Assembly (NCBI GenBank): GCA_022819905.1
Contig: JAJEGJ010000008.1
Location: forward strand, 1 to 64,000
From: Alphaproteobacteria bacterium
GTDB taxonomy: Bacteria > Pseudomonadota > Alphaproteobacteria > TMED109
Direction: 5' to 3'
DNA length: 64,000 bases
A program made the translations under genes and the position numbers. Below are positions 1 to 64,000 of this stretch, piece after piece. The notes beneath the pieces were generated by a model that made no database searches, was not told the origin of the DNA, and saw only the letters and a program-made list of their open reading frames with translations. The first letter of the stretch is position 1; each line of letters starts with the position of its first letter.

Positions 1-54
1 GGCAAGAAGGGGCCGAATTTGCGCGCACGCTTCGGGCGCAGCAGCAACGACCAT
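1..54 (-). CDS. Possible 5' end of a truncated gene downstream of the RsmE-like gene
   Basis: An ATG at position 54 on the minus strand opens a frame that stays open to the window edge, starting MVVAAAPEACAQI. It begins only four bases after the stop of the RsmE-like gene, so it could be the next gene of the same operon. A weak GGAG lies about ten bases upstream. Only 18 residues are visible and I do not recognise the family. In many proteobacteria gshA follows rsmE, but nothing here identifies it. Confidence 0.2.
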   Translation of the reverse strand, partial: MVVAAAPEACAQIRPLLA

Positions 55-58
55 CCGA

Positions 59-571
59 TCACGTCTCCGAGAGGTGCTGCACGAGCGCCACCGCCGCGCA
101 GGCCGCCGCTTCAGGCGAAAACAGCCGCGGACCCAGCGTGACATGACGCGGTGCGAGGCCCGACGCGCTGAGCACCTGCCTGTCCGAGGCGGGAAACCCG
201 GACCTCGGTCCGACCACGAGGGCAGTCCTGCCGGCGGGCAGATCACGGCAGGCTTCCACTAGGAGCGGTCCCTCCCGCGACTCGTCCAGGACGATCAGGA
301 TCCGGTCCGCCCGGCGCACCTGCCCGAGTGCCGCCGCCAGCGAGGTCCAGGGCACGATATCCGGCGCCGACGAGCGGGCGCTTCGCTGCACCGCGTCCAG
401 GACGGCTTCGCTGGTTGCCCCGAGATCGAGATCCGGGATGTCGCCATTGCCCGGAGCGATACAGACGATCCGCTCCACGCCCCACTCGCTGACATACCGG
501 AGCGCCGGAATCGACTCGGCCGTGGGCGTGCACAGCAGCCAGCACCCGCCCGTCTCGTGCCGCTTCGTCAT
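59..571 (-). CDS. Short RsmE-like SPOUT methyltransferase-domain protein without PUA domain
   Basis: The 170-residue product aligns with the C-terminal SPOUT (trefoil-knot) half of RsmE, the 16S rRNA m3U1498 methyltransferase. Residues 24-40 (ALRYVSEWGVERIVCI) match the RsmE 'KxxELGVdrI' segment, residue 115 onward carries ALVVGPRSGF where RsmE has GPEGGF, and residues 146-160 carry LGPRLFSPEAAACAA where RsmE has LGxRILRxETA. The N-terminal PUA-like RNA-binding domain (about 70 residues) is missing. The start is well placed: ATG at 571 sits about eight bases after GGAGGGAAGAGG. Normal RsmE is about 240 residues. Both SAM-binding motifs are altered, so methyltransferase activity is doubtful. 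It is divergent from ubiA. It may be a diverged paralogue or a decaying rsmE. Confidence 0.6.
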   Translation of the reverse strand: MTKRHETGGCWLLCTPTAESIPALRYVSEWGVERIVCIAPGNGDIPDLDLGATSEAVLDAVQRSARSSAPDIVPWTSLAAALGQVRRADRILIVLDESREGPLLVEACRDLPAGRTALVVGPRSGFPASDRQVLSASGLAPRHVTLGPRLFSPEAAACAAVALVQHLSET

Positions 572-683
572 CCTCTTCCCTCCGGTTTCCCGACCCGGTG
601 CAGGCGCGTCTGCCCGCAGCGCAAAGGATGGCCTCCCGGCCAACGGCTTGCACGGTGACCCCCGGCACCCTACGCATGCAGCC

Positions 684-1586
684 ATGGCTCCCGCGATCAG
701 CCGCCCCGTCTCACTGCTCGCCGATCTCGTGGCACTCGGGCGATACGACCGCCCCATCGGGATCTGGCTGCTGGCCTGGCCGTGTGCATGGGGAGTTGCC
801 CTGGCGCAGCCAGCGCCGGCCGACCTCGCCGTTCTCTGCGTCATCCTGCTTGCGGGCTCCGCGCTCGCCCGGGCTGGCGGCTGTGCCTGGAACGATCTCG
901 TCGACCGGGATCTGGACGCTTCGGTCGAGCGCACGCGCAACCGACCGCTGGCTGCAGGCCGGGTCGGGCCCCGCACAGCGCTCGCCTTCATCGCGGTCCA
1001 CCTGGCATTGGCGGCGTCGCTCCTGATGCTGCTGCCGGCGACGGCGGTGTGGCTGGTGCCCGCGTCACTGCCGCTGGTGCTGCTGTATCCGCTGGCGAAG
1101 CGGTTCACCTGGTGGCCACAGGTCTGGCTGGGGTTCACGTTCAACTGGGGCGCCCTGGTCGGCTGGTCGGCCGCCACCGGCGGCTGGCCGGCGGCTGCAG
1201 CCCTGCTGCTGTACGCCGGCTGCATCGTCTGGACCGTTGGCTATGACACGCTGTACGCCTATCAGGACCGGACCGGCGACTTGGCGGCGGGTATCCGTTC
1301 GGCTGCCGTTCGGCTCGGCCGCCGCGGCCGCGGGTTCGTGGCGATGGCCTACGCCGTTGCAGTGGCCGTGTTCGCGGGTGCCCTCGCGACTGCCGGGGCC
1401 GGCGCGCCAGCCTGGCTGGGGCTCGCAGGCTTTGGCATCGTGTCGGCCTGGTACACCGCCACTGTGGATCTGGAGGATCCCGATTCCTGTGGGAGCGCGT
1501 TCCGCGGAGCTCACCGTGCTGCGCTGGTGTGGTTTGTGGGCCTTGCGGCGGACCTGATGCTCGCCGGCAGCGAGATCGTCAGCTAA
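684..1586 (+). CDS. ubiA: 4-hydroxybenzoate polyprenyltransferase UbiA
   Basis: UbiA prenylates 4-hydroxybenzoate at the inner membrane in ubiquinone synthesis. The 300-residue product is strongly hydrophobic with about eight or nine membrane segments. The first Mg-diphosphate motif NDLVDRDLD lies at residues 70-78, followed by RTRNRPLAAG, and the second (DTLYAYQDRTGD) is near residue 190, both classical for UbiA. Length matches the family (about 290-320). I chose ATG 684 because the protein then begins right before the conserved RYDRPIGIWLL helix; the open frame extends upstream to 438 but that part looks like antisense of the RsmE-like gene. The 3' end overlaps the convergent radical SAM gene by eight bases. 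Confidence 0.93.
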   Translation: MAPAISRPVSLLADLVALGRYDRPIGIWLLAWPCAWGVALAQPAPADLAVLCVILLAGSALARAGGCAWNDLVDRDLDASVERTRNRPLAAGRVGPRTALAFIAVHLALAASLLMLLPATAVWLVPASLPLVLLYPLAKRFTWWPQVWLGFTFNWGALVGWSAATGGWPAAAALLLYAGCIVWTVGYDTLYAYQDRTGDLAAGIRSAAVRLGRRGRGFVAMAYAVAVAVFAGALATAGAGAPAWLGLAGFGIVSAWYTATVDLEDPDSCGSAFRGAHRAALVWFVGLAADLMLAGSEIVS

Positions 1587-2688
1587 GGGCCAGCTCTCCC
1601 TGCGCCGGCGCTCGGCGGAACTGCGTCGTGTCAAGGTCCGGCATCCGATCGTCCAGGCCGTGACGCCGCAGCGCCGCGCCAAACCGGGCCCGGATCAGCT
1701 CCGCGTAGGGGCCGGTACCGCGCTGTCGGACCCCGAATTCCGACTGATACAAGGCTCCTCCGCGGGTCTCGCGCACCAACGCGAGTACCCGCTTCGCCGC
1801 GCCGGGGACGTGCGCGTGCAGCCACTCCTCGAACAGTTCCGCAACCTCGCGAGGCAGCCGGAGCAGCACGTAGCGCGCCGAATCGGCGCCGGCGTCAGCC
1901 GCCGCAGCGACCAGGCGCTCGATCTCCATGTCGGTGAGGCCGGGAATGACCGGTGCGTTCATGACCACCACGGGAATGCCGGCTTCGTGCAACTGCGCGA
2001 CGGCTTCGAGCCGACGCGCCGGCGTGCTGGCCCTCGGCTCCATGCGGTTGGCCAGTCGATGGTCAAGGGTCGTGATTGACACCAGCACGCGCACGAGCTT
2101 CAAGGCCGCGAGTTCCTGCAGCAGCTCCAGATCTCGGAGCACGCGCGCCGACTTGGTAACAATGCTGACCGGGTGTCGATGGTCGCGCAGGCATTCGAGA
2201 ATGCGCCGCGTGAGCCGAAGCCTCTGCTCCGCCGGCTGGTACGGATCGGTGTTGGCTCCAAGCGCAATCGTGGCCGGCGTGTAGCCACGCTTCGCGAACG
2301 TCTCGCGCAGCCGCTCCGGCGTTGCTTCCTTGGCGAAGATGCGAGTTTCAAAGTCGATACCGGGGGACAAGCCGAGGTAGGCGTGCGTCGGGCGCGCGTA
2401 GCAGTAGATGCAGCCGTGCTCGCAGCCCTGGTAGGGGTTCACCGAGCGGTCGAAGCCGATATCCGGCGACTGGTTCCAGGTCAATCCTTCTCGGGTTTCG
2501 CTGGGTGAGATGGTCGTCGCGACCGTTGCCGATGGCGGGCACTCCGCGAGGGCTATCTCGTCGACCTCGCGGACGTAAGCCTCAAACCGCCCGGTGCGGT
2601 TGCTGACTGCCCCGCGACCGCGCCGCCTTCCCGGGAGATCGCTCGGGGGCGCGAACCGTATGCCTGCGCCGGGTCCATGTTTGGCCAT
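1579..2688 (-). CDS. PA0069-type radical SAM protein
   Basis: This 369-residue protein belongs to the PA0069/Rv2578c group of radical SAM enzymes, related to spore photoproduct lyase-like proteins and of unknown substrate. The cluster-binding CX3CX2C motif is NPYQGCEHGCIYCYARP (cysteines near 89, 93 and 96). It is followed by the family's typical GANTDPYQPAE and SIVTKSARVLRDLELL segments (strands of the radical SAM barrel). ATG 2688 is preferred over GTG 2691. It is convergent with ubiA (8-bp overlap) and stands alone on the minus strand. It is not one of the arsenosugar radical SAM enzymes (ArsS), even though an arsenosugar-type glycosyltransferase lies just upstream in the other direction. 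Confidence 0.85.
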   Translation of the reverse strand: MAKHGPGAGIRFAPPSDLPGRRRGRGAVSNRTGRFEAYVREVDEIALAECPPSATVATTISPSETREGLTWNQSPDIGFDRSVNPYQGCEHGCIYCYARPTHAYLGLSPGIDFETRIFAKEATPERLRETFAKRGYTPATIALGANTDPYQPAEQRLRLTRRILECLRDHRHPVSIVTKSARVLRDLELLQELAALKLVRVLVSITTLDHRLANRMEPRASTPARRLEAVAQLHEAGIPVVVMNAPVIPGLTDMEIERLVAAAADAGADSARYVLLRLPREVAELFEEWLHAHVPGAAKRVLALVRETRGGALYQSEFGVRQRGTGPYAELIRARFGAALRRHGLDDRMPDLDTTQFRRAPAQGELALS

Positions 2689-2691
2689 CAC

Positions 2692-3001
2692 TGCATAGTA
2701 GCAGAAGTCAGACCCACTGGAAGATCATAAACGGAACATATCTGGTTCATGCGAGCCTGACCATGCCATCCGGGGTTCCCCTGCCCGACCCGGGGCGCGC
2801 GATTGCAGATCGCCCGGGTCCGGCGCTATACGAGGATCAGCGGCGCGTTCCCGCAGGGCTCGGAGGCGGCGCGGCCGTGCGTCATGGCCGGTTCCGTCGG
2901 GCCGTCGATCCCGGCCCGCGGGGGCGTCTCTTGGGGGGCGGTGCCGGTGTTGGCGGCCCCTCGCTGCGCGAGGGGCCGATTCCGACTGAGAGGACTACGC
3001 C
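2692..3001. other. Divergent intergenic region with GC-rich leader
   Basis: This gap of about 310 bases separates the divergent radical SAM and glycosyltransferase genes. The first 70 bases are AT-richer and probably hold promoters. Positions 2770-3000 are very GC-rich with several inverted repeats, the clearest being the hairpin at 2955-2977. I see no convincing protein and could not match it to a known riboswitch. Confidence 0.4.
2955..2977 (+). promoter_or_regulatory. Perfect hairpin just upstream of the glycosyltransferase gene
   Basis: GGCCCCTCG-CTGCG-CGAGGGGCC forms a perfect 9-bp stem with a 5-base loop, ending 24 bases before the GTG start at 3002. There is no T-run after it, so a simple intrinsic terminator is unlikely. 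It could act as a 5'-leader structure or attenuator. The structure is certain from sequence; the function is inference. Confidence 0.45.
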
Positions 3002-3748
3002 GTGCCGGTCATTCGCCACCCGCCAGGAGAGCCGATCGACGATCTTTCCGTTGTGATTCCCACGCTCGAATCTTCGGAGAGTCTGGCACCACTGCTTCGT
3101 TGCCTGGCCGGAGTAGCATCCGAAATCTGCGTGGTGGACGGACACTCGCATGATCAGGCCGCCACGGCTGCATGCGCACAGGCCCACGGAGCACGGTTCG
3201 CCACCGCGTCCCGAGGCCGTGGGACCCAGATCCGCGCGGGCTGCAACCTGACGTCGCGGGCGTGGATCCTCGTCCTGCACGCGGATTCATTGCTTCCCCC
3301 GGAATGGGCGGACGAGGCCCGGGCTTTCATCACAGCCCCGCGACACCGCCGCCACGCCGCCTGCTTTCGGCTGGCGTTCGACGAGGATTCGTGGCCGGCC
3401 CGGCGAACTGCGGCTCTGGCCAACATCCGGACCCGGCTGTTCGCGCTCCCGTACGGCGACCAGGGTCTCCTGATTCCGCGCCCGCTGCTCGACGAAATCG
3501 GCGGTTATCCCGACCTGCCGATCATGGAGGATGTAGACATCGTGCGTCGGATCGGCCGGCGCCGGCTCCACCTCCTGCAAGCGGCGATCCGCACGTCCGG
3601 CGCGCGGTACCGGCGCGACGGATGGCTCCGGCGGAGCCTGCGGAACCTCTTCTGCCTGGCGCTCTGGCTCGGCGGTACATCGCCCGAACGTATTCGCAGA
3701 TTCTATGAGAATGCCGACCGTGAAACTGCGGCGCGCCGGTGGCAGTGA
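3002..3748 (+). CDS. TIGR04283-family glycosyltransferase (rSAM/selenodomain-associated transferase 2)
   Basis: This is a 248-residue family-2 glycosyltransferase. It has the GT-A start DLSVVIPTLES, the nucleotide-binding VVDGHSHD segment (near residue 44), the metal-binding VLHADSLLP (DxD-equivalent, near 90), and the acceptor-region YGDQGLLIPRPLLDEIGGYPDLPIMEDVDIVRR pattern. This combination is characteristic of the TIGR04283 group, annotated as arsenosugar biosynthesis or selenodomain-associated transferases. The start is GTG after a GAGAGGAC ribosome-binding site. It pairs functionally with the TIGR04282 transferase at 6166-6879 but the two are 2.4 kb apart, and no ArsM/ArsS gene is visible, so the sugar acceptor is unknown. 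Confidence 0.8.
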   Translation: MPVIRHPPGEPIDDLSVVIPTLESSESLAPLLRCLAGVASEICVVDGHSHDQAATAACAQAHGARFATASRGRGTQIRAGCNLTSRAWILVLHADSLLPPEWADEARAFITAPRHRRHAACFRLAFDEDSWPARRTAALANIRTRLFALPYGDQGLLIPRPLLDEIGGYPDLPIMEDVDIVRRIGRRRLHLLQAAIRTSGARYRRDGWLRRSLRNLFCLALWLGGTSPERIRRFYENADRETAARRWQ

Positions 3749-3811
3749 TACCCGTCGTTGCTATCGTTGCACGACCTCATGGCGGTCAGATCACACGAAG
3801 GGAGACCTTCC

Positions 3812-4246
3812 ATGCTTAAGCGAATCAGCGGAATCTTTCTTCTTGCGTTGGCGGTCGTGCTGGCCGTCCACACCGTTGTCGAACCGCTCTATCACAGTTC
3901 CAGCGAGGCACAGCCCTACAGTCCGCTCTGGAATGTCCTCAACCCCCTCATGGTGCTGGGACTCGCGCTGGGTCTCGTCTACTCCTACGACCGAAAACGG
4001 CAGGTGGACCTGGAATCCGACAGCGGGCCGGTGACACGTGAGTTCCTGGTGGCCAACATCCAGTTCTTCGGGTTCCTGTTCGTCAGCGTCCTGATGCTCT
4101 GGAACTGGTTCGACCTCCTCTCGCCGGCATTTGCTGCAATCGGAGCGGACACCACTTCTCTGGTCTGGATCGTGATCGACGCGACATTGCCGCTGCTGTC
4201 GGGATCGATGGCGATGTTTCTCCTGCGGAGCAAAACGACCGGGTAG
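3812..4246 (+). CDS. Small integral membrane protein, unknown function
   Basis: This is a 144-residue protein with an N-terminal hydrophobic segment (LLALAVVLAVHTVV), a second at about residues 35-55 (LNPLMVLGLALGLVYSYD) and two more between 75 and 140, giving about four membrane spans with a short charged loop DRKRQVDLESD. A good ribosome-binding site (AAGGGAG) precedes ATG 3812, which is why I prefer it over an upstream in-frame codon at 3758. It follows the glycosyltransferase by 63 bases and may be cotranscribed. I do not recognise the family. Confidence 0.7.
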   Translation: MLKRISGIFLLALAVVLAVHTVVEPLYHSSSEAQPYSPLWNVLNPLMVLGLALGLVYSYDRKRQVDLESDSGPVTREFLVANIQFFGFLFVSVLMLWNWFDLLSPAFAAIGADTTSLVWIVIDATLPLLSGSMAMFLLRSKTTG

Positions 4247-4696
4247 CTTCGCCGTCGTCGTGACGAGCGGCCGGTCCCGGCCCGGAATCCGCGACTGCCG
4301 GGCGCCAGCAGCCCGGTCCGATGAGCCCGCCGGAGCGCTGGTTCGTGCAGCGCACCCGCGCGTAGCGGAAGCCGCACCGGGTGTCAGGATTGCAGGGATC
4401 AGCCTCCTGTTCCCTAGCGCCGGGCGTGGTTGCCGAACGCATGCGCCGTAGCGGCGGCTTGCCGCTCAGCCTCGACGCTGAGCGGCCGGTTCCGGTTATC
4501 GACAACCTGGGGCCAGCCCGGGGGGCTCCGCGTGGGCCACGGCCATGGTCCCGACCGTGAGCAGGATCGGACGCAACGACCTCCTGACCTTCAAGAAGTC
4601 CTGGCTTTCGGCTCCTTGACCGTGCCTTCGGGCCTCATCGGTTCCGCCCCGGACTCAGGGGTGCGCCGGGATCTGGGCATTGCGCTCTGCCGCGGC
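4247..4696. other. Convergent intergenic region, no gene seen
   Basis: These 450 bases lie between the convergent membrane protein and amidohydrolase genes. Open frames here are proline/arginine-rich shadows with no recognisable domain. Several GC-rich inverted repeats occur (for example around 4451-4485) but none has a clear T-tract terminator. Confidence 0.35.
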
Positions 4697-5830
4697 TTAC
4701 GAGGATGACGCACAGATCTCCGGCGCCACGTAGTCAAGGCCCATGAGCCGGAAATAGTTCTCCCCGAGCGCAATGTTCCGGAAGGCGGCATCGTCGAGAT
4801 CGGCAAGAATACGGCTGGTCACGTCCAATTCCGTCCGGTAGATGTCGAAGTTCTTGTTGGCGGATGCAACGAAATCCGTGCCGGGCAGGATGCGATCCGA
4901 ATAGGCGTTGAGAAACGGGATGTACCGCTCACGGAGCCCCGGGTCCGAGAACACGTTGTCGTCGATCACGCGCCAGGAGATGTCCACCATCAGGTTGGGA
5001 TAGCGGTCCAGCAGCGATTCGAGAATCCCGATGTGCGTGTCCGGATCAATTGCGACAAGCTCACGCGACAGTCCGAGATGCATCCAGATGATCTTGTTGT
5101 GGGGGTACAGCCGCAGCACCTCCTCGATCCAAGGCAGGTACTGGGTCGGATCGGCGTCATTGCCAAGATCCGAGTGAATCGCGAGGGGCATGCCGCGGAA
5201 CCGCAGTAGCGCCATGAACGGAGCCCAGCGCGGGATGGTCGCCAGCGGGACCACCGCGTGAAAGTTCCCGAACAGCGCCTGCTTCACCAGGTTGACCTCG
5301 CCCATCCAGCTGAAGACGCCCGGAAACTCGTGATCGAGCAGGCGCATCCCGACCAGCACCGAATCGGGTTTCTCCAGATCGGGAAACGTCATGGACATGG
5401 TGAGGTGCACGGCATCCGACCCGTTCAAGACGAAGTTCATGGCGTTCATGAAGTCGTTCTTCATCGTCGGGCTTACCAACGTGCCGACGCAGTCGAGGTA
5501 GTACGTACAGTCCGAATTCACCGGCAGCATCTGACCGATTCCGTACACATTGGCAAACAGGACGCCGGTGTTCTCGAGGTACTGCACCACCTCGTCGAAC
5601 GGGAGGGCCGGACCGCCAAACGGGCGAAAGTGCAGGTGGCTGTCAACGACCGCCGTGTACGGCTGCTTGGCACGGTCGTAGCAGGCAGCATCCTCACCCT
5701 GAAACGCATCGAGTGTCAGCATCGCTGTCGCGGGTTGCGACCCGCCCAGCATGGGCGGCTGCGCGGCACAACCCGCGAGACCGGCCAGACTGGCCGCGAG
5801 CAGGGTGGCATGCAGCGTGTTCCTGTGCAT
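4697..5830 (-). CDS. Amidohydrolase-family lipoprotein
   Basis: This 377-residue exported metal-dependent hydrolase of the amidohydrolase_2 type (PF04909-like TIM barrel) starts with a lipoprotein signal (LLAASLAGLAGC, lipobox cysteine about residue 22). The metal-binding HxH-type motif is AVVDSHLHFRPF (near residue 65). Later features are AIHSDLGND (histidine near 220), IIWMHLGLS (near 248), and ILPGTDFVAS with a catalytic-type aspartate (near 315). The C-terminus NIALGENYFRLMGL is the usual amidohydrolase_2 ending. The enzyme is probably anchored in the outer membrane and faces the periplasm. The substrate is unknown. Confidence 0.8.
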   Translation of the reverse strand: MHRNTLHATLLAASLAGLAGCAAQPPMLGGSQPATAMLTLDAFQGEDAACYDRAKQPYTAVVDSHLHFRPFGGPALPFDEVVQYLENTGVLFANVYGIGQMLPVNSDCTYYLDCVGTLVSPTMKNDFMNAMNFVLNGSDAVHLTMSMTFPDLEKPDSVLVGMRLLDHEFPGVFSWMGEVNLVKQALFGNFHAVVPLATIPRWAPFMALLRFRGMPLAIHSDLGNDADPTQYLPWIEEVLRLYPHNKIIWMHLGLSRELVAIDPDTHIGILESLLDRYPNLMVDISWRVIDDNVFSDPGLRERYIPFLNAYSDRILPGTDFVASANKNFDIYRTELDVTSRILADLDDAAFRNIALGENYFRLMGLDYVAPEICASSS

Positions 5831-6165
5831 CGATCTTCTTTCCCTGAAACTGCAGGCGGTGCCTGTCCACGTGACGACGCTCCCACGCCGTCGGCATCGA
5901 AGCTAGCGCTTCCGGGCCAAAAGTCAGCCAGAATCTTCAGGGCATGCACGGGAGCCCGGGCAAACGCCTGTCACGCGGGGCCAAAGCGCGCCGCCGCCTG
6001 CCATAAGCCAGGACCGGGGAAGCCGCGGGGCCCTGCGCGTGAAGTCGCGCGGCGGTCCGCGGATGCCGTTTCGGCGCCGCGCCATGATGGGACAACCGTT
6101 GCGCCGGTAGAGTCCGGCGGACGCGAATTGTCCGCAACGCGTTGCCGTCGCGTCCGGATGTGCCG
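5831..6165. other. Divergent intergenic region, no gene seen
   Basis: About 335 bases between the divergent amidohydrolase and TIGR04282 genes. No convincing coding sequence, RNA or repeat was found; promoters for both genes should be here but I could not place them confidently. Confidence 0.3.
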
Positions 6166-6879
6166 ATGACCACCCGCTTGAGACCGATGCACCAACGAGG
6201 CAGGCGGCACCTGCGGCCGCACCGGAGCAGGTCGCCGCACTCCGTCCCGAAAGCCCGCTCCGCCCTACGGCCAACGGTCCTGGTGTTCGCCCGCCAGCCG
6301 GTGATCGGCACCGTAAAGACGCGGCTCGCGGCCGATATCGGCAGGGTGGAAGCCCTGCGCTTCTACCGCGCGACGCTCGCCGTGCTGCTTCGTCGCCTTG
6401 CGGCCGACCGCACCTGGCGGACGATCCTGGCAGTTACGCCGGATCGTGCGTGCCGCGCCATGGCGCGAACCTTTCGCGTCCCGGTCGTGCCGCAGGGTAC
6501 CGGCAATCTGGGCCTGCGGATGCGCCGGGTGGCCGGCAGTCAGCCGGGACCGGCCCTGATCGTCGGCAGCGACGTCCCGGACCTGCAGGCCAGTCACCTC
6601 CGGCCGGCGCTGGCAGCCCTGCGCCGGCACGACTTCGTCTTCGGCCCGGCCGCGGACGGCGGGTACTGGCTGGCGGGCTTCCGAAACCGCCGACCCGCCG
6701 GCACCGTCATGCTGAACGTCCGCTGGTCGACGTCCGCCGCCCTCGCGGACACTGTCCGTTCCGCCGGGCCGCGCGCGCGGGTTCATGTGCTAGCGGACGT
6801 CCTGGACGACGTCGACGACGGCGGCGCATACGCACGCCACCAGGCGCCCCGTTCGTGCCGCGGCCGGCGCGGAGACTGA
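6166..6879 (+). CDS. TIGR04282-family glycosyltransferase (rSAM/selenodomain-associated transferase 1, DUF2064)
   Basis: The product is a GT-A fold nucleotidyl/glycosyl transferase of the DUF2064 group. The diagnostic N-terminal motif VLVFARQPVIGTVKTRLAAD (about residues 44-63) is the family signature. The LIVGSDVPDLQ segment and FGPAADGGYWLAGF (about 155-170) carry the metal and substrate residues. The true start is uncertain: ATG 6166 leaves a basic 40-residue N-terminal extension not typical of the family. It and the TIGR04283 enzyme at 3002 are usually neighbours in arsenosugar-type loci; here they are separated by two genes. Confidence 0.78.
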   Translation: MTTRLRPMHQRGRRHLRPHRSRSPHSVPKARSALRPTVLVFARQPVIGTVKTRLAADIGRVEALRFYRATLAVLLRRLAADRTWRTILAVTPDRACRAMARTFRVPVVPQGTGNLGLRMRRVAGSQPGPALIVGSDVPDLQASHLRPALAALRRHDFVFGPAADGGYWLAGFRNRRPAGTVMLNVRWSTSAALADTVRSAGPRARVHVLADVLDDVDDGGAYARHQAPRSCRGRRGD

Positions 6880-6990
6880 GCGAGCACCGCAGCCTGACTT
6901 CGTTCCGGTCCCGGTTGCCGACCCCCGCGAACACCGGCCGCCGTCCAGCCCATATACTGTGTGAGGATCAATTCCCCGCGGAGTCCGACC

Positions 6991-7794
6991 ATGGCTGCAA
7001 CAGCGGAACGGGTGCGCCCCGCTCCGATGCTCCTGAGGCGCGACGACGACGGCGTGTGCGTGCTCACGCTGAACCGTCCCGAAGCCCGGAACGCCCTGTC
7101 CAACGACCTGATGTTCCGTCTGCAGGCGGACCTCGATGCCACCGCGCAGGATGAAAGCGTCAAGGTGCTCGTCATTGAAGGAGTCGGACCCGCGTTCTGT
7201 GCCGGTCACGACCTGCGCGAGATCCGGGCCAACCCGGGCCGGGAAGCCTACGAGGAGCTGTTCGCGACATGCGCCCGCCTGATGCTGTCCGTCACGCGCC
7301 ATCCGCGCCCGGTCATCGCCAAGGTCGCGGGCATCGCGACTGCCGCGGGGTGTCAACTGGTGGCGTCCTGCGACCTCGTGGTCGCCTCGCGGGAAGCCCG
7401 CTTTGCGACCCCCGGGGTCAACATCGGCCTCTTCTGCTCGACGCCCATGGTGGCGCTGTCGCGCTCGGTCGGCCGGAAGCAGGCCATGGAGATGCTGCTC
7501 ACCGGCGAGATGATCAGCGCCGAGACGGCGCGCACCTTCGGTCTGGTCAATCGCGTGGTCGAACCGGAAAACCTCGACGCGACGGCGATGGATCTCGCCC
7601 GCAAGATTGCCGCGAAGTCCCCGCTGACCCTTAGAATTGGCAAGGAGGCGTTCTACCGGCAGGCCGAGCTGCCCATCGACGAGGCCTACGCCTACGCCAG
7701 TGAAGTCATGACGCAAAACATGCTGGCCCGGGATGCCGAAGAAGGGATCGATGCGTTCCTGTCCAAGCGCACCCCGGTCTGGACAGGGAGCTGA
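6991..7794 (+). CDS. Enoyl-CoA hydratase/isomerase family protein
   Basis: The 267-residue crotonase-fold protein has LNRPEARNALSNDL (residues about 28-41), the oxyanion-hole segment FCAGHDLREI (about 72-81) and KVAGIATAAGCQLVASCDLVVAS (about 112-134). Crotonases that hydrate enoyl-CoA use two glutamates; the position after the oxyanion helix here reads GIATAAGCQL, so at least one of the classical glutamates is not obvious. The sequence resembles the ECHDC3 type, whose reaction is not firmly known. ATG 6991 is chosen because it follows the upstream GCGGAG. It is followed seven bases later by the CoA-binding gene, which suggests an operon. Confidence 0.85.
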   Translation: MAATAERVRPAPMLLRRDDDGVCVLTLNRPEARNALSNDLMFRLQADLDATAQDESVKVLVIEGVGPAFCAGHDLREIRANPGREAYEELFATCARLMLSVTRHPRPVIAKVAGIATAAGCQLVASCDLVVASREARFATPGVNIGLFCSTPMVALSRSVGRKQAMEMLLTGEMISAETARTFGLVNRVVEPENLDATAMDLARKIAAKSPLTLRIGKEAFYRQAELPIDEAYAYASEVMTQNMLARDAEEGIDAFLSKRTPVWTGS

Positions 7795-7801
7795 GGCCGC
7801 C

Positions 7802-8302
7802 TTGGAACCGATTCCCTACCCCGACTCCTACCTGCGCTCGATCCTCGAGCGGACGCGCGTCATCGCGATGGTCGGTGCCAGCACGAACATTCGCCGACCG
7901 AGCTACTTCGCCTTCAAGTACCTGCGCGAGCGCGGCTATCGCGTCATTCCGGTCAATCCACCGGCGGCAGGGACGGACCTCCTCGGTGAAACGGTGATGG
8001 CGGATCTGGAATCCATCGACGTGCCGGTCGACATGGTTGACGTCTTCCGCCGCTCCGAAGAGGCATTGGCGATCACCGAGTCCGCAATCCGTATCGGCGC
8101 CAAGACGGTCTGGATGCAGCTCGGGATCCGGAACGACGACGCTGCAGCGCGCGCCAAGGCCGCCGGGCTGGATGTCGTCATGAACCGCTGCCCCAAGATC
8201 GAATACGGCCGGCTGTACGGGGAGCTCGGCTGGGGCGGCATCAACTCCGGGCTGTTTTCCAACCGACGGCGGCCGCTGCGATCCCGGACGAAACTGACAT
8301 GA
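7802..8302 (+). CDS. CoA-binding domain protein (YccU-like)
   Basis: This small protein of about 166 residues has a Rossmann-like CoA_binding domain. It has VIAMVGASTNIRRPSYFAFKYL near the N-terminus, the RVIPVNPP turn, DMVDVFRRSE, and TVWMQLGIRND, followed by MNRCPKIEYGRLYGELGW. These are the hallmarks of the YccU/Rv2567-like single-domain family related to succinyl-CoA ligase alpha. The start is probably TTG 7802, just after the enoyl-CoA hydratase stop. The stop overlaps the ATG of metY (ATGA), so translation is likely coupled. The cellular role of the family is unknown. Confidence 0.8.
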   Translation: MEPIPYPDSYLRSILERTRVIAMVGASTNIRRPSYFAFKYLRERGYRVIPVNPPAAGTDLLGETVMADLESIDVPVDMVDVFRRSEEALAITESAIRIGAKTVWMQLGIRNDDAAARAKAAGLDVVMNRCPKIEYGRLYGELGWGGINSGLFSNRRRPLRSRTKLT

Positions 8303-9594
8303 GCGACTCCGACACGCCGCGGGAGTTCGGCTTCGAAACCCGTGCGGTGCATGCCGGCGCCGCTCCGGATCCCCATACCGGGGCCAGGACCACGCCGATA
8401 TTCCAGTCGGTGGGCTTCGTGTTCGATGACGTGGACCACGCCCAGTCGCTCTTCAACCTCCAGGATTTCGGGTTCATCTACGGGCGCATCACCAACCCGA
8501 CGGTTTCCGTGCTCGAGGAACGTGTGGCCAACCTGGAGGGAGGTCGCGGCGCGGTCGCGTGCGCGTCCGGGCACGCCGCCCAGCAACTCGCGCTCTACCC
8601 GCTGATGGAGTCCGGCGACGAGATCGTCGCCAGCCGGTACCTCTATGGCGGCTCGATAACCCAGTTCACGCACACCTTCCGGAGATTCGGCTGGCAGGTG
8701 ACGTTCGTCGACCCCGCCGACGAGGCGGCGGTCAGGGCGGCCATCACGGATCGGACCAAGTGCCTGTTCGTCGAGAGCCTGGCCAATCCCGGTGGAATCA
8801 TCGTCGACGTGGAGCGGATGGCCGACATTGCTCACGAGCACGGAATCCCGTTGGTGGTGGACAACACGCTCGCGACCCCCTGGCTGCACCGCCCATTCGA
8901 CTACGGTGCGGACATCGTCGTGCACTCGCTGACCAAGTTCATGGGAGGACACGGCAACTCGCTGGGCGGTGTCATTGTTGAATCGGGAAAATTCGACTGG
9001 TTTGCGAGCGGCCGGTTCCCGTCCATGACCGAACCGACGCCGTCATACCATGGACTTCGCTTCGCCGAGACCTTCGGTGACTTCGGCTACACGATGAAAG
9101 TCCGGGCCGATGCGCTTCGTGACCTGGGTCCCGCGCTGTCGCCGCAGAACGCCTTCTACATCCTCACGGGCATCGAGACGCTGCCGATCAGGATGGAGCG
9201 GCACGTGGCAAACGCGCAGGCCGTCGCCGAACACCTCGAGCAGCACCCGGCCGTCGCCTGGGTGAGCTACGCCGGACTTCCCTCAAGTCCGTATGCCGAG
9301 CTGGCCGCGAAGTATTTCCCCAAGGGACCGGGTGCAGTCTTCACGTTCGGGGTACGCGGCGGCTACGACGCCGGCGTTCAGCTCGTCGAGAACGTCCAGA
9401 TCTTTTCCCATCTCGCCAACATCGGCGACACCCGGAGCCTGATCATCCACCCTGCTTCCACGACTCACAACCAGTTGACGGATGAGCAGAAGATCGCCGC
9501 CGGCGCGGGACCGGACGTGGTCCGGCTTTCCGTCGGCCTGGAAACCGCGAGCGACCTCATCCACGACCTCGACCAAGCGCTGGGCAACGGCTGA
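8299..9594 (+). CDS. metY: O-acetylhomoserine sulfhydrylase (MetY-type)
   Basis: The 431-residue PLP enzyme is of the Cys/Met metabolism family. It makes homocysteine from O-acetylhomoserine and sulfide. Visible motifs are FETRAVHAG, TPIFQSVGFVFDD, the YGRITNPTVSVLEERVANLEGG segment that binds the cofactor phosphate of the partner subunit, VDNTLATPWLHRPFDYGADIVVHSLTKFMGGHG with the PLP lysine in SLTK, and the terminal VRLSVGLETASDLIHDLDQAL. Length and the insert ARYFPKGPGAVFTFGV match the MetY subgroup rather than MetB/MetC. ATG overlaps the upstream stop (ATGA). Confidence 0.92.
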   Translation: MSDSDTPREFGFETRAVHAGAAPDPHTGARTTPIFQSVGFVFDDVDHAQSLFNLQDFGFIYGRITNPTVSVLEERVANLEGGRGAVACASGHAAQQLALYPLMESGDEIVASRYLYGGSITQFTHTFRRFGWQVTFVDPADEAAVRAAITDRTKCLFVESLANPGGIIVDVERMADIAHEHGIPLVVDNTLATPWLHRPFDYGADIVVHSLTKFMGGHGNSLGGVIVESGKFDWFASGRFPSMTEPTPSYHGLRFAETFGDFGYTMKVRADALRDLGPALSPQNAFYILTGIETLPIRMERHVANAQAVAEHLEQHPAVAWVSYAGLPSSPYAELAAKYFPKGPGAVFTFGVRGGYDAGVQLVENVQIFSHLANIGDTRSLIIHPASTTHNQLTDEQKIAAGAGPDVVRLSVGLETASDLIHDLDQALGNG

Positions 9595-9645
9595 GACTTG
9601 ATTCGGGCGGCGGCCGGACTCTCCGCTGGCACGAGGCGAGGCGGG

Positions 9646-10857
9646 TCAGCAGGCGACGCTGATCGACAGTTCCTTCCAGACGGCTTCCAGCGCGGACACC
9701 AGGTCCGCGATGTCGGCATCCGTGTGGAGGGGAGTCGGCGTCAGGCGCAACCGCTCGCTGCCTCGCGCGACGGTCGGGTAGTTGATCGGCTGGACATAGA
9801 TCTTGTAACGGTCGAGCAGCAGATCCGTCGCCCGCTTGCAGATCACCGGATCGCCGACCAGCACCGGGACGATATGCGACGCGGAGGGAATGAGGGGAAG
9901 GCCTGACTCCGCCATGGCCTGCTTCAGGGCGGCGACGCGGTCCTGATGCAGGCGGCGCTCGACATCGCTCGACTTCAGGTGCCGGACGCTGGCCAGCGCA
10001 CCGGCAGCCACCGCCGGCGGCAGGGCCGTCGTGAAAATGAAACCCGGCGCATACGAACGGACGAAATCGACCGCGGAGGCGGAGCCCGCGATATAACCCC
10101 CGACCACGCCGAACGCCTTGGCCAGCGTGCCCTGGACAATCGTGATGCGATCCATTGCGCCGTCGCGGGCTGCCACCCCGGCGCCGCGCGGTCCGTACAT
10201 CCCGACAGCATGCACCTCATCTAGGTAGGTCATCGCGCCATACCTTTCGGCAAGGTCGCAGAATGCCTCGATGGGTGCGATGTCGCCGTCCATCGAATAC
10301 ACCGATTCAAAGACGATGACCTTGGGACGCGCGGGGTCCGCCGCACGCAGCTTTTGCTCGAGGTCTGCCGGGTCGTTGTGACCAAAGATCCGCTTCTCGG
10401 TCATGGCGTGCCGGACGCCGGCGATCATCGAGGCATGATTGGCCTCGTCGGAAAACAGGATGCAGCCCGGCAGGTAGCGCCCGATGGTGGACAGCGTTGC
10501 CTCGTTCGCCACGTAGCCGGATGTGAACAGAAGCGCGGCCTCCCGTTGATGCAGGTCGGCAAGTTCCTGCTCGAGGAGCACGTGGCTGTGGGTCGTGCCG
10601 GAGATGTTGCGGGTTCCGCCTGCCCCAGCGCCCACCTCGTCGATCGCCTTCCGCATGGCGGAGCGGACGACGTCGTGCTGTCCCATCCCCAGATAGTCGT
10701 TGGAGCACCACACGGTGACAGAGCCGGCGCCACGCTCAGAATGCCGAACTGCGCGCGGGAAATGCCCGGCCTGCCGCTCCAGGTCGGCGAACACCCGGTA
10801 CCGGCCTTCCGCCTTCAGATCGGCGATCCGATCGGAAAAAAACTGCTGGTAGTCCAT
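9646..10857 (-). CDS. hemA: 5-aminolevulinate synthase (ALAS, C4 pathway)
   Basis: The 403-residue PLP enzyme condenses glycine and succinyl-CoA to 5-aminolevulinate. It starts [11 protein letters not shown] as in alphaproteobacterial ALAS. Motifs are [10 protein letters not shown] (51-60), [16 protein letters not shown] (81-96), [13 protein letters not shown] (183-195), [15 protein letters not shown] (211-225) and the PLP lysine K247 in GTLAKAFG, nearly the same number as the Rhodobacter enzyme. The open frame extends upstream to 10950 but ATG 10857 gives the standard N-terminus. It is on the opposite strand from the other heme genes and is the first step of their pathway. Its presence is strong evidence for an alphaproteobacterium. 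Confidence 0.96.
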
Positions 10858-11193
10858 GTCGCAGTTTCCCGCCGCCGAGGCGGCCACCCCTCCCAGCATC
10901 GGGCACCGCGCGCCATCCCGGACAGCGAGCACGAGCAGGCTTCGGTCCACGGCGGCAGACGCCCGGCCGCGAGATGGGCTGTCGGACCTTCAGAACAGCA
11001 AGAACGGTGAGGTGCCGCTAGGCCACCAACGTCTGCACACGAGCAAACGATGCCACATTCATTCGCTATTGCAAGAAACGGGTCCCCTCCAGATCAGGCC
11101 GGAACGCCGACTGCCCGCTGCCCTCGATCGGAATCGGCAACGCGTCTCCCGGCGTGCCGCCAACAGTTTGTCAAAGACCTCCCTGTCGCCCCG
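10858..11193. other. Intergenic region between hemA and nuclease gene
   Basis: About 336 bases upstream of hemA and downstream of the nuclease gene (both minus strand). No gene recognised. The segment around 11030-11080 is AT-richer and may hold the hemA promoter. Confidence 0.3.
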
Positions 11194-11862
11194 CTACCTC
11201 GCCCGGCGCCAGCCGGCCGAAACCGCCTCTCTTTCCGAGCAAAACCACCTCTCCCCCCGCGTCGGATCGATGCGCGTGCGTTCGTAGTACCGGCCGCCAG
11301 GAACATGGTAGATCCGTTCGCCACCCCGGCTGATGTTGCCCTTGATCCGGCAGTCCGGCCGCTGCGGGTCGGGCTGCTCGGTGGCATCCGCGAGGCGCCT
11401 GCCGCGCCGCCACTCCCAGGGCACCACGAACTTTCCTCGCCAGATTCCGCGACGGGCGGCCTCTGCCGCAGCTTCTTGGCCCGCGTAATCCATCGCGTAG
11501 CGCCGATACGCCAGCGCCCATCCCTCGGCAACCATCCAGGCGTTCAGGTCGGTTTCGCCGATTCTGCAGACCGCCACGATCCGGCCGTAACGATCCGTGT
11601 CCGTTTCCTCGCACTCGACGCGGTGGTCCGCAATGCGGGCGGCGAGGGCGAGCGAAGCCTCCATTCCGCAAGGCCACGCTTCCCCGTCGACCGCGCAATG
11701 CTGCCGCCGTTCCGGCGCGTCAATCCCGTGCAGACGGATGCGCTCGCCGGCGATTTGCAACGTGTCGCCGTCCAGAACGGTGGGGCGGCCGCCAACGTCG
11801 GCGTGCGCCGACCATGCGGCCAGCATCACCACCAGGAAGCTTCGAATCGTGGACATCATCAT
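11194..11862 (-). CDS. Secreted thermonuclease-family (SNase-like) protein
   Basis: The 222-residue protein has an N-terminal signal sequence (SFLVVMLAAWSAHA) and a staphylococcal nuclease fold. Segment GRPTVLDGDTLQIAGERIRLHGIDAPERRQ (about 25-54) carries the metal aspartate and first catalytic arginine context. RYGRIVAVCRIG and LNAWMVAEGWALAYRRY (about 100-120) are the typical C-terminal half. An additional C-terminal part (CRIKGNIS, YHVPGGRYYERTRIDPTRGERWFCSE) matches the extension seen in many proteobacterial thermonuclease-family proteins, often called the Ada-like or excalibur-like tail, with two cysteines. GGAGGACAGC directly precedes ATG 11862. It is divergent from hemC. Confidence 0.85.
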   Translation of the reverse strand: MMMSTIRSFLVVMLAAWSAHADVGGRPTVLDGDTLQIAGERIRLHGIDAPERRQHCAVDGEAWPCGMEASLALAARIADHRVECEETDTDRYGRIVAVCRIGETDLNAWMVAEGWALAYRRYAMDYAGQEAAAEAARRGIWRGKFVVPWEWRRGRRLADATEQPDPQRPDCRIKGNISRGGERIYHVPGGRYYERTRIDPTRGERWFCSEREAVSAGWRRAR

Positions 11863-12151
11863 GCTGTCCTCCCTCGCTGCAGCAGCAGCCCCCTCCGTTC
11901 GGGCGAATCCGCAGCCGGCCGCGAAGTTCCTGCCAGGATGGCCCTGGCTCCCGGTCGCAGCGGCTCCCGATAGCCCGGGAGCAGTCGGTCAGGAGAACGA
12001 GGCCGGCACAGTACGGACAACCCGCCGCCAGACGCCTACGGTTCCGGCGCCAAGCAGTTCGTTACAGTATTGGTTCCTTTCGCGAATGCCTCTCGGGGTA
12101 CGAGCTGCGACCGTACGGAAACCATGACGTCGGTCCCAGAGGGAAGAGTGA

Positions 12152-13090
12152 ATGAGGCTCCGCATCGGCACCCGCAACTCCGACCTGGCGCGCGCGCAGT
12201 CCGCGAGCATCGCAGATCAACTTGCCGCGGCGGGACACACTGCCGAACTGGTGCCGATCACCACTGCGGGCGATCAGTCCGGGGCGCCGGTCTTCGCCGC
12301 CATCGGACCCCAGGGCGTCTTTGTGCGGGAAATCAATCAGGCCCTGGTGGATGGCACTGTCGACCTTGCCGTGCACTCCTACAAGGACGTCCCCACCGGC
12401 AATCCCGACGAGCTCGTCATCGCCGCCGTGCCAGCGCGTCTCGATGCGGCGGATTGCCTGCTCATTCGCACCGAGCTCGCGGACCACGACAGCGGGTTCC
12501 TCCCGTTACCCGTAGGAGCCCGGGTGGGAACGTCCTCGGTGCGCCGACAGTCGTGGCTGAAGCATCTTCGCGCGGACCTCAGGCCCGTGCCGCTGCGGGG
12601 GAACGTGCCCACCCGCATCCGGCGTCTGCGGCAAGGCCCTTACGATGCGATCGTGCTGGCCACGGCTGGCCTCGACCGCCTCCGGGCCCACCATTCGTCC
12701 AGTCCGACGACCTTGGACCTCACCGGCATCGCTGCCGTTCGCCTGGACCCGGAGCGGTTCGTACCGGCGCCTGCACAAGGCGCGCTCGCATTGCAGTGCC
12801 GCCAAGACCGAGACGACGTGCGCGCGGCACTTGCGCCGCTCGACCATCCCGCCACCCGCGAAGCCATCGATGCCGAACGGCTGCTGCTTGGTCGGCTGGA
12901 AGGCGGCTGCGAACTGGCGTTCGGCGCCTATTGCCGCTCCGACGGCCCGGACTGTGTCATGCATGTGATGCTGGAGCGGGACGGTCGGGTGTCGGCGGAG
13001 ACCGGCCGGGGGGCCGCGCCGGGTCACGTCGCGGGCGAACTCTGGCGACTCCTGCGTCCGACAGGTACCGGCGATCCAGCCACGGCCTGA
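12152..13090 (+). CDS. hemC: Hydroxymethylbilane synthase (porphobilinogen deaminase)
   Basis: HemC polymerises four porphobilinogens into hydroxymethylbilane. The 312-residue product starts RIGTRNSDLARAQ and has QGVFVREINQALVDG, DLAVHSYKDVPT, GTSSVRRQSWL (R131 and R132 region) and GNVPTRIRRL, all family-typical. The dipyrromethane-cofactor cysteine is C253 in LEGGCELAFGAY. The gene opens a plus-strand heme operon hemC-hemD-hemB-hemE-cld-hemH. ATG 12152 follows AGAGGGAAG. The 288-base gap upstream must contain its promoter. Confidence 0.96.
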   Translation: MRLRIGTRNSDLARAQSASIADQLAAAGHTAELVPITTAGDQSGAPVFAAIGPQGVFVREINQALVDGTVDLAVHSYKDVPTGNPDELVIAAVPARLDAADCLLIRTELADHDSGFLPLPVGARVGTSSVRRQSWLKHLRADLRPVPLRGNVPTRIRRLRQGPYDAIVLATAGLDRLRAHHSSSPTTLDLTGIAAVRLDPERFVPAPAQGALALQCRQDRDDVRAALAPLDHPATREAIDAERLLLGRLEGGCELAFGAYCRSDGPDCVMHVMLERDGRVSAETGRGAAPGHVAGELWRLLRPTGTGDPATA

Positions 13091-13165
13091 CCAGTTCCGA
13101 ACGTGACCGCATCGCCGTGACACCGCCATGATCGCACTCCAGCCAAGGCCCGATGAGACGAACCC

Positions 13166-13903
13166 ATGAAACCGACGTCGCGTCATCGGATTCTCCTCAC
13201 GCGAACCCGGGAAGACTGTGCTGAATGGGCCGCAGAGATCGAACGCCTCGGCGCGGTCCCGGTCGTCTTTCCGTGTATCCGGTGCCACGACATCAAGACC
13301 GCAGCCCTCCGCGGGCAGCTGACCCGGGAAGTGCCGCGGGCCCAGTGGATCGCGTTCACGTCCAGGCGCGGCGTGGCCGCCTTCGCGCGGCTTTATCCGG
13401 GACCGACGCCGCTTCCGCCGTCCATGAAGGTGGCGGCTGTTGGCCCTGCCACGGGACAGGAAGCACGAACCCGGCTCGGACGCGCGGACCTGGTGGGAAC
13501 CGGAGGAACGGCTGCCGCGCTGGCTGCGGAGCTGGTGCCGCGCCTGGAACCTGACGACCGGGTGTTGATTGCGGTCGCGGAGAACGCGGGACGCTCTCTG
13601 GAGGACGCGCTGGATGACGCCGAACGCAACGTTGTGCGGATCGATCTCTACCGGACTTCCCCGCTCGCTGCCCGCTCCGATCGAGTGGCCGCCTCGGAGC
13701 TTGGTGCCCGCAGCGTTTTCCTGGCCAGCCCGACCGCCGTTACCGGCTTCTGTAATCAGGTACGTTTGGACATGGCCCTAGATATCTTCACGATCGGCCC
13801 GGCCACGACACGGGCGGCGCGGGCTGCCGGACTCGACGTCACCGGAGAAGCAACTCGGCCCGGCCTGCCGGGCCTGATGGAGGCACTGCATTGCGCGAAC
13901 TGA
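13166..13903 (+). CDS. hemD: Uroporphyrinogen-III synthase
   Basis: HemD cyclises hydroxymethylbilane to uroporphyrinogen III. The 245-residue, poorly conserved but recognisable protein has ILLTRTREDCAEWAAEIERLGAVPVVFPCI at the start, WIAFTSRRGVAAFARL (about 61-76), KVAAVGPATGQEAR (about 88-101), VLIAVAENAGRSLEDAL, IDLYRTSP, SVFLASPTAVTGFC and IFTIGPATTRAARAAGLDVTGEATRPGLPGLMEAL, in the usual order. Length is standard. It lies 75 bases after hemC and its end overlaps the hemB start by 13 bases. Confidence 0.9.
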   Translation: MKPTSRHRILLTRTREDCAEWAAEIERLGAVPVVFPCIRCHDIKTAALRGQLTREVPRAQWIAFTSRRGVAAFARLYPGPTPLPPSMKVAAVGPATGQEARTRLGRADLVGTGGTAAALAAELVPRLEPDDRVLIAVAENAGRSLEDALDDAERNVVRIDLYRTSPLAARSDRVAASELGARSVFLASPTAVTGFCNQVRLDMALDIFTIGPATTRAARAAGLDVTGEATRPGLPGLMEALHCAN

Positions 13904-14892
13904 ACATCACGCTTCCAGGCCGTGACCGGCCGAGACGCCTGCGCCGGAGCCGGGCTGTCCGCGACCTGGTCGCCGAAACGCACCTGTCACCCAACCAGTT
14001 CGTACTCCCGCACTTCGTCCTGCCGACGGATGGGGCCGAAGAGCCGGTTTCCGCCATGCCGGGAATCTCCTGCATGGGGGTGGATCGGCTTCTGTCACAG
14101 GTGGAATCGGATCTCGCTCTCGGGATTCGCGCAGTACTGCTCTTCGGCCAGCCGTCACCGGGCACCAAGGCCCCCGAGGGGCGGGCAGCGGCCGACGACG
14201 CTGGGGCTGTCCAGCGGGCGATCACGCGACTGAAAGACGTGTTCGGAGAAGACCTCGTGGTCATGACGGACGTCTGCCTCTGCGCGTACACCGATCACGG
14301 CCATTGCGGATTGATCGAAGGGGGCGACGTCGACAATGACCTTTCGCTCCGTCCCCTGGTCGCTACCGCGCTCAGTCATGCCCGCGCCGGGGCCGACATC
14401 GTGGCCCCTTCGGACATGATGGACGGACGGGTGGGCGCCATCCGGGATGCGCTGGACGCCGACGGCCACCAGGGAGTCGCGATCCTGGCCTACACGGCCA
14501 AGTACGCCTCCGCGTACTACGGGCCCTTTCGCGAGGCAGCCGATTCCGCACCGTCCACAGGCGACCGGCAGGGGTACCAGATGGATTGCCGCAACGCCCT
14601 CGAGGCGATCCGCGAGGCGGAGCTCGACGAGCAGGAAGGCGCGGACATGCTGATGGTGAAGCCGGCGCTTCCCTATCTCGACGTGATCTCGGCCATGCGC
14701 TCGGCCACGGCCAAGCCGCTGGCCGCGTACAACGTCTCCGGGGAGTATTCCGCCGTCAAGGCCGCCGCCGAACGCGGCTGGCTGGAGGAAGCCCGGGTCG
14801 TGCGCGAGAACCTCCTGGCAATCGCCAGGGCCGGTGCCGACCTGATCATTACCTACCATTGCCGGGACGCGCTTCGGGAGAAGTGGCTGTGA
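13891..14892 (+). CDS. hemB: Delta-aminolevulinic acid dehydratase (porphobilinogen synthase)
   Basis: HemB joins two 5-aminolevulinates into porphobilinogen. The 333-residue protein carries a zinc-type cysteine triad C129, C131 and C139 in TDVCLCAYTDHGHCG, which marks the Zn-dependent class; many alphaproteobacterial HemB enzymes instead have the Mg-type aspartate-rich site, so this is worth noting. The two substrate-binding lysines are K204 (YTAKYASAYYGPF) and K257 (MVKPALPYLD). Start is TTG 13891, behind ATGGAGG inside hemD; no ATG fits better. It sits between hemD and hemE in the operon. Confidence 0.95.
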   Translation: MRELNITLPGRDRPRRLRRSRAVRDLVAETHLSPNQFVLPHFVLPTDGAEEPVSAMPGISCMGVDRLLSQVESDLALGIRAVLLFGQPSPGTKAPEGRAAADDAGAVQRAITRLKDVFGEDLVVMTDVCLCAYTDHGHCGLIEGGDVDNDLSLRPLVATALSHARAGADIVAPSDMMDGRVGAIRDALDADGHQGVAILAYTAKYASAYYGPFREAADSAPSTGDRQGYQMDCRNALEAIREAELDEQEGADMLMVKPALPYLDVISAMRSATAKPLAAYNVSGEYSAVKAAAERGWLEEARVVRENLLAIARAGADLIITYHCRDALREKWL

Positions 14893-14950
14893 GCGCCGCG
14901 GCGGCACCGGGCGCACGGCCCCCGCGCGCGACGAAGGAGGGGGGCCGGCG

Positions 14951-16021
14951 TTGGCGAAAGGGTCCACGGTGACCGGGACTGCGGCGGCGCGCATCAGCCC
15001 GGAAACGCGGACCCTCTTCGACCGCGCTCTTGATCGCGAGCCCACGCCGCGGCGGCCGCTTTGGATCAACCGTCAGGCTGGTCGTTACCTGCCCGAGTAC
15101 CGCAAGCTCCGGGAGCGGTACGGCTTCAAGGAACTTGCCGGCAGTGCGGATCTCGCGGCCGAGGTCACGCTGCAGCCAATCCGGCGATTCCCGCTGGATG
15201 CGGCCATCATCTTCGCCGACATCATGAGCCCTCTCCCCGCCCTCGGTATCGAGTTCGATTTCGCACCGGGACCGGTCGTGGCGGAACCCATCCGGAGCGC
15301 AGCCGCCGTGGCTGCCCTTCCGGAAGCCGATGCGAGGTCGGTCGCGCCCGAAGTCATCGAAGCGATCGGATTGGTCCGGCGGGAGTTGCCTGCCGACACC
15401 GCACTCCTTGGCTTTTGCGGCGCTCCCTGGACCTTGGCCGCCTATCTCGTTGAGGGCCGGGGAGTCAAGGATTTCCCGCTCCTTCGAGCGTTTGCGGCGG
15501 AACAGCCCCGGGCACTGGAGCGACTTCTCGAACGTCTCTCCCGCCTGATGTCCGACTACCTGATTCGCCAGGGGCAGGCGGGCGTCAGCGCCATTCAGGT
15601 CTTCGATTCCTGGGCTGGCCTGCTGCCGCGCGCCAGCTGGGAACGCCTGGTCAGGCCGCATCTTGAAACCATGCTGCACGCTGTGGGCGAAGCGGGAATC
15701 CCGCGAATCCTGTTCGTGAACAATGCCCCTCATCTGGTGGAGGCCTACGCCGAGCTGCCGGCAGAAGGACTTGCTGTGGATTGGCGGATCGACCTGCGTG
15801 CGCTCCAGGACCGCCATGGCCATCGGCGCGCCGTGCAGGGCAACCTCGATCCAGCCATCCTGACCGCGGGCCCCGAACCCACGCGGGCGGCAGCGGAATC
15901 GCTGCTGGACCAGGTGCGCCCACGCGGCCATATCGTCAATCTTGGCCACGGGGTGCTCCCGAACACGCCCGTCGAAAGCGTGGAAGCTCTCGTGCAGGCC
16001 GTTCACCGAGAAACGCAGTGA
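14951..16021 (+). CDS. hemE: Uroporphyrinogen decarboxylase
   Basis: HemE decarboxylates uroporphyrinogen III to coproporphyrinogen III. The 356-residue product has the N-terminal signature RRPLWINRQAGRYLPEYRKLR; the two residues before the invariant RQAGR are usually hydrophobic-Met, here I-N. Other features are AIIFADIMSPLPALGI with the catalytic aspartate, GFCGAPWTLAAYLVEG, IQVFDSWAGLLPR, and the C-terminal GNLDPAIL and NLGHGVLPNTPVE. Start is TTG 14951 behind a strong AAGGAGGGGGG. It is the branch point for either the protoporphyrin or the coproporphyrin route, and the next genes suggest the latter. Confidence 0.95.
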   Translation: MAKGSTVTGTAAARISPETRTLFDRALDREPTPRRPLWINRQAGRYLPEYRKLRERYGFKELAGSADLAAEVTLQPIRRFPLDAAIIFADIMSPLPALGIEFDFAPGPVVAEPIRSAAAVAALPEADARSVAPEVIEAIGLVRRELPADTALLGFCGAPWTLAAYLVEGRGVKDFPLLRAFAAEQPRALERLLERLSRLMSDYLIRQGQAGVSAIQVFDSWAGLLPRASWERLVRPHLETMLHAVGEAGIPRILFVNNAPHLVEAYAELPAEGLAVDWRIDLRALQDRHGHRRAVQGNLDPAILTAGPEPTRAAAESLLDQVRPRGHIVNLGHGVLPNTPVESVEALVQAVHRETQ

Positions 16022-16150
16022 CCGAAGAGCAACAGCGATGATTTCTACGGGCCGGAACCCTCGTGCCATTGGGAAGCCGGGCAGGCGTCCACCGGGACGG
16101 CCGGCTCGGCTGACCGCACCGGCCCAAGCGTGTTTGGAGCAGGCCATTCG

Positions 16151-16918
16151 ATGACCGAAACTCCAGTACAGCAGCCGGGTGCGTCGTACGGACCGGAGCC
16201 CGTCGACATCAGCGAAAAGGGCAGGCGCGGGACTGCGACCGTTTCCCTGGACCGCCGGCTGTTCATGCGCTTCACGGCCTATGGCGGCTGCACCGATCCC
16301 GCTCCCGTGATCGACGCGCTCGTGGACGGTGGCGTGGCGGGAGCGCTGTACCTGGAGGTTGGAGACCCGACCGGCATCGGGCTCGCCGTCGCGAGCGAGG
16401 ATCCGGATTATTTCGTGACGGAATTCCGTACCCTGCTGAACAACCGGCCATTTGCGAGCCTCACCCGGAAGGACGAGTTCGAAATGTTCGGCCGCACCTA
16501 CTCCATCGGCTACGAATCCGACTTGGAGCATGTGCTGTTCACGCGGCCGATTTCCCGTATCACGGACCCGACTCTGCGATGGGCGGTGTGGTACCCGCTG
16601 CGGCGCGCCAAGGCATTCGCCGGGCTTGAAGCCGGTCATCAGCGACAAATCCTCGCTGAGCACGGTTCGCTCGGCCACCGCTTCGGATCAGCCGGCCTGG
16701 CCTACGACATTCGACTTGCCTGCCACGGCCTTGACAAGAACGACAACGATTTCGTCGTCGGACTGGTCGGGGCGGAACTGCATCCGCTGTCCGCCGTCGT
16801 GCAGGCCATGCGGGGGACGGAGCAGACGTCACAGTACCTGGACAGTCTGGGTCCGTTCTTTGTCGGGCGCGTGGCCTGGCAGGGACGCGGCGCGAACCCT
16901 GGCGGCAGCCCAGGGTGA
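16151..16918 (+). CDS. Chlorite dismutase/HemQ-family protein, candidate coproheme decarboxylase
   Basis: The 255-residue product belongs to the chlorite dismutase superfamily (PF06778), which includes HemQ/ChdC, the enzyme that turns coproheme into protoheme. Near the middle it has WYPLRRAKAF, where Y148 aligns with the catalytic tyrosine of HemQ (YPMSKRR). H171 in AEHGSLG aligns with the proximal heme histidine. R188 in YDIRLACHGLD may match the distal arginine of true chlorite dismutases (HemQ has Gln), although the alignment needs a small insertion. The C-terminal MRGTEQTSQYLDSLGPFFVGR is family-typical. ATG 16151 follows TTGGAGC. Its stop overlaps the ferrochelatase start (GTGA). Sequence style resembles a group I associate with Planctomycetes and Acidobacteria; that placement is from memory. 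Confidence 0.85.
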   Translation: MTETPVQQPGASYGPEPVDISEKGRRGTATVSLDRRLFMRFTAYGGCTDPAPVIDALVDGGVAGALYLEVGDPTGIGLAVASEDPDYFVTEFRTLLNNRPFASLTRKDEFEMFGRTYSIGYESDLEHVLFTRPISRITDPTLRWAVWYPLRRAKAFAGLEAGHQRQILAEHGSLGHRFGSAGLAYDIRLACHGLDKNDNDFVVGLVGAELHPLSAVVQAMRGTEQTSQYLDSLGPFFVGRVAWQGRGANPGGSPG

Positions 16919-18018
16919 GCGAATCGCCGTTCGCCGATCAAACGGCGAGGCAGTACGACGCGCTACTGATCGTTTCGTTCGGCGGACCCGAGGGTATGGC
17001 GGACGTGGAGCCGTTCCTCGACAACGTGCTCCACGGCCTGAACCTCTCCGACTCGGCGCGACGCAAGATCGATGACCGGTACCGGCGCTTCGGCGGCGTG
17101 AGTCCGATTGGCCAGCACACCCGGGATCTGGTGCGCGCGGTGCAGGACGAACTCGAGCGTCGCGGGCGCGCGTTGCCCGTATACCTGGGGAACCGCAACT
17201 GGCATCCGTTGCTGCCAGACACCCTTCGGACGATGGAGGCCGACGGCATTCGGCGCGCGGCCGCGTTCGTCACCAGCATCTTCGGTTCGTACAGCGGCTG
17301 CAGGCGCTACCGTGAGGACCTGCATCTTGCCGCGGACGGCCTGCGACAGGCTCCCGCCATCGATCGACTTCGGTACGGCTACAACCATCCCGGCTTCGTG
17401 GCGGCATTCACGGACCAGGTGCGCGCCGCGCTCGCAGAAATTCCGGAAGAGCGGAGGACAAGGACACCGATCCTGTTCACTGCGCACAGCCTGCCGGAAG
17501 CAGCTGCTCGAAACGCCCCGTACGTCGCCCAGCTGCGGGAAGCCTGCAGGCTGATCGCCCTGGCTCTCGGGGACCGTAACCCGCGCCATTGGCGGCTCGT
17601 CTACCAGAGCAACAACGCACGGTACGGCGATGAGCGATGGCTAGGACCCGACATCTGTGATGCAATCGCCGAAGAACGCGAACGTGGCGAGCGGGACGTC
17701 GTAGTCGCTCCGATCGGCTTCGTTTGCGATCACCTGGAAGTGACGCTGGACCTGGACGTGGAGGCCAGGGCCGTGGCCGACGCCGTCGGCCTCAACCTGA
17801 TCCGTGCCGGCACCGTGGGCACCCACCCGGCATTTGTCCACATGATTTGTGACCTCCTTCGGGAGCGGTCCTCAACCGACTCCGAGCGAATCGCGCTCGG
17901 CCGCCATGGACCGAGCCACGACGTCTGCCCCGCCAACTGCTGCCCATCCGGCAGGCCTGGCCAGCCGCGCCCCGCATCGTGCGGCAGTCCGTTGCCGGGA
18001 TCTCGATGGTTTCGTTGA
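16915..18018 (+). CDS. hemH: Ferrochelatase, coproporphyrin-ferrochelatase (CpfC)-like
   Basis: The 367-residue enzyme inserts Fe(II) into a porphyrin. Its sequence resembles actinobacterial CpfC rather than the typical proteobacterial HemH: YDALLIVSFGGPEGMADVEPFLDNV (14-38), FGGVSPI (59-65), LPVYLGNRNWHPLLPDTL (87-104), FVTSIFGSYSGCRRYRED (118-135), FTAHSLPEAA with catalytic H191, and PIGFVCDHLEVTLDLDVEA with E275. Four cysteines (C129, C338, C342, C343) sit where actinobacterial enzymes ligate a [2Fe-2S] cluster; Caulobacter and Myxococcus ferrochelatases also have clusters. The GTG start overlaps the upstream Cld-family stop by four bases, so the two proteins are probably made together. 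The C-terminal end overlaps the next gene by 13 bases. Confidence 0.9.
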   Translation: MSESPFADQTARQYDALLIVSFGGPEGMADVEPFLDNVLHGLNLSDSARRKIDDRYRRFGGVSPIGQHTRDLVRAVQDELERRGRALPVYLGNRNWHPLLPDTLRTMEADGIRRAAAFVTSIFGSYSGCRRYREDLHLAADGLRQAPAIDRLRYGYNHPGFVAAFTDQVRAALAEIPEERRTRTPILFTAHSLPEAAARNAPYVAQLREACRLIALALGDRNPRHWRLVYQSNNARYGDERWLGPDICDAIAEERERGERDVVVAPIGFVCDHLEVTLDLDVEARAVADAVGLNLIRAGTVGTHPAFVHMICDLLRERSSTDSERIALGRHGPSHDVCPANCCPSGRPGQPRPASCGSPLPGSRWFR

Positions 18019-19379
18019 GCCGCAGCACCAGCACAGACGTCGTCGTGATCGGTGCCGGTCTCGCCGGCCTCAACGCGGCGCTGCACTTGCAGGAAGGCGG
18101 TGCGCGGGTGCAAGTCCTGGAGGCTCGTGATCAGGTCGGCGGCAGGGTGCACTCAATGCGCCAGCTCGGTCATTCGCAGGAAGCCGGCGGCACGTACATC
18201 GGCGCGGGTTACGACCGGATCACCTCGGTCTGCGCGCAGGTCGGGATCGAGCTGGTCGACGTCAGCCCGATGCTGGCGTTCTTCCGAGAGCAAGACCTGG
18301 TGTTGGGCGGCGAACTGATACGACAATCAGAATGGCCTGAGCATCCGCGCAACGTCTTCCCGGACACATTCAAGGATCAGATGCCCTGGACCCTGCATCG
18401 CACGCTGGCGGTCCGGGACAACCCCCTGCCCGATCCCGAGCGCTGGCTCGATCCCCAGTTCGCGGCGCACGACGTGTCGGTACGATCGTGGCTAATGGGG
18501 TTGGGACTGGATGAATCGGCAGTGCGGCTTGCGTACGACTTGAATCCGAGTTTCGGAGATCATGCAGGCGACATTTCGGCATTGCTCCTGTTCTTCCGGG
18601 CCGCCTTCTCCATCGCCCAGCGGCGGTCCGCTCCAGACGGCGTCCTCGGATACACGGTCAAGAATGGCGTGCAGCGAATTCCGGAGGCAATGGCGGAGCT
18701 CCTGGAACACGACGTTCATTTCGGAAAGATCGTGACCGCGATCACCACCAACGGACACGGAGCAGAAGTTCACTGTGCGGGAGGCGCCGTGTACGTGGCT
18801 CCCCACGTCGTCTGCGCAGTACCGATCGGCGTGCTCCGTGACCTATCGATCGACCCCGAACCGCGAGCTTCACAACTTGAGGCTATTCGCTCCGTCGGTT
18901 CGCAGCCGGTGACGCAGATGTATTTCGGGCACGCGTCTCCGTTCTGGAATGAGGACGGCCACGCGGCGAGCATCTTTACTGACGGGCCGGCCGGAATGCT
19001 GGCCGCTGCCCGGAACGGGGGCCATCCGGAGGAAGTGACGAGCTTCACCGCCTGGATCATGGGACCGAACGCGAAACAGCTGGATCGCCTGCCGGAGCGC
19101 GATGCGGCCAGCATCGTATTGGAAGCCATCGCACAGGCTCGACCTGCTTCTGCGGGCAATCTCGAGTACCTGGGACGCAAGGCGTGGGGCCGAGACCCGT
19201 TTGCCCGCGGAGGCTGGGCCTATTACAAGCCCGGGCAAATTTCCCGCCACGCCGCCAAGATCGGACGGCCGCACGGTCGAGTCCAATTCTGCGGTGAACA
19301 TCTGTCCCGCAACGCCAGGGGCATGGAAGGAGCCATGGAGTCCGGGGAAGAATCGGCGCGGGCTATCCTGAACAAGTAG
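18006..19379 (+). CDS. Flavin amine oxidase-family FAD protein
   Basis: This 457-residue FAD oxidoreductase has the dinucleotide fold VVVIGAGLAGLNAALHLQEGG followed by VLEARDQVGGRVHS (the GG-doublet region). Its C-terminal FAD segment is RVQFCGEHLSRNARGMEGAMESGEESARAIL, typical of monoamine oxidases rather than of protoporphyrinogen or coproporphyrinogen oxidase. ATG 18006 lies inside the end of hemH. Position directly after hemH is where some organisms have a HemY/CgoX enzyme, which is in the same superfamily, so a role in oxidising a heme precursor is possible, but the sequence favours an amine oxidase. The substrate is unknown. Confidence 0.8.
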   Translation: MVSLSRSTSTDVVVIGAGLAGLNAALHLQEGGARVQVLEARDQVGGRVHSMRQLGHSQEAGGTYIGAGYDRITSVCAQVGIELVDVSPMLAFFREQDLVLGGELIRQSEWPEHPRNVFPDTFKDQMPWTLHRTLAVRDNPLPDPERWLDPQFAAHDVSVRSWLMGLGLDESAVRLAYDLNPSFGDHAGDISALLLFFRAAFSIAQRRSAPDGVLGYTVKNGVQRIPEAMAELLEHDVHFGKIVTAITTNGHGAEVHCAGGAVYVAPHVVCAVPIGVLRDLSIDPEPRASQLEAIRSVGSQPVTQMYFGHASPFWNEDGHAASIFTDGPAGMLAAARNGGHPEEVTSFTAWIMGPNAKQLDRLPERDAASIVLEAIAQARPASAGNLEYLGRKAWGRDPFARGGWAYYKPGQISRHAAKIGRPHGRVQFCGEHLSRNARGMEGAMESGEESARAILNK

Positions 19380-19654
19380 GCCGCCGATCAGGGCGCCTCA
19401 AACACCAGTCTTCAACGAGAAGCGTGCCAGAATCCGCTTTGCCGACAGACGGCCGCACTATGGGAAGTTAACGAGTAACGCGGCCACACGAGCGCTGCGA
19501 CGACTCAAGTTCTGTCCAATGGCCCGATCGAGGACACGCAATTTTGGCATTCCGTTACAGTTGTTTCTCGCAATACCTTCAAGCTCGTGATACTTGCCAG
19601 AAATGACTTAACTTGTCGGCATAGTATCAGGCGTGTGCAGCGCCCTGAGCATAA

Positions 19655-19684
19655 TTGATTTTCCGATGCTTACAGGGCTAAAAT
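19655..19684 (+). promoter_or_regulatory. Predicted sigma70 promoter for TonB receptor gene
   Basis: TTGATT (19655-19660) and TAAAAT (19679-19684) are separated by 18 bases, about 47 bases before the ATG of the receptor gene. The -10 box overlaps an inverted repeat, as expected for a repressible gene. Confidence 0.5.
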
Positions 19685-19695
19685 CGATTGATTTT
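19680..19695. promoter_or_regulatory. Palindrome overlapping the -10 box
   Basis: AAAATC-GATT-GATTTT is a perfect inverted repeat of six bases with a four-base centre. It covers the predicted -10 box and probable transcription start. It does not match a full Fur box, so the regulator is unknown. Confidence 0.4.
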
Positions 19696-19730
19696 GGCGG
19701 CCGGTACGGGCAACCAGGAGGAGGTTGATC

Positions 19731-22295
19731 ATGTCAGCGATTCGGTTCCTGCGTGGCGTGTTGTTGCTCGCTGCCTGCACGATCCCGCATTCAGGATTTT
19801 CGCAGGACGCGATAGAAGCCGACGCCGACGGTGCCGCCCTGACGTTAGGTGACATCGTCGTGGTTGGTACCCGTGTCCGCGGCGTCGCGGTTGAGGATCT
19901 TGCCGTTCCGGTGGACGTCTACGACATTCAAGAGATCACGACGACAGGCTCCGAAGACCTTACGGTCGCCCTCCAGAAGACGTCTCCATCGTTCAATTCC
20001 AAGCGAAACGCCCTCGGTGACGGGGGGCTCTTTCACACGGCGGCGTTGCGCGGGATGAGTGCAGACCACACATTGGTGCTGGTCAACGGCAAGCGGCGTC
20101 ACAGCATTTCCTTCCCGCGTCCGCTGGAAACGGCCGGACAGGGGACTACCGGTGCGGACCTCCGTGCCATTCCGCTTGCGGCAATTGAGCGGATCGAGGT
20201 ACTGCGCGACGGCGCCGCAACCCAGTACGGTTCTGATGCCATAGGCGGAGTCATCAACGTTGTATTGAAGGAAAATGCGTTCGAATCCACCGCGAGCGCG
20301 CGGGCCGGTGTTACCGCAGAAGGCGACGGGCGGCATTTCGGCGCATCCTCCAATGTCGGTATTGCGCTCGGTGAGAATGGGGTGCTCAACCTGACCGCTG
20401 AGGTCTACGATCAAGAGCGAATCGACCGGGCCTTCGACACCAGCCACATTGACGTGGCTGCCCCGCACGATCCGCCCATTGGACGAAAAATGGTTCTGGG
20501 CGAACCCGAACATGACATTCGGGCTCTTTTCCTCAACGCCGTCGCGCCCACGGGCAACGGCAGCGAGCTGTATGCATTTGGCGGCTGGTCGTCGCGCAAC
20601 GGCCGCTCGAGCGGTGCCTGGCGAGACCCCGTGTGGGCCGCTGAGCGACTTGTTGGCCCGGTCTATCCGGACGGATTTCTACCCTTTGAGGACTCCACAT
20701 CCGAGGACCAGGCGATCGCGCTCGGTTATCGATCGTCCATCGGCGGATGGGACGCGGACGTCAGCTGGAGCTTCGGTGCCAACACGTTCGACTTCGGTGC
20801 CACCGACAGCATCAATTCGTCATGGGCGGCCGACTGGCTGCAGCGCGAACTGGACGGCGGGCGCGGCCTTGCTGACATCACGTTCGATGAGGTTCGCGCG
20901 AACGCGGGCCCGGCATCGGGAGACAGCGGCGGCACGAAACTCGAGAACTGGTCAATAGATCTGGACGTGGCCGGGCAAATTGATCTCGGCGGAAGCGCGG
21001 TGGAAGCAGCCTTCGGCGCCGAGTACCGGCAGGAGCAATTTGGAATCCGCGCCGGTGATTTCGTGTCGTGGGGCTGTGGTCTGCCCGACAATGCGGACAT
21101 CCAGCCAACACCTCCGCCGAGCCGGGCTATCATCATCGCTGACGATGGGACGATCGGTCAGTTGGATCGGCTCGCCACCTGCGGTCATCAGGGCTACCCC
21201 GGCTATTCCCCGGTAAACGCGCGATTCAGTGCCCGGGATCGCGACAGCCAGGCGCTGTGGGCGGACTTCCGGCACGATATTTCGGTCGATTGGAATGTCG
21301 AAGCCGCAACCCGATTCGAACGCTACGAAGGTGCCGGAAGCAGCATCACCGGGATGGTTGGAAGCCGGATCGACCTGAATCCCGCAGTTTCCTTGCGGGC
21401 GACTGCCTCGACCGGATTCCGGGCTCCGAGCCTGCCTCAACTGGGGTTCAACACGATCGTGTTTTCCGGCGATTCGGCTGGCGGCTTGTCGGTTACATCG
21501 CATCTGGAGGACGGTGCGGCATTCGAGTTCTTCGGCGAAGGCTCCCCAGACCTCCAGCACGAGACCTCGCGCAACCTGAGCTTCGGTGCGGTATGGACAC
21601 CATCCCCGGATCTGTCGATCTCGGCCGACATCTATCGAATCGACATCCGTGACCGAATCACGCTGGTCAAACATGATCCGGACTGCGCCGCCGCCGATGC
21701 GGCAGCCTGCGGCCGGCTCGCCGCCGAGCGCGGAATCCAGCACATCACGAACATTCAGTTCTTTGCCAACGCAGTGGATACCACGACGTCCGGCCTTGAC
21801 ATCGTTGCCAGCCGGGACTGGCCGTTCATGGAGGGTCAGTTCACGCTCACCGGCACCCTGCATTTCAACGAAACCGAAATCGACAAGGAAATCGAAACCA
21901 TTTCTTCGTCGACTAGGTCCTACATTGAAGAAGGTACGCCGCAGCAACGGCATCGAATTTCCGGCAGCTGGTCCGACGACGACATGCTGGAGCTGAATCT
22001 CGGAGTCAACTATTTCGGCAAGGCTTCTCCTCAGTGGTTGCTCGGTGACCCGAATTGTCCGGGTGAAATCAGTCCAGCCTGGATCGCAGACGCCTCCGTG
22101 CGCTGGCGGCTGGCAGGCGGAATGCGGTTGACGGTGGGTGTCGACAACCTGCTGGACCAGTACCCGGACCAGGTCAACCAGGCCTGCTCGGATCTCCTGA
22201 ACGGCGTACTGGGCTGGGGAATTCTGTACAACCCAGACGCGACCTACGGACTGTCGGGACGGATTTGGTACACGCGCCTCGACGCAACGTTCTGA
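19731..22295 (+). CDS. TonB-dependent outer-membrane receptor
   Basis: The 854-residue receptor has an N-terminal signal peptide (RGVLLLAACTIPHSGFSQ). The plug domain begins near residue 40 (DIVVVGTRVRGVAVEDLAVPVDVY), contains LRGMSADHTLVLVNGKRRH and IERIEVLRDGAATQYGSDAIGGVINVVLK (classical plug end), and is followed by a 22-strand type barrel with RFERYEGAG, TGFRAPSLPQL, TTSGLDIVASRDW and the C-terminal aromatic residue (RLDATF). AGGAGGAGG precedes ATG 19731 by six bases. Substrate cannot be inferred; NGKRRH-type plugs are common in siderophore and oligosaccharide-type receptors of alphaproteobacteria. It is convergent with a second receptor gene. Confidence 0.92.
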   Translation: MSAIRFLRGVLLLAACTIPHSGFSQDAIEADADGAALTLGDIVVVGTRVRGVAVEDLAVPVDVYDIQEITTTGSEDLTVALQKTSPSFNSKRNALGDGGLFHTAALRGMSADHTLVLVNGKRRHSISFPRPLETAGQGTTGADLRAIPLAAIERIEVLRDGAATQYGSDAIGGVINVVLKENAFESTASARAGVTAEGDGRHFGASSNVGIALGENGVLNLTAEVYDQERIDRAFDTSHIDVAAPHDPPIGRKMVLGEPEHDIRALFLNAVAPTGNGSELYAFGGWSSRNGRSSGAWRDPVWAAERLVGPVYPDGFLPFEDSTSEDQAIALGYRSSIGGWDADVSWSFGANTFDFGATDSINSSWAADWLQRELDGGRGLADITFDEVRANAGPASGDSGGTKLENWSIDLDVAGQIDLGGSAVEAAFGAEYRQEQFGIRAGDFVSWGCGLPDNADIQPTPPPSRAIIIADDGTIGQLDRLATCGHQGYPGYSPVNARFSARDRDSQALWADFRHDISVDWNVEAATRFERYEGAGSSITGMVGSRIDLNPAVSLRATASTGFRAPSLPQLGFNTIVFSGDSAGGLSVTSHLEDGAAFEFFGEGSPDLQHETSRNLSFGAVWTPSPDLSISADIYRIDIRDRITLVKHDPDCAAADAAACGRLAAERGIQHITNIQFFANAVDTTTSGLDIVASRDWPFMEGQFTLTGTLHFNETEIDKEIETISSSTRSYIEEGTPQQRHRISGSWSDDDMLELNLGVNYFGKASPQWLLGDPNCPGEISPAWIADASVRWRLAGGMRLTVGVDNLLDQYPDQVNQACSDLLNGVLGWGILYNPDATYGLSGRIWYTRLDATF

Positions 22296-22781
22296 CCCAC
22301 CGCGTTCGCGCGGTACTGCAGCAGATGTTGCCCCGTTCAGCCAGGGCAAATCAACGTCCTGTGAGCGGTCTCGCTGCTGCGGGAGACACCGCAACGGCTT
22401 GACGCAAGTCGACACCGGTCGACGGGACGTGGCGTCCGCAGGCCAATCAATGTCAGCTCCCGGGGCAGTCGGTCCCTGCACGCACCGTGCTGCCGGTGCG
22501 GTCAGGACTCCGCCGGGAAGACGCGAAGTCCGCTGCAACTTTGGCAGCATGTTCCGTCAGCAGGCGCGCAGAATGTCCGGCGAGGTCGCGCCGTTTCAGT
22601 GTCGTACCGGCAAGGATGCGCAACTTCGTCGGCGTGCCGACAATCGATGCGAGTCGCCGGAATCCTTGTGCGGATGCCCGTGAGGCGCCAGGCGCCTCGC
22701 CGGGCAGCAGATCAACGTGTCGGCTGATCGGGAGCGGCATTCACGTGGCCGCCCCCAACCAGTCTGCAGGCAATATCCCCG
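22296..22781. other. Region between convergent TonB receptor genes
   Basis: About 486 bases with no convincing gene. It holds a perfect hairpin at 22682-22698 that may serve as a terminator for the minus-strand receptor gene. Confidence 0.35.
22682..22698 (-). terminator. GC-rich hairpin, possible terminator
   Basis: GAGGCG-CCAGG-CGCCTC is a perfect stem of six or more bases located about 85 bases past the stop of the minus-strand receptor gene. No T-tract follows on either strand, so this is only a candidate. Confidence 0.3.
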
Positions 22782-25253
22782 CTAGAACGCGTACTGCGCC
22801 CGGACATACCACGAGCCACCCTCGTAGTTGGGTGCTGCGCGACGGGGATAGGGCAATCCATTGCCGTATCGATTCGCGTACCGGTCCGCGTCGACCCGGT
22901 CGATGTACTCGTCAAAGATGTTCGAAGCACCTGCAACCAACCTCAGCGTATCGCTCAGTTGGTAGCCGAGTTCGACGTCAAGGAACACGACCGGATCGAT
23001 TGGCGACGACGTTCCGTCAGGGATACTGCCCCTGTCAACATCGTAATGTTTGCCGAAGTAGTTGGCCCTGACCAGGAAATCCCAGCCGCCGAACGTCGTA
23101 TTCAAACTTGCCACAAGACGGTGCTGTGGGTAACTGTGTTCAATCTGTGCCACCAAGTCATCATCGACCAGCTGCTGGCCGTTGATCACATCTTGGCCAA
23201 CAACCTCAAAGTTGTTGTAATTGTAGGCAAGTGTCACATTTGACCGAACGCTGTCGTTCCAATCGATTTCCTTGGTCATAACCAGATCCAGCCCGGAAGA
23301 CCGAACGTCTAGCACGTTCGTGAAAAACGTTGCTCCAGCAAACCTCGTTGCTGCCTCAATGTCTTGCGTGACATTCCCGTTGGCATCGGTGTAGACCCCG
23401 GCCGGCGTTACCTGGTAAATCCTGTCCTCCACGTCGATGCGGTAGAGATCGACCGTGACGTTGCCGAGAGCGCCCAACTGGAAACCCGTCCCCACCGTAA
23501 AGTTGACCGATTCCTCTTCCTTGAGTGGACCGCCGCCCTGGGCGACCGCCGCGGCGCTCCCAGGTTTCACGACACCAAGGACGCAATCGCCAATGAACCC
23601 GCCGTCAGCTTCCGGGCAATCAAAAGTGGTGGTTTCCCGCTGGAAGTTCGATTGTCCAGGGGTAGGAGCATGGAACCCGGTGGAAACGGACCCTCGGAGG
23701 ACTACGTTGTCACTCGCATCGAAACGAGCTGCGGCCTTTCCGATCAGAACGTCGCCGAAGTCCGAGTAATCCTCGTAACGAAGCGCGTACTGCAAGAACA
23801 ACCGGTCGGTCGCGTCTTGTTCCAATTCCGCATACAGACCGATGTTGTCCCGCGACCACGAACCTGAGTCTTCCGGCGTAAAGCCTTTCATGCCGGCCGG
23901 AGAAGTCCCGACTCCTCCGCCCGGATACTCACCCTGATAGGAATCGGGTTCGCCCTGGCGCAACCGCCAGGTCTCTTCGCGCCATTCCGCGCCGAAGGCA
24001 AGGTGCAGGTTGTCCGCCAATAGCTTCGTGAAGTCCGCGTTGAGGTTGGTCTCCTGCTGCCCGAAGGCGCCGACGTAGAACGACCGCTTCCCGATGTCGC
24101 TCGGTTCGGGATCGATCGCGTAGCTCACCGCGTTGTGCAGGTAGTGATCAAGCTCGTTGGAGCCGTGCGCTGCACTCACATCGTACGACAGGCCATTGGC
24201 AAGCAGACCGCGTAGCCCCCCGACCATGCTGTAGTCCAGCTGCTCGCCATCCAGGTAGGGCGTGTATCCGGTATCCAGTACCGGTCCTTCATAGCCGCGT
24301 TCCGCCAGCCAGAGAGTTCGCGTCGGGTGGTCGGGAGGACGGTAGAAGAACCGGAACCGTCCTGTGGTGCTGGCATAGTTGCCGAACAGATAGGCTTCTG
24401 AACTCTCGGATATCTCATATCCGGAATTGACGAAAAACAGGATGTTCCGCGTTTCTGGCCGGCCCCAACTCTGTGCCAGGCCGTCGCCAAACGGTGAATC
24501 CGCACCAACGCCCATGACACCCCGATCGATCAAAGCCTGCGCGTCCGGGCGCTGGAACCCGCGCGAAAGACCCTCGTTGTCCGAATAGTCGAGGCTTACA
24601 TTGGCGAAGCCATTGGCCCCAAGGGGGATTCCCACGTTGCTTTCGAACCTGGTGCTTGCCTCTCCCTCGAAGAATTGCCCGTACTGAAGCCGGGTTTCGC
24701 CGCCGTCAGCCGCGTCCTTCAAGCGGAAGTTGATGACGCCCGCGATGGCGTCCGCCCCGTACTGTGCGGAAGCTCCATCGCGGAGAACTTCGACGCTGGA
24801 CGCGGCGATCGGCGGGATCATGCCGATGTTCGGACCTTGCGCGCCTTTTCCTGCGGCCGGAGCAAATTCAGCTATCACGGAGGAACGGTGACGCCGTTTC
24901 CCATTGACCATCAGCAAGATTTGGTCCTGCGCCATGCCGCGTAAGGACACCGGTCTCGAGAAACTGTCGGAGTCGCCGGACGCGGTGGTGGCGTTAAACG
25001 ACGGGACTGTTGCCTGCAGGTTGTCCGTGGCGTCAGCAGTGTTGCCGCCCCGGATGAATTGCTCGATAGGTATCACGTCGACCGGAACAGGTGAATCCGT
25101 GACGGATCGGGGCTGCTGTCGCCGAGACCCGACGACGACAACTTCTTCAAGTGCCGTCAAGCCATCTTCCTCAGCAGACGCCCCGGGAACCAAGAGCGTC
25201 GAAGCGAAAAAGCTTGCCAACACGATGCGGCACACGAAAAACTTGTTGCGCAT
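22782..25253 (-). CDS. TonB-dependent outer-membrane receptor
   Basis: The 823-residue receptor has a signal peptide (IVLASFFASTLLVPGASA) and the plug-start TALEEVVVVGSRRQQPRSVTDSPVPVDV. Further on are SLRGMAQDQILLMVNGKRRHRSSV and VEVLRDGASAQYGADAIAGVINFRLKD, the plug end. The barrel shows FGAEWREETWRL, RYEDYSDFGDVL, VLRGSVSTGFHAPTPGQSNF, RSSGLDLVMTKEIDW, ASNIFDEYIDRVD and the C-terminal aromatic WYVRAQYAF. It is related to but clearly different from the receptor at 19731, so the two are not a recent duplication. A promoter with an unusual long inverted repeat lies upstream. Substrate unknown. Confidence 0.92.
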   Translation of the reverse strand: MRNKFFVCRIVLASFFASTLLVPGASAEEDGLTALEEVVVVGSRRQQPRSVTDSPVPVDVIPIEQFIRGGNTADATDNLQATVPSFNATTASGDSDSFSRPVSLRGMAQDQILLMVNGKRRHRSSVIAEFAPAAGKGAQGPNIGMIPPIAASSVEVLRDGASAQYGADAIAGVINFRLKDAADGGETRLQYGQFFEGEASTRFESNVGIPLGANGFANVSLDYSDNEGLSRGFQRPDAQALIDRGVMGVGADSPFGDGLAQSWGRPETRNILFFVNSGYEISESSEAYLFGNYASTTGRFRFFYRPPDHPTRTLWLAERGYEGPVLDTGYTPYLDGEQLDYSMVGGLRGLLANGLSYDVSAAHGSNELDHYLHNAVSYAIDPEPSDIGKRSFYVGAFGQQETNLNADFTKLLADNLHLAFGAEWREETWRLRQGEPDSYQGEYPGGGVGTSPAGMKGFTPEDSGSWSRDNIGLYAELEQDATDRLFLQYALRYEDYSDFGDVLIGKAAARFDASDNVVLRGSVSTGFHAPTPGQSNFQRETTTFDCPEADGGFIGDCVLGVVKPGSAAAVAQGGGPLKEEESVNFTVGTGFQLGALGNVTVDLYRIDVEDRIYQVTPAGVYTDANGNVTQDIEAATRFAGATFFTNVLDVRSSGLDLVMTKEIDWNDSVRSNVTLAYNYNNFEVVGQDVINGQQLVDDDLVAQIEHSYPQHRLVASLNTTFGGWDFLVRANYFGKHYDVDRGSIPDGTSSPIDPVVFLDVELGYQLSDTLRLVAGASNIFDEYIDRVDADRYANRYGNGLPYPRRAAPNYEGGSWYVRAQYAF

Positions 25254-25273
25254 GGCAGCGACCCCACGGCTCC

Positions 25274-25321
25274 TACATCGGTGGAAGAAACTTGACCATA
25301 AGAAATTCGCTAACCGATGTA
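25274..25321. repeat. Perfect 9-bp inverted repeat flanking the receptor promoter
   Basis: TACATCGGT (25274-25282) and ACCGATGTA (25313-25321) are perfect reverse complements separated by 30 bases. The right arm overlaps the predicted -35 box and the left arm lies in the leader of the minus-strand TonB receptor gene. Such spacing (three helical turns) would suit a dimeric regulator that loops or brackets the promoter. Confidence 0.5.
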
Positions 25322-25323
25322 AA
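25295..25323 (-). promoter_or_regulatory. Predicted sigma70 promoter for the minus-strand TonB receptor
   Basis: Read on the minus strand, TTTACA (25323-25318) and TATGGT (25300-25295) are spaced by 17 bases, about 40 bases before the ATG at 25253. The elements match the consensus well in an otherwise GC-rich genome. Confidence 0.5.
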
Positions 25324-26127
25324 CGTAAACCGACCGATCAACATTCTGAGCAAATTAAATCAAATGCCTGTCTATCCAAGCGCATGTTTGTCACGATGTG
25401 GGCAGTGGATCTGCGCCGCGCCGATCCTTCGTCATCCACATTTCTGTCGCTGGCAGGTCGTCTATGTTCGGTTGTGTGGCCAAGCCTCCACTCTCATCCA
25501 CGCCGATCGACGCGACTGCTGCAATACCGGTCCATTTCGTCTTTGCTAGATCTGCAAGAGAAGTTACTTTCTCTACTAACTGTCAAGGATTTCTGGTGTC
25601 GTTTACGAGCTATTGACAACAATTGCTAGCAAGAAGACGTTGCGATCAATCCGGCGTACCGAAGATCCTTCCAATGGGCGCAAATCTCTTGGTGTCCCGG
25701 CAGGAGACGCCACGCGTCACGTTTGCCGCGCATGAGGATCGTTTCAACGTGCAGCGACGGCGGCGCGATTGCCTCGAGTGTTACCAAGACTGCCTAAGCA
25801 TTGCAGCGTCCAACCACAACGGTGGCAAGTTGCTCGGGATAGAAGCCAACGTAAACAAATGACCGCAGCGATACCGGCTGCACGAGAACATCGTGCCGCG
25901 CTTTTGAAGCTGCCGGAACCACGGATACCGCTATCGCTCTTTGTTCGGGAGTTAGCAAGATCAGCAAAGATAGTTGATCGCACCCGCGTTCCAGCCTTCG
26001 GCCAGGTTCTTCGATCACCGATTTTCCGACCCGTACCGAGCGCGACGCGGATCAGCGTCCTGCTCGCTGACTGCTTCACATCCCGGTAGATGTGCATAAT
26101 TCGGAGCGCTACCGAGGAGCAACTCCG

Positions 26128-28278
26128 ATGGCCGAGCGCTCGTTTGCCAAGGAAGTACAGGATCTCCGGATCGGCGCCGGACAGGAATTCCGTGGTGAGG
26201 GGATTCTGGCGATCACCAAAGCTCTGCTTGAATGCGGCGTCGGCTACGTCGGCGGCTACCAGGGGGCGCCGGTCTCGCACCTGATCGACGTGCTTTCGGA
26301 CGCGGAAGACATTCTCGACGAGCTCGGAGTCCATTTCGAAGCCAATGCCTCGGAATCTGCTGCCGCAGCCATGCTGGCGGCCTCCGTCAATTACCCGATC
26401 CGCGGCGCCGTCACGTTCAAGGGGCCGGTCGGAGCCAACGTAGCGGCAGACGCGTTGGCGAACCTGTCATCGGGCGGCGTCATGGGCGGCGCGATGGTCA
26501 TCCTCGGCGAGGATTACGGCGAGGGCTCTTCGATCATGCAGGAGCGCACCCACGCATTCGCCACGAAGTCCCAGCTCTGGCTTCTGGATCCCCGGCCCAA
26601 TCTGCCGTCCATCGTACGAACCGTGCAGAATGGATTCGAGCTGTCCGAGTCATCCAACACGCCAGTGATCCTGCAGGTCCGGATCCGCGCGTGCCACGTC
26701 TACGGAACGTTCGTGGCAGGCGACAACCAACGTCCTCCCCTCACGGTGCGCGAGGCGCTGGAGGATCCGCAGCGCCGCACGGAACGGATCACGCTCCCGC
26801 CATTCACGTACCAGCACGAAATCGAGAAGGTTGCCGATCGCAAGCCAGCGGCAGTTCGCTTCATCGAGGACCAGCAACTGAACGAGCATTTTGGCGGTGA
26901 AGGGGAAGTCGGGATCATCCTGCAGGGAGGCATGTACAACGGCGTCATCCGGGCGCTGCAACGGCTGGACCTCGCCGACGCGTACGGCAAGAGCGAAATC
27001 CCGCTCTACGTGCTCAACGTCACCTATCCACTGGTAGACACGGAAGTTCTTGAATTCTGCTCCGGCAAACGGGCGGTCCTGGTCGTGGAGGAGGGACAGC
27101 CCGCCTATATCGAGGAGGCCATCGGCGCCCTTCTCTACCGACATCGAGGTTCCAGCACGTTGGTGGGAAAAGGCACCCTGCCGATGGCTGGCGAGTACAC
27201 CGGGACCGTACTGATGGACGGGGTGACCCGGTTTCTCCGGGAACACGGGAATGGCCTTCTTCCCGAAGCTCATCGCTCGATCAACGGTCACGCCGAGGAT
27301 TCGGATGACGAGGGGCTGTCGTCTGCTGTCCCCATCCGTCCGCCCGGGTTCTGCACCGGATGCCCGGAACGTCCCATATTCGCCGCGACCAAGCTCGTCG
27401 AAGAACGCCTCGGTCCGCACCACATCGCCGGCGACATCGGCTGCCACCTGTTCTCGATTCTGCCTCCCTTTGAAATCGGGTCGACGACGATGGGCTACGG
27501 CCTCGGACCTGCCTCCGCCGCCGCGCTGAGCGCAAAGGGAGCGCGACGTTCAATCAGCTTCATCGGCGACGGCGGGCTTTGGCACAACGGCCTGACATCC
27601 TCCATCGGGAACGCGGTCTACAACGAGAGCGACAACGTGATCGTCGTGGTGGACAACTTCTATTCCGCCGCGACCGGCGGCCAGGATGTGCTCTCTTCCC
27701 GGGCGGACAGGGCTTCGAAGTCAACCCATCATTCGATTGCAGATGCAATCCGTGGACTGGGTGTGCGGTGGGTCAAGGAAGTCGACCGGACGTACGACGT
27801 GAAGCGGTTGAAGAACCTGCTGACCGATGCACTGACGACGGAGGAAAAGGGCCCGAAAGTCATCATTGCCTCTTCGGAGTGCATGCTGAACAAACAGCGG
27901 CGGGAACGGCCGCAGAGGAACAGCGCCATCAAGGATGGGAAACGGGTGGTGGTTCCGCGATTCGGGGTGGACGAGGACGTCTGCACGGGTGACCACGCCT
28001 GCATGCGCTTGTCGGGCTGCCCGTCGCTTTCCGTGAAGACGTTGGACGACCCGCTGCGCGATGACCCTGTGGCCTCCGTCGACGAAAGCTGCGTCGGCTG
28101 CGGCAATTGCGGCGAAGTCGCGGACGCAGCTGTCCTGTGCCCTTCGTTCCACCGGGTCGACGTCGTCCACAACCCCGGCCCGAGGGATCGTTTCCTGTCC
28201 CGGGTCTCCGATGTCTTCATCCGCGCCCTTCAGCAGTGGCGTGACCGACGCCGGCTTGTCTTCGAGGAGCGAGGATGA
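26128..28278 (+). CDS. iorA: Indolepyruvate ferredoxin oxidoreductase, alpha (TPP/ferredoxin) subunit
   Basis: The 716-residue subunit binds thiamine diphosphate and Fe-S clusters and oxidatively decarboxylates aryl pyruvates made from aromatic amino acids. Visible parts: N-terminal pyrimidine-type domain GYVGGYQGAPVSHLID and FEANASESAAAAMLAAS; then PPGFCTGCPERPIF; the TPP-binding GDIGCHLFSILPPFEIGSTT and SFIGDGGLWHNGLTSSIGNAVYN (GDG...N motif); and a C-terminal cluster domain with DEDVCTGDHACMRLSGCPS and SCVGCGNCGEVADAAVLCPS. ATG 26128 follows GAGGAGC. The stop overlaps iorB (ATGA). Confidence 0.93.
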   Translation: MAERSFAKEVQDLRIGAGQEFRGEGILAITKALLECGVGYVGGYQGAPVSHLIDVLSDAEDILDELGVHFEANASESAAAAMLAASVNYPIRGAVTFKGPVGANVAADALANLSSGGVMGGAMVILGEDYGEGSSIMQERTHAFATKSQLWLLDPRPNLPSIVRTVQNGFELSESSNTPVILQVRIRACHVYGTFVAGDNQRPPLTVREALEDPQRRTERITLPPFTYQHEIEKVADRKPAAVRFIEDQQLNEHFGGEGEVGIILQGGMYNGVIRALQRLDLADAYGKSEIPLYVLNVTYPLVDTEVLEFCSGKRAVLVVEEGQPAYIEEAIGALLYRHRGSSTLVGKGTLPMAGEYTGTVLMDGVTRFLREHGNGLLPEAHRSINGHAEDSDDEGLSSAVPIRPPGFCTGCPERPIFAATKLVEERLGPHHIAGDIGCHLFSILPPFEIGSTTMGYGLGPASAAALSAKGARRSISFIGDGGLWHNGLTSSIGNAVYNESDNVIVVVDNFYSAATGGQDVLSSRADRASKSTHHSIADAIRGLGVRWVKEVDRTYDVKRLKNLLTDALTTEEKGPKVIIASSECMLNKQRRERPQRNSAIKDGKRVVVPRFGVDEDVCTGDHACMRLSGCPSLSVKTLDDPLRDDPVASVDESCVGCGNCGEVADAAVLCPSFHRVDVVHNPGPRDRFLSRVSDVFIRALQQWRDRRRLVFEERG

Positions 28279-29750
28279 GCAATTCCGACATCGTCAAGAT
28301 CGCGATCCTCGCTGTCGGCGGACAGGGCGGAGGAGTGCTCACAGGCTGGATCGTCGCGCTGGCTGAGGCCAACGGATGGCGGGTGCAGTCAACCGCCGTT
28401 GCGGGGGTGGCCCAACGCACCGGCGCCACGATCTATTACCTCGAAATGTGCCCGTCGGGGGAGCAGGTCCCGGTATTTGCGCTCGCCCCGGCAGCCGGTG
28501 ATGTCGATGTCCTGATTGCCGCCGAGCTGATGGAAGCCGGGCGCGCAGTGCTCCGGGGGTTCGTGACGCCTGACCGCACGACGTTGATCGCGTCAACGCA
28601 CCGGATCCATGCCGTTTCGGAAAAGGTGGTGCCGGGCGACGGGCAGGCGCCTGAGGACCGGGTCTTCGCTGCAATGGAACGGTCGGCCAAGCGCGTCGTC
28701 GCTGCCGATTTCCAGCGCATGGCGGTAAAGGCGGGCTCCGTTATTTCCGCCAGTCTCTTCGGGGCGCTGGCGCGGGCCGGCGTGCTGCCATTTCCGCAGC
28801 AGAGCTTTGTTGGCGTGGTTCAGGACTCCGGCCGCAGCGTCGAGGCGAGCCTCCGGGCGTTCGAAGCCGCCCTGGCGGACGACCAGCCGGCCGATCAGGC
28901 AACGGAAACCGGGCGAGTGCCGCCGCGGGGCCCGAACCGCCTCGTAGCGGAATGGAAAGCGCTCGAGGTGCGTGTGTCGGAGCTGCCCGGACCCGTACGG
29001 CAGATGGCGGATACCGGGCTCCGGCACGTGGTCGATTTCCAGGACGTGTCATACGGCAAGGAGTATCTGGACCATCTCGACCGGTTCGTGGCACTTGACG
29101 ATGGGGCCTTTCTCCTGTCAGTCACAGCCGCCAAGTACCTGGCCAACGCGATGGTCTACGACGACATTGTCCGGGTGGCCGACCTCAAGACCCGCCGCAC
29201 ACGTTTTGCACGCGTACGAAAGGAAATGAGGCTGGAAGCCGGTGACGTCGCCCACATCACCGAGTTCATGCACCCGCGGATCGAGGAAGCGTGCGGCGCA
29301 ATGCCTGCGGCCGTGGGCGCCTGGATCGTGGCGCGGCCGCGGCTCGCTCGCTGGCTCGACCGACGGATCAACAAAGGGCGCCATGTACGCACCAGCGGCC
29401 TGTTCTGGTTTGCCACGCTCTACCTGATCGCCGGTCTGAAGCCCTGGCGGCGCGGCACCTATCGCCATCGGGTAGAGACGGAACATCTCCACAAGTGGTT
29501 GGACCTGGCGTTGAGTACGGCTCCGCGGGACCGGGCCCTGGCCACGGAAATCCTGGCATGCCGACGGTTGATCAAGGGTTACTCCGACACGCATGCACGC
29601 GGTGAAGCAAAGTTCGACAAGGTGCTCGGCGCACTGCCCGCTCTGAAGGACGACCCGAACGCCGCCGGCATGCTCCGCCGGCTACGAGAAGCGGCCCTGC
29701 AGGACGTGCATGGCGATGCGCTGGAGGCAGAACTCAAGGTGTTCGCGTGA
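28275..29750 (+). CDS. iorB: Indolepyruvate oxidoreductase, beta subunit fused to DUF6537-like domain
   Basis: The 491-residue protein starts with the gamma/beta-type 2-oxoacid oxidoreductase domain (KIAILAVGGQGGGVLTGWIVALAEANG, QSTAVAGVAQRTGATIYYLEM), through about residue 190. The rest (about 220-490) is an alpha-helical extension found in proteobacterial IorB and now called DUF6537, with YGKEYLDHLDRFVALDD, ARVRKEMRLEAGDVAHITEFMHPRIEE and YSDTHARGEAKFDKVLGAL. Its ATG overlaps the iorA stop, so the two subunits are translationally coupled. Link to aromatic catabolism fits the hpa locus further downstream. Confidence 0.92.
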   Translation: MSNSDIVKIAILAVGGQGGGVLTGWIVALAEANGWRVQSTAVAGVAQRTGATIYYLEMCPSGEQVPVFALAPAAGDVDVLIAAELMEAGRAVLRGFVTPDRTTLIASTHRIHAVSEKVVPGDGQAPEDRVFAAMERSAKRVVAADFQRMAVKAGSVISASLFGALARAGVLPFPQQSFVGVVQDSGRSVEASLRAFEAALADDQPADQATETGRVPPRGPNRLVAEWKALEVRVSELPGPVRQMADTGLRHVVDFQDVSYGKEYLDHLDRFVALDDGAFLLSVTAAKYLANAMVYDDIVRVADLKTRRTRFARVRKEMRLEAGDVAHITEFMHPRIEEACGAMPAAVGAWIVARPRLARWLDRRINKGRHVRTSGLFWFATLYLIAGLKPWRRGTYRHRVETEHLHKWLDLALSTAPRDRALATEILACRRLIKGYSDTHARGEAKFDKVLGALPALKDDPNAAGMLRRLREAALQDVHGDALEAELKVFA

Positions 29751-29924
29751 GCCCCACTTACGTCTCCTGGCAATAGACGAAGACCGCTAGCCAGTACACT
29801 GCAAGTCCGTGATGTACATCGTCTGTCGAATGGTGTCGTTGTATCGCGTAGTCGCCTAGCCGCAATTCTGTTGCTTTAAGAGGGAACCGGGCAGAGTTCG
29901 GGGGGCCAGAGGTGGACCTTACGG

Positions 29925-30300
29925 GACAGGGGGCGGCAGAAGCGGGTAGTTGCTCAACTTGCGCTTGACGCCCCGGGGCTTGGTCGGTCCCCGGCTGGAC
30001 ACAAACTGTTCTTCGAGGATCTCGTCAAGGATGGCGCCTTCAGCGCCCAGGGCCGTGACCCATGGAGGGGAAAGCGCCGGGATGGACGATCCGGCGGCGC
30101 ACGACGTTGACGGCGTGCGGGAGGTAATTGGTCCCGGTTCCTGGCCGGCGCCGGCCGCGTGTCGATGAGGTGGGCGTCGGTGAGATGCGCACAACCGTCA
30201 GTGGTGGCGTTCTGTCGGTAGCCAGGCAGCGATTTGGTGTCGGATGGCGATCTCCGGGACGCATTGCTCATGCCATCGTGCGCTCACATGGTGTCGGAGC
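29925..30300 (-). pseudogene. IS4-family-like transposase remnant (C-terminal, frameshifted)
   Basis: On the minus strand, pieces in different frames read like the end of an IS4/DDE-type transposase. A fragment around 30200-30280 (HHVSARWHEQCVPEIAIRHQ) resembles the RW..E..EIK segment. About 30050-30130 reads YLPHAVNVVRRRIVHPGAFP, resembling the 'SFTHALRVVRRR' segment. The final frame reads GPTKPRGVKRKLSNYPL (about 29940-29990), like the 'PRVVKRKMSNF' tail. At least two frameshifts separate them. No terminal inverted repeats were identified. The match rests on memory of family motifs. Confidence 0.45.
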
Positions 30301-30364
30301 AAGATGCTTGAGATCATCTCCGCGCAGATCAAGTCGCCGCTTCGGTTAGCGCGGCCGCCGGCTA

Positions 30365-30757
30365 TCAGTCTGCTTGCTCGAGAAATTCCCTGGGTGAAAA
30401 TACTTCCACCGACCCATACCGTCGCTCCGTGAAATCCCGGCGATTGCCTGTGATCAGAACTGCGTCACCGGGCGTTGCAGTCGCCAGATAGACTCCGTCG
30501 TCGGGGTCGCGCAACCCAAACGCAACATCTTTCGGCTTGACGAAGAGGGCATTCCGTTGGAGTGCTGACACGATGACATTCGGCACATCGCGATAACGGA
30601 CGTGCGCTGGCCGGCCAGCAACCAATTGGTACTCGTCCACGATGGCCTCGGAGAGCACTACTTCGTGATGACGCATCGCCACGACAACCACCCTGCCGCA
30701 CACTCCACCGGTACGTGCTGCCGATACGAGCACGTTGCAGTCAATGACCACTCTCAT
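30365..30757 (-). CDS. PIN-domain toxin (putative ribonuclease)
   Basis: The 130-residue PIN protein is a likely Mg-dependent RNase toxin. It has the first acidic residue in MRVVIDCNVLVSAA (D6), a glutamate in LSEAIVDEYQLV (near 42), and acidic residues in GLRDPDDGVYLATATPGDAVLITGNRRDF (near 86-107), giving the quartet needed for metal binding. It corresponds to the 'putative toxin-antitoxin system toxin component, PIN family' (TIGR00305-like). Its ATG overlaps the stop of the upstream AbrB-type antitoxin gene (ATGA). Confidence 0.85.
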   Translation of the reverse strand: MRVVIDCNVLVSAARTGGVCGRVVVVAMRHHEVVLSEAIVDEYQLVAGRPAHVRYRDVPNVIVSALQRNALFVKPKDVAFGLRDPDDGVYLATATPGDAVLITGNRRDFTERRYGSVEVFSPREFLEQAD

Positions 30758-31044
30758 GTATCGCGGCGGCGCTCCTCGCGAGCGGCAGCGATGTCAGAGA
30801 CAATGTCCTCCATGATGTCGTCCTCGCTGCGCCCGGCATCCTCCGGAGGAGGTTCGAGGCGCGCAAGAACCGCGGCCACCCGGCGGGCGCCGGCATCGCG
30901 ATCCACCACCTTCTTGGGACGAAGGAGAATGCCTTCTGCGACGACGCTGGCCTCCATGACGTCGCCCTCGCGCAAGTCCAGACCCTTACGGAGCTTCGCG
31001 GGGATCGTGACCTGAAACTTCGGTTTCACGGTGACCAGCGGCAC
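30754..31044 (-). CDS. AbrB/SpoVT-type antitoxin
   Basis: This product of about 96 residues has the swapped-hairpin AbrB DNA-binding domain: VTVKPKFQVTIPAKLRKGLDLREGDVMEASVVAEGILLRPKKVV. The C-terminal tail is acidic and helical (PPPEDAGRSEDDIMEDIVSDIAAAREERRRD), the usual toxin-neutralising part. The start is probably GTG 31044, with GTGAGG seven bases upstream; an upstream extension to 31122 looks non-coding. The antitoxin-first order and ATGA overlap with the PIN toxin are classical for type II toxin-antitoxin operons. Confidence 0.82.
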   Translation of the reverse strand: MPLVTVKPKFQVTIPAKLRKGLDLREGDVMEASVVAEGILLRPKKVVDRDAGARRVAAVLARLEPPPEDAGRSEDDIMEDIVSDIAAAREERRRDT

Positions 31045-31344
31045 TGCAGTCCTCACTTGGTCGAAAGTCGGAAATTCCGCAATTGGTGACACATGGCGCT
31101 GTGGCCGTCCAACTTGCGGCAACCGCAGATGACCACGCTGTGAAGGATGCTGAAGAGCGCCGTGTCACTCTCGACCTGCTCCCATGACATCCGGATCTGC
31201 CCAACCGCGCAGGTTTCTGCATCGCCTCAAGTTGCCTGAAAAAGGTTCTGCGGTTAGCTAAAGGGCAACTGCGCTCGGAGGTACCCGGATCTCGCCGGAG
31301 CCATTGGCATTCGCGCAGCGGGCACATCGTCCGGCTTTGCGCTG

Positions 31345-31560
31345 TCAAACTGTTGATCCCAACCAACAGGGCCTCATTCGGGACGCCGATCGCTTTGCAC
31401 CAAACGCTGCTGTGAGATCCTCCCGAACCAGAGTTCTCCTGACACCCTCACGGGCGGTGCCGAGAAAATTCCCGGTCAATATTCCTGCATTTCCCAGGCC
31501 GGTTTGCTTGAAGGTGCTGCCGTTGACCGCGATTTCGCAGCCCAGGTCACCGTCACCCCC
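31345..31560 (-). pseudogene. Remnant of a transferrin-binding-protein-like beta-barrel C-terminus
   Basis: An open minus-strand frame with no credible start reads GCEIAVNGSTFKQTG, GNFLGTAREGVRRTLV and REDLTAAFGAKR before a short tail and stop at 31345. The pattern 'G-x-F-x-G ... G ... D-L-x-x-A-F-G-A-K-R' resembles the C-terminal TbpB-like lipoprotein/barrel repeat common in alphaproteobacteria. Upstream the frame loses its similarity. It lies in the same decayed segment as the transposase remnant. Confidence 0.35.
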
Positions 31561-31730
31561 ACTTGTATGAGGCAGACAGCCCGAAGGGCAAGAAGTTATC
31601 GAGAGTAGCTGTAGGCGCAGCTTCTTTGGAAACCCGCCCTTGAAGCGAATGCTAGGTTTTTCAGCACTCTGCTAGATCAAACCGACCACAGGCATTACGC
31701 CGAATCGCTCCCGGGGGCCGCGTTGCTCGC
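31561..31730. other. Intergenic remainder of decayed segment
   Basis: No gene or motif seen between the barrel remnant and the TRAP permease gene. Together with 31045-31344 this makes the non-coding part of the scar region. Confidence 0.3.
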
Positions 31731-33047
31731 CTACCGCACGACGAGTTCAGGCAGCCACGTTCCGAGCCCGGGTTGCGATACCAGTAACGCCAGCACCATG
31801 AGCTTGATGATCAGGAACGGGCCCACCGCCGCGTACACCCGCCGCATCCCGAATCCCTCCGGCGCCACGCCGCGCATCACGAAGAGGAGCAATCCGAAGG
31901 GCGGCGTCAGCAACGCGATTTCCATCGTCAGGAGGTACACCACGCCGAGGACCAGCGGATCGATTCCCGCCTTGGTTGCCAAGGGTACGAAAATGGGCAC
32001 CGTCACCATCAGCATCGAGACCTGATCGATAAAGCAGCCAAGAAACAGCAGCAGTGCGATGATGCCGAGCAGCACCTCGACCTCGGTGAGGTGGTACCGT
32101 TCGATCGTCTGGATCAGGCCGGAGGTCGCCCCGGAAAAGCTCAGCACCTGACTGAAGGTCTGGCTGGCGACAATGATGAACAAGATCATCGCCGACAGCT
32201 TCACCGTTTCCATCAATGCGCGGCCCACGCTCTCTCGCGTGAGCGTTCCGTAGGCCGCGCTCGCGCCCAGCGCGGCCACGCAGCCAAGCGCCGCGCTCTC
32301 GGTCGGCGTGGCGAGGCCCAGCAGGAGGCTGCCGATGACGACGACGAACACCAGCGAAAGTGGCGCCACGTACACAAGGAACGGTCGCCACCGCTGGGCT
32401 GCGGTCACTACCCGGCTGTCATCAGCCGGCGCGAGTTCGGGCGAAATCGTGCAGCGGACCGCGATGTAGGCGACGAAGAGCCCTGACAGGAGCAGGGCGG
32501 GCAACACGCCGGCAACCATGAGGCCGGCGATGGAAATTCCAGCGAGGCTTCCGACCAGAACCGCAAGCGCCGACGGCGGGATCAGCATGGCAATGGCGCC
32601 GGAAGCCATGATCGGGCCCATCGCCATTGACGGGTGGTAGCCCTTGGACAGCATTCGAGGCAGCAAGGTTGAGCCCAGCATCGCGGTGTTTGCGATGGTT
32701 GAACCGGACAACGCGGCAAAGATCGTGCCGCCGAAAACGGTGACCACCGACAAGCGGCCGGGAATCCGCGCGACCACGCCCTCGATGGCGTCGATTGCTC
32801 GCCGTGCAACGCCGGACTGGAACAGCAACTCCCCCATCAGGATGAAGAGCGGGATTGGCGCCAGTTGAAAGTTGGCGATGCTCTGTGCGGCGCTACGGGC
32901 AAGCTGGACCAGACCCCTGTCCCCTCCCAGTACCTCCCAGGCACCCGCAACCGTCACAGCAAGGAACGCGAATGCCACCGGCACTCCGAGCACCAGCAGC
33001 GCGCCGAGACCGCCCAGCATCAGGGCAAGGGGGAGAACCCAGTCCAC
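31731..33047 (-). CDS. TRAP transporter large permease (DctM-type), sugar-acid locus
   Basis: The 438-residue large membrane subunit has about 12 hydrophobic segments. It shows the DctM signature IPLFILMGELLFQSGVARRAID (near 65-85), MLGSTLLPRMLSKGYHPSMAMGPIMASGAIAMLIPPSALAVLVG (near 120-165), TPTESAALG and the C-terminal LLTPPFGLLLFVMRGVAPEGF. It couples the sodium gradient to uptake. The start GTG shares one base with the DctQ stop (TAGTG). It is the last gene of the operon 37911-31731. Confidence 0.9.
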   Translation of the reverse strand: MDWVLPLALMLGGLGALLVLGVPVAFAFLAVTVAGAWEVLGGDRGLVQLARSAAQSIANFQLAPIPLFILMGELLFQSGVARRAIDAIEGVVARIPGRLSVVTVFGGTIFAALSGSTIANTAMLGSTLLPRMLSKGYHPSMAMGPIMASGAIAMLIPPSALAVLVGSLAGISIAGLMVAGVLPALLLSGLFVAYIAVRCTISPELAPADDSRVVTAAQRWRPFLVYVAPLSLVFVVVIGSLLLGLATPTESAALGCVAALGASAAYGTLTRESVGRALMETVKLSAMILFIIVASQTFSQVLSFSGATSGLIQTIERYHLTEVEVLLGIIALLLFLGCFIDQVSMLMVTVPIFVPLATKAGIDPLVLGVVYLLTMEIALLTPPFGLLLFVMRGVAPEGFGMRRVYAAVGPFLIIKLMVLALLVSQPGLGTWLPELVVR

Positions 33048-33544
33048 TAGATTCCGGTCCTGACCCCGGTACCGGTGCCGCGCAAGATCCGGCGGGCAAA
33101 CTCGACAAGAATGAGCGCCATCGACGTGGGAGCCACGGCGAGAACCCACCATTCAGGAATGACGAACGCCGTACGAATCATCGTCTCGCGTGCGATCGAC
33201 TGCGTCATCGCCACGACGGCGAACCAGAGGAATGTCCCGGCCGCACACGCGCCTACGACGTTCGCGACGATGTCGGCAACTCGCCTAGCCCGGCCGCTTA
33301 GGCCACCCACGAACAGGTCCACGGAGACGTGCGCATTGATCGAGAGAACCCAGGGTGCCGCAAGGAAGGTCGCCACAAGCAGTCCGTACTCGATCGCGTC
33401 AAGCAGCCCGTAGATCGAGGCGTCAAACCCGTTTCGCAGGACCAGGTCCACGGGGATCAACGCCGCGATACTGGCGAACACGGCCGCCCCCAGCCGTGCC
33501 AGCGCGTGCAGCACCGTGTCGAACACCCGTTCAGCCCGGTCCAT
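33047..33544 (-). CDS. TRAP transporter small permease (DctQ-type)
   Basis: The 165-residue protein has four membrane helices and the DctQ-type pattern AVFASIAALIPVDLVLRNGFDASIYGLLDAIEYGLLVATFLAAPWVLSINAHVSVDLFVGGLSG (helices 1-2 with the charged DLV/HVSVDLF segments). Its order after the binding protein and before DctM is the normal TRAP order. ATG 33544 is preferred over GTG 33547. Confidence 0.87.
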   Translation of the reverse strand: MDRAERVFDTVLHALARLGAAVFASIAALIPVDLVLRNGFDASIYGLLDAIEYGLLVATFLAAPWVLSINAHVSVDLFVGGLSGRARRVADIVANVVGACAAGTFLWFAVVAMTQSIARETMIRTAFVIPEWWVLAVAPTSMALILVEFARRILRGTGTGVRTGI

Positions 33545-33587
33545 CACTCGTCCTCGACCGAGGGTCCCGTGGACGTGCGCCGGCCTG

Positions 33588-34538
33588 TCAGTTCAGTAGA
33601 CAGGCCTTGAGGGCTTCACCGATTCCTGGATCGATCTCGGTCACGGCTGCCCATCCTTCGGTCTGCGCGACCTCGAGCCAACGCATGCTGTCGGCCTCGT
33701 CAAACGCGATGGTCTCGATCCCTGCCTCGGCCTGTTTTCGGGCCTCTGCCGCGTTGATCCTGATGTTGTCGGCGTTCCTCGCTTCGATCCATTCGGCACC
33801 GCGCTCCAGGACCAGCCGCTGCGCATCACTCAGGGCGTTCCATGTATCCAGATTGACCAGGAAGTTCACATCCACCTGGTAAAACCCGGGGTCCACGCGG
33901 TACTTCGTCTGCTCTTCCCAACCTAGGTCGAGCACGCCCTGGATGGGCCACCCGTATCCGTCGATGGCCTCGCGTTCGAGCGCCGTATACACCTCTCCCG
34001 GCGCGGTGCGCACCAGGGTTGCGCCGAGTTCCTCGAACATGGCCCGGTACACGGGAGTGGTGCGGATCGTCAGACCCCGCAGGTCCGGTTTGTCGATCGG
34101 TTTCGTGAGATACAGGTGGAACTCGATGTGATCGCCGGTGCGGGCCAGGTACTTGACGTTCATCTGCTCGCGGTGGATGGCGTCGATCTTCGCGAAACAG
34201 CCGTTGGCGCGCTGCTCCTGCACCGTGTTCGTGGCCAGATGCAGTGCGTCGCCCGTCGGCACCAGTCCCGTGTAGTAGGCGCTTGTGCTGTTGGCAATGT
34301 CCACCACGCCGGTGGAGACCGCATTGCCCACCTCGAACGGGGACATGGTCTCGGGCCCACCCCGCAGATCGATCTGGATCACATCCCTACCGTTGTCGTT
34401 CACCCAATCGATGAACGCCTCGAAGGGCCGGGAGAACGTTGTCCCGAGGGCGAAGGCGCTGACGCCGCGAAGCGTCGCTTCCTGGGCAGCGGAAGGCATG
34501 GCGGTGAGCGCCGCAACGGCAACAAGCATCCATCGCAT
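33588..34538 (-). CDS. TRAP transporter substrate-binding protein (DctP-type)
   Basis: The 316-residue periplasmic binding protein has a signal peptide (MLVAVAALTAMPSAAQ). The DctP fold shows GGPETMSPFEVGNAVSTGVVDIANSTSAYYTGLVP and the conserved PDLRGLTIRTTPVYRAMFEELGATLVRTAPGEVYTALEREAIDGYGWP, whose arginine (R in LTIRTTP) normally binds the substrate carboxylate. GGAG lies eight bases before ATG 34538. Context with the dehydratase and hydroxyacid dehydrogenase points to a sugar acid or hydroxy acid ligand. Confidence 0.9.
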   Translation of the reverse strand: MRWMLVAVAALTAMPSAAQEATLRGVSAFALGTTFSRPFEAFIDWVNDNGRDVIQIDLRGGPETMSPFEVGNAVSTGVVDIANSTSAYYTGLVPTGDALHLATNTVQEQRANGCFAKIDAIHREQMNVKYLARTGDHIEFHLYLTKPIDKPDLRGLTIRTTPVYRAMFEELGATLVRTAPGEVYTALEREAIDGYGWPIQGVLDLGWEEQTKYRVDPGFYQVDVNFLVNLDTWNALSDAQRLVLERGAEWIEARNADNIRINAAEARKQAEAGIETIAFDEADSMRWLEVAQTEGWAAVTEIDPGIGEALKACLLN

Positions 34539-34709
34539 GTTCGTTCTCCAGGTCACGGCGCGATCCCCGACGCGGCTGCCAGTCTGGCCGGTTTCGCCGG
34601 ACCACGTCGGCAGTGCAACCGCCGGGCACTCACGCGGCGGCGCCGTCGGCTGCCGGCGAACGCAGGACGCCTAGCCGAGTGCTGCCACCGATATCTGCCA
34701 AGGCGATAC

Positions 34710-35186
34710 TCAAAACTCTTCGTCTTGCGGATCCACTGGGCCACGAGGCCCGTTGGCCATCAGTTTCTGCATGATGTCCGGTGCCAGCTCCGTCCAAAAG
34801 ACAAAGCACCCATCCAGCCCGGCCAAGGCATACCACGTATCGAACTTGAGCATGGGAAAGATCACGACTTCGTCGGCAAGCAGCTCCTCGCCTCCTGTCC
34901 GCACCCGGTTGTAACCGGCAACAAATGACCGACTGATCTGTTCTTCCAACGCGTAGTGAGGTGACTCCGGCCATTGCGCCGCCGCCCGGGCGACGGTGTC
35001 CGCGAAGGACTGGCAGGTGTCCCCGACGGTCTCCGTTTCCGGATCGGCCGCCGTCCCGCCTGCGGACAACCCAGCTGCCAGTAGCCCGGCCGCACAGATC
35101 CGCGCAAGCGAAGGCCCTCCACACGCACGATCTTCCGACGGAGCGCGGCGGTGGCTAGCGGTCTGCCAGATACTGCCCATTGACAC
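34710..35186 (-). CDS. Small exported protein of unknown function in sugar-acid operon
   Basis: The 158-residue protein has a basic N-terminus followed by a hydrophobic stretch ICAAGLLAAGLSAGGTAA that looks like a late signal peptide. The mature part contains two cysteines (DTCQSFADTV and GLDGCFVFW) and ends in acidic residues. I do not recognise the family. Its start overlaps the end of the upstream dehydrogenase gene by 32 bases and it precedes the TRAP genes, so it is probably part of the operon and acts in the periplasm, perhaps with the binding protein. The exact start is uncertain. Confidence 0.6.
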   Translation of the reverse strand: MSMGSIWQTASHRRAPSEDRACGGPSLARICAAGLLAAGLSAGGTAADPETETVGDTCQSFADTVARAAAQWPESPHYALEEQISRSFVAGYNRVRTGGEELLADEVVIFPMLKFDTWYALAGLDGCFVFWTELAPDIMQKLMANGPRGPVDPQDEEF

Positions 35187-36171
35187 AGTTGCTCAGCCTG
35201 CCGTCTTCCAAATAGTCGAGGCATGTCCGCAGCGCCTTGCGCCGAAGGAAATCGAACCCCGCCGCGCTGTAGAAGGCGGCGTGCGGCGTGATCACCAGCC
35301 GGTCTCGGACCCACTCCTCGCGTGCCCGCCAGGCCCGCATCAACGGGTGATCGGCCGGCGGCGGTTCTTCGGGGAACACGTCGAGGCCGGCCGCACCGAG
35401 ATGTCCGGATTCGAGTCCCCACTGGACCGCATCCAGGTCGACGATCGCGCCGCGGGCCGTGTTCACGAGAATCGCGCCCGGTTTCATCGCCGCCACGGCC
35501 GCGCGATCGATCAGATCGGCGGTCTCTGCGTTCGCAAGGCAGTGGACGGTGAGAAAGTCGCAGGCCCCGAGCATCGCATGCAGGTCGTGGAACCGCTCCA
35601 CACCCAGTGCCAACTCCTGGCCATCCGGGATGTACGGATCGTAGGCCGCCACGTGCAGACCAAAACCCTTCGCCCGCATCGCCGCCGCGGTGCCGATCCG
35701 GCCCAGGCCAATCACTCCCAGACGCTTGCCGGCGAGCCGGGTGACCGTGGGCGATGCCGAGTAGTCCCAGATCGGCTCCTCCGTCCGGAGGAACCGCTCA
35801 TGGAACTGCACGATGCCACGCGCGAAGGTCAGGATCAGCGCCAGGGCATGGTCTGCAACCTCCGTGGTTCCGTAGTCCGGAACGTTGCAGACCATGATGC
35901 CGCGGCGACCGGCGGCGCGCGTGTCGATCAAGTCGTAGCCGACACCGAGCCGGGTGATGATGCGGCACTGCCCCAGCCCATCGATGATCTCTTCGTCGAT
36001 GGGCATGTGGAGGCCGGTTACCAGGGCATCGGCCCGAGCCCAATCCGCTGCCGGAACATCGCGTCGGGATCTTCCCGGAAAAACCACCACCTCCGCGAGG
36101 TCGGCCGCTTCGTCCCGCTCGATCGCCAGCCCGTCCTGGGCCACCGAGTCGGGGTACAGGATGACGTGCAC
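35155..36171 (-). CDS. D-isomer-specific 2-hydroxyacid dehydrogenase
   Basis: The 338-residue NAD(P)-dependent oxidoreductase has the Rossmann motif GLGRIG (155-160). The catalytic triad is R240 in NTARGAIVD, E269 in FPEEPP and H297 in TPHAAF. The sequence is closest in style to C-terminal-binding-protein-like dehydrogenases used in sugar-acid pathways. It lies nine bases after the dehydratase gene and upstream of the TRAP genes. Likely role: oxidation or reduction of a 2-hydroxy acid made or used by the dehydratase step. Confidence 0.88.
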   Translation of the reverse strand: MHVILYPDSVAQDGLAIERDEAADLAEVVVFPGRSRRDVPAADWARADALVTGLHMPIDEEIIDGLGQCRIITRLGVGYDLIDTRAAGRRGIMVCNVPDYGTTEVADHALALILTFARGIVQFHERFLRTEEPIWDYSASPTVTRLAGKRLGVIGLGRIGTAAAMRAKGFGLHVAAYDPYIPDGQELALGVERFHDLHAMLGACDFLTVHCLANAETADLIDRAAVAAMKPGAILVNTARGAIVDLDAVQWGLESGHLGAAGLDVFPEEPPPADHPLMRAWRAREEWVRDRLVITPHAAFYSAAGFDFLRRKALRTCLDYLEDGRLSNCVNGQYLADR

Positions 36172-36180
36172 AGGCTCGAT

Positions 36181-37911
36181 TCAGTGCGATGGCCGGGGAA
36201 CGCCCGACCCACTGCTGCCACGCAAGAAGTCGAGATCGGCGCCTTCGTTCGCCTGCAGGACCCGTTCGGTGTAGAGGTTTACCCAGCCCCGCTCGGAAGC
36301 GGGCGGCGGTGCCTGCCATGCTTCTCGGCGCCGGCGAAGTTCGCCGTCGTCCACGTCGAGGTGCAAGCGCCGGCGAGCAACATCAAGCTCGATCATGTCG
36401 CCGTCTCGGACCAGCGCGAGCGGCCCTCCGACGGCAGCTTCGGGCGCGACGTGCAGCACGACGGTGCCGAAGCACGTCCCGGACATGCGTGCATCGGAGA
36501 TCCGCACCATGTCGCGGATGCCCCGCTCAAGGACCTTCTTGGGAAGCGGCAGGTTGCCGACCTCCGGCATGCCGGGATAGCCCTTCGGGCCGGCGCCCTT
36601 CAGGACCATGACGCAGGTCTCGTCGATGTCCAAGTCCGGCTGATCCAGACGCGCATGCAGGTCTTCCACCGATTCGAAGACAACCGCTCGGCCTCGGTGG
36701 TGCATGAGGCCGGCATCCGCCGCGGAAATCTTGATCACCGCCCCATCCGGAGCCAGATTCCCCCGCAAGATCGCCGTGCCCGCCCCCACATTGATGGGCT
36801 TCGCCGACGGACGAATGACGTCCTCATTCCAGTTCTTGGCACCGCCCACGTTCTCGGCCACGGTGCGGCCGGTGACGGTGATGGCGTCGCCGTGGAGGTG
36901 CGGAAGAATTTCCTTCATGACGACGGGCAACCCGCCCGCGTAGAAGAAGTCTTCCATAAGGTATTCACCGGACGGCTGCAGATTCACGATGAAGGGAACT
37001 TCGCGGATGAGATCGTCGAAGTCCTGCAGGCGAAGCTGTACCCCGATCCGGCCGGCAATTGCCAGCAAATGCACGATCGCGTTGGTCGACCCACCGATCG
37101 CGGCGTTCACCTTGATGGCGTTCTCGAAGGCCTTTCGGTCAAGCACATCCGACAGTTTGAGGCCCGCCTCGACGTTCTGAACGATCTGCATTCCGGCGCG
37201 CTCGGACAGCGCGTAGCGGCGCGAATCGACCGCGGGAATTGCCGCCGAACCGGGCAGCTGCAGTCCCAGCGCTTCGGACACACTCGCCATCGTGGAGGCG
37301 GTCCCCATCGTCATGCAGTGGCCCGCGCTCCGGGACATGCAGGCCTCGGCTTCCTGATAGTCCTCCAGCGTGATCACCCCAGCCCGGAGGTCGTCGGTCA
37401 GGCGCCAGACGTCGGTTCCCGAGCCGATGTCGCGGCCACGGTACTTGCCGTTCAGCATGGGCCCGCCGGTCACCACCAGCGTGGGGATGTCGACCGACGA
37501 CGCCCCCATGATCGTGGCGGGCGTGGTCTTGTCACAGCCGCACAAGAGGACCACCCCGTCGAATGGATTGGCGCGGATGGATTCCTCGACGTCGATGCTG
37601 GTCAGGTTGCGGTACAGCATGGTCGTCGGCCGCATGACCGGCTCACCCAGGCTCATCACCGGGAATTCCAGCGGGAAGCCGCCGGCCTTCCAGACCCCGC
37701 GTTTCACCGCCTCGGCCACGCGGTCAAGGTGTGCGTTGCAGGGCGTCACCTCGCTCGCCGTGTTGCAGATACCGATCACCGGCCGGCCGTCGAAATTCTC
37801 CGCCGCGAACCCCTGGTTCTTCATCCACGACCGGTGCGCGAAGTTCATCATCTCGTCGCCACCGAACCAGACGTGGCTCCGGTACCCCGATTCCCCGTTG
37901 CCTTTGGCCAT
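36181..37911 (-). CDS. IlvD/Edd-family sugar-acid dehydratase (L-arabonate dehydratase type)
   Basis: The 576-residue Fe-S dehydratase starts with YRSHVWFGGDEMMNFAHRSWMKNQGF, typical of the sugar-acid (arabonate/xylonate-like) branch rather than of IlvD. Cluster cysteines are C58 (TPCN), C126 (LLCGCDKT) and C199 (GHCMTMGTAST), with carbamylatable K128 in CDKTTPA. Later motifs are AAIGGSTNAIVHLLAIAG and SDARMSGTCFGTVVLHVAPEA with the catalytic serine. As first gene of the operon it fits catabolism of an imported sugar acid to a 2-keto-3-deoxy acid. The aldolase or dehydrogenase needed after it is not in the window. Confidence 0.9.
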   Translation of the reverse strand: MAKGNGESGYRSHVWFGGDEMMNFAHRSWMKNQGFAAENFDGRPVIGICNTASEVTPCNAHLDRVAEAVKRGVWKAGGFPLEFPVMSLGEPVMRPTTMLYRNLTSIDVEESIRANPFDGVVLLCGCDKTTPATIMGASSVDIPTLVVTGGPMLNGKYRGRDIGSGTDVWRLTDDLRAGVITLEDYQEAEACMSRSAGHCMTMGTASTMASVSEALGLQLPGSAAIPAVDSRRYALSERAGMQIVQNVEAGLKLSDVLDRKAFENAIKVNAAIGGSTNAIVHLLAIAGRIGVQLRLQDFDDLIREVPFIVNLQPSGEYLMEDFFYAGGLPVVMKEILPHLHGDAITVTGRTVAENVGGAKNWNEDVIRPSAKPINVGAGTAILRGNLAPDGAVIKISAADAGLMHHRGRAVVFESVEDLHARLDQPDLDIDETCVMVLKGAGPKGYPGMPEVGNLPLPKKVLERGIRDMVRISDARMSGTCFGTVVLHVAPEAAVGGPLALVRDGDMIELDVARRRLHLDVDDGELRRRREAWQAPPPASERGWVNLYTERVLQANEGADLDFLRGSSGSGVPRPSH

Positions 37912-38319
37912 CCCTCAAACCCCCCAAGCATCGTCCGCCGCAACCCGTAGGTGCGACCAGTGCGGAGATACTAGGGGACGCCCGCGAAGGGCGCGAACCG
38001 GGCCGGGTCAACTGCAGGCGATCGAAACGGTAGACAAACCCTGCCGACGCGGGTGCCCGGCAGCACAGGGTTACCCGGTCTTCACGCGGGTTCCGGCATT
38101 GCGCTGGATGGTCCGGGAGATGGCACGCAAGCCTGCGAGCGGGAGGATTCGCGTGATCGCGCTGTCGTGCCGTGATGCAGGCAGGAGTCGCAGCACGAGC
38201 CTGTTGCGAGACGGCACCGCATCACCGGAGTCTGTAGTCTTCCGCGGTTCCAGGTGTGCCCCGGTGCGCCCGGTCGATCAGGATGGCACACCCAGTTGAG
38301 GGGAACAGGAGAGAATCGG
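37912..38319. other. Divergent intergenic region
   Basis: About 408 bases between the divergent dehydratase and outer-membrane protein genes. No coding sequence or clear promoter was placed; the sequence is GC-rich throughout. Confidence 0.3.
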
Positions 38320-39213
38320 ATGCGACGATTCCGGGCGGGTGTAACCAGGGCAGTTGCCGTGCTGGGTCTTGGCGCCTGCTCGATCGCGGTGGCAGGCCAG
38401 GACGCCGCAGCCGGCGAGAGCGACCTCGGCGGGCCGGGTGGATCCGGCTGGTACGTGTCCCTTGGCGCCGGCACCATCGCATCCTCCGACCCGAAGCAGG
38501 CCGGCCGAAACCGGGACGACACCTGCTATCCGGATGATGACTGCGGGCATCTCGCAGGGGGGAGGCCTACCGGTTACCGATGGTTCTACGACCTGCACGC
38601 CGATTCCGGCACGGCCGTCGAACTGGCTGTCGGCCGCTTCTTCGGTGCCACGCGTGTCGAGGTCGGGCTGACCCAGCGCCGAAGCGCCGTTGCGCAGGCC
38701 TTCACCGGAATCACCTATCTGGACGGTTCTCCGCTCGTCCGGGCGACGGACAGCGCCTATGAATCCGTGTCGAACGCCTCAACCGATGATCTGACAGTCC
38801 GGTCCCTGTCCGTCAACGTCTACCGCGATTTCCCGCTGGCCTACGGCATCACGCCGTATCTTGGAGCCGGAGTGGGCATGTCGGCGGCGGAACTCTCGGG
38901 GATCCATTACGAGGGCCGGTACCGGTGCAGGCCGGGGGTGCCATGCGACAACCCTGGTCAGTACGACGGCCTGCAGCACATTGATCTATCGGAAACCGTG
39001 CCGTCGGGGCACATTCATGCTGGCGTCGATGTCGATCTCGGAAGCGGGATCCTCATCGGCCTGAAGCTGAGCTACAACCGCGTCGGCGATATCGACGGCT
39101 CGCACGGGTACTCCGAGCACAAGGTCCCCGGTCTGACCAGTTACACGCGAATCAGCGAAATCGATCGGTGGTCGCTGCTTGTGGGGGCCAAGTACCTGCT
39201 TGACGGTAGCTGA
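38320..39213 (+). CDS. Outer-membrane beta-barrel protein
   Basis: The 297-residue protein has an N-terminal signal (AVAVLGLGACSIAVAG). The mature part shows alternating hydrophobic strands such as GWYVSLGAGTIASS, TAVELAVGRFFGATRVEVGLTQRR, LSVNVYRDFPLAYGITPYLGAGVGMS, GHIHAGVDVDLGSGILIGLKLSYNRVGD and the C-terminal WSLLVGAKYLL. It resembles 8-stranded OmpA/OmpX-like or Msp2/P44-like barrel families. The insertion with paired cysteines (YRCRPGVPCDN) may form an extracellular loop disulfide. AGGAGAG precedes ATG 38320. Its end overlaps the region before the next gene. Confidence 0.75.
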   Translation: MRRFRAGVTRAVAVLGLGACSIAVAGQDAAAGESDLGGPGGSGWYVSLGAGTIASSDPKQAGRNRDDTCYPDDDCGHLAGGRPTGYRWFYDLHADSGTAVELAVGRFFGATRVEVGLTQRRSAVAQAFTGITYLDGSPLVRATDSAYESVSNASTDDLTVRSLSVNVYRDFPLAYGITPYLGAGVGMSAAELSGIHYEGRYRCRPGVPCDNPGQYDGLQHIDLSETVPSGHIHAGVDVDLGSGILIGLKLSYNRVGDIDGSHGYSEHKVPGLTSYTRISEIDRWSLLVGAKYLLDGS

Positions 39214-39289
39214 CGTCCGCTCTCCGCCGCGGCGCCGCCGCACCACTACCTGCGCGGTCGTGACCTCGACCACGTACGGAACCAAGGGC

Positions 39290-39832
39290 GTGGGCAACGT
39301 GTGGGTCTTCGGGTACGGGTCGCTGATCTGGCGGCCCGGCATCGCTTACCAGGAGCGCCGTGTGGCACGTGTCCGGGGCTGGACCCGGCGCTTCTGGCAA
39401 GGCTCGCACGATCACCGCGGCCTCCCCCATGCGCCGGGACGCGTCGTGACGCTGGTCCCGGAAACCGGCGCCACCTGTGAAGGCGTTGCCTACCGGGTGG
39501 GGGAAGCGTTGGCCAAGGCCACGTTTGAAGGGCTCGATCATCGCGAGAAAAACGGCTACCGGAGGCATAGCGTGCAGCTCGAGTTTCGCCTGGGCGGGAC
39601 CAGTGCCGGGATCGTCTACATCGCTCCCGTCGACAACCATGCGTTCCTCGGTCCTGCGCCCGTTGACGAGATGATCGCCCAGATCTCGCGTGCGGCTGGC
39701 CCCAGCGGTACCAACCTCGACTATCTTCGGCAGTTGGAATCGGCGCTCCGCCGCCTGGAAATCGACGATCCCCATGTCTTCGAACTCGCCCACCGACTCC
39801 GCGACGGCCGGCCGCCGACCGGCGCCAGGTGA
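39290..39832 (+). CDS. ChaC-like gamma-glutamylcyclotransferase
   Basis: This product of about 180 residues has the diagnostic VWVFGYGSLIWRPG start (Gly-rich substrate loop), RRFWQGSHDHRGLPHAPGRVVTL, CEGVAYRV and the catalytic-glutamate segment LDHREKNGY. ChaC enzymes cleave glutathione to 5-oxoproline and Cys-Gly. The start is uncertain (GTG 39290 is best placed before VWVFGYG; upstream frame is open to 39179). Confidence 0.85.
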   Translation: MGNVWVFGYGSLIWRPGIAYQERRVARVRGWTRRFWQGSHDHRGLPHAPGRVVTLVPETGATCEGVAYRVGEALAKATFEGLDHREKNGYRRHSVQLEFRLGGTSAGIVYIAPVDNHAFLGPAPVDEMIAQISRAAGPSGTNLDYLRQLESALRRLEIDDPHVFELAHRLRDGRPPTGAR

Positions 39833-40086
39833 CCCTCCCGGCCAGCCTTGTTCCGGCGATTCCCACTCGACCGCGGCGGGCCAACTTGCCGTGACGGAAG
39901 TCGGCGACCGCCGTCGCGAGTCAGCTGCGGGGGCAAGCGGAGGCCAAGGGGTGGTTGACCTGTCAGTTGGCGATATAAATTGCGGCGGCTTCGGGTGTCC
40001 ACCGGCGTGCGATCAATCGCCACCTTCCAAACCAGAGCATTGATTCGGCGCGCGTTCCATCCCGCGCTTCTACACGAGGATCCACC

Positions 40087-41082
40087 ATGACCCAGACCTA
40101 CCGCGCCTTCGTAGTGCGCAAAGAGGACGACGCTACCCAGCTGGGATACGAAGAGCGGCAAGTCCCCGAACCACAGGCCGGCGAGGTGGTCGTGCGGATC
40201 GCGTGGAGTTGCGTGAACTACAAGGACGGGCTGGCAACCCTTCCGAAGGGGGGCGTGGTCCGTGCCTGGCCTCGGGTGCCCGGAGTGGACATGTCCGGTG
40301 TGGTTGCCGCATCGCGAGACGATCGGTTCCGCGCAGGAGACCAGGTGGTCTGTACCGGCTTCGACTTCGGCGTCAACCACGACGGTGGTTTTGCCGAATT
40401 GTGCTGCGTGCCCGGCGACTGGCTGTTCCACCGCCCGGACGGCCTCAGTCTTCGCGATTGCATGACGTTCGGTACTGCGGGATTCACCGCCGCACTGGCC
40501 GTGCAGCAGATGGAGCGGAACGGACTTGCCCCTGACAACGGCGAAGTTCTGGTAACCGGCGCCTCGGGCGGCGTGGGGAGCATGGCGGTCGCCATGCTGG
40601 CAAACCTCGGGTACCGCGTCGCCGCCGCCACCGGCAAGACCGACGCCGCAACATTCCTGACCGGGCTCGGGGCGGACACCATTCTGAGCCGGGAAGAAGT
40701 CAGCGCAGAACCGCGTCCCATCGGCAAGGCCCGGTGGGCGGGCGCGGTCGATCAGGTCGGCGGGCGCATCCTGGCGTGGACCCTTTCCACCATGGCGTAT
40801 CGCGGGGTATGTGCGTCCACCGGCCTGACGGGGGGTCCGGGCCTTCAGTCGACCGTCTTTCCGTTCATCCTCCGAGGCGTCTCACTGCTCGGAATTGACT
40901 CGGTGATGTGCCCGATGGTCGAACGCGGCCCCCTCTGGACCCGGATGGCAGGAGAACTTCGGCCGTCGGACCTGGGTTCGATCACCACCGAAATCGGGTT
41001 CGACGACCTTCAGGCGTCGCTTGCGACCATTCTGAAGGGTGGCGTCACCGGTCGCACCGTCGTTCGGGTCGCCGGCGACTGA
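40087..41082 (+). CDS. acuI: AcuI/YhdH-type acrylyl-CoA reductase family oxidoreductase
   Basis: The 331-residue MDR-family NADPH reductase of the YhdH/YhfP branch carries ITYKDGL-like WSCVNYKDGLATLP, RVPGVDMSGVV, FGVNHDGGFAELCCVPGDWLFHRPDGLS, GTAGFTAALAVQQME, and the nucleotide-binding VLVTGASGGVGSMAVAMLANLGYRVAAATGK. AcuI reduces acryloyl-CoA to propionyl-CoA, in DMSP and 3-hydroxypropionate metabolism. No zinc site is present, as expected. Upstream TTGACC...TATAAA at about 39956-39980 resembles a promoter but with short spacing. Confidence 0.87.
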   Translation: MTQTYRAFVVRKEDDATQLGYEERQVPEPQAGEVVVRIAWSCVNYKDGLATLPKGGVVRAWPRVPGVDMSGVVAASRDDRFRAGDQVVCTGFDFGVNHDGGFAELCCVPGDWLFHRPDGLSLRDCMTFGTAGFTAALAVQQMERNGLAPDNGEVLVTGASGGVGSMAVAMLANLGYRVAAATGKTDAATFLTGLGADTILSREEVSAEPRPIGKARWAGAVDQVGGRILAWTLSTMAYRGVCASTGLTGGPGLQSTVFPFILRGVSLLGIDSVMCPMVERGPLWTRMAGELRPSDLGSITTEIGFDDLQASLATILKGGVTGRTVVRVAGD

Positions 41083-41092
41083 CCAAGCTGCC

Positions 41093-42553
41093 TCAGAGCG
41101 GTGGGCGGCGGCCGACCAGCCCGAGTTCCCGTTCCAGCGCCCCCGCCGCCTGAAACACGACCTGGTCGCGGTACCAAGGGCCGACCAGCTGCACCCCGAC
41201 CGGCAGTCCCTCGAAGAAGGCCGCATTCACGGATGCCGCGGGGTGGCGGGTCAAATTGAAGATGGGCGTAAAGGGCACCCACGCGAGCGGGTTCCGTTCC
41301 CATCCGTCCGGGAAATTCTGCTCGGCCTTGAACGGCAGCACCGGCATGGTCGGACCGAGCAGCACGTCAAACGGTCCGGCGCGGAATTGCTCGGTCAGCC
41401 AGGTCCAGAGGATCTCCCGCCCTTCCTGCGCCTCGTAGTACTCGCCAAGACCGCATTTCCGGCCGGCTTCACAGAACGACTGCAGGTTGGGATCGAGGAG
41501 TTCGTAGTGGCTGGCGCCCAGGTCATCGGCCAGGCGCGCCGCCCCCATGATCCAGATCAGCCGGAAAATGCGCGATGGATCGCGGGGCCATTCAAGCGAG
41601 ATCTCCTGCACGTCCGCACCAGCTTCGCGCAGCGCGTCGGCGGCATCGCGCGTCGCCCGCACGACGGCAGGATCGAGTTCCTGCCCGTCGATCGCGTGCA
41701 GCATCCCGAAATCGGGGGTGTAGGCGACCCTTAGGCCCTTGGCTCCGGCCGACGCGGCCGCGCGGTAATCCGTATCGTCGGGAGGCAGCGCGTGAAAGTC
41801 GCGATGATCCGGTCGGTTGATCACTTCGAACAGGAGCGCACCGTCCGTCACGGTGCGCGCCATGGGACCCACGTTGGCCACCGTGCCGAACAGCGACAGC
41901 GGCCATGCCGGAACTCGCCCGAAGGACGGCTTGTGGCCAAAGAGACCCGTGAAGCTCGAGGGAATGCGCACCGATCCCCCGCCGTCAGTGCCAAGGGCCA
42001 GGGGGCCCATCCCGCCGGCAACAGCGGCGCTGGCTCCGCCGGACGATCCACCAGGCGTGAGGTCGGGGTTCCAGGGATTCCGCGTCACGCCGCAGAGAAT
42101 GCTCGACGTGGTGCCCTTGTGTCCGTATTCCGGTGTCGACGTCTTGCCGAGGAGCACCGCGCCGTGCTCCCGCAGGCGCGCCACGGCCGGCGCATCGTCG
42201 TCCCAGGGCCCGTCTGCCGGCACCGTGAGGGAGCCCTTGCGCGTGGGCCAGCCCTCGGTCAGCAGCAGATCCTTGACCGATACCGGCACGCCATCCAGCG
42301 AACCGAGTGGTGCGTCCCGCTGCCAGCGTGCTTCCGAGGCGCGGGCGTCTCGCAGGGTTCGTTCGGCATCGACGACGACGAAGCAATTCAGTTGCGGGTT
42401 GAGGGCATCGATGCGGGCCAGAACCGCTTCGGCCACTTCGACGGGGGACAGAGTCTTGCGCCTGTATCGGCCCAGGAGCTCGGCGGCTGTGAGGTAATGC
42501 AGTTCTCCGGCGGGCGACAGCCCGTCGACTGCACTGGGTTCAGTTATCACCAA
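41093..42553 (-). CDS. Amidase signature-family hydrolase
   Basis: The 486-residue amidase carries the Ser-cisSer-Lys triad: K94 in VSVKDLLL, S170 in TPGGSSGGASAAVAGG and nucleophile S194 in GTDGGGSVRIPSS. The spacing between these residues matches the family. It may hydrolyse an amide or act as an aspartyl/glutamyl-tRNA amidotransferase-like protein, but the isolated location favours an amide catabolic enzyme. The start is a TTG or GTG about 42550-42553; no strong ribosome-binding site was seen. Confidence 0.85.
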   Translation of the reverse strand: MVITEPSAVDGLSPAGELHYLTAAELLGRYRRKTLSPVEVAEAVLARIDALNPQLNCFVVVDAERTLRDARASEARWQRDAPLGSLDGVPVSVKDLLLTEGWPTRKGSLTVPADGPWDDDAPAVARLREHGAVLLGKTSTPEYGHKGTTSSILCGVTRNPWNPDLTPGGSSGGASAAVAGGMGPLALGTDGGGSVRIPSSFTGLFGHKPSFGRVPAWPLSLFGTVANVGPMARTVTDGALLFEVINRPDHRDFHALPPDDTDYRAAASAGAKGLRVAYTPDFGMLHAIDGQELDPAVVRATRDAADALREAGADVQEISLEWPRDPSRIFRLIWIMGAARLADDLGASHYELLDPNLQSFCEAGRKCGLGEYYEAQEGREILWTWLTEQFRAGPFDVLLGPTMPVLPFKAEQNFPDGWERNPLAWVPFTPIFNLTRHPAASVNAAFFEGLPVGVQLVGPWYRDQVVFQAAGALERELGLVGRRPPL

Positions 42554-42928
42554 GACATTCCCTCCGACAATCCGCCAATCACCGGAACGTCAGCAGCTTC
42601 CCGGAGTGTATCGGCCGGCTTCTGGTCCCACCAGTCGATACTGGGCCATTCTCGCCGCCCGGCACCAGCACGACTGTGCTGATACACCCGTGCCCTGCGC
42701 GGGTGGACGGGAACGCGATCACGACGTTCACGAGTTTGCCCGCAGACAATGCTTGGAAGACGCGCATCCCGTTGGCTTCGCTTGGATTCCACAACGGCCA
42801 ACGAGTTTCGGTGTGTTGATTGGCAAGCCTTATAGGTCTCGCACTCCGCGACGCGCGAGCCCGCCGCGAGCGGGCGACGCCGGAGATCCTGCACCAGGGT
42901 TTCCTTCCAGTGGCGCGCCGTTCACGAA
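42554..42928. other. Intergenic region with weak minus-strand open frames
   Basis: Two overlapping minus-strand frames (about 42547-42998) read partly protein-like, for example WPSIDWWDQKPADTLREAADVPVIGG near the 3' end, but they occupy different frames and have no recognisable domain. I treat the region as non-coding or decayed. Confidence 0.3.
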
Positions 42929-43369
42929 CTAGCCTTCCGCCTCCGCGAGGTACCCTTCTGCGTCGAGCGGCCAGAAGGGGTTGTACGCAACCTCCCAAAC
43001 GTGCCCGTCCGGATCAGCAAAGTAGCCGGAATAGCCACCCCAGTAAGCGTTCTCCGGCTCTTTCAGGACGACGGCTCCTGCTGCGACGGCGGCAGCAAAC
43101 GCCCCGTCCACCTCGTCAGGTGATGGGTAATTCTGCGCAAGCGTCATGGCTCCGGTACCGAGTCGGATTCCGGGTCGTCCCTGATCCGCTGCCAGCGCGT
43201 CCATTCCGATCAGGCCAAGCATCAAGCCCTTCAACCGATAAAACCTCACCTCAGGCAACGTCTCCGCTGCCTGCCAACCGAGTGCTTCGTAGAAGGCGCT
43301 GGATCGTTCGATGTCGTCCACGCCGAGCGAAATCAGCGTCACCCGCTGGGCGGTCAAATTGAGGGCCAT
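42929..43369 (-). CDS. VOC (glyoxalase/bleomycin-resistance) family protein
   Basis: The 146-residue protein of the vicinal-oxygen-chelate superfamily has one betaalphabetabetabeta unit and then a second: RVTLISLGVDDIERSSAFYEALGW, the middle LMLGLIGM and the C-terminal AYWGGYSGYFADPDGHVWEVAYNPFW with the usual metal-ligand glutamate. ATG 43369 is preferred since GGGAG sits eight bases before it. It is divergent from hpaB and shares its regulatory region. The substrate is unknown. Confidence 0.83.
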   Translation of the reverse strand: MALNLTAQRVTLISLGVDDIERSSAFYEALGWQAAETLPEVRFYRLKGLMLGLIGMDALAADQGRPGIRLGTGAMTLAQNYPSPDEVDGAFAAAVAAGAVVLKEPENAYWGGYSGYFADPDGHVWEVAYNPFWPLDAEGYLAEAEG

Positions 43370-43419
43370 GGTCATTCTCCCGATCGGCCGGTCGTCAGGC
43401 GAAAACACGGTTTCCCGAA

Positions 43420-43448
43420 TTGACACTAATCGCTGGGCGACTTAGGGT
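43420..43448 (+). promoter_or_regulatory. Predicted sigma70 promoter for hpaB operon
   Basis: TTGACA (43420-43425), a consensus -35 box, is followed after 17 bases by TAGGGT (43443-43448). The -35 box match is perfect. The palindrome listed next lies immediately downstream. Confidence 0.55.
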
Positions 43449-43455
43449 CATATGA

Positions 43456-43467
43456 TTTGATATCAAA
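43456..43467. promoter_or_regulatory. Perfect 12-bp palindrome, candidate MarR operator
   Basis: TTTGATATCAAA is a perfect palindrome located at about +2 to +13 relative to the predicted promoter and 12 bases before the hpaB start. MarR-family operators commonly have this size and AT-rich composition. The regulator could be the MarR protein at 49767. Confidence 0.55.
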
Positions 43468-43479
43468 CTAGATTGCAGG

Positions 43480-44934
43480 ATGACGACGAGAACCGGTACC
43501 GAATATGTCAGCGGCCTGCGCGCTGACGGCCGTGAGGTCTGGCTGGGCGGAGAACGGGTGCAGGACGTGACCGAGCACCCGGCGTTCGTGGGCTCGGTTC
43601 AAGGCGTGTCCGGATTCTTCGACTGGCAGCACCTACACGCGGGGGATTGCATCTTTGCCGATCCGGTGTCGAAACAGCGGACTGGCATCAGCCATCTCAT
43701 TCCGCGAAGCGCCAACGATCTGCTTCGTCGCCACACTGGCCTGGAACAACTGGCGCGTTACAGCATGGGGATGCTGGGGCGTACACCAGACTACGTGAAT
43801 CTCACGTTTGCAGGCTTCGCTGGTCAGCCAAGTGTCTGGTCCGCAAACGGCAATGCACAGGGTGCGGAGAATCTGGTCGCGTTTCAGCGCCACGTCGCCG
43901 AGAAGGACCTGGCACTGACCCACACGATCATTCACCCCACTGTGGACGGGCGACTCCCTCCGTACGACGGCGTCAACGGAGAAGCAGCGCTCAGGAAGGT
44001 GTCTGATACCAGCGAGGGAATCGTCGTCCGAGGAGCCCGGATCCTGGCCACGCTCGGACCGTTCGCCGACGAGCTGGCGGTCTATCCGGGCCAGCCTATC
44101 CCGAAGGATCGTGACGACGTGGCACTGGTGTTCTCGCTTCCATTGTCCAGTCCTGGCCTCAAGATCATTTGCCGCGATCATTATGGGCTCGATGTCGACC
44201 CCTTCGACAAACCGTTCTCGTCCCGTTTCGACGAGCAGGACGCTTTTGTCGTGTTCGACGACGTCGAAGTACCGCGAGACCGCATCTTCCTGGACGGCGA
44301 CCCCGCCACCTACAACGCCGTGATGGCCCGGGGGTGGGTGGGCAACATCATGCAGCAGACCAGCATACGAGCGATGGTGAAGCTGGAGTTTGCCTATGAA
44401 CTCTGCTGCCGCATGGCGGACGCGATCGGCCAAAGCCGGCGGCCGGACGTCATGCAGATGCTCGGGGAGATCTGGAGCTACGCTGAACTCACCCGGTCCG
44501 CTGTACGAGCGGCGGAAGCCGACGCACATGAATTCGCGGACGGCACGTGGTTCTGCAGCGAAGCGCCCTTCCGGGCGCTTCGCCCGACGCTGCCGGCATG
44601 GATGCCGCGGGTGAACGAGATCATCAAGCGCATCGGGTCACACAATCTGCTGGCGACGCCTTCAAGAGCGGGACTTGACCATCCCGACCTCCGCCCCTCG
44701 CTCGACCGCTACCTGCCGGGCGCCGGCGACGTCGACCCGGAAGCGCGCAGCCGCCTGTTCCGGACAGCCTGGGATTTTGCCGGTTCCGCGCTAGGGGGGC
44801 GCATGGAACTGTACGAGCGCTACTACCTCGCTTCCGCCGCGCGCGCATATGCGCTGGCCCACATGGGCGCCCAGAACGACCGCGAGTGGACCCAGGTCCC
44901 GGCATTCTGGTCGCACCTGGACGCCGCCCCGTAG
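43480..44934 (+). CDS. hpaB: 4-hydroxyphenylacetate 3-monooxygenase, oxygenase component (HpaB family)
   Basis: The 484-residue FADH2-dependent monooxygenase hydroxylates 4-hydroxyphenylacetate to homoprotocatechuate. HpaB-type motifs: TRTGTEYVSGLRADGREVWLGGERV at the N-terminus, YSMGMLGRTPDYVN, KDLALTHTIIHPTVDGR, LATLGPFADELAVYPG, VFDDVEVPRDRIFLDGD, and LLATPSRAGLDHPDLRP near the C-terminus. Length is normal (about 480-520). The reductase partner HpaC that supplies FADH2 is not in the window. The start ATG 43480 has only a weak ribosome-binding site. Confidence 0.88.
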   Translation: MTTRTGTEYVSGLRADGREVWLGGERVQDVTEHPAFVGSVQGVSGFFDWQHLHAGDCIFADPVSKQRTGISHLIPRSANDLLRRHTGLEQLARYSMGMLGRTPDYVNLTFAGFAGQPSVWSANGNAQGAENLVAFQRHVAEKDLALTHTIIHPTVDGRLPPYDGVNGEAALRKVSDTSEGIVVRGARILATLGPFADELAVYPGQPIPKDRDDVALVFSLPLSSPGLKIICRDHYGLDVDPFDKPFSSRFDEQDAFVVFDDVEVPRDRIFLDGDPATYNAVMARGWVGNIMQQTSIRAMVKLEFAYELCCRMADAIGQSRRPDVMQMLGEIWSYAELTRSAVRAAEADAHEFADGTWFCSEAPFRALRPTLPAWMPRVNEIIKRIGSHNLLATPSRAGLDHPDLRPSLDRYLPGAGDVDPEARSRLFRTAWDFAGSALGGRMELYERYYLASAARAYALAHMGAQNDREWTQVPAFWSHLDAAP

Positions 44935-44938
44935 CCAC

Positions 44939-46402
44939 ATGTCGAGGCACCTTCGTATCGCCTCCGTCGATGTCGACACCCGACACTGGATTGGCGGGCG
45001 GCGAATCGCTTCGTCCGACACGTTCGAATTGCTCTCGCCCATCGACCAGCAGCCGCTTGGCGAAATCTGCGCAGCCTCTGCCGGCGAAGTGGACGAGGCG
45101 GTCCGGGCGGCACGGAACGCGTTCCCGGAATGGGCAGCCCTGGGACCGGCAGGCCGCAGACCGATCCTGGAACGTCTGGCGACATGCATTCGCCAGCACA
45201 CGCAAGATCTTGCCATTGTCGAAACCCACGACAACGGATCCCTGCTCATCGGAAACGAGAAGAACATCGTGGCGAGGTCCGCGCACAACATTGCGTTTTT
45301 CGCCGAACTTGCATCGCAGATCGATGGCGGAGTCATCGCCGGAGACACCGTCGACAACCACGTTCGCTACGAACCCGCCGGGGTGGCGGCGCTGATCACG
45401 CCCTGGAACGCGCCGTTGATGCTGAGCACGTGGAAGGTGGGTCCCGCCCTGGCGGCTGGCAACACCGTGGTGCTCAAACCGCCGGAATGGGCTCCGCTCA
45501 CCTGCTCAATGCTGGCCGATCTGGCAAGCGAGGCCGGTCTGCCTCCCGGCGTGCTGAATGTTGTGCAGGGCACAGGCGGCGAGGCCGGCGCTTTCCTGGC
45601 GGAGCACCCGGACATCGACCGCATCAGCTTTACGGGCTCACCCGAAACGGCTCGCCGGATCGGGCAGGCCGCAGCCGCATCGTTGACGCCGGTCAGCTTC
45701 GAGCTTGGCGGCAAGTCGCCGTTCATCGTGTTTGCGGATGCCGACGCCGATGCAGCCGCACGAACCATCGCCCACCAGTACATCAATGCCGGGCAGGTAT
45801 GCCTCGCCGGGACCCGCGTGCTGGTGGAAAGGAGCATTGCCGAACCGCTGCTCCGCAAGGTTCAGGTTGCGACGGCGAACCTGCCCGTCGGCGACCCTCG
45901 GTCGCGGGCGACCCGCGTTGGTCCGCTGATCCATTCGCGGCAGTTGTCGCGAGTGCACGGTTACGTGGAGCGCGCCTCGGCGAACGGCGCGCGGCCGGTG
46001 TTCGGCGGGCGCCCGCATGCTTTCGCCGAGCTCTACTACGAGCCGACACTCCTGGTCGACGTTGCACCCGACGACGAGATCTTCCAGGAAGAGGTGTTCG
46101 GTCCAGTGCTTACCTGGAACGTGTTCAACGACGAGGAAGAGGCGCTTTCGCTCGCCAATGCGACGCGTTACGGGCTCGCCGCCATGGTCTACACGTCGGA
46201 CCGGGCCAAGGCCGAGCGGATGGCCGCCGCAATTGTCGCGGGTACCGTGTGGGTCAACTGCTTCTTCGTTCGCGACCTGGCCGCCCCGTTCGGCGGGGCG
46301 AAGATCTCGGGGATCGGTCGTGAGGGCGGACGTTGGAGTTTCGATTTCTTTTGCGACGTCAAGAATGTAGTCATGCAAAGGGAAAGCTTCGGGAGCCCGT
46401 AG
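44939..46402 (+). CDS. hpaE: Aldehyde dehydrogenase, 5-carboxymethyl-2-hydroxymuconate semialdehyde dehydrogenase type
   Basis: The 487-residue NAD-dependent ALDH has GGRRIASSDTFELLSPIDQQPLGE, ALITPWNAPLMLSTWKVGPALAAGNTVVLKPPEWAP, FTGSPETARRIGQAAA, FELGGKSPFIVFADADADAA, the catalytic cysteine in NAGQVCLAGTRVLVE, and EIFQEEVFGPVLTWNVF. Four bases after hpaB and two before the dioxygenase. In this context HpaE oxidises the ring-cleavage semialdehyde. Start ATG 44939. Confidence 0.9.
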   Translation: MSRHLRIASVDVDTRHWIGGRRIASSDTFELLSPIDQQPLGEICAASAGEVDEAVRAARNAFPEWAALGPAGRRPILERLATCIRQHTQDLAIVETHDNGSLLIGNEKNIVARSAHNIAFFAELASQIDGGVIAGDTVDNHVRYEPAGVAALITPWNAPLMLSTWKVGPALAAGNTVVLKPPEWAPLTCSMLADLASEAGLPPGVLNVVQGTGGEAGAFLAEHPDIDRISFTGSPETARRIGQAAAASLTPVSFELGGKSPFIVFADADADAAARTIAHQYINAGQVCLAGTRVLVERSIAEPLLRKVQVATANLPVGDPRSRATRVGPLIHSRQLSRVHGYVERASANGARPVFGGRPHAFAELYYEPTLLVDVAPDDEIFQEEVFGPVLTWNVFNDEEEALSLANATRYGLAAMVYTSDRAKAERMAAAIVAGTVWVNCFFVRDLAAPFGGAKISGIGREGGRWSFDFFCDVKNVVMQRESFGSP

Positions 46403-46403
46403 C

Positions 46404-47279
46404 GTGGGTGAGATCGTAAGCGCGGCGGTAGTGGGTCACGTCCCCACCGTCATGCTGGAGGAGGACGTCCGGCGGCGACTCGGCGGCAGCGGACGGGACA
46501 CGACCCTGGTCGAGGGCTACCGGCGCCTGAAAGCGCATTTCGAGGCCAGGGCCGTCGATTGCTGGGTGGTCTTCGACACCCACTGGTTCACCACAACCGA
46601 ACACGTCATCGCAGGTGCCCGGCATCACCAGGGCGTCTATACCTCGGAAGAGGTGCCCAGGGTCATTCACGAACTTCCATTCGACTACGCGGGTGCCCCG
46701 GAACTCGCCGAGGCGATCCGGAGCGTGGCAAAGGAACGGCGCATCAGGATGACCAACGCCACCGCGCCGACGCTGCCTCACCACTACCCCACGATCAATC
46801 TCGTCCATCACATGCGCCGTGACGAGAGAATCCTGTCCGCCGGCGTCTGTCAGACCGCAGAGTTCGACGACTATCTCGCTTTCGGGGAGGTCATTGCTGC
46901 CGCGGTGGCGCGCACGCCGGCCCGGGTCGCCCTGCTGGGGAGTGGCGGCCTGTCGCATCGATTCTGGCCGTTGCGAGCCCTGTTCGATCACCAGGACTAC
47001 GATCCAAGCCACGTCATCACGCCCGAAGCGCAGGCCGCGGACCGATATGTGCTGGAATGCTGGGAACGCGGCGACCACGCAGCGGTATGCGACTTCTACC
47101 CGGAGTACCGCCGCCATGGGCCGGAAGGACGATTCGCCCACTACCTGATGCTCCTTGGCGCCATCGGTGGCCGCGCCTGCAAGGCCCGCGGCAAGCGGTA
47201 CTCGGCCTACGAGAACTCGATCGGCACCGGCCAGGTCCACGTGGTGTTTGATGTCGGAAACCAGCAGCCCGACGGTTGA
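46404..47279 (+). CDS. hpaD: Class III extradiol ring-cleavage dioxygenase (HpaD-type)
   Basis: The 291-residue LigB-superfamily Fe(II) dioxygenase probably opens homoprotocatechuate. It has AAVVGHVPTVML with the first iron histidine, VVFDTHWFTTTEHVIAGA with another, and LPHHYPTINLVHHM and GSGGLSHRFWPL further on. The start GTG 46404 overlaps the spacing after the aldehyde dehydrogenase by only one base. Homology and operon position agree with HpaD/HpcB, although class III enzymes of protocatechuate metabolism look similar. Confidence 0.85.
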   Translation: MGEIVSAAVVGHVPTVMLEEDVRRRLGGSGRDTTLVEGYRRLKAHFEARAVDCWVVFDTHWFTTTEHVIAGARHHQGVYTSEEVPRVIHELPFDYAGAPELAEAIRSVAKERRIRMTNATAPTLPHHYPTINLVHHMRRDERILSAGVCQTAEFDDYLAFGEVIAAAVARTPARVALLGSGGLSHRFWPLRALFDHQDYDPSHVITPEAQAADRYVLECWERGDHAAVCDFYPEYRRHGPEGRFAHYLMLLGAIGGRACKARGKRYSAYENSIGTGQVHVVFDVGNQQPDG

Positions 47280-47415
47280 CGGGAGACACGCGAATGGCAC
47301 TGGAGGGACCTTGGGCAATGTCTGAGCTGCCATCCTTCTTCCCAGGACGTCACGGGCGGCCCAGCTCCCTGGTTCGGGAAGCGGGCGGCCGCGGCCAGCC
47401 CGCAGGGAGCGAGAC

Positions 47416-48354
47416 ATGAGCGTCCTTGATGGTCCGCGCCGGGAGCGACGCCGCGTTCTGCTTGAGGGTCGAGCACAGTGGTGCGAACCGGAGGGAGAGA
47501 GGCTCGCGCTGTCCGACGGTCGCCGGATACCGGAACACAAGGCGGTCTACTTGCCTCCCTGTGAGCCCAGCAAGATCATTTGCGTGCACCTGAACTACCG
47601 GTCGCGCGCCATCGAATTCGGGCGCGACCTCGAGGGCGAAACCCCGACCTACTTCTCGAAACCGGTGAGCGCGCTCAACGTCCACCGCGGCGACCTCGTG
47701 CGCCCGGCCGGTTGCCACTGGCTCAACTACGAGGGCGAGATCGCCGCGATCGTCGGGAGGCCGATGAAGAACGTATCCGGCGAGGAGGTCTGGGAGCACA
47801 TCGCGGGCTTCACCCCGGCCAACGACATCGGCGCGCATGATTTCCGCGGTACCGACGCCGGCTCCATGCTGCGCGTCAAGGGCATGGACGGCTTTTGCCC
47901 GATCGGCCCGGGAATCGTGAGCGGGGTAGACCTGCGGAACGCGGGACTTCGCACCTTTCTCAACGGCCGAATCGTCCAGGAAGGCCCCGTGAGCGAGATG
48001 ATCTGGGGGATCGACTATCTCCTCGCGGATCTGAGCCGTCACATCACGCTGCTGCCGGGCGACATCGTGCTGACAGGCACCCCGTGGCACTCGCGGCCGA
48101 TGGCGGTCGGCGACATCGTGGAGGTCGAGATCGACGAACTCGGCCGCCTCTCCAACACCGTGGTTGAAGGTCCGGCTCCTGGACAGGCCGTGGGCCATCA
48201 GCCCGACAACAGCAAGGGGGTCAGGGCGGTAGCGCTGGGCAAGGACTACCACCGCATGAAGACCGAAGGCTACGGCATCGAGCCCGCGGACTACTTCAAC
48301 GTCCGCGACGAGTTTCTGCGTCGCAACCGGGAGGAAGGACCGGAGCGTGCCTGA
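47416..48354 (+). CDS. hpaG: Fumarylacetoacetate hydrolase-family isomerase/decarboxylase (HpaG-like)
   Basis: The 312-residue FAH-fold protein has ICVHLNYRSRAIEFG, PTYFSKPVSALNVHRGDLVRP and the metal ligands in WLNYEGEIAAIVGRPMKN (E, E), and D in GAHDFRGTDAGSML. These match the decarboxylase/isomerase of homoprotocatechuate degradation. In typical HpaG there are two fused FAH domains; this is one domain, so the other half may be elsewhere. Its end overlaps the next gene by eight bases. Confidence 0.85.
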   Translation: MSVLDGPRRERRRVLLEGRAQWCEPEGERLALSDGRRIPEHKAVYLPPCEPSKIICVHLNYRSRAIEFGRDLEGETPTYFSKPVSALNVHRGDLVRPAGCHWLNYEGEIAAIVGRPMKNVSGEEVWEHIAGFTPANDIGAHDFRGTDAGSMLRVKGMDGFCPIGPGIVSGVDLRNAGLRTFLNGRIVQEGPVSEMIWGIDYLLADLSRHITLLPGDIVLTGTPWHSRPMAVGDIVEVEIDELGRLSNTVVEGPAPGQAVGHQPDNSKGVRAVALGKDYHRMKTEGYGIEPADYFNVRDEFLRRNREEGPERA

Positions 48355-49594
48355 GCCCCGTGCGCCCGGCATCGGAGAGTTGGGCCACCATGAACCGGCA
48401 CTCAGGGACGCGATCGACCGTGCGCGACGCGAGATCCCGCTGTATGCCGAACTCCACCAGAATTCGAGGTCCCTTGATCTGCGGGCGCTTCCCAGCTGCA
48501 GCAAGTCCGACCTGACCAACCTGGGCCCGCTGCCGCTGTCCGCCGGCCCGCTGTCGCAGATGTACCGGGTATCGGCGACATCCGGCACCACCGGCCCGCG
48601 CCTGCTGATCGGCTTCACGGAGGGCGACTGGCAGGCGATCCGGGAACAGTACCGCTGGGTGGCGACATGCATCGGCATCGGGAACGCCGACGTCCTGCTG
48701 AACACGCACGGCGGAGGGCTCTGGATCGGCGCTCCGTCGCTCGATGAACTGGCGCATGCCTGCGGCGCCGCCACCGTGCCTTGCGGGCCGACGGGGGCAG
48801 CTCAGGTCATCGAATGGCTGCGGGAGTTGCCGGTGACGCTGATCTCGGCCACCCCCTCCTACATGCGCGTGCTCGCCGAAACGGCTGCCCGTGCCGGAGA
48901 TGACCTGGAGCGGCTCGACCTCAGGATGGGTCTGCTCGGCGGGGAGGGGTCGAGCGCGTCCCTGAAGCGGAGCACCTCGCGCACATTTGGCAGTGGCTTT
49001 CACTGGCAGGAGTTGTATGGGGCGACCGAATCCGGCGGACCGATCCTGGCGTTCGCACCGCCGAACGACCCGTTTGGCGGTCGACTGAACATCAACACCG
49101 AGTACTTTGTGGTGGAACTGCTTCACCCCGACGTGGATGAGCCCGTTGCGGCCGGAGAAATCGGCGAGGTCACGCTGAGCACACCCTACCGCGAAGGCTC
49201 GGTACTGCTTCGATACCGGACGAGGGATCTCGCGGTATCGGCACCGGCAGAGCGCGATTCGTCGGGCTGGCCCCAGATTTCGGCCCTTGTCGGGCGCGTG
49301 GACGACGCCATCAAGGTGCGGGGCGCCCTCGTCTATCCGAGCGTGATCGAAGATGTGCTGGTTGGACAGTTGCTCGAGGGCGCGGAGTGGCGAATCGAGG
49401 TAGACCGGAAGCAGGCCGCACACGACACGATCGCCGTGCGGTACGAGCACCCGGACGATTCTCTCCAATCCGGGCTCTTTGACGACTTGTATCGGCGCCT
49501 CGGAGTCAGACCGTGTCTCGAGGCTGTCCCGCCCGACACGTTCCAGCGGTTCAGCGGCAAGGCCGCCCGGGTCGTGGACAGGCGCGCGGACTGA
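48347..49594 (+). CDS. PaaK-like AMP-dependent acyl-CoA ligase
   Basis: The 415-residue phenylacetate-CoA ligase-type protein has the adenylate-forming P-loop YRVSATSGTTGPRLLIGFT, LNTHGGGLWIGAPS, WQELYGATESGGPILAF, the YRTRDLA acid motif and the C-terminal VGRVDDAIKVRGALVYPSVIEDVLV with hinge aspartate and lysine region. The start is GTG 48347. It lies in the aromatic acid cluster, so it may activate phenylacetate or a hydroxylated aromatic acid, but the homoprotocatechuate route does not normally need a CoA ligase. Confidence 0.8.
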   Translation: MPEPRAPGIGELGHHEPALRDAIDRARREIPLYAELHQNSRSLDLRALPSCSKSDLTNLGPLPLSAGPLSQMYRVSATSGTTGPRLLIGFTEGDWQAIREQYRWVATCIGIGNADVLLNTHGGGLWIGAPSLDELAHACGAATVPCGPTGAAQVIEWLRELPVTLISATPSYMRVLAETAARAGDDLERLDLRMGLLGGEGSSASLKRSTSRTFGSGFHWQELYGATESGGPILAFAPPNDPFGGRLNINTEYFVVELLHPDVDEPVAAGEIGEVTLSTPYREGSVLLRYRTRDLAVSAPAERDSSGWPQISALVGRVDDAIKVRGALVYPSVIEDVLVGQLLEGAEWRIEVDRKQAAHDTIAVRYEHPDDSLQSGLFDDLYRRLGVRPCLEAVPPDTFQRFSGKAARVVDRRAD

Positions 49595-49766
49595 CGGACC
49601 CCGGGACTCGCGAGCAGGCCCGAAGCAGATACCGTCGGCCAATGGGCGGGCACGGATGCGGTGATCTGACCCTGCGGCGGTCGTGCCGCCCGGGGAAACT
49701 TCTCGCTCCGCTCGACGTACGAACCTGGCGCCACCCGGACTGCTCGACAAGGAAGGCGGAAGATTG

Positions 49767-50348
49767 ATGGCTGAACCGATGGAGACCAGCCCCGCCGCGA
49801 CGGATTCACTCGGTCAGCTCTCGCGAGCCGCGACATTCGAAAGGCACGCCCTCGCACGGCTCGCGGAGGAAGTGGAGACCCCGGTCGATCCGGCGGTGTT
49901 CTCCGCTGCGTTCGATCTCTTCCGGGCCGCCAACCGCTTGATGTACGACTTCGAAGCGAACGTTCACCGACCGCTCGGAATGTCCTGGGCAGGCTTCAGG
50001 GTGCTCTTTTGCACGTGGATCAAAAACGAAGTCGAGCCGCGCGAACTGGCGAGGCTGTGCGCGGTATCCAGGGGCACGGTATCCAGTGTCCTGAACACGC
50101 TTGAGCGCGACGCACTCGTCAACCGCCGGAAGCAATCGGCGGACAGACGGGTGGTGACGGTGATGATCACCGACAGGGGTCGCCGCCGCGTAAAGGAAGC
50201 GTTCGAGCTCCAGCACACCCGCGAGCGCCAATGGCTGGGGGCCTTCGATCCGGAGGATATCGCCGGTCTCGTGGCACTGTTGCGACACCTGCTCGAACTG
50301 CCGAGACCGGAGGTCCGGGCTGAATCGTCCGCTCGGAAGGCCCCTTAG
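49767..50348 (+). CDS. MarR-family transcriptional regulator (HpaR-like)
   Basis: The 193-residue winged-helix regulator has a MarR core, FSAAFDLFRAANRLMYDFEANVHRPLGMSWAGFRVLFCTWIKNEVEPRELARLCAVSRGTVSSVLNTLERDALVNRRKQSADRRVVTVMITDRGRR. The recognition helix is SRGTVSSVLNTLE and the wing is KQSADRRVVTV. Position at the end of the hpa genes suggests HpaR-like control by an aromatic acid. The predicted operator TTTGATATCAAA at hpaB fits. GGAAGGCGGA precedes ATG 49767. Confidence 0.85.
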   Translation: MAEPMETSPAATDSLGQLSRAATFERHALARLAEEVETPVDPAVFSAAFDLFRAANRLMYDFEANVHRPLGMSWAGFRVLFCTWIKNEVEPRELARLCAVSRGTVSSVLNTLERDALVNRRKQSADRRVVTVMITDRGRRRVKEAFELQHTRERQWLGAFDPEDIAGLVALLRHLLELPRPEVRAESSARKAP

Positions 50349-50551
50349 GCGCCTGCCCGGCGTCGAGTGGCCTGAATCGAAGCAACGCTGGTCGCGACGG
50401 GAGCTCGAACGTTGGACGGACGATGATGGTTGATGAGGGACCGGAAGATCTCGCCGCAGCCCGCGTCTTGCCGGACACCCCGGCGCCGCCGCCTGGATCG
50501 CGAGCGGCCGAGGAGGTTCGTCGACCTATTCCGCCGGCGGCCGGGGACGGC

Positions 50552-51910
50552 TCAGCCGGACAACACCTGTGGGAGCCACAGCGCGAGCACGGGAAAGGCG
50601 AGGAGTAATCCCACGCGCAGCAGTTCAGCGCAAAAGAACGGGGCAACGCCACGGAAGATCTCGATCATCGGCGTGTCCCGGGCCAGGGCCGAGATGACGA
50701 AGGCGTTCATCCCCACCGGTGGCGTGATCAGCCCGAGTTCCACCACGATGAGCGCAAGAATCCCGAACCAGATCTTCAGATGCTCGGTCGACATGCCGAA
50801 CCCTGCCCCGTCCGCCGTCATGTAGAGCCCTCCGTTGAGGTCCACGAGTACCGGCCAGAAGAACGGTATGACGAGCAGGATCATGGACAGACTGTCCATC
50901 AGGCAGCCGAGAAAGATCAGTGCCAGCAGGAGGAGGAGCAGTACCACCATGGGCGCCAGGCCGGTCGCAAGGATCCACTCGGCCGTCGCTTGCGGCAGTC
51001 CGATGCGCGACATGTAGATCTTTAACAGCTCCGCACCGAACAGGATCAGGTAGATCATCCCGGTCGTGCCGGCGGTCTCCCGCAGCGCCTCGACCAACTC
51101 CGCTCGGCGGATCTGACGGGTCCAGGTGCCGTAGAGCCAGACCAGGGTCACGCCGATGGCGGCGGCGGGTGTCGGGTTGTAGAAGCCCGCGTAGATGCCG
51201 CCCAGGACGATTCCGAAGATGGCGAGCACCGGAACGATGCCCACCGTGGCATCGCGGAACTCCGCGGCGTCGACTCCTTCGTGACGTGGGCCCGCCTCGG
51301 GCCGAATGGCCACGTAGATGGCAATGGTCAGCAGGAATAGCAGGACCGCCAGCACCCCCGGCAGCAACGCCGCCGCGAACATGGTGACGATGTTTGCCTC
51401 GACGATGATCGCGTAGATGATGAGGACGACCGACGGCGGGATCAGGATGCCCAGCACCCCGCCCGCCGCGAGCGAGCCGGTCGCAAGCGCCCCCGAATAG
51501 CGGTAACGCTTGAGTTCGGGCAAAGCGACCCGACCCATGGTCGAGGCCGTGGCGAGGGACGAGCCACAGACTGCGCCAAAGCCCGCGCAGCCGGCGATCG
51601 CGGCCATCGCCGTGCCGCCCCTGAGCCAACCAAGCCAGGCATTGGCCGCACGGAACAGGGCCATGGAAAGCCCCGCCTTGCCGGCAAGCGCTCCCATCAG
51701 GACGAACATCGGCACGACCGACAGGTCGTAGATCGAGAACTGCCCGTACGCGAGCGTCTTCAGCTGGTTCAGGACCAGTGCCGGCCCGTCGACGAGCGCA
51801 ATGCCGACGCCGCCCACCAGAATCATCGCGTAGGCGATGGGCAAGCGGATGGCGATCATCGCGGCGAGGGCAGCCAGCGAGCCCACGCCAAGGAGGATGG
51901 GTTCAACCAT
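50552..51910 (-). CDS. TRAP transporter large permease (DctM-type), aromatic locus
   Basis: The 452-residue 12-helix subunit has SVVPMFVLMGALAGKAGLSMALFRAANAWL, AAIAGCAGFGAVCGSSLATASTMGRVALPEL, LGILIPPSVVLIIYAIIVEANIV and IFLGCLMDSLSMILLVIPFFWPVL. The C-terminal LGLITPPVGMNAFVISALARDTPM is characteristic. Convergent with the MarR gene. It is likely the transporter for the aromatic acids of the neighbouring hpa genes. Confidence 0.9.
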   Translation of the reverse strand: MVEPILLGVGSLAALAAMIAIRLPIAYAMILVGGVGIALVDGPALVLNQLKTLAYGQFSIYDLSVVPMFVLMGALAGKAGLSMALFRAANAWLGWLRGGTAMAAIAGCAGFGAVCGSSLATASTMGRVALPELKRYRYSGALATGSLAAGGVLGILIPPSVVLIIYAIIVEANIVTMFAAALLPGVLAVLLFLLTIAIYVAIRPEAGPRHEGVDAAEFRDATVGIVPVLAIFGIVLGGIYAGFYNPTPAAAIGVTLVWLYGTWTRQIRRAELVEALRETAGTTGMIYLILFGAELLKIYMSRIGLPQATAEWILATGLAPMVVLLLLLLALIFLGCLMDSLSMILLVIPFFWPVLVDLNGGLYMTADGAGFGMSTEHLKIWFGILALIVVELGLITPPVGMNAFVISALARDTPMIEIFRGVAPFFCAELLRVGLLLAFPVLALWLPQVLSG

Positions 51911-52424
51911 CTCGCGTCTGGCCGGCAACTCCGCGCGCGTTCTCGACCAGTGTGATCGCGGCCGCCGCGACCAGCAGCACCAGGGACAGGACGATAGGTA
52001 TGAAGCCTATCCACACAGGTACTTGCAGGATCGCGGTGACGTAGTTGTACTCCTTCTGATCGAGAAGGCCGGCGTACATCCGCCAGAGGAGCAGCACGCT
52101 GAAGAGAAGCGCGACGAAGGAGGCCAGCAGCTTGAGCACCGAGAGTGTCCGTCGGCCAACGCCAGAGGTGAAGATGTCCGCCGTCACATTGGCTCCGGTA
52201 AGTTCGCAGTAGGGCAGGAAGGCGAAAGCCGCGACGGCGATGCCGATCTGGGTGATCTCAAAATCTCCGGGGAACGGAACCCAGACCATGCCGCCGACGA
52301 CGGAGGCGACATGCATCGCCACCACGGCCAGGACGATCAACCCGCCAAACAGTGCCCATGCATCGACGACGGCGGCAACGGCACCAGGAAGTCCCGAGCG
52401 GCCCGCGCGGGCGGCGGTTGCCAC
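51903..52424 (-). CDS. TRAP transporter small permease (DctQ-type)
   Basis: The 173-residue four-helix protein starts with GTG sharing one base with the DctP stop (TAGTG), the same arrangement seen at 33047 in the first TRAP operon. Segments VVDAWALFGGLIVLAVVAMHVASVVGGM, DFEITQIGIAVAAFAFLPYCELTGANVTADIF and IFTSGVGRRTLSVLK are typical. The DctM gene overlaps its end by eight bases. Confidence 0.85.
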   Translation of the reverse strand: MATAARAGRSGLPGAVAAVVDAWALFGGLIVLAVVAMHVASVVGGMVWVPFPGDFEITQIGIAVAAFAFLPYCELTGANVTADIFTSGVGRRTLSVLKLLASFVALLFSVLLLWRMYAGLLDQKEYNYVTAILQVPVWIGFIPIVLSLVLLVAAAAITLVENARGVAGQTRDG

Positions 52425-53467
52425 TAGTTCGCCCTGGAGTTGACCGCGATCTGCCCGCGCGCCTTGCGTACCAGCGCCGCCCCGTCGATACCCTGCGAAG
52501 AGACCTCCTCTATCCACCGGTCAACCACCGGAGCGAGCGCAGTTCGGAAGGCCTGGGTTTCCTCTTCGCCCAGCGTGACGTGGGTGTTGCCCTGGTCGGT
52601 CGCGAACTTGATCCCGAAATCGTCGGTCGTACGCCAGATCCGACCCACCTCGCCCCACCAGTCGCGGCTGGATGCGTCCCGGAAGGCCTGCTGGATGTCC
52701 TCCGGCAGCTGGTCCCACCGTCGCTTGTTCATCGAGACCTGGAAGACGACCGTGCCGAAGCGTTCCTTCTCGATGCCCTCGATCTGGTAATCGGTCTGCT
52801 CGTGGATTTTCAGCGGTGGAATGATCTCCCAGGGAATGAGCGCCCCGTCGACCACGCCCTTCTGCAGTGACGGCGGCAGGTCCGGGACCGGCATCGCCAC
52901 GGGAATCGCGCCGAGCGCCTCGATGATCCAGACGCCCGTACGAGAGGGAATGCGGAGCTTCGTGCCGGCCAGATCGTTGGGTCGGCGAACCGGCATGTCC
53001 CGCATGTGGATGCCCATGCCCGCGTGGACATGCAGGAACATCACTTCGACGCCTTTGTACTCCGTGGCCAGGTCACTCTCGAACAGGTCGTGGAGCGCGA
53101 GGTTCGTGGCTACCGGATCATTCTTGAAGACCGTCGGAAGCCCGAAGACTTCAGAACGCGGGAACGAACCGGGGGTATAGCCGTTGACGGTCCAGACCAG
53201 ATCCACGACGCCATCGCGCACTTGCTGGATGAGCTCGGGCGGGCGGCCGCCGAGGGTCATCGCCGGAAAGATCTCGATCTTCACGCGGCCACCGGATCGT
53301 TCCTCTACTGCCCTTGCCCACGGCTCCAGCATTTCCGTCTGTGCCGGTGCCTTTGCGCCGAGAAAGTGATGCAGCTTGAAGGTGTAATCCTGCGCCTGGG
53401 CCGCCACGGATATGGTCAGGGCGGCGCCGGCGACGAGCGCCGACTTGCGCAGACCTGGATGCATCAT
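52424..53467 (-). CDS. TRAP transporter substrate-binding protein (DctP-type)
   Basis: The 347-residue periplasmic protein has a signal peptide (SALVAGAALTISVAAQAQ). It has YTFKLHHFLGAKAPAQTEMLEPWARAVEERSGGRVKIEIFPAMTLGGRPPELIQQVRDGVVDLVW and RRPNDLAGTKLRIPSRTGVWIIEALGAIPVAMPVPDLPPSLQKGVVDGAL, the conserved arginine (R in LRIPSR) and the rest of the DctP fold. It resembles DctP proteins for aromatic or keto acids. A dyad lies 27 bases upstream of its ATG 53467. Confidence 0.9.
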   Translation of the reverse strand: MMHPGLRKSALVAGAALTISVAAQAQDYTFKLHHFLGAKAPAQTEMLEPWARAVEERSGGRVKIEIFPAMTLGGRPPELIQQVRDGVVDLVWTVNGYTPGSFPRSEVFGLPTVFKNDPVATNLALHDLFESDLATEYKGVEVMFLHVHAGMGIHMRDMPVRRPNDLAGTKLRIPSRTGVWIIEALGAIPVAMPVPDLPPSLQKGVVDGALIPWEIIPPLKIHEQTDYQIEGIEKERFGTVVFQVSMNKRRWDQLPEDIQQAFRDASSRDWWGEVGRIWRTTDDFGIKFATDQGNTHVTLGEEETQAFRTALAPVVDRWIEEVSSQGIDGAALVRKARGQIAVNSRAN

Positions 53468-53494
53468 CTTGCCTCGCAACGCGTGTGGACGGTG

Positions 53495-53510
53495 CCAATG
53501 ATCTTATTGG
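53495..53510. promoter_or_regulatory. Inverted repeat upstream of the DctP gene
   Basis: CCAAT-GATCTT-ATTGG is a perfect 5-base inverted repeat with a 6-base centre, 28 to 43 bases upstream of the binding-protein start. It could be an operator for the TRAP genes. Confidence 0.35.
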
Positions 53511-53743
53511 AACCCTCTGCAAGGGCGTGAACCGAAACTTCCTGACGTCGGGGGAACCCACGCCCGCCGGCCAGAGATGCCGCGACACCAACGACGACGT
53601 CAAGCAACCGGGCATCGTGAGTGCCCGCGCGACCGAAAGCAGGCATCTCAGCCGGATTGTGGCGGCACGTGACGGGTCAATACCTTCAAGCTGCCTAGCG
53701 TCCCTTGTGATTCTCGGGTCGGGGCGGACAGGGTGGCATCGCC

Positions 53744-53771
53744 TTGTCGACAACCCTCCGCCGTATATCCT
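53744..53771 (+). promoter_or_regulatory. Promoter of the tRNA-Pro/tRNA-Gln pair
   Basis: TTGTCG (53744-53749) and TATCCT (53766-53771), spaced 16 bases, end 16 bases before the first base of tRNA-Pro. The distance is right for a tRNA promoter. Confidence 0.5.
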
Positions 53772-53787
53772 GCACGCACGATCGTGG

Positions 53788-53865
53788 CGGAGCGTGGCGC
53801 AGCCTGGTTAGCGCACTTGTCTGGGGGACAAGGGGTCGCCGGTTCAAATCCGGCCGCTCCGACCA
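53788..53865 (+). tRNA. tRNA-Pro (anticodon GGG)
   Basis: The sequence folds into a full cloverleaf: acceptor CGGAGCG/CGCTCCG, D-arm GCGC-AGCCTGGTTA-GCGC, anticodon stem CTTGT/ACAAG with loop CTGGGGG (anticodon GGG), T-arm GCCGG-TTCAAAT-CCGGC, discriminator A and encoded CCA. A spurious reverse-strand protein often called from this gene should be ignored. Confidence 0.95.
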
Positions 53866-53884
53866 TGTTTGGCGTCCCGGTTGT

Positions 53885-53958
53885 TGGGCGGTCGTCTAAT
53901 GGTAGGACGGCGGGTTTTGGTCCCGTAAATGTTGGTTCGAGTCCAGCCCGCCCAGCCA
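53885..53958 (+). tRNA. tRNA-Gln (anticodon TTG)
   Basis: Acceptor TGGGCGG/CCGCCCA, D-arm with CTAATGGTAG, anticodon loop TTTTGGT (anticodon TTG), T-arm ending GGTTCGAGTCC and discriminator G with encoded CCA form a complete tRNA-Gln. It lies 19 bases after tRNA-Pro and probably shares its transcript. Confidence 0.93.
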
Positions 53959-54078
53959 GCAACATGCCGCTGCCGGCGGCACGGACCTCGCATGCACGGC
54001 GGCTCCACAAGCTGCGCGCTCCAACGTATGCTGACGGTCGGACGTCTCGATCCAGATTGGTACCCGTGAGCGCGCGGC

Positions 54079-54106
54079 TTGCGGGCGTTATATACGTTGG
54101 TATATA
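54079..54106 (+). promoter_or_regulatory. ModE-like dyad and promoter before moaA
   Basis: A perfect inverted repeat TATATAC-GTTG-GTATATA occupies 54089-54106. The left arm extends to CGTTATATA, the half-site of the E. coli ModE consensus. TTGCGG (54079-54084) and TATATA (54101-54106), spaced 16, could be the promoter, with the dyad covering it. In E. coli ModE controls moa expression, so molybdate-dependent control is plausible. Confidence 0.5.
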
Positions 54107-54134
54107 GGTAAAGGGTTCACGCCCGGAGTCATCT

Positions 54135-55160
54135 ATGCCCACTGGTCTCACCATGCCCGGGGTCGCCCCCGTGGTCGACCCGTACGGTCGCGGTATCACC
54201 TACCTCCGGGTATCGGTGACGGATCGTTGCGATTTTCGCTGTGTGTACTGCATGGCGGAAGACATGACGTTCCTCCCGAAGAAGGACGTGCTGTCGCTCG
54301 ACGAAATCCGGCGACTGTGCGGCGTCTTCGTGTCGCTCGGCGTGCGCAAGCTGCGCCTGACCGGTGGCGAACCGCTCGTGCGGAAGAACGTGATGCAGCT
54401 CTTCGACGAGCTGGGCGCAATGCTGGGCGACGGCGGTCTCGAAGAGCTCACGCTCACCACGAACGGTTCCCAGCTCCGGCGCCATGCTGGGGCCCTCCAC
54501 GCCGCCGGGGTTCGCCGGGTGAATGTCTCCCTGGACACACTTGACCCCGACCGGTTCGGCGAGATTACTCGATGGGGCCGTCTCGACCGGGTTCTCGACG
54601 GCATCGAGGCAGCCACGGAAGCGGGCCTGCACGTCAAGATCAACACCGTGGCGCTGAAGGGCGTCAACGAGGACGAAATCCCGGCGATGCTGGAGTGGTG
54701 CCACCATCGGGGGTTCGACTTCACGCTGATCGAGACGATGCCGATGGGTGATATCACCGGCGACCGGACCGACCAGTACCTGCCCCTGTCGATGGTGCGG
54801 GCTCGGTTGCGCGACATTTACGGCCTTGAAGAGATCGACTACCGGACCGGGGGACCGGCCCGTTATTTCCGGGCCGTGCGGACCGGGGGGCGGGTTGGCT
54901 TCATCACCCCGATGACCCACAATTTCTGCGAATCGTGCAACCGCGTTCGCCTGACGTGCACCGGGACGCTCTACATGTGCCTTGGGCAGGAAGACAGCGC
55001 CGATCTGCGCCAGGTCCTTCGCGCTACCGACGACGACGACGTGCTGCGCGCCGCCGTCACCGAGGCGATCGGCCGCAAGCCGCGGGGCCACGACTTCGTC
55101 ATCAGCCGTCGCGAGCGCACCCCCTCCGTTTCCCGTCACATGAGCGTAACCGGCGGCTAG
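54135..55160 (+). CDS. moaA: GTP 3',8-cyclase MoaA
   Basis: MoaA is a radical SAM enzyme that converts GTP to a cyclic intermediate of molybdenum cofactor synthesis. The 341-residue protein has the N-terminal cluster C32, C36, C39 in [13 protein letters not shown] and the second cluster C265, C268, C282 in [13 protein letters not shown]...[27 protein letters not shown] and the C-terminal GG of MSVTGG are also as expected. MoaC and the other Moa proteins are elsewhere. nadK follows 37 bases later. Confidence 0.95.
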
Positions 55161-55196
55161 AGCCAAGTCGGCGCCGCGCCGTTACCCTTCCCCGCC

Positions 55197-55961
55197 ATGT
55201 CCGTTCCCATCGCGTTTGTCGCGGCCTCGACCGACGACGCCCAGTCGGCCTTGCGCACGCTGAGCCGCCGATACGACCACGTACCTCCGGCCGAAGCGAG
55301 CGTCGTCGTCGTCCTGGGCGGCGACGGGATGATGCTGAACGCGCTGTCGCAGTGGGGCCCCATGGGCAAACGGATCTACGGCATGAACCGGGGGACGGTT
55401 GGCTTCCTGATGAATCGCTACCGTGAGGAGGGCCTCGGTGCCCGCCTGGACGCGGCCCAGCCCGCCGTCATCCATCCGCTGCGCATGGATGCGGTCACCG
55501 CCGCCGGCGAGCGCCACACGGGGCTCGCGATCAACGAAGTCTCCCTGCTCCGCCAGACCCGGATGACAGCCCGCATCCGGATTCTGGTGGACGACCGCGA
55601 ACGCCTTGCTGCGCTTTCCTGCGACGGCGTGCTGGTGTCCACGCCGGCGGGCAGCACGGCCTACAACCTGTCCGCCCAAGGGCCGATCCTGCCGCTCGGG
55701 ACCCCGCTGCTTGCACTGACTCCGATCTGTCCGTTCAGGCCGCGGCGGTGGCGCGGCGCGCTGCTTCCCGAGCCGGCCACGGTCACCTTTGACGTACTGG
55801 AGTCGGAGAAGCGGCCCGTCAGTGCATCGGCGAGTGAACTCGAGGTGCGGCATGTCCGCCAGGTCACTGTGACCGCGGACAGGTCGACGGAACTGACTCT
55901 TCTGTTCGACCCCGAGCATCACCTCGAGGAGCGGATTCTCGCCGAACAGTTCATCCCCTGA
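55197..55961 (+). CDS. nadK: NAD kinase
   Basis: The 254-residue enzyme phosphorylates NAD to NADP. It has [15 protein letters not shown] with the GGDG nucleotide motif, [23 protein letters not shown] with the NE motif, and [25 protein letters not shown]. Length is typical for proteobacteria. Its end is separated by six bases from the convergent GCS2 ligase gene. Confidence 0.94.
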
Positions 55962-55967
55962 CGAACT

Positions 55968-57122
55968 TCAGGACTCGGAATCGGCCTCCGCGCCTCGGCG
56001 GGTCTCGGTCACGATGAGCTGTGCCACCGAGCGGAGCGCCTCCTCGATCCCTGCCCCGTCAAGGCGGCACAGCCGAAAGTGGTCAAGCTGGCGATCGGCG
56101 CTGCTGCCTTCGCGAACGATGTTTCGCACGTGCGCCACTTCGTTTTCACAGTCGAGCGCCGCCGCGTCTGCCGACAACATGTCCAGCAGTTCGTCGACGT
56201 AATCCATGAGGTCAACGCGGGTACCGGACTCGAAGTCGGCCAGGAACGCCACCACGCCGTATCGCTGCGCCAGCCATCGGTTCTGCTGGATGATCTCGGG
56301 CGGGGGATCGACCGGCAGCGGCCCTGTACGGACGGCATCCAGGAGGTGCCGGACCAGACAGGTGTAGAGCGCCACGATCGATATGCCATCGTCGACGTCG
56401 GGACACACGTCGGCGATTCGGAGTTCCAGCGTCGGGAACCGGACCGAAGGACGGAGGTCCCACCAGATCTCCGAACCATCCCTCACGAAATCGAGGCGAC
56501 GGTAGTTGTCGACGATCCGATCGTAGTCCGCCCAGGACGAGAGAACCGGCGGCATGCCCGACCGGGGCAGCGCTGCCATGAGATTCATGCGGGACGACTT
56601 GAATCCCGTGACATGGCCGCCGCTGAACGGAGACGATCCGGACAGCGTCAGGAAGAGCGGGAGATAGCTGCGCATCGCCGTCATCACCCGGACGCGTTCA
56701 TCCGGCGTCCCGAAACCCGCGTGCACGTGCATCCCGCTTGCCAGCAGCTGCCGGATCACCGACTGGTACATGACCGCAAACTCCCGGTAGCGGTCCCGAG
56801 GCGTGACCGCCTGCGTCTCCCAGGCGGCAAACGGGTGCGTCGAGGAGGCCATCAGGCCGATTCCGTATTGGTCCGTGAGTTCCAGTACCGACCGCCGGAT
56901 GGCCACGATGGCCTCCCGGACCTCCGAAACGGAATGGCAGACGAGCGAATTCAGCTCGATCTGGGAGCGCAGGAGTTCCGGCACCGCCCGACACATGCCA
57001 TCGAGCTCGGAGAAAGCCTTGAGCAGGCCGGGGTCCGGGTCCGCCACCAAATCGAGCGTCTCGCGGTCAACAAGAAAGAACTCCTCCTCGATACCGAGCG
57101 TGATCTCGGAGCCGGTGCTCAC
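55968..57122 (-). CDS. GCS2-family carboxylate-amine ligase (YbdK-type)
   Basis: The 384-residue protein resembles YbdK, a weak glutamate-cysteine ligase family. It starts ITLGIEEEFFLVDRETLDLV with the conserved EEE, then QIELNSLVCHSVSEVREAI, GLMASSTHPFAAWETQ, SGMHVHAGFGTPDERVRV and LRPSVRFPTLELRIADVCPDVDD. The start is GTG overlapping the mnmA stop (GTGA). The natural substrate is uncertain. Confidence 0.88.
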   Translation of the reverse strand: MSTGSEITLGIEEEFFLVDRETLDLVADPDPGLLKAFSELDGMCRAVPELLRSQIELNSLVCHSVSEVREAIVAIRRSVLELTDQYGIGLMASSTHPFAAWETQAVTPRDRYREFAVMYQSVIRQLLASGMHVHAGFGTPDERVRVMTAMRSYLPLFLTLSGSSPFSGGHVTGFKSSRMNLMAALPRSGMPPVLSSWADYDRIVDNYRRLDFVRDGSEIWWDLRPSVRFPTLELRIADVCPDVDDGISIVALYTCLVRHLLDAVRTGPLPVDPPPEIIQQNRWLAQRYGVVAFLADFESGTRVDLMDYVDELLDMLSADAAALDCENEVAHVRNIVREGSSADRQLDHFRLCRLDGAGIEEALRSVAQLIVTETRRGAEADSES

Positions 57123-58252
57123 GACGCACGGCCCTCATCCCATTCCCTCGCCCGCGGCCAGCTGGATCTCGGTTCGATCCAACCTCCCCCCAGAACCCGT
57201 GAGCCTCGGTAGAACACCGCCGCCTGACCCGGAGCGACTGCCGGTTCGGGAGACTGGAACGACACCTCCGCCCGGCCCCCGGCCAACAGCCGGACGCGAC
57301 CGCGAGTACCTCGATGGGTGGAACGCACCCGCAGCTGCACGTCGCTCAGCTCGGTTCCGGCCTCCGACGACTCGTCCGCGAGCCAGTTCACGTCGCGGAC
57401 CGAAATGACGGACACCCCGAGCGACTCCTTGGGACCCACGACCACGCGCCGTTCAGTAGCGTCGATTCGGACCACGTAGATGGGCTGACCCGCGTCGGTG
57501 ACCCCGAGACCGCGCCGCTGGCCGACCGTGAATCCAGTGATCCCGGCGTGCGTGCCCAGCACGCGGCCATCGATGTGCACGATGTCTCCCGCCGCAGCGG
57601 TATCCGGGCGCAGGCTGCGTACGATGTCGCGATAGTTGCCGTCAGGGACAAAACAGATGTCCTGGCTCTCCGGCTTCTCGGCCACGCCGACACCGGCCCG
57701 AGCCGCGGCCCGGCGCGTTTGTTCCTTGGAAAACCCCCCCAAGGGAAAGCGAAGCCGTTCGAGCTGTGTGCGGCCGGTGGCAAACAGGAAGTAGCTCTGG
57801 TCCTTTGACGCGTCGGCGGCCCGGTGGAGTTCGGGACCGCGCGCGCCCTCAACCCGCCTGACGTAGTGACCGGTCGCCATCCAGTCGGCGTCAAGCTCCA
57901 TCGCCGTATCCAGCAGGTCACGGAACTTCACCCGCTGATTGCAGAGAATGCACGGCACGGGTGTCACGCCTTCGGCGTACCGGTCAGCGAAGTCCTGCAT
58001 CACGCTGTCCTGAAACCGCTTCTCGTAGTCGAGCACGTAGTGCGGGATGCCAAGATGGTCGGCCACGCGACGCGCGTCGTACACGTCCTGGCCGGCGCAG
58101 CATGTCTTCGTACCGGCACTGCGGCTTCCCCGGCCGTACAGGTGCAGCGTAATGCCGACGACTTCGTGTCCCGCATCATGCAGCAGCGCCGCCACGACCG
58201 AGCTGTCAACGCCACCGGACATTGCGACGACGACGCGGGAGCGGCGGTTCAT
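57119..58252 (-). CDS. mnmA: tRNA-specific 2-thiouridylase MnmA
   Basis: The 377-residue enzyme makes 2-thiouridine at position 34 of tRNAs for Lys, Glu and Gln. The PP-loop SGGVDSS is at 12-18, cysteines in GTKTCCAGQ (51-52), the catalytic pair C104 (ILCNQRVKF) and C199 (SQDICFVPDGNYRDI). The ATG at 58252 overlaps the stop of the upstream dehalogenase homologue. Also notable is that C101 precedes C104 (PCILC). A longer frame to 58825 exists but upstream sequence is antisense to the dehalogenase gene. Confidence 0.93.
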   Translation of the reverse strand: MNRRSRVVVAMSGGVDSSVVAALLHDAGHEVVGITLHLYGRGSRSAGTKTCCAGQDVYDARRVADHLGIPHYVLDYEKRFQDSVMQDFADRYAEGVTPVPCILCNQRVKFRDLLDTAMELDADWMATGHYVRRVEGARGPELHRAADASKDQSYFLFATGRTQLERLRFPLGGFSKEQTRRAAARAGVGVAEKPESQDICFVPDGNYRDIVRSLRPDTAAAGDIVHIDGRVLGTHAGITGFTVGQRRGLGVTDAGQPIYVVRIDATERRVVVGPKESLGVSVISVRDVNWLADESSEAGTELSDVQLRVRSTHRGTRGRVRLLAGGRAEVSFQSPEPAVAPGQAAVFYRGSRVLGGGWIEPRSSWPRAREWDEGRAS

Positions 58253-59214
58253 GCCGCGTGTCCGCTGGTGGACTTCTCGGCCATCCGCCGGCTGTGGAGC
58301 GCCTGCACCTCTGCGATCAGGTCGGGCGTGAAATCGGCACCCCACTCCGGCACGAAATGGCCAGCGTTGCCAATGGCCACCGGCGTGCCAAGTCCACGAA
58401 TCCGCCCGGCCAACGCGCGCATGGCGTCGGCAGGAATGATCGGATCGCGCATACCGGCGAGCAGCATCGCGAAGCCATCGAAGGTCTCGCTCCACCAGGT
58501 TTCCGCTGTCTGCGCCAACTCTGCACCCGGGTCCTTCTGCGACGTCGGGAAGAGCCGCGGCAGCGCCATGAGTGCCGCCTTGTACGAGGCGTCCGGAAAG
58601 GGCGCCTGATAGGCGTTGCACTGGGCGAGCGTCAAAATCCGGTTGGTCCGGGCCATCAACGACCGCACGTTCAGATCGGGCTCCGAGCGGGCGGTGGCCA
58701 GCCAGTTGTGATATCCGCCGGGAAGCGGCCGGGCTCCCGTGGCCAGCCACGTGTTGAAGCACACCAGACCGACGAACCGCTCCGGCATCGTGTGCGGGAT
58801 CGTCAGGCCGAGCGTGCCGCCCCATTCGTGCACGACCAGGACGATTTCGCGCAGGTCGAGACGCTCGATCAGGTCGATCAGACTGGAGCGGAGCCCGTCG
58901 AACGAATAGGCCGCGGGATCCGCGGGCTTGTCGGACCGACCGAACCCCGGCAGGTCCGGAGCGACCACCCGGTGCCCCTGCCCCACGATTTCAGGAATGA
59001 TGTGTCGATAGAGATACGCCCACGTCGGATGGCCATGCAGCAGCAGGAACGTGAGCGCGTCGGAGGATCCGGCCCCTCCCTCGTCCACGTAATGCATGCG
59101 GACCGGCCCGCAGCCGTCAAAGCCCGGCACGGCCTCGAGATAGTGCGGCGAGAACGGCCAGCCAGGGAGGTCCCGAAACCGGTCGTCCGCGGTGCGGAGG
59201 ACCTCTATGGCCAT
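58249..59214 (-). CDS. Haloalkane dehalogenase (DhlA-like) homologue with altered nucleophile
   Basis: The 321-residue alpha/beta hydrolase aligns along its length with DhlA: LLLHGHPTWAYLYRHIIPEI (57-76; DhlA has HGEPTW), VVAPDLPGFGRSDKP, NAYQAPFPDASYKAALMALP, and GMRDPIIPADAM with the acid D257, GNAGHFVPEWG with H286. The nucleophile elbow reads VVHEWGG: E130 in place of the Asp that attacks the halocarbon carbon in DhlA (D124), with W131 as the halide-binding tryptophan. The codon is GAA, so this is a real change. Substrate is unknown. ATGA overlap with mnmA. Confidence 0.85.
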   Translation of the reverse strand: MAIEVLRTADDRFRDLPGWPFSPHYLEAVPGFDGCGPVRMHYVDEGGAGSSDALTFLLLHGHPTWAYLYRHIIPEIVGQGHRVVAPDLPGFGRSDKPADPAAYSFDGLRSSLIDLIERLDLREIVLVVHEWGGTLGLTIPHTMPERFVGLVCFNTWLATGARPLPGGYHNWLATARSEPDLNVRSLMARTNRILTLAQCNAYQAPFPDASYKAALMALPRLFPTSQKDPGAELAQTAETWWSETFDGFAMLLAGMRDPIIPADAMRALAGRIRGLGTPVAIGNAGHFVPEWGADFTPDLIAEVQALHSRRMAEKSTSGHAA

Positions 59215-59302
59215 CGTCGCGACGACCCTGCCCGCGGCTGCCGCTCCGTCGGGACCGCGGGTCCGGTCCGGAGCGGCAGGCGGCTCTCGACCCTCGTAAG
59301 GC

Positions 59303-60670
59303 TCAGTCGAGGAGGACGCCAGGCAACCACAGAGCGATCTCCGGGAAGCCGATGACAAACCCGAGGCCCACCAGCTGCAGCGCAACGAACGGAATGATGC
59401 CGCGGTAGACCATCTGGATCTTGACGCTCGGTGGCGCCACCCCCTTCAGATAGAAGAGCGCGAACCCGAACGGTGGCGTCAGGAACGACGTCTGCAAGTT
59501 CACGGCAATCAGCACGGCAACCCACGGGATCACCAGTCCGGCCGCAACGTGCGTCCCGAAGTCCAGCGTCTCCATGATCGGGGCGAACAGCGGCAGCACG
59601 ATCAGCGTGATCTCGACCCAGTCGAAGAAGAAGCCCAGCAGGAACACCATCCCCATCATCAGGAACAGGATGCCCCACGACCCGAGCCCCATGTGCTCGA
59701 CGAACGCGTGGATCAGGTCGTCTCCGCCCAGCGACCGGAAGACGTACGAAAACGCGGTCGCCCCGATGAAGATCCCGAAGATCATGGCGCAGGTCAGGCC
59801 GGTCCGCCCGACCACATCTTTCAGGACCGCCCTCGACAGCCGACGGTTGAACACCGCCAGGATGATGGAACCCAGCGCGCCAACCCCGGCGGCCTCCGTC
59901 GGTGTCGCGAAACCGGCAAAGATCGAGCCCAACACCAGGAAGATCAGGAAGATCGGCGGGATGAATGACCGCAGCACCATCCGCAGCAGTTCCGCCTGGC
60001 TTTCCGGACCTTCCGACGCCGGCAGCGGCGGCGCCAGCGTCGGATTGAGGCGCGTGCGGAAGAACAGATAGACGATGTACAGCGAGGCCAGGACCAGACC
60101 CGGGAAGACGGCTGCCACGAACAGCGTTCCAACCGAAATCGACAGCAGGTCCGCCATGATCACCAGCATGATCGACGGAGGAATGAGAATTCCCAGCGTC
60201 CCCGAAGCGCTGATGGTGCCCGTGGCCAGTGACGGGTGGTATTGGCGCTCGAGCATCACCGGCAGCGCGAGCAACGTCATCATCACGACCGAAGCGCCGA
60301 TAATGCCGGTGGTGGCGGCCATGATGGTGCCCATGATCGTCACGGACATCGCCAGCCCGCCGGGCACGCGGCGGAGCAGGACCTGCAGGCAGTGCAGGAG
60401 GTCGTTGGCGACCCCGGACCGCTCCAGCATCGTGCCCATGAAAATGAACATCGGCACGGCGACGAGGATCAGGTTCTCGCAGACACCGCCCCAGATTCGG
60501 GAAATGATGTTGAAGAACTCGATGAACGAAAACACGTCGGCCGCAAGGCCGAGGAAGCCGGAACCGAGGGCCACGCCGCCCAGCACGAACGCAACCGGAA
60601 ACCCGCTGAACAGGAGCGATGCCAGCGCCAGGAACATCAGGACCGGCATCAGGGTGATGAGTGTGTCCAT
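59303..60670 (-). CDS. TRAP transporter large permease (DctM-type)
   Basis: The 455-residue subunit has about 12 hydrophobic segments, MTLITLMPVLMFLALASLLFSGFP at the start, ILVAVPMFIFMGTMLERSGVAND, IMGTIMAATTGIIGASVVMMTLLALPVML, GTLGILIPPSIMLVIMADL, ATPTEAAGVGALGSI and TSFLTPPFGFALFYLKGVAPPS. ATG 60670 shares its first base with the DctQ stop (TAATG). The sequence resembles the mannitol/chloroaromatic-type branch. No binding protein gene was found nearby. Confidence 0.9.
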   Translation of the reverse strand: MDTLITLMPVLMFLALASLLFSGFPVAFVLGGVALGSGFLGLAADVFSFIEFFNIISRIWGGVCENLILVAVPMFIFMGTMLERSGVANDLLHCLQVLLRRVPGGLAMSVTIMGTIMAATTGIIGASVVMMTLLALPVMLERQYHPSLATGTISASGTLGILIPPSIMLVIMADLLSISVGTLFVAAVFPGLVLASLYIVYLFFRTRLNPTLAPPLPASEGPESQAELLRMVLRSFIPPIFLIFLVLGSIFAGFATPTEAAGVGALGSIILAVFNRRLSRAVLKDVVGRTGLTCAMIFGIFIGATAFSYVFRSLGGDDLIHAFVEHMGLGSWGILFLMMGMVFLLGFFFDWVEITLIVLPLFAPIMETLDFGTHVAAGLVIPWVAVLIAVNLQTSFLTPPFGFALFYLKGVAPPSVKIQMVYRGIIPFVALQLVGLGFVIGFPEIALWLPGVLLD

Positions 60671-61335
60671 TACTGCTCTCCCCTGATGGCCTGTGCTTCC
60701 TGGGCGGCCGCCGCACGGAGTTCCTCTTCCGGATTGCGGAGTTCGGGAAGCGACTTGGACAGTTCAAGCGCGGCCGCCGTCTGGCCGGTCTCGAGCAGCA
60801 TGAGGTATGCGAGGTTCCTGAGAAGGACTGCCACGCCCGCAGCGAGCAGCAACAGCATTCCAAATGGCACGAACGACTTGATGATCCATCGATGGGACAG
60901 ACCGGTAAGGGCAGACGACACCTCATCCATGCTGAACGACCGCTGGGCGAAGTCGAGACCGAACCAGATCACGAGCGCGGCGTATGGAATCAGGAACAGC
61001 GTGATGCCGGTGACTTCGAGCCGGGCCTTCCAGAGCTGAGAAAACCGTTCACGGACGACCTCGATCCGGACATGGGAGTTCCGCAAATAGCCGAAGCCCA
61101 GCGCCAGCAGGAACAACGCCGCATGGAGGTGCCATTCCATCTCCTGCAGTTTTGTCGAGCCGAGCACCAGGAAACGGCGTGTCACGATGTCAAAGATGAT
61201 GATGAAGATCAGGGGAATCGCCAGCCAAGACCCAACCATCCCGGCGAAGGTAAGCCCCCGGTCGAGTGCGCGGCTGAAGCGCACCAGCGGATGTCGCTCC
61301 GGCGCCTGGACGCTCCCAGAATTGTCCATGGACAT
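60670..61335 (-). CDS. TRAP transporter small permease (DctQ-type)
   Basis: The 221-residue protein is larger than usual DctQ. It has four helices: FAGMVGSWLAIPLIFIIIFDIVTRRFLVLG, LHAALFLLALGFGYLRN, VTGITLFLIPYAALVIWFGLDFAQ and FVPFGMLLLLAAGVAVLLRNLAYLML, then a C-terminal acidic tail. AAGGAGA lies about ten bases before ATG 61335. No DctP-type gene is present upstream or downstream in the window. Confidence 0.85.
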   Translation of the reverse strand: MSMDNSGSVQAPERHPLVRFSRALDRGLTFAGMVGSWLAIPLIFIIIFDIVTRRFLVLGSTKLQEMEWHLHAALFLLALGFGYLRNSHVRIEVVRERFSQLWKARLEVTGITLFLIPYAALVIWFGLDFAQRSFSMDEVSSALTGLSHRWIIKSFVPFGMLLLLAAGVAVLLRNLAYLMLLETGQTAAALELSKSLPELRNPEEELRAAAAQEAQAIRGEQ

Positions 61336-61881
61336 AGGTATCGGGTCTCCTTCTGCGTAACCGGCAGGATCAGGGGATTCCGGCGAGGCCCGTAACTTCG
61401 GAGCCGCTGGCGATGCCTTATATACCAGCTTGCCAAAGAGGAAGGGCGGTCTGCCCCCCCTTGCGTCAGTCCCCAACCGTCTCGATCGCGAGCGTCTCCA
61501 GTCCGGGAATGATACGAAGCCCTTCGGCGAATTCCGGCGAAGGACCAACCACCTCCATGCACTCGGCAGAATTACCGCGCAGCACGGAGGTCGATGATCC
61601 GACGGCTCCCTCTACCCACCTTCGGCCGGGTCCCGGTTCCGGATCGGCAGCCAGGCATTCAAGCGCCGGGGACCTAACGTACCCCAAGAAGCGTTCGGAA
61701 AAGGCGGCCTCAACGACTGCGGAACAGATCGGCTGGCATTGAGATCGTCGTGTAACGAATGCTTAACAATGGCAGACTATGGAAGAATGGGGAGCGTGTG
61801 AAGCCCGACGACGGTCTCCTTCCCGAGCCAAGATGATGACAGCCCGACAATCAGTGCCGGGAAACCCCGCACACGCGCACC
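61336..61881. other. Long intergenic region before PhoX-like gene
   Basis: About 546 bases between the divergent DctQ and PhoX-like genes. A minus-strand open frame at 61466-61750 looks partly protein-like and is listed separately. The segment 61730-61800 is AT-richer and may hold the PhoX promoter; I found no convincing Pho box. Confidence 0.35.
61466..61687 (-). CDS. Short unrecognised open frame, possible gene remnant
   Basis: A minus-strand open frame (TTG start at 61687, frame open to about 61750) encodes a sequence with protein-like character near its end (SAECMEVVGPSPEFAEGL and IPGLETLAIETVGD) but no recognisable family. It lies in the direction of the TRAP operon, 131 bases upstream of DctQ. 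It may be the decayed C-terminus of a lost upstream gene such as a binding-protein partner, but that is only speculation. Confidence 0.2.
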   Translation of the reverse strand: MGYVRSPALECLAADPEPGPGRRWVEGAVGSSTSVLRGNSAECMEVVGPSPEFAEGLRIIPGLETLAIETVGD

Positions 61882-63741
61882 GTGGGTAAATCGAACATCC
61901 GTCCGCCGTTCCCCACGGACTTCGAGGTCTTGGTCCGCCGACGGCTCTCCCGACGCGGGTTCCTCGGCGGAGCCGCGGCGCTGGGTGCCACCGCCTTCGT
62001 GATGAATGCGGCACAGGCCAGGCCTGCACCGCCTGACTCGGCTCGTGGTCCCCTTCCATTCAGTTCGGTCGCCGCCAACACCCGTGACACCGTCACCGTG
62101 CCCGAGGGCTACCGCTGGCATGTCGTCGTGCGATGGGCCGACCCGATGTGGTCAGACGGTCATCCGCTCGACCCGGTCACCGGCGGGACCGGGGCCAGCC
62201 AGGAGCGTGCGTTCGGTGACAACAACGACGGGATGGAGTTGTTCACGATCGGCCAACGGACACTCCTCGCGGTCAACAACGAGTACGTCAACCGCCACAT
62301 TCTGTTCGGAACGTCGGGTTCCGGGCTGCCCCGAACGGCCGACGACGTGCGCAAGAGCAAGGCAGCGCACGGTGTGTCGATCATCGAGGTCCGTCAGGAC
62401 CATGGGATCTGGTCCGTTGTCCCGGACTCCCCCTACCACCGGCGGATCACCGCAGACACGCCCATGACGATCACGGGGCCCGCGCGCGGGCATCGCCTGC
62501 TGCGGACGGCGGCAGATCCTTCCGGTATCCGGAGCCTCGGTACCTGGAACAATTGCGGGAGCGGCAAGACCCCCTGGGGCACGTTCCTTACCTGCGAAGA
62601 GAACTTCCACTTTTACTTCGCATCGAGTGATCCCGAAGCGAAACTCCCCGATGCGCTCGCGCGTTATGGGGTCCGGGCGTCCGACCGCAACATCGGCTGG
62701 AGCGCCCACGACGAGCGCTTCGACGTCGCGAAACATCCCAATGAACCCAACCGCGTGGGCTACGTGGTGGAAATCGACCCGACCGACCCCGCTTCGATTC
62801 CCAGGAAACGCACCGCGCTAGGCCGGTTCAAGCACGAAAATGCGGAACTGGTCGTGGCCGACTCCGGGCAGGTGGTGGTCTACATGGGTGACGACGAGCG
62901 GGGTGAGTTTCTCTACCGGTTCATCAGCGACGGCCACTACCGCGAAGGCGGGGACAACGCGGAACTGCTGGAAACGGGCACCCTGTTCGCAGCCCGGTTT
63001 GACGACGATGGTCGCGGCGCCTGGCTCCCACTCACCCCGGAAACCACCGGCCTCCCATCCCCCGCAGACATCTGCGTGCACACACGACAGGCGGCCTCCG
63101 CCGTCCGCGCAACGACCATGGATCGCCCTGAATGGGTAGCCGCGAACCCGACCGGGCCCGAGGTGTACTGCTGTCTCACGAACAACACGCTCCGCGGCAA
63201 GGAACCCAACAGCGGCGGCGACCCTACCCCGGTCAACGGCCCGAACCCGAGGGCGGAAAACCGCTACGGCCAGATCGTGCGATGGCGGCCAACGGGGGGC
63301 GACCACGCCTCCTCCACGTTCTCGTGGGACCTCTACGTGGTGGCGGGAAATCCGGCCGTCCATGCGGGTCCGAACGCAGGCTCATCCAACCTCACCACGG
63401 AGAACATGTTCAATTCTCCCGACGGGCTGGCGTTCGACAGCACGGGGATGCTGTGGATCCAGACCGACGGGGCGTATTCGGACGAAGGCGACTTTGCCGG
63501 TCAGGGCAACAACCAGATGCTGCTGGGTCACCCTGCGACCGGCGAGATCCGACGCTTCCTGGTGGGTCCGAAGGAGTGCGAGGTCACCGGTGTGACCTGG
63601 AGCGCCGACCGGAAGACCATGTTCGTCGGCATCCAGCACCCAGGTGAGCGGGGCGGCAGTCACTTTCCCGGCGGCGGCGATACGGTCCCCCGGTCGGCCG
63701 TGATCGCCATCACCCGTGACGACGGCGGGCGCATCGGCTGA
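61882..63741 (+). CDS. PhoX/DUF839-family protein with Tat signal
   Basis: The 619-residue protein has a twin-arginine signal, RRLSRRGFLGGAAALGATAFVMNAAQA (SRRGFLGG). The mature part is a beta-propeller of the DUF839 family that includes PhoX alkaline phosphatase: GDNNDGMELF, VNNEYVNRHILFG, GTFLTCEENFHFYF, VGYVVEIDPTDP, RTALGRFKHENAEL, VVVYMGDDERGEFLYRFIS, SPDGLAFDSTGMLWIQTDG and CEVTGVTWSADRKTMFVGIQHPGE. It probably is a Ca/Fe-dependent periplasmic phosphatase or related enzyme. Start GTG 61882. Confidence 0.87.
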   Translation: MGKSNIRPPFPTDFEVLVRRRLSRRGFLGGAAALGATAFVMNAAQARPAPPDSARGPLPFSSVAANTRDTVTVPEGYRWHVVVRWADPMWSDGHPLDPVTGGTGASQERAFGDNNDGMELFTIGQRTLLAVNNEYVNRHILFGTSGSGLPRTADDVRKSKAAHGVSIIEVRQDHGIWSVVPDSPYHRRITADTPMTITGPARGHRLLRTAADPSGIRSLGTWNNCGSGKTPWGTFLTCEENFHFYFASSDPEAKLPDALARYGVRASDRNIGWSAHDERFDVAKHPNEPNRVGYVVEIDPTDPASIPRKRTALGRFKHENAELVVADSGQVVVYMGDDERGEFLYRFISDGHYREGGDNAELLETGTLFAARFDDDGRGAWLPLTPETTGLPSPADICVHTRQAASAVRATTMDRPEWVAANPTGPEVYCCLTNNTLRGKEPNSGGDPTPVNGPNPRAENRYGQIVRWRPTGGDHASSTFSWDLYVVAGNPAVHAGPNAGSSNLTTENMFNSPDGLAFDSTGMLWIQTDGAYSDEGDFAGQGNNQMLLGHPATGEIRRFLVGPKECEVTGVTWSADRKTMFVGIQHPGERGGSHFPGGGDTVPRSAVIAITRDDGGRIG

Positions 63742-63870
63742 GCTTGCCGGCCAGGCTGTCCGGCTGGAAGGCCTCAGAAACCGCGACGCAACGGGCCGGG
63801 GTTCCCGTCTGCAGCGGGAAGCCCGCGCGCGGGCAAGACGCGGGTGGAATTCCGACCGCCACATGGGGCG

Positions 63871-63889
63871 GGCCCGGTCATGCCGGGCC
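63871..63889 (-). terminator. Hairpin between convergent PhoX-like and ABC permease genes
   Basis: GGCCCGG-TCATG-CCGGGCC is a perfect 7-bp stem with a 5-base loop, eight bases beyond the stop of the minus-strand permease gene and 129 bases past the PhoX-like gene. It may terminate the minus-strand gene; the T-tract is poor. Confidence 0.4.
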
Positions 63890-63897
63890 TGATGTCG

Positions 63898-64000
63898 TCA
63901 CCGCGCCCGCAGACCCGGTACGTCGGCCTCCACGTCGAACGCGTCGCGAATTCCGTCCCCCAGCACGTTGAATGCGACAACCGTCACGAAGATGAGGAGA
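63898..64000 (-). CDS. C-terminus of an ABC peptide/nickel permease (DppC-type), partial
   Basis: On the minus strand a frame that is open at the window edge reads LLIFVTVVAFNVLGDGIRDAFDVEAD, ending VPGLRAR and stop at 63898. The 'FNxLGDGLRDAFDP' ending is the classical C-terminus of DppC/OppC-type permeases of peptide or nickel ABC transporters. The 5' part lies outside the window. Confidence 0.75.
   Translation of the reverse strand, partial: LLIFVTVVAFNVLGDGIRDAFDVEADVPGLRAR

Follow-up and report, generated by a model that had tools for sequence, protein, structure and literature searches.

What becomes of a haloalkane dehalogenase whose nucleophilic aspartate has been replaced by glutamate is the question raised by one gene in the window (the whole 64,000-nucleotide stretch of DNA that was analyzed). 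The gene is a single uninterrupted frame on the reverse strand, running from an ATG at 59214 to a TGA at 58251-58249, and its key residues, placed by alignment to DhlA and invariant among its closest orthologues, are as follows.

58249 to 59214, reverse strand: Glu-variant haloalkane-dehalogenase-like gene, 321 amino acids plus stop (coding part 58252 to 59214)
58825 to 58827, reverse strand: GAA at codon 130, encoding Glu where DhlA has its nucleophile Asp124, the same residue in 19 of 19 clade members
58822 to 58824, reverse strand: W131, halide-site Trp (W125 in DhlA)
58702 to 58704, reverse strand: W171, halide-site Trp of the cap (W175 in DhlA)
58444 to 58446, reverse strand: D257, catalytic acid (D260 in DhlA)
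58357 to 58359, reverse strand: H286, catalytic base (H289 in DhlA)

Judged by homology, the window protein branches within subfamily I of the haloalkane dehalogenases (DhlA, 1edb and 1b6g; DppA, 2xt0; DpaA, 7avr), with ∼40% identity to these pollutant-degrading enzymes. A phmmer comparison aligns residues 1 to 308 without a break to DppA (2xt0), DpaA (7avr), and DhlA (1edb), with E values of 1e-67 to 1e-73, bearing out the continuous alignment to DhlA-type dehalogenases reported in a preliminary description of this DNA. An AlphaFold2 model built on a 68-sequence alignment (pLDDT 94.8, pTM 0.94) predicts an alpha/beta-hydrolase fold with a helical cap, matching DppA (2xt0) with a Z score of 44.0 and an rmsd of 1.5 over 297 residues; the model shares its fold with DppA, DpaA, and DhlA (Z scores of 42 to 44), with subfamily II enzymes next (Z of ∼31), and the homology to subfamily I is full length. 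The protein also matches Pfam Abhydrolase_1, and it scores 280.8 bits against NCBIfam PRK00870 (haloalkane dehalogenase), above the cut-off of 265, with a marine orthologue (L043) falling under it at 233.7.

The departure lies in the nucleophile elbow. Residues 126 to 136 read LVVHEWGGTLG, and E130 aligns onto D124 of DhlA, in agreement with the HEWGG for xDWGG noted earlier; it is preceded by H129, where DhlA-type proteins have Gln. The fold, the cap with its APFPD motif, the catalytic His and Asp, and both halide Trp residues are otherwise shared with subfamily I. The cap motif picked out in the preliminary description (APFPDASYKAAL) is present, and its numbering of the acid, base, and elbow tryptophan is right, with phmmer placing D257 on D260, H286 on H289, and W131 on W125. 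The two halide-stabilizing Trp residues (W131 following the nucleophile position and W171 in the cap) and the subfamily I base and acid (H286 and D257) are 100% invariant across all 19 members of the clade, although identity within it falls to 40%. The Asp nucleophile, a defining feature of haloalkane dehalogenases, is missing from all 19 members, all of which have Glu130, and the protein is therefore not filed as a haloalkane dehalogenase; the automatic PRK00870 annotation is unsafe for this order. Epoxide hydrolases of the alpha/beta-hydrolase fold have an HDWG elbow with an Asp nucleophile and an HGxP motif, and the window protein resembles them in its His before and Trp after the nucleophile position and in its HGxP motif, but its cap follows subfamily I dehalogenases and Glu130 stands throughout the clade where theirs is Asp. 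As to cap tyrosines near the site, comparable to the two epoxide-activating Tyr of those enzymes, only Y168 is clade specific, as read from sequence alone. The Asp-Arg-x-x-Arg motif of fluoroacetate dehalogenases is absent, the window protein having EWGGT at this point and the whole clade having Trp after the nucleophile position.

The substitution is fixed across the order as sampled here (28 genomes, all of one family), with the gene present in 19 genomes representing all eight genera: orthologues occur in six genomes of the window's genus and twelve from other genera of the same family. The elbow is [VLM]HEWGG in 19 of 19 orthologues over an identity range of 93% to 40%, so a sequencing error at codon 130, one of two findings that the preliminary description thought might overturn its observation, is ruled out; the other, homologues with Asp at this site, holds only for proteins beyond the clade, whose identity is ≤51%. 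A Glu codon, GAA or GAG, stands at position 130 in each of 15 orthologues checked, which come from separate assemblies, and the frame is full length in all; GC3 across the clade ranges from about 0.8 down to 0.16 to 0.23. Among the members of this lineage are the streamlined MarineAlpha9 group of AT-rich marine alphaproteobacteria (PMC8879329) and larger GC-rich genomes such as that of the window.

Outside the order, Asp occupies the nucleophile position in 69 of 71 relatives, which come from other alphaproteobacteria, betaproteobacteria, deltaproteobacteria, Acidobacteria, and Chloroflexi, and the remaining two, from marine gammaproteobacteria, have Asn; none of these ∼70 close relatives has Glu. 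No Glu variant was found elsewhere among relatives from samples, not a census, of 385 class genomes and 398 phylum genomes, nor in a scan of genome contigs, and this wider sampling added Asp cases and one Asn. The nucleophile is Asp in essentially every close relative examined, and a profile of the Glu clade separates its members (485 to 564 bits) from the next relatives (≤312 bits). The Asn-elbow DhlA-type proteins (CQNWGS) are from Marinobacter santoriniensis (L076), an Oleiphilaceae bacterium (L083), and one more phylum genome (L193). Like the Glu clade, they carry a natural substitution of the Asp nucleophile, and they are a second such replacement in DhlA-type proteins, with Asn rather than Glu and, for L076 and L083, of separate origin in the tree; Asn could revert to Asp by deamidation, as in DhlA D124N, whereas Glu cannot. 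Three Burkholderiaceae loci (L046, L049, and L055) carry a second, more distant dehalogenase-like gene ∼3 to 5 kb downstream of the Asp-type gene.

In a maximum-likelihood tree of 90 sequences, the 19 Glu proteins form one clade within the DhlA-like group with 100/100 support, and the long stem of this clade measures 0.68 substitutions per site. This single clade indicates that the change from Asp to Glu occurred once and was then retained. The best explanation is that it became fixed, along with a remodeled pocket, in the common ancestor of this alphaproteobacterial order. Within the genus, dN is 0.033 to 0.125, dS is 0.19 to 0.69, and dN/dS is 0.16 to 0.22, and the Glu gene is therefore under purifying selection. 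The GAA and GAG codons, low dN/dS, and full-length frames leave next to no probability for a sequencing error, a chance mutation, or a decaying gene, and this explanation was rejected.

The remodeling shows at sites where a single residue is common to ≥98% of 54 close Asp relatives: of 56 such sites, the Glu clade departs at 14, compared with one in each of three comparison clades of 8 to 16 sequences. Among the 14 are 130 (D to E), 168 (F to Y, three residues ahead of W171; F172 in DhlA), 218 (F to L or M; F222), 222 (V to F in most members; V226), and 259 (L262). In DhlA, F172, F222, and V226 line the cavity. Position 62 (E56 in DhlA) is Q, N, or E in Asp relatives and H, S, Y, or L in the Glu clade, with H62 in the window protein, and position 129 (Q123 in DhlA) has gone from Gln to an invariant His; E56, Q123, and L262 are among the ligand contacts in DhlA structures (PMC7034887). 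The cap contains a further segment peculiar to the clade.

58615 to 58674, reverse strand: clade-specific cap segment, residues 181 to 200 (LNVRSLMARTNRILTLAQCN), placed by alignment

Within it N182, R184, A188, R189, T190, N191, I193, L194, L196, C199, and N200 are invariant in the Glu clade, and the pattern NxRxxxARTNxILxLxxCN is almost invariant inside the clade and not found outside it. The pocket was thus rebuilt around an unchanged base, acid, and halide site. This speaks against decay and in favor of an active enzyme whose substrate or geometry is new.

As the best explanation, put tentatively, we infer that this haloalkane-dehalogenase-like alpha/beta-hydrolase is a working enzyme with Glu130 as its nucleophile. 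The Glu130 carboxylate, one methylene longer than that of Asp, would attack the carbon bearing a leaving group held by the W131 and W171 side chains, and the resulting gamma-glutamyl ester would be hydrolyzed by water activated by His286-Asp257; the changes at F172, F222, V226, and E56 (DhlA numbers) would accommodate the extended side chain as well as a different substrate. Against a nucleophilic Glu130, the oxyanion hole is made for Asp, an ester displaced outward by one bond would require a shifted geometry, and the retained His, Asp, and Trp residues could be partly structural. If Glu130 does attack, this may be a form of chemical attack so far unseen in this enzyme fold, and no precedent for a Glu nucleophile in the family or fold was found in the literature searched, which took in only a minority of subscription journals.

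A Glu side chain exceeds the length that the usual ester geometry allows, and a rebuilt pocket and cap with new invariant polar residues (N182, R184, N191, and N200, plus H129 and Y168) is what a changed reaction would lead one to expect. The enzyme might then be active with Glu130 acting as a general acid/base or substrate anchor alongside the His286-Asp257 dyad, a reading that covers hydrolysis through direct water attack or another reaction of the fold (lyase or decarboxylase); new chemistry following loss of the nucleophile does occur in this fold, as in the plant methylketone synthase ShMKS1. We consider this rather unlikely, however, as the dyad and the full halide site of two Trp residues are kept without exception and would be unneeded if there were no leaving group. 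The different reaction proposed in the preliminary description would fit the remodeled pocket, but nothing indicates the lactonase that it gave as an example.

A feature further distinguishing the Glu clade from subfamily I is linkage to mnmA. The genes flanking the Glu gene in the window are as follows.

57119 to 58252, reverse strand: mnmA, tRNA 2-thiouridine(34) synthase, 377 amino acids (PRK00143, 423.3 bits)
55968 to 57122, reverse strand: YbdK/GCS2-type carboxylate-amine ligase, following in the same run (context specific to the genus)
59303 to 60670, reverse strand: TRAP transporter large permease DctM, lying upstream (context specific to the genus)

The mnmA ATG overlaps the Glu-gene TGA (ATGA) in the window, and the Glu gene lies directly before mnmA in 18 of 18 measured loci, with stop and start overlapping in most and the Glu-gene stop 29 to 49 bases ahead of the codons for MnmA SGGVDSS in all 18. 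The AT-rich marine genera have, in this order, anmK, an alpha/beta hydrolase gene on the opposite strand, cysE, an iscS-like gene, iscS, a [2Fe-2S] ferredoxin gene, the Glu gene, and mnmA. Within the window's genus these last two genes sit between the TRAP transporter and ybdK, with iscS-fdx on another contig, and the pair has therefore survived rearrangement of the cluster together. MnmA thus gains an unexplained fixed neighbor in this order, and mnmA adjoins none of the Asp-type relatives.

This constant pairing, its position inside cysE-iscS-iscS-fdx-mnmA in marine genera, its persistence away from iscS-fdx, and its absence from Asp relatives would suit a catalytically dead alpha/beta-hydrolase retained to bind or regulate MnmA or the cysteine desulfurase/ferredoxin sulfur pathway. 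We think this rather unlikely, since H286, D257, W131, and W171 are undrifted in 19 sequences down to 40% identity. Moreover, fdx adjoins mnmA in some other alphaproteobacteria without the Glu gene, so its position may merely reflect insertion into an old operon, and the likely event is that the ancestor of the order acquired a dehalogenase-like gene within such an operon for sulfur transfer. The inactivity considered in the preliminary description is accordingly disfavored by the invariant dyad and Trp pair and by purifying selection, while keeping a modest probability. The data clearly separate a conserved and functional protein from a decayed one, but not a nucleophilic Glu130 from an acid/base residue or a noncatalytic partner.

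The gene neighborhood suggests a housekeeping or sulfur-related role rather than pollutant catabolism. That the protein is a natural alpha/beta-hydrolase with glutamate as covalent nucleophile, recruited from haloalkane dehalogenation to a sulfur-transfer and tRNA-thiolation cluster and acting on a pathway-derived substrate, is a doubtful proposition. Co-loss of the Glu gene and mnmA was dropped as evidence of linkage: the nine order genomes without the Glu gene also have no mnmA, but the genes are adjacent, eight of the nine genomes are ≤75% complete, and the neighboring iscS is also missing in eight. In one genome of the same family (G011, 97% complete), the Glu gene is absent and mnmA and the cluster iscS were not found at the thresholds used, so that either the assembly has a gap here or the entire cluster was lost.

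Directly upstream of the Glu gene, DctQ-like and DctM genes occupy 59303 to 61548 with no adjacent DctP gene seen, an arrangement conserved in the genus. The contig with the iscS and fdx genes of the window's genome (L156; G000:C77) also carries a type I polyketide-synthase-like frame, ∼7 kb apart.
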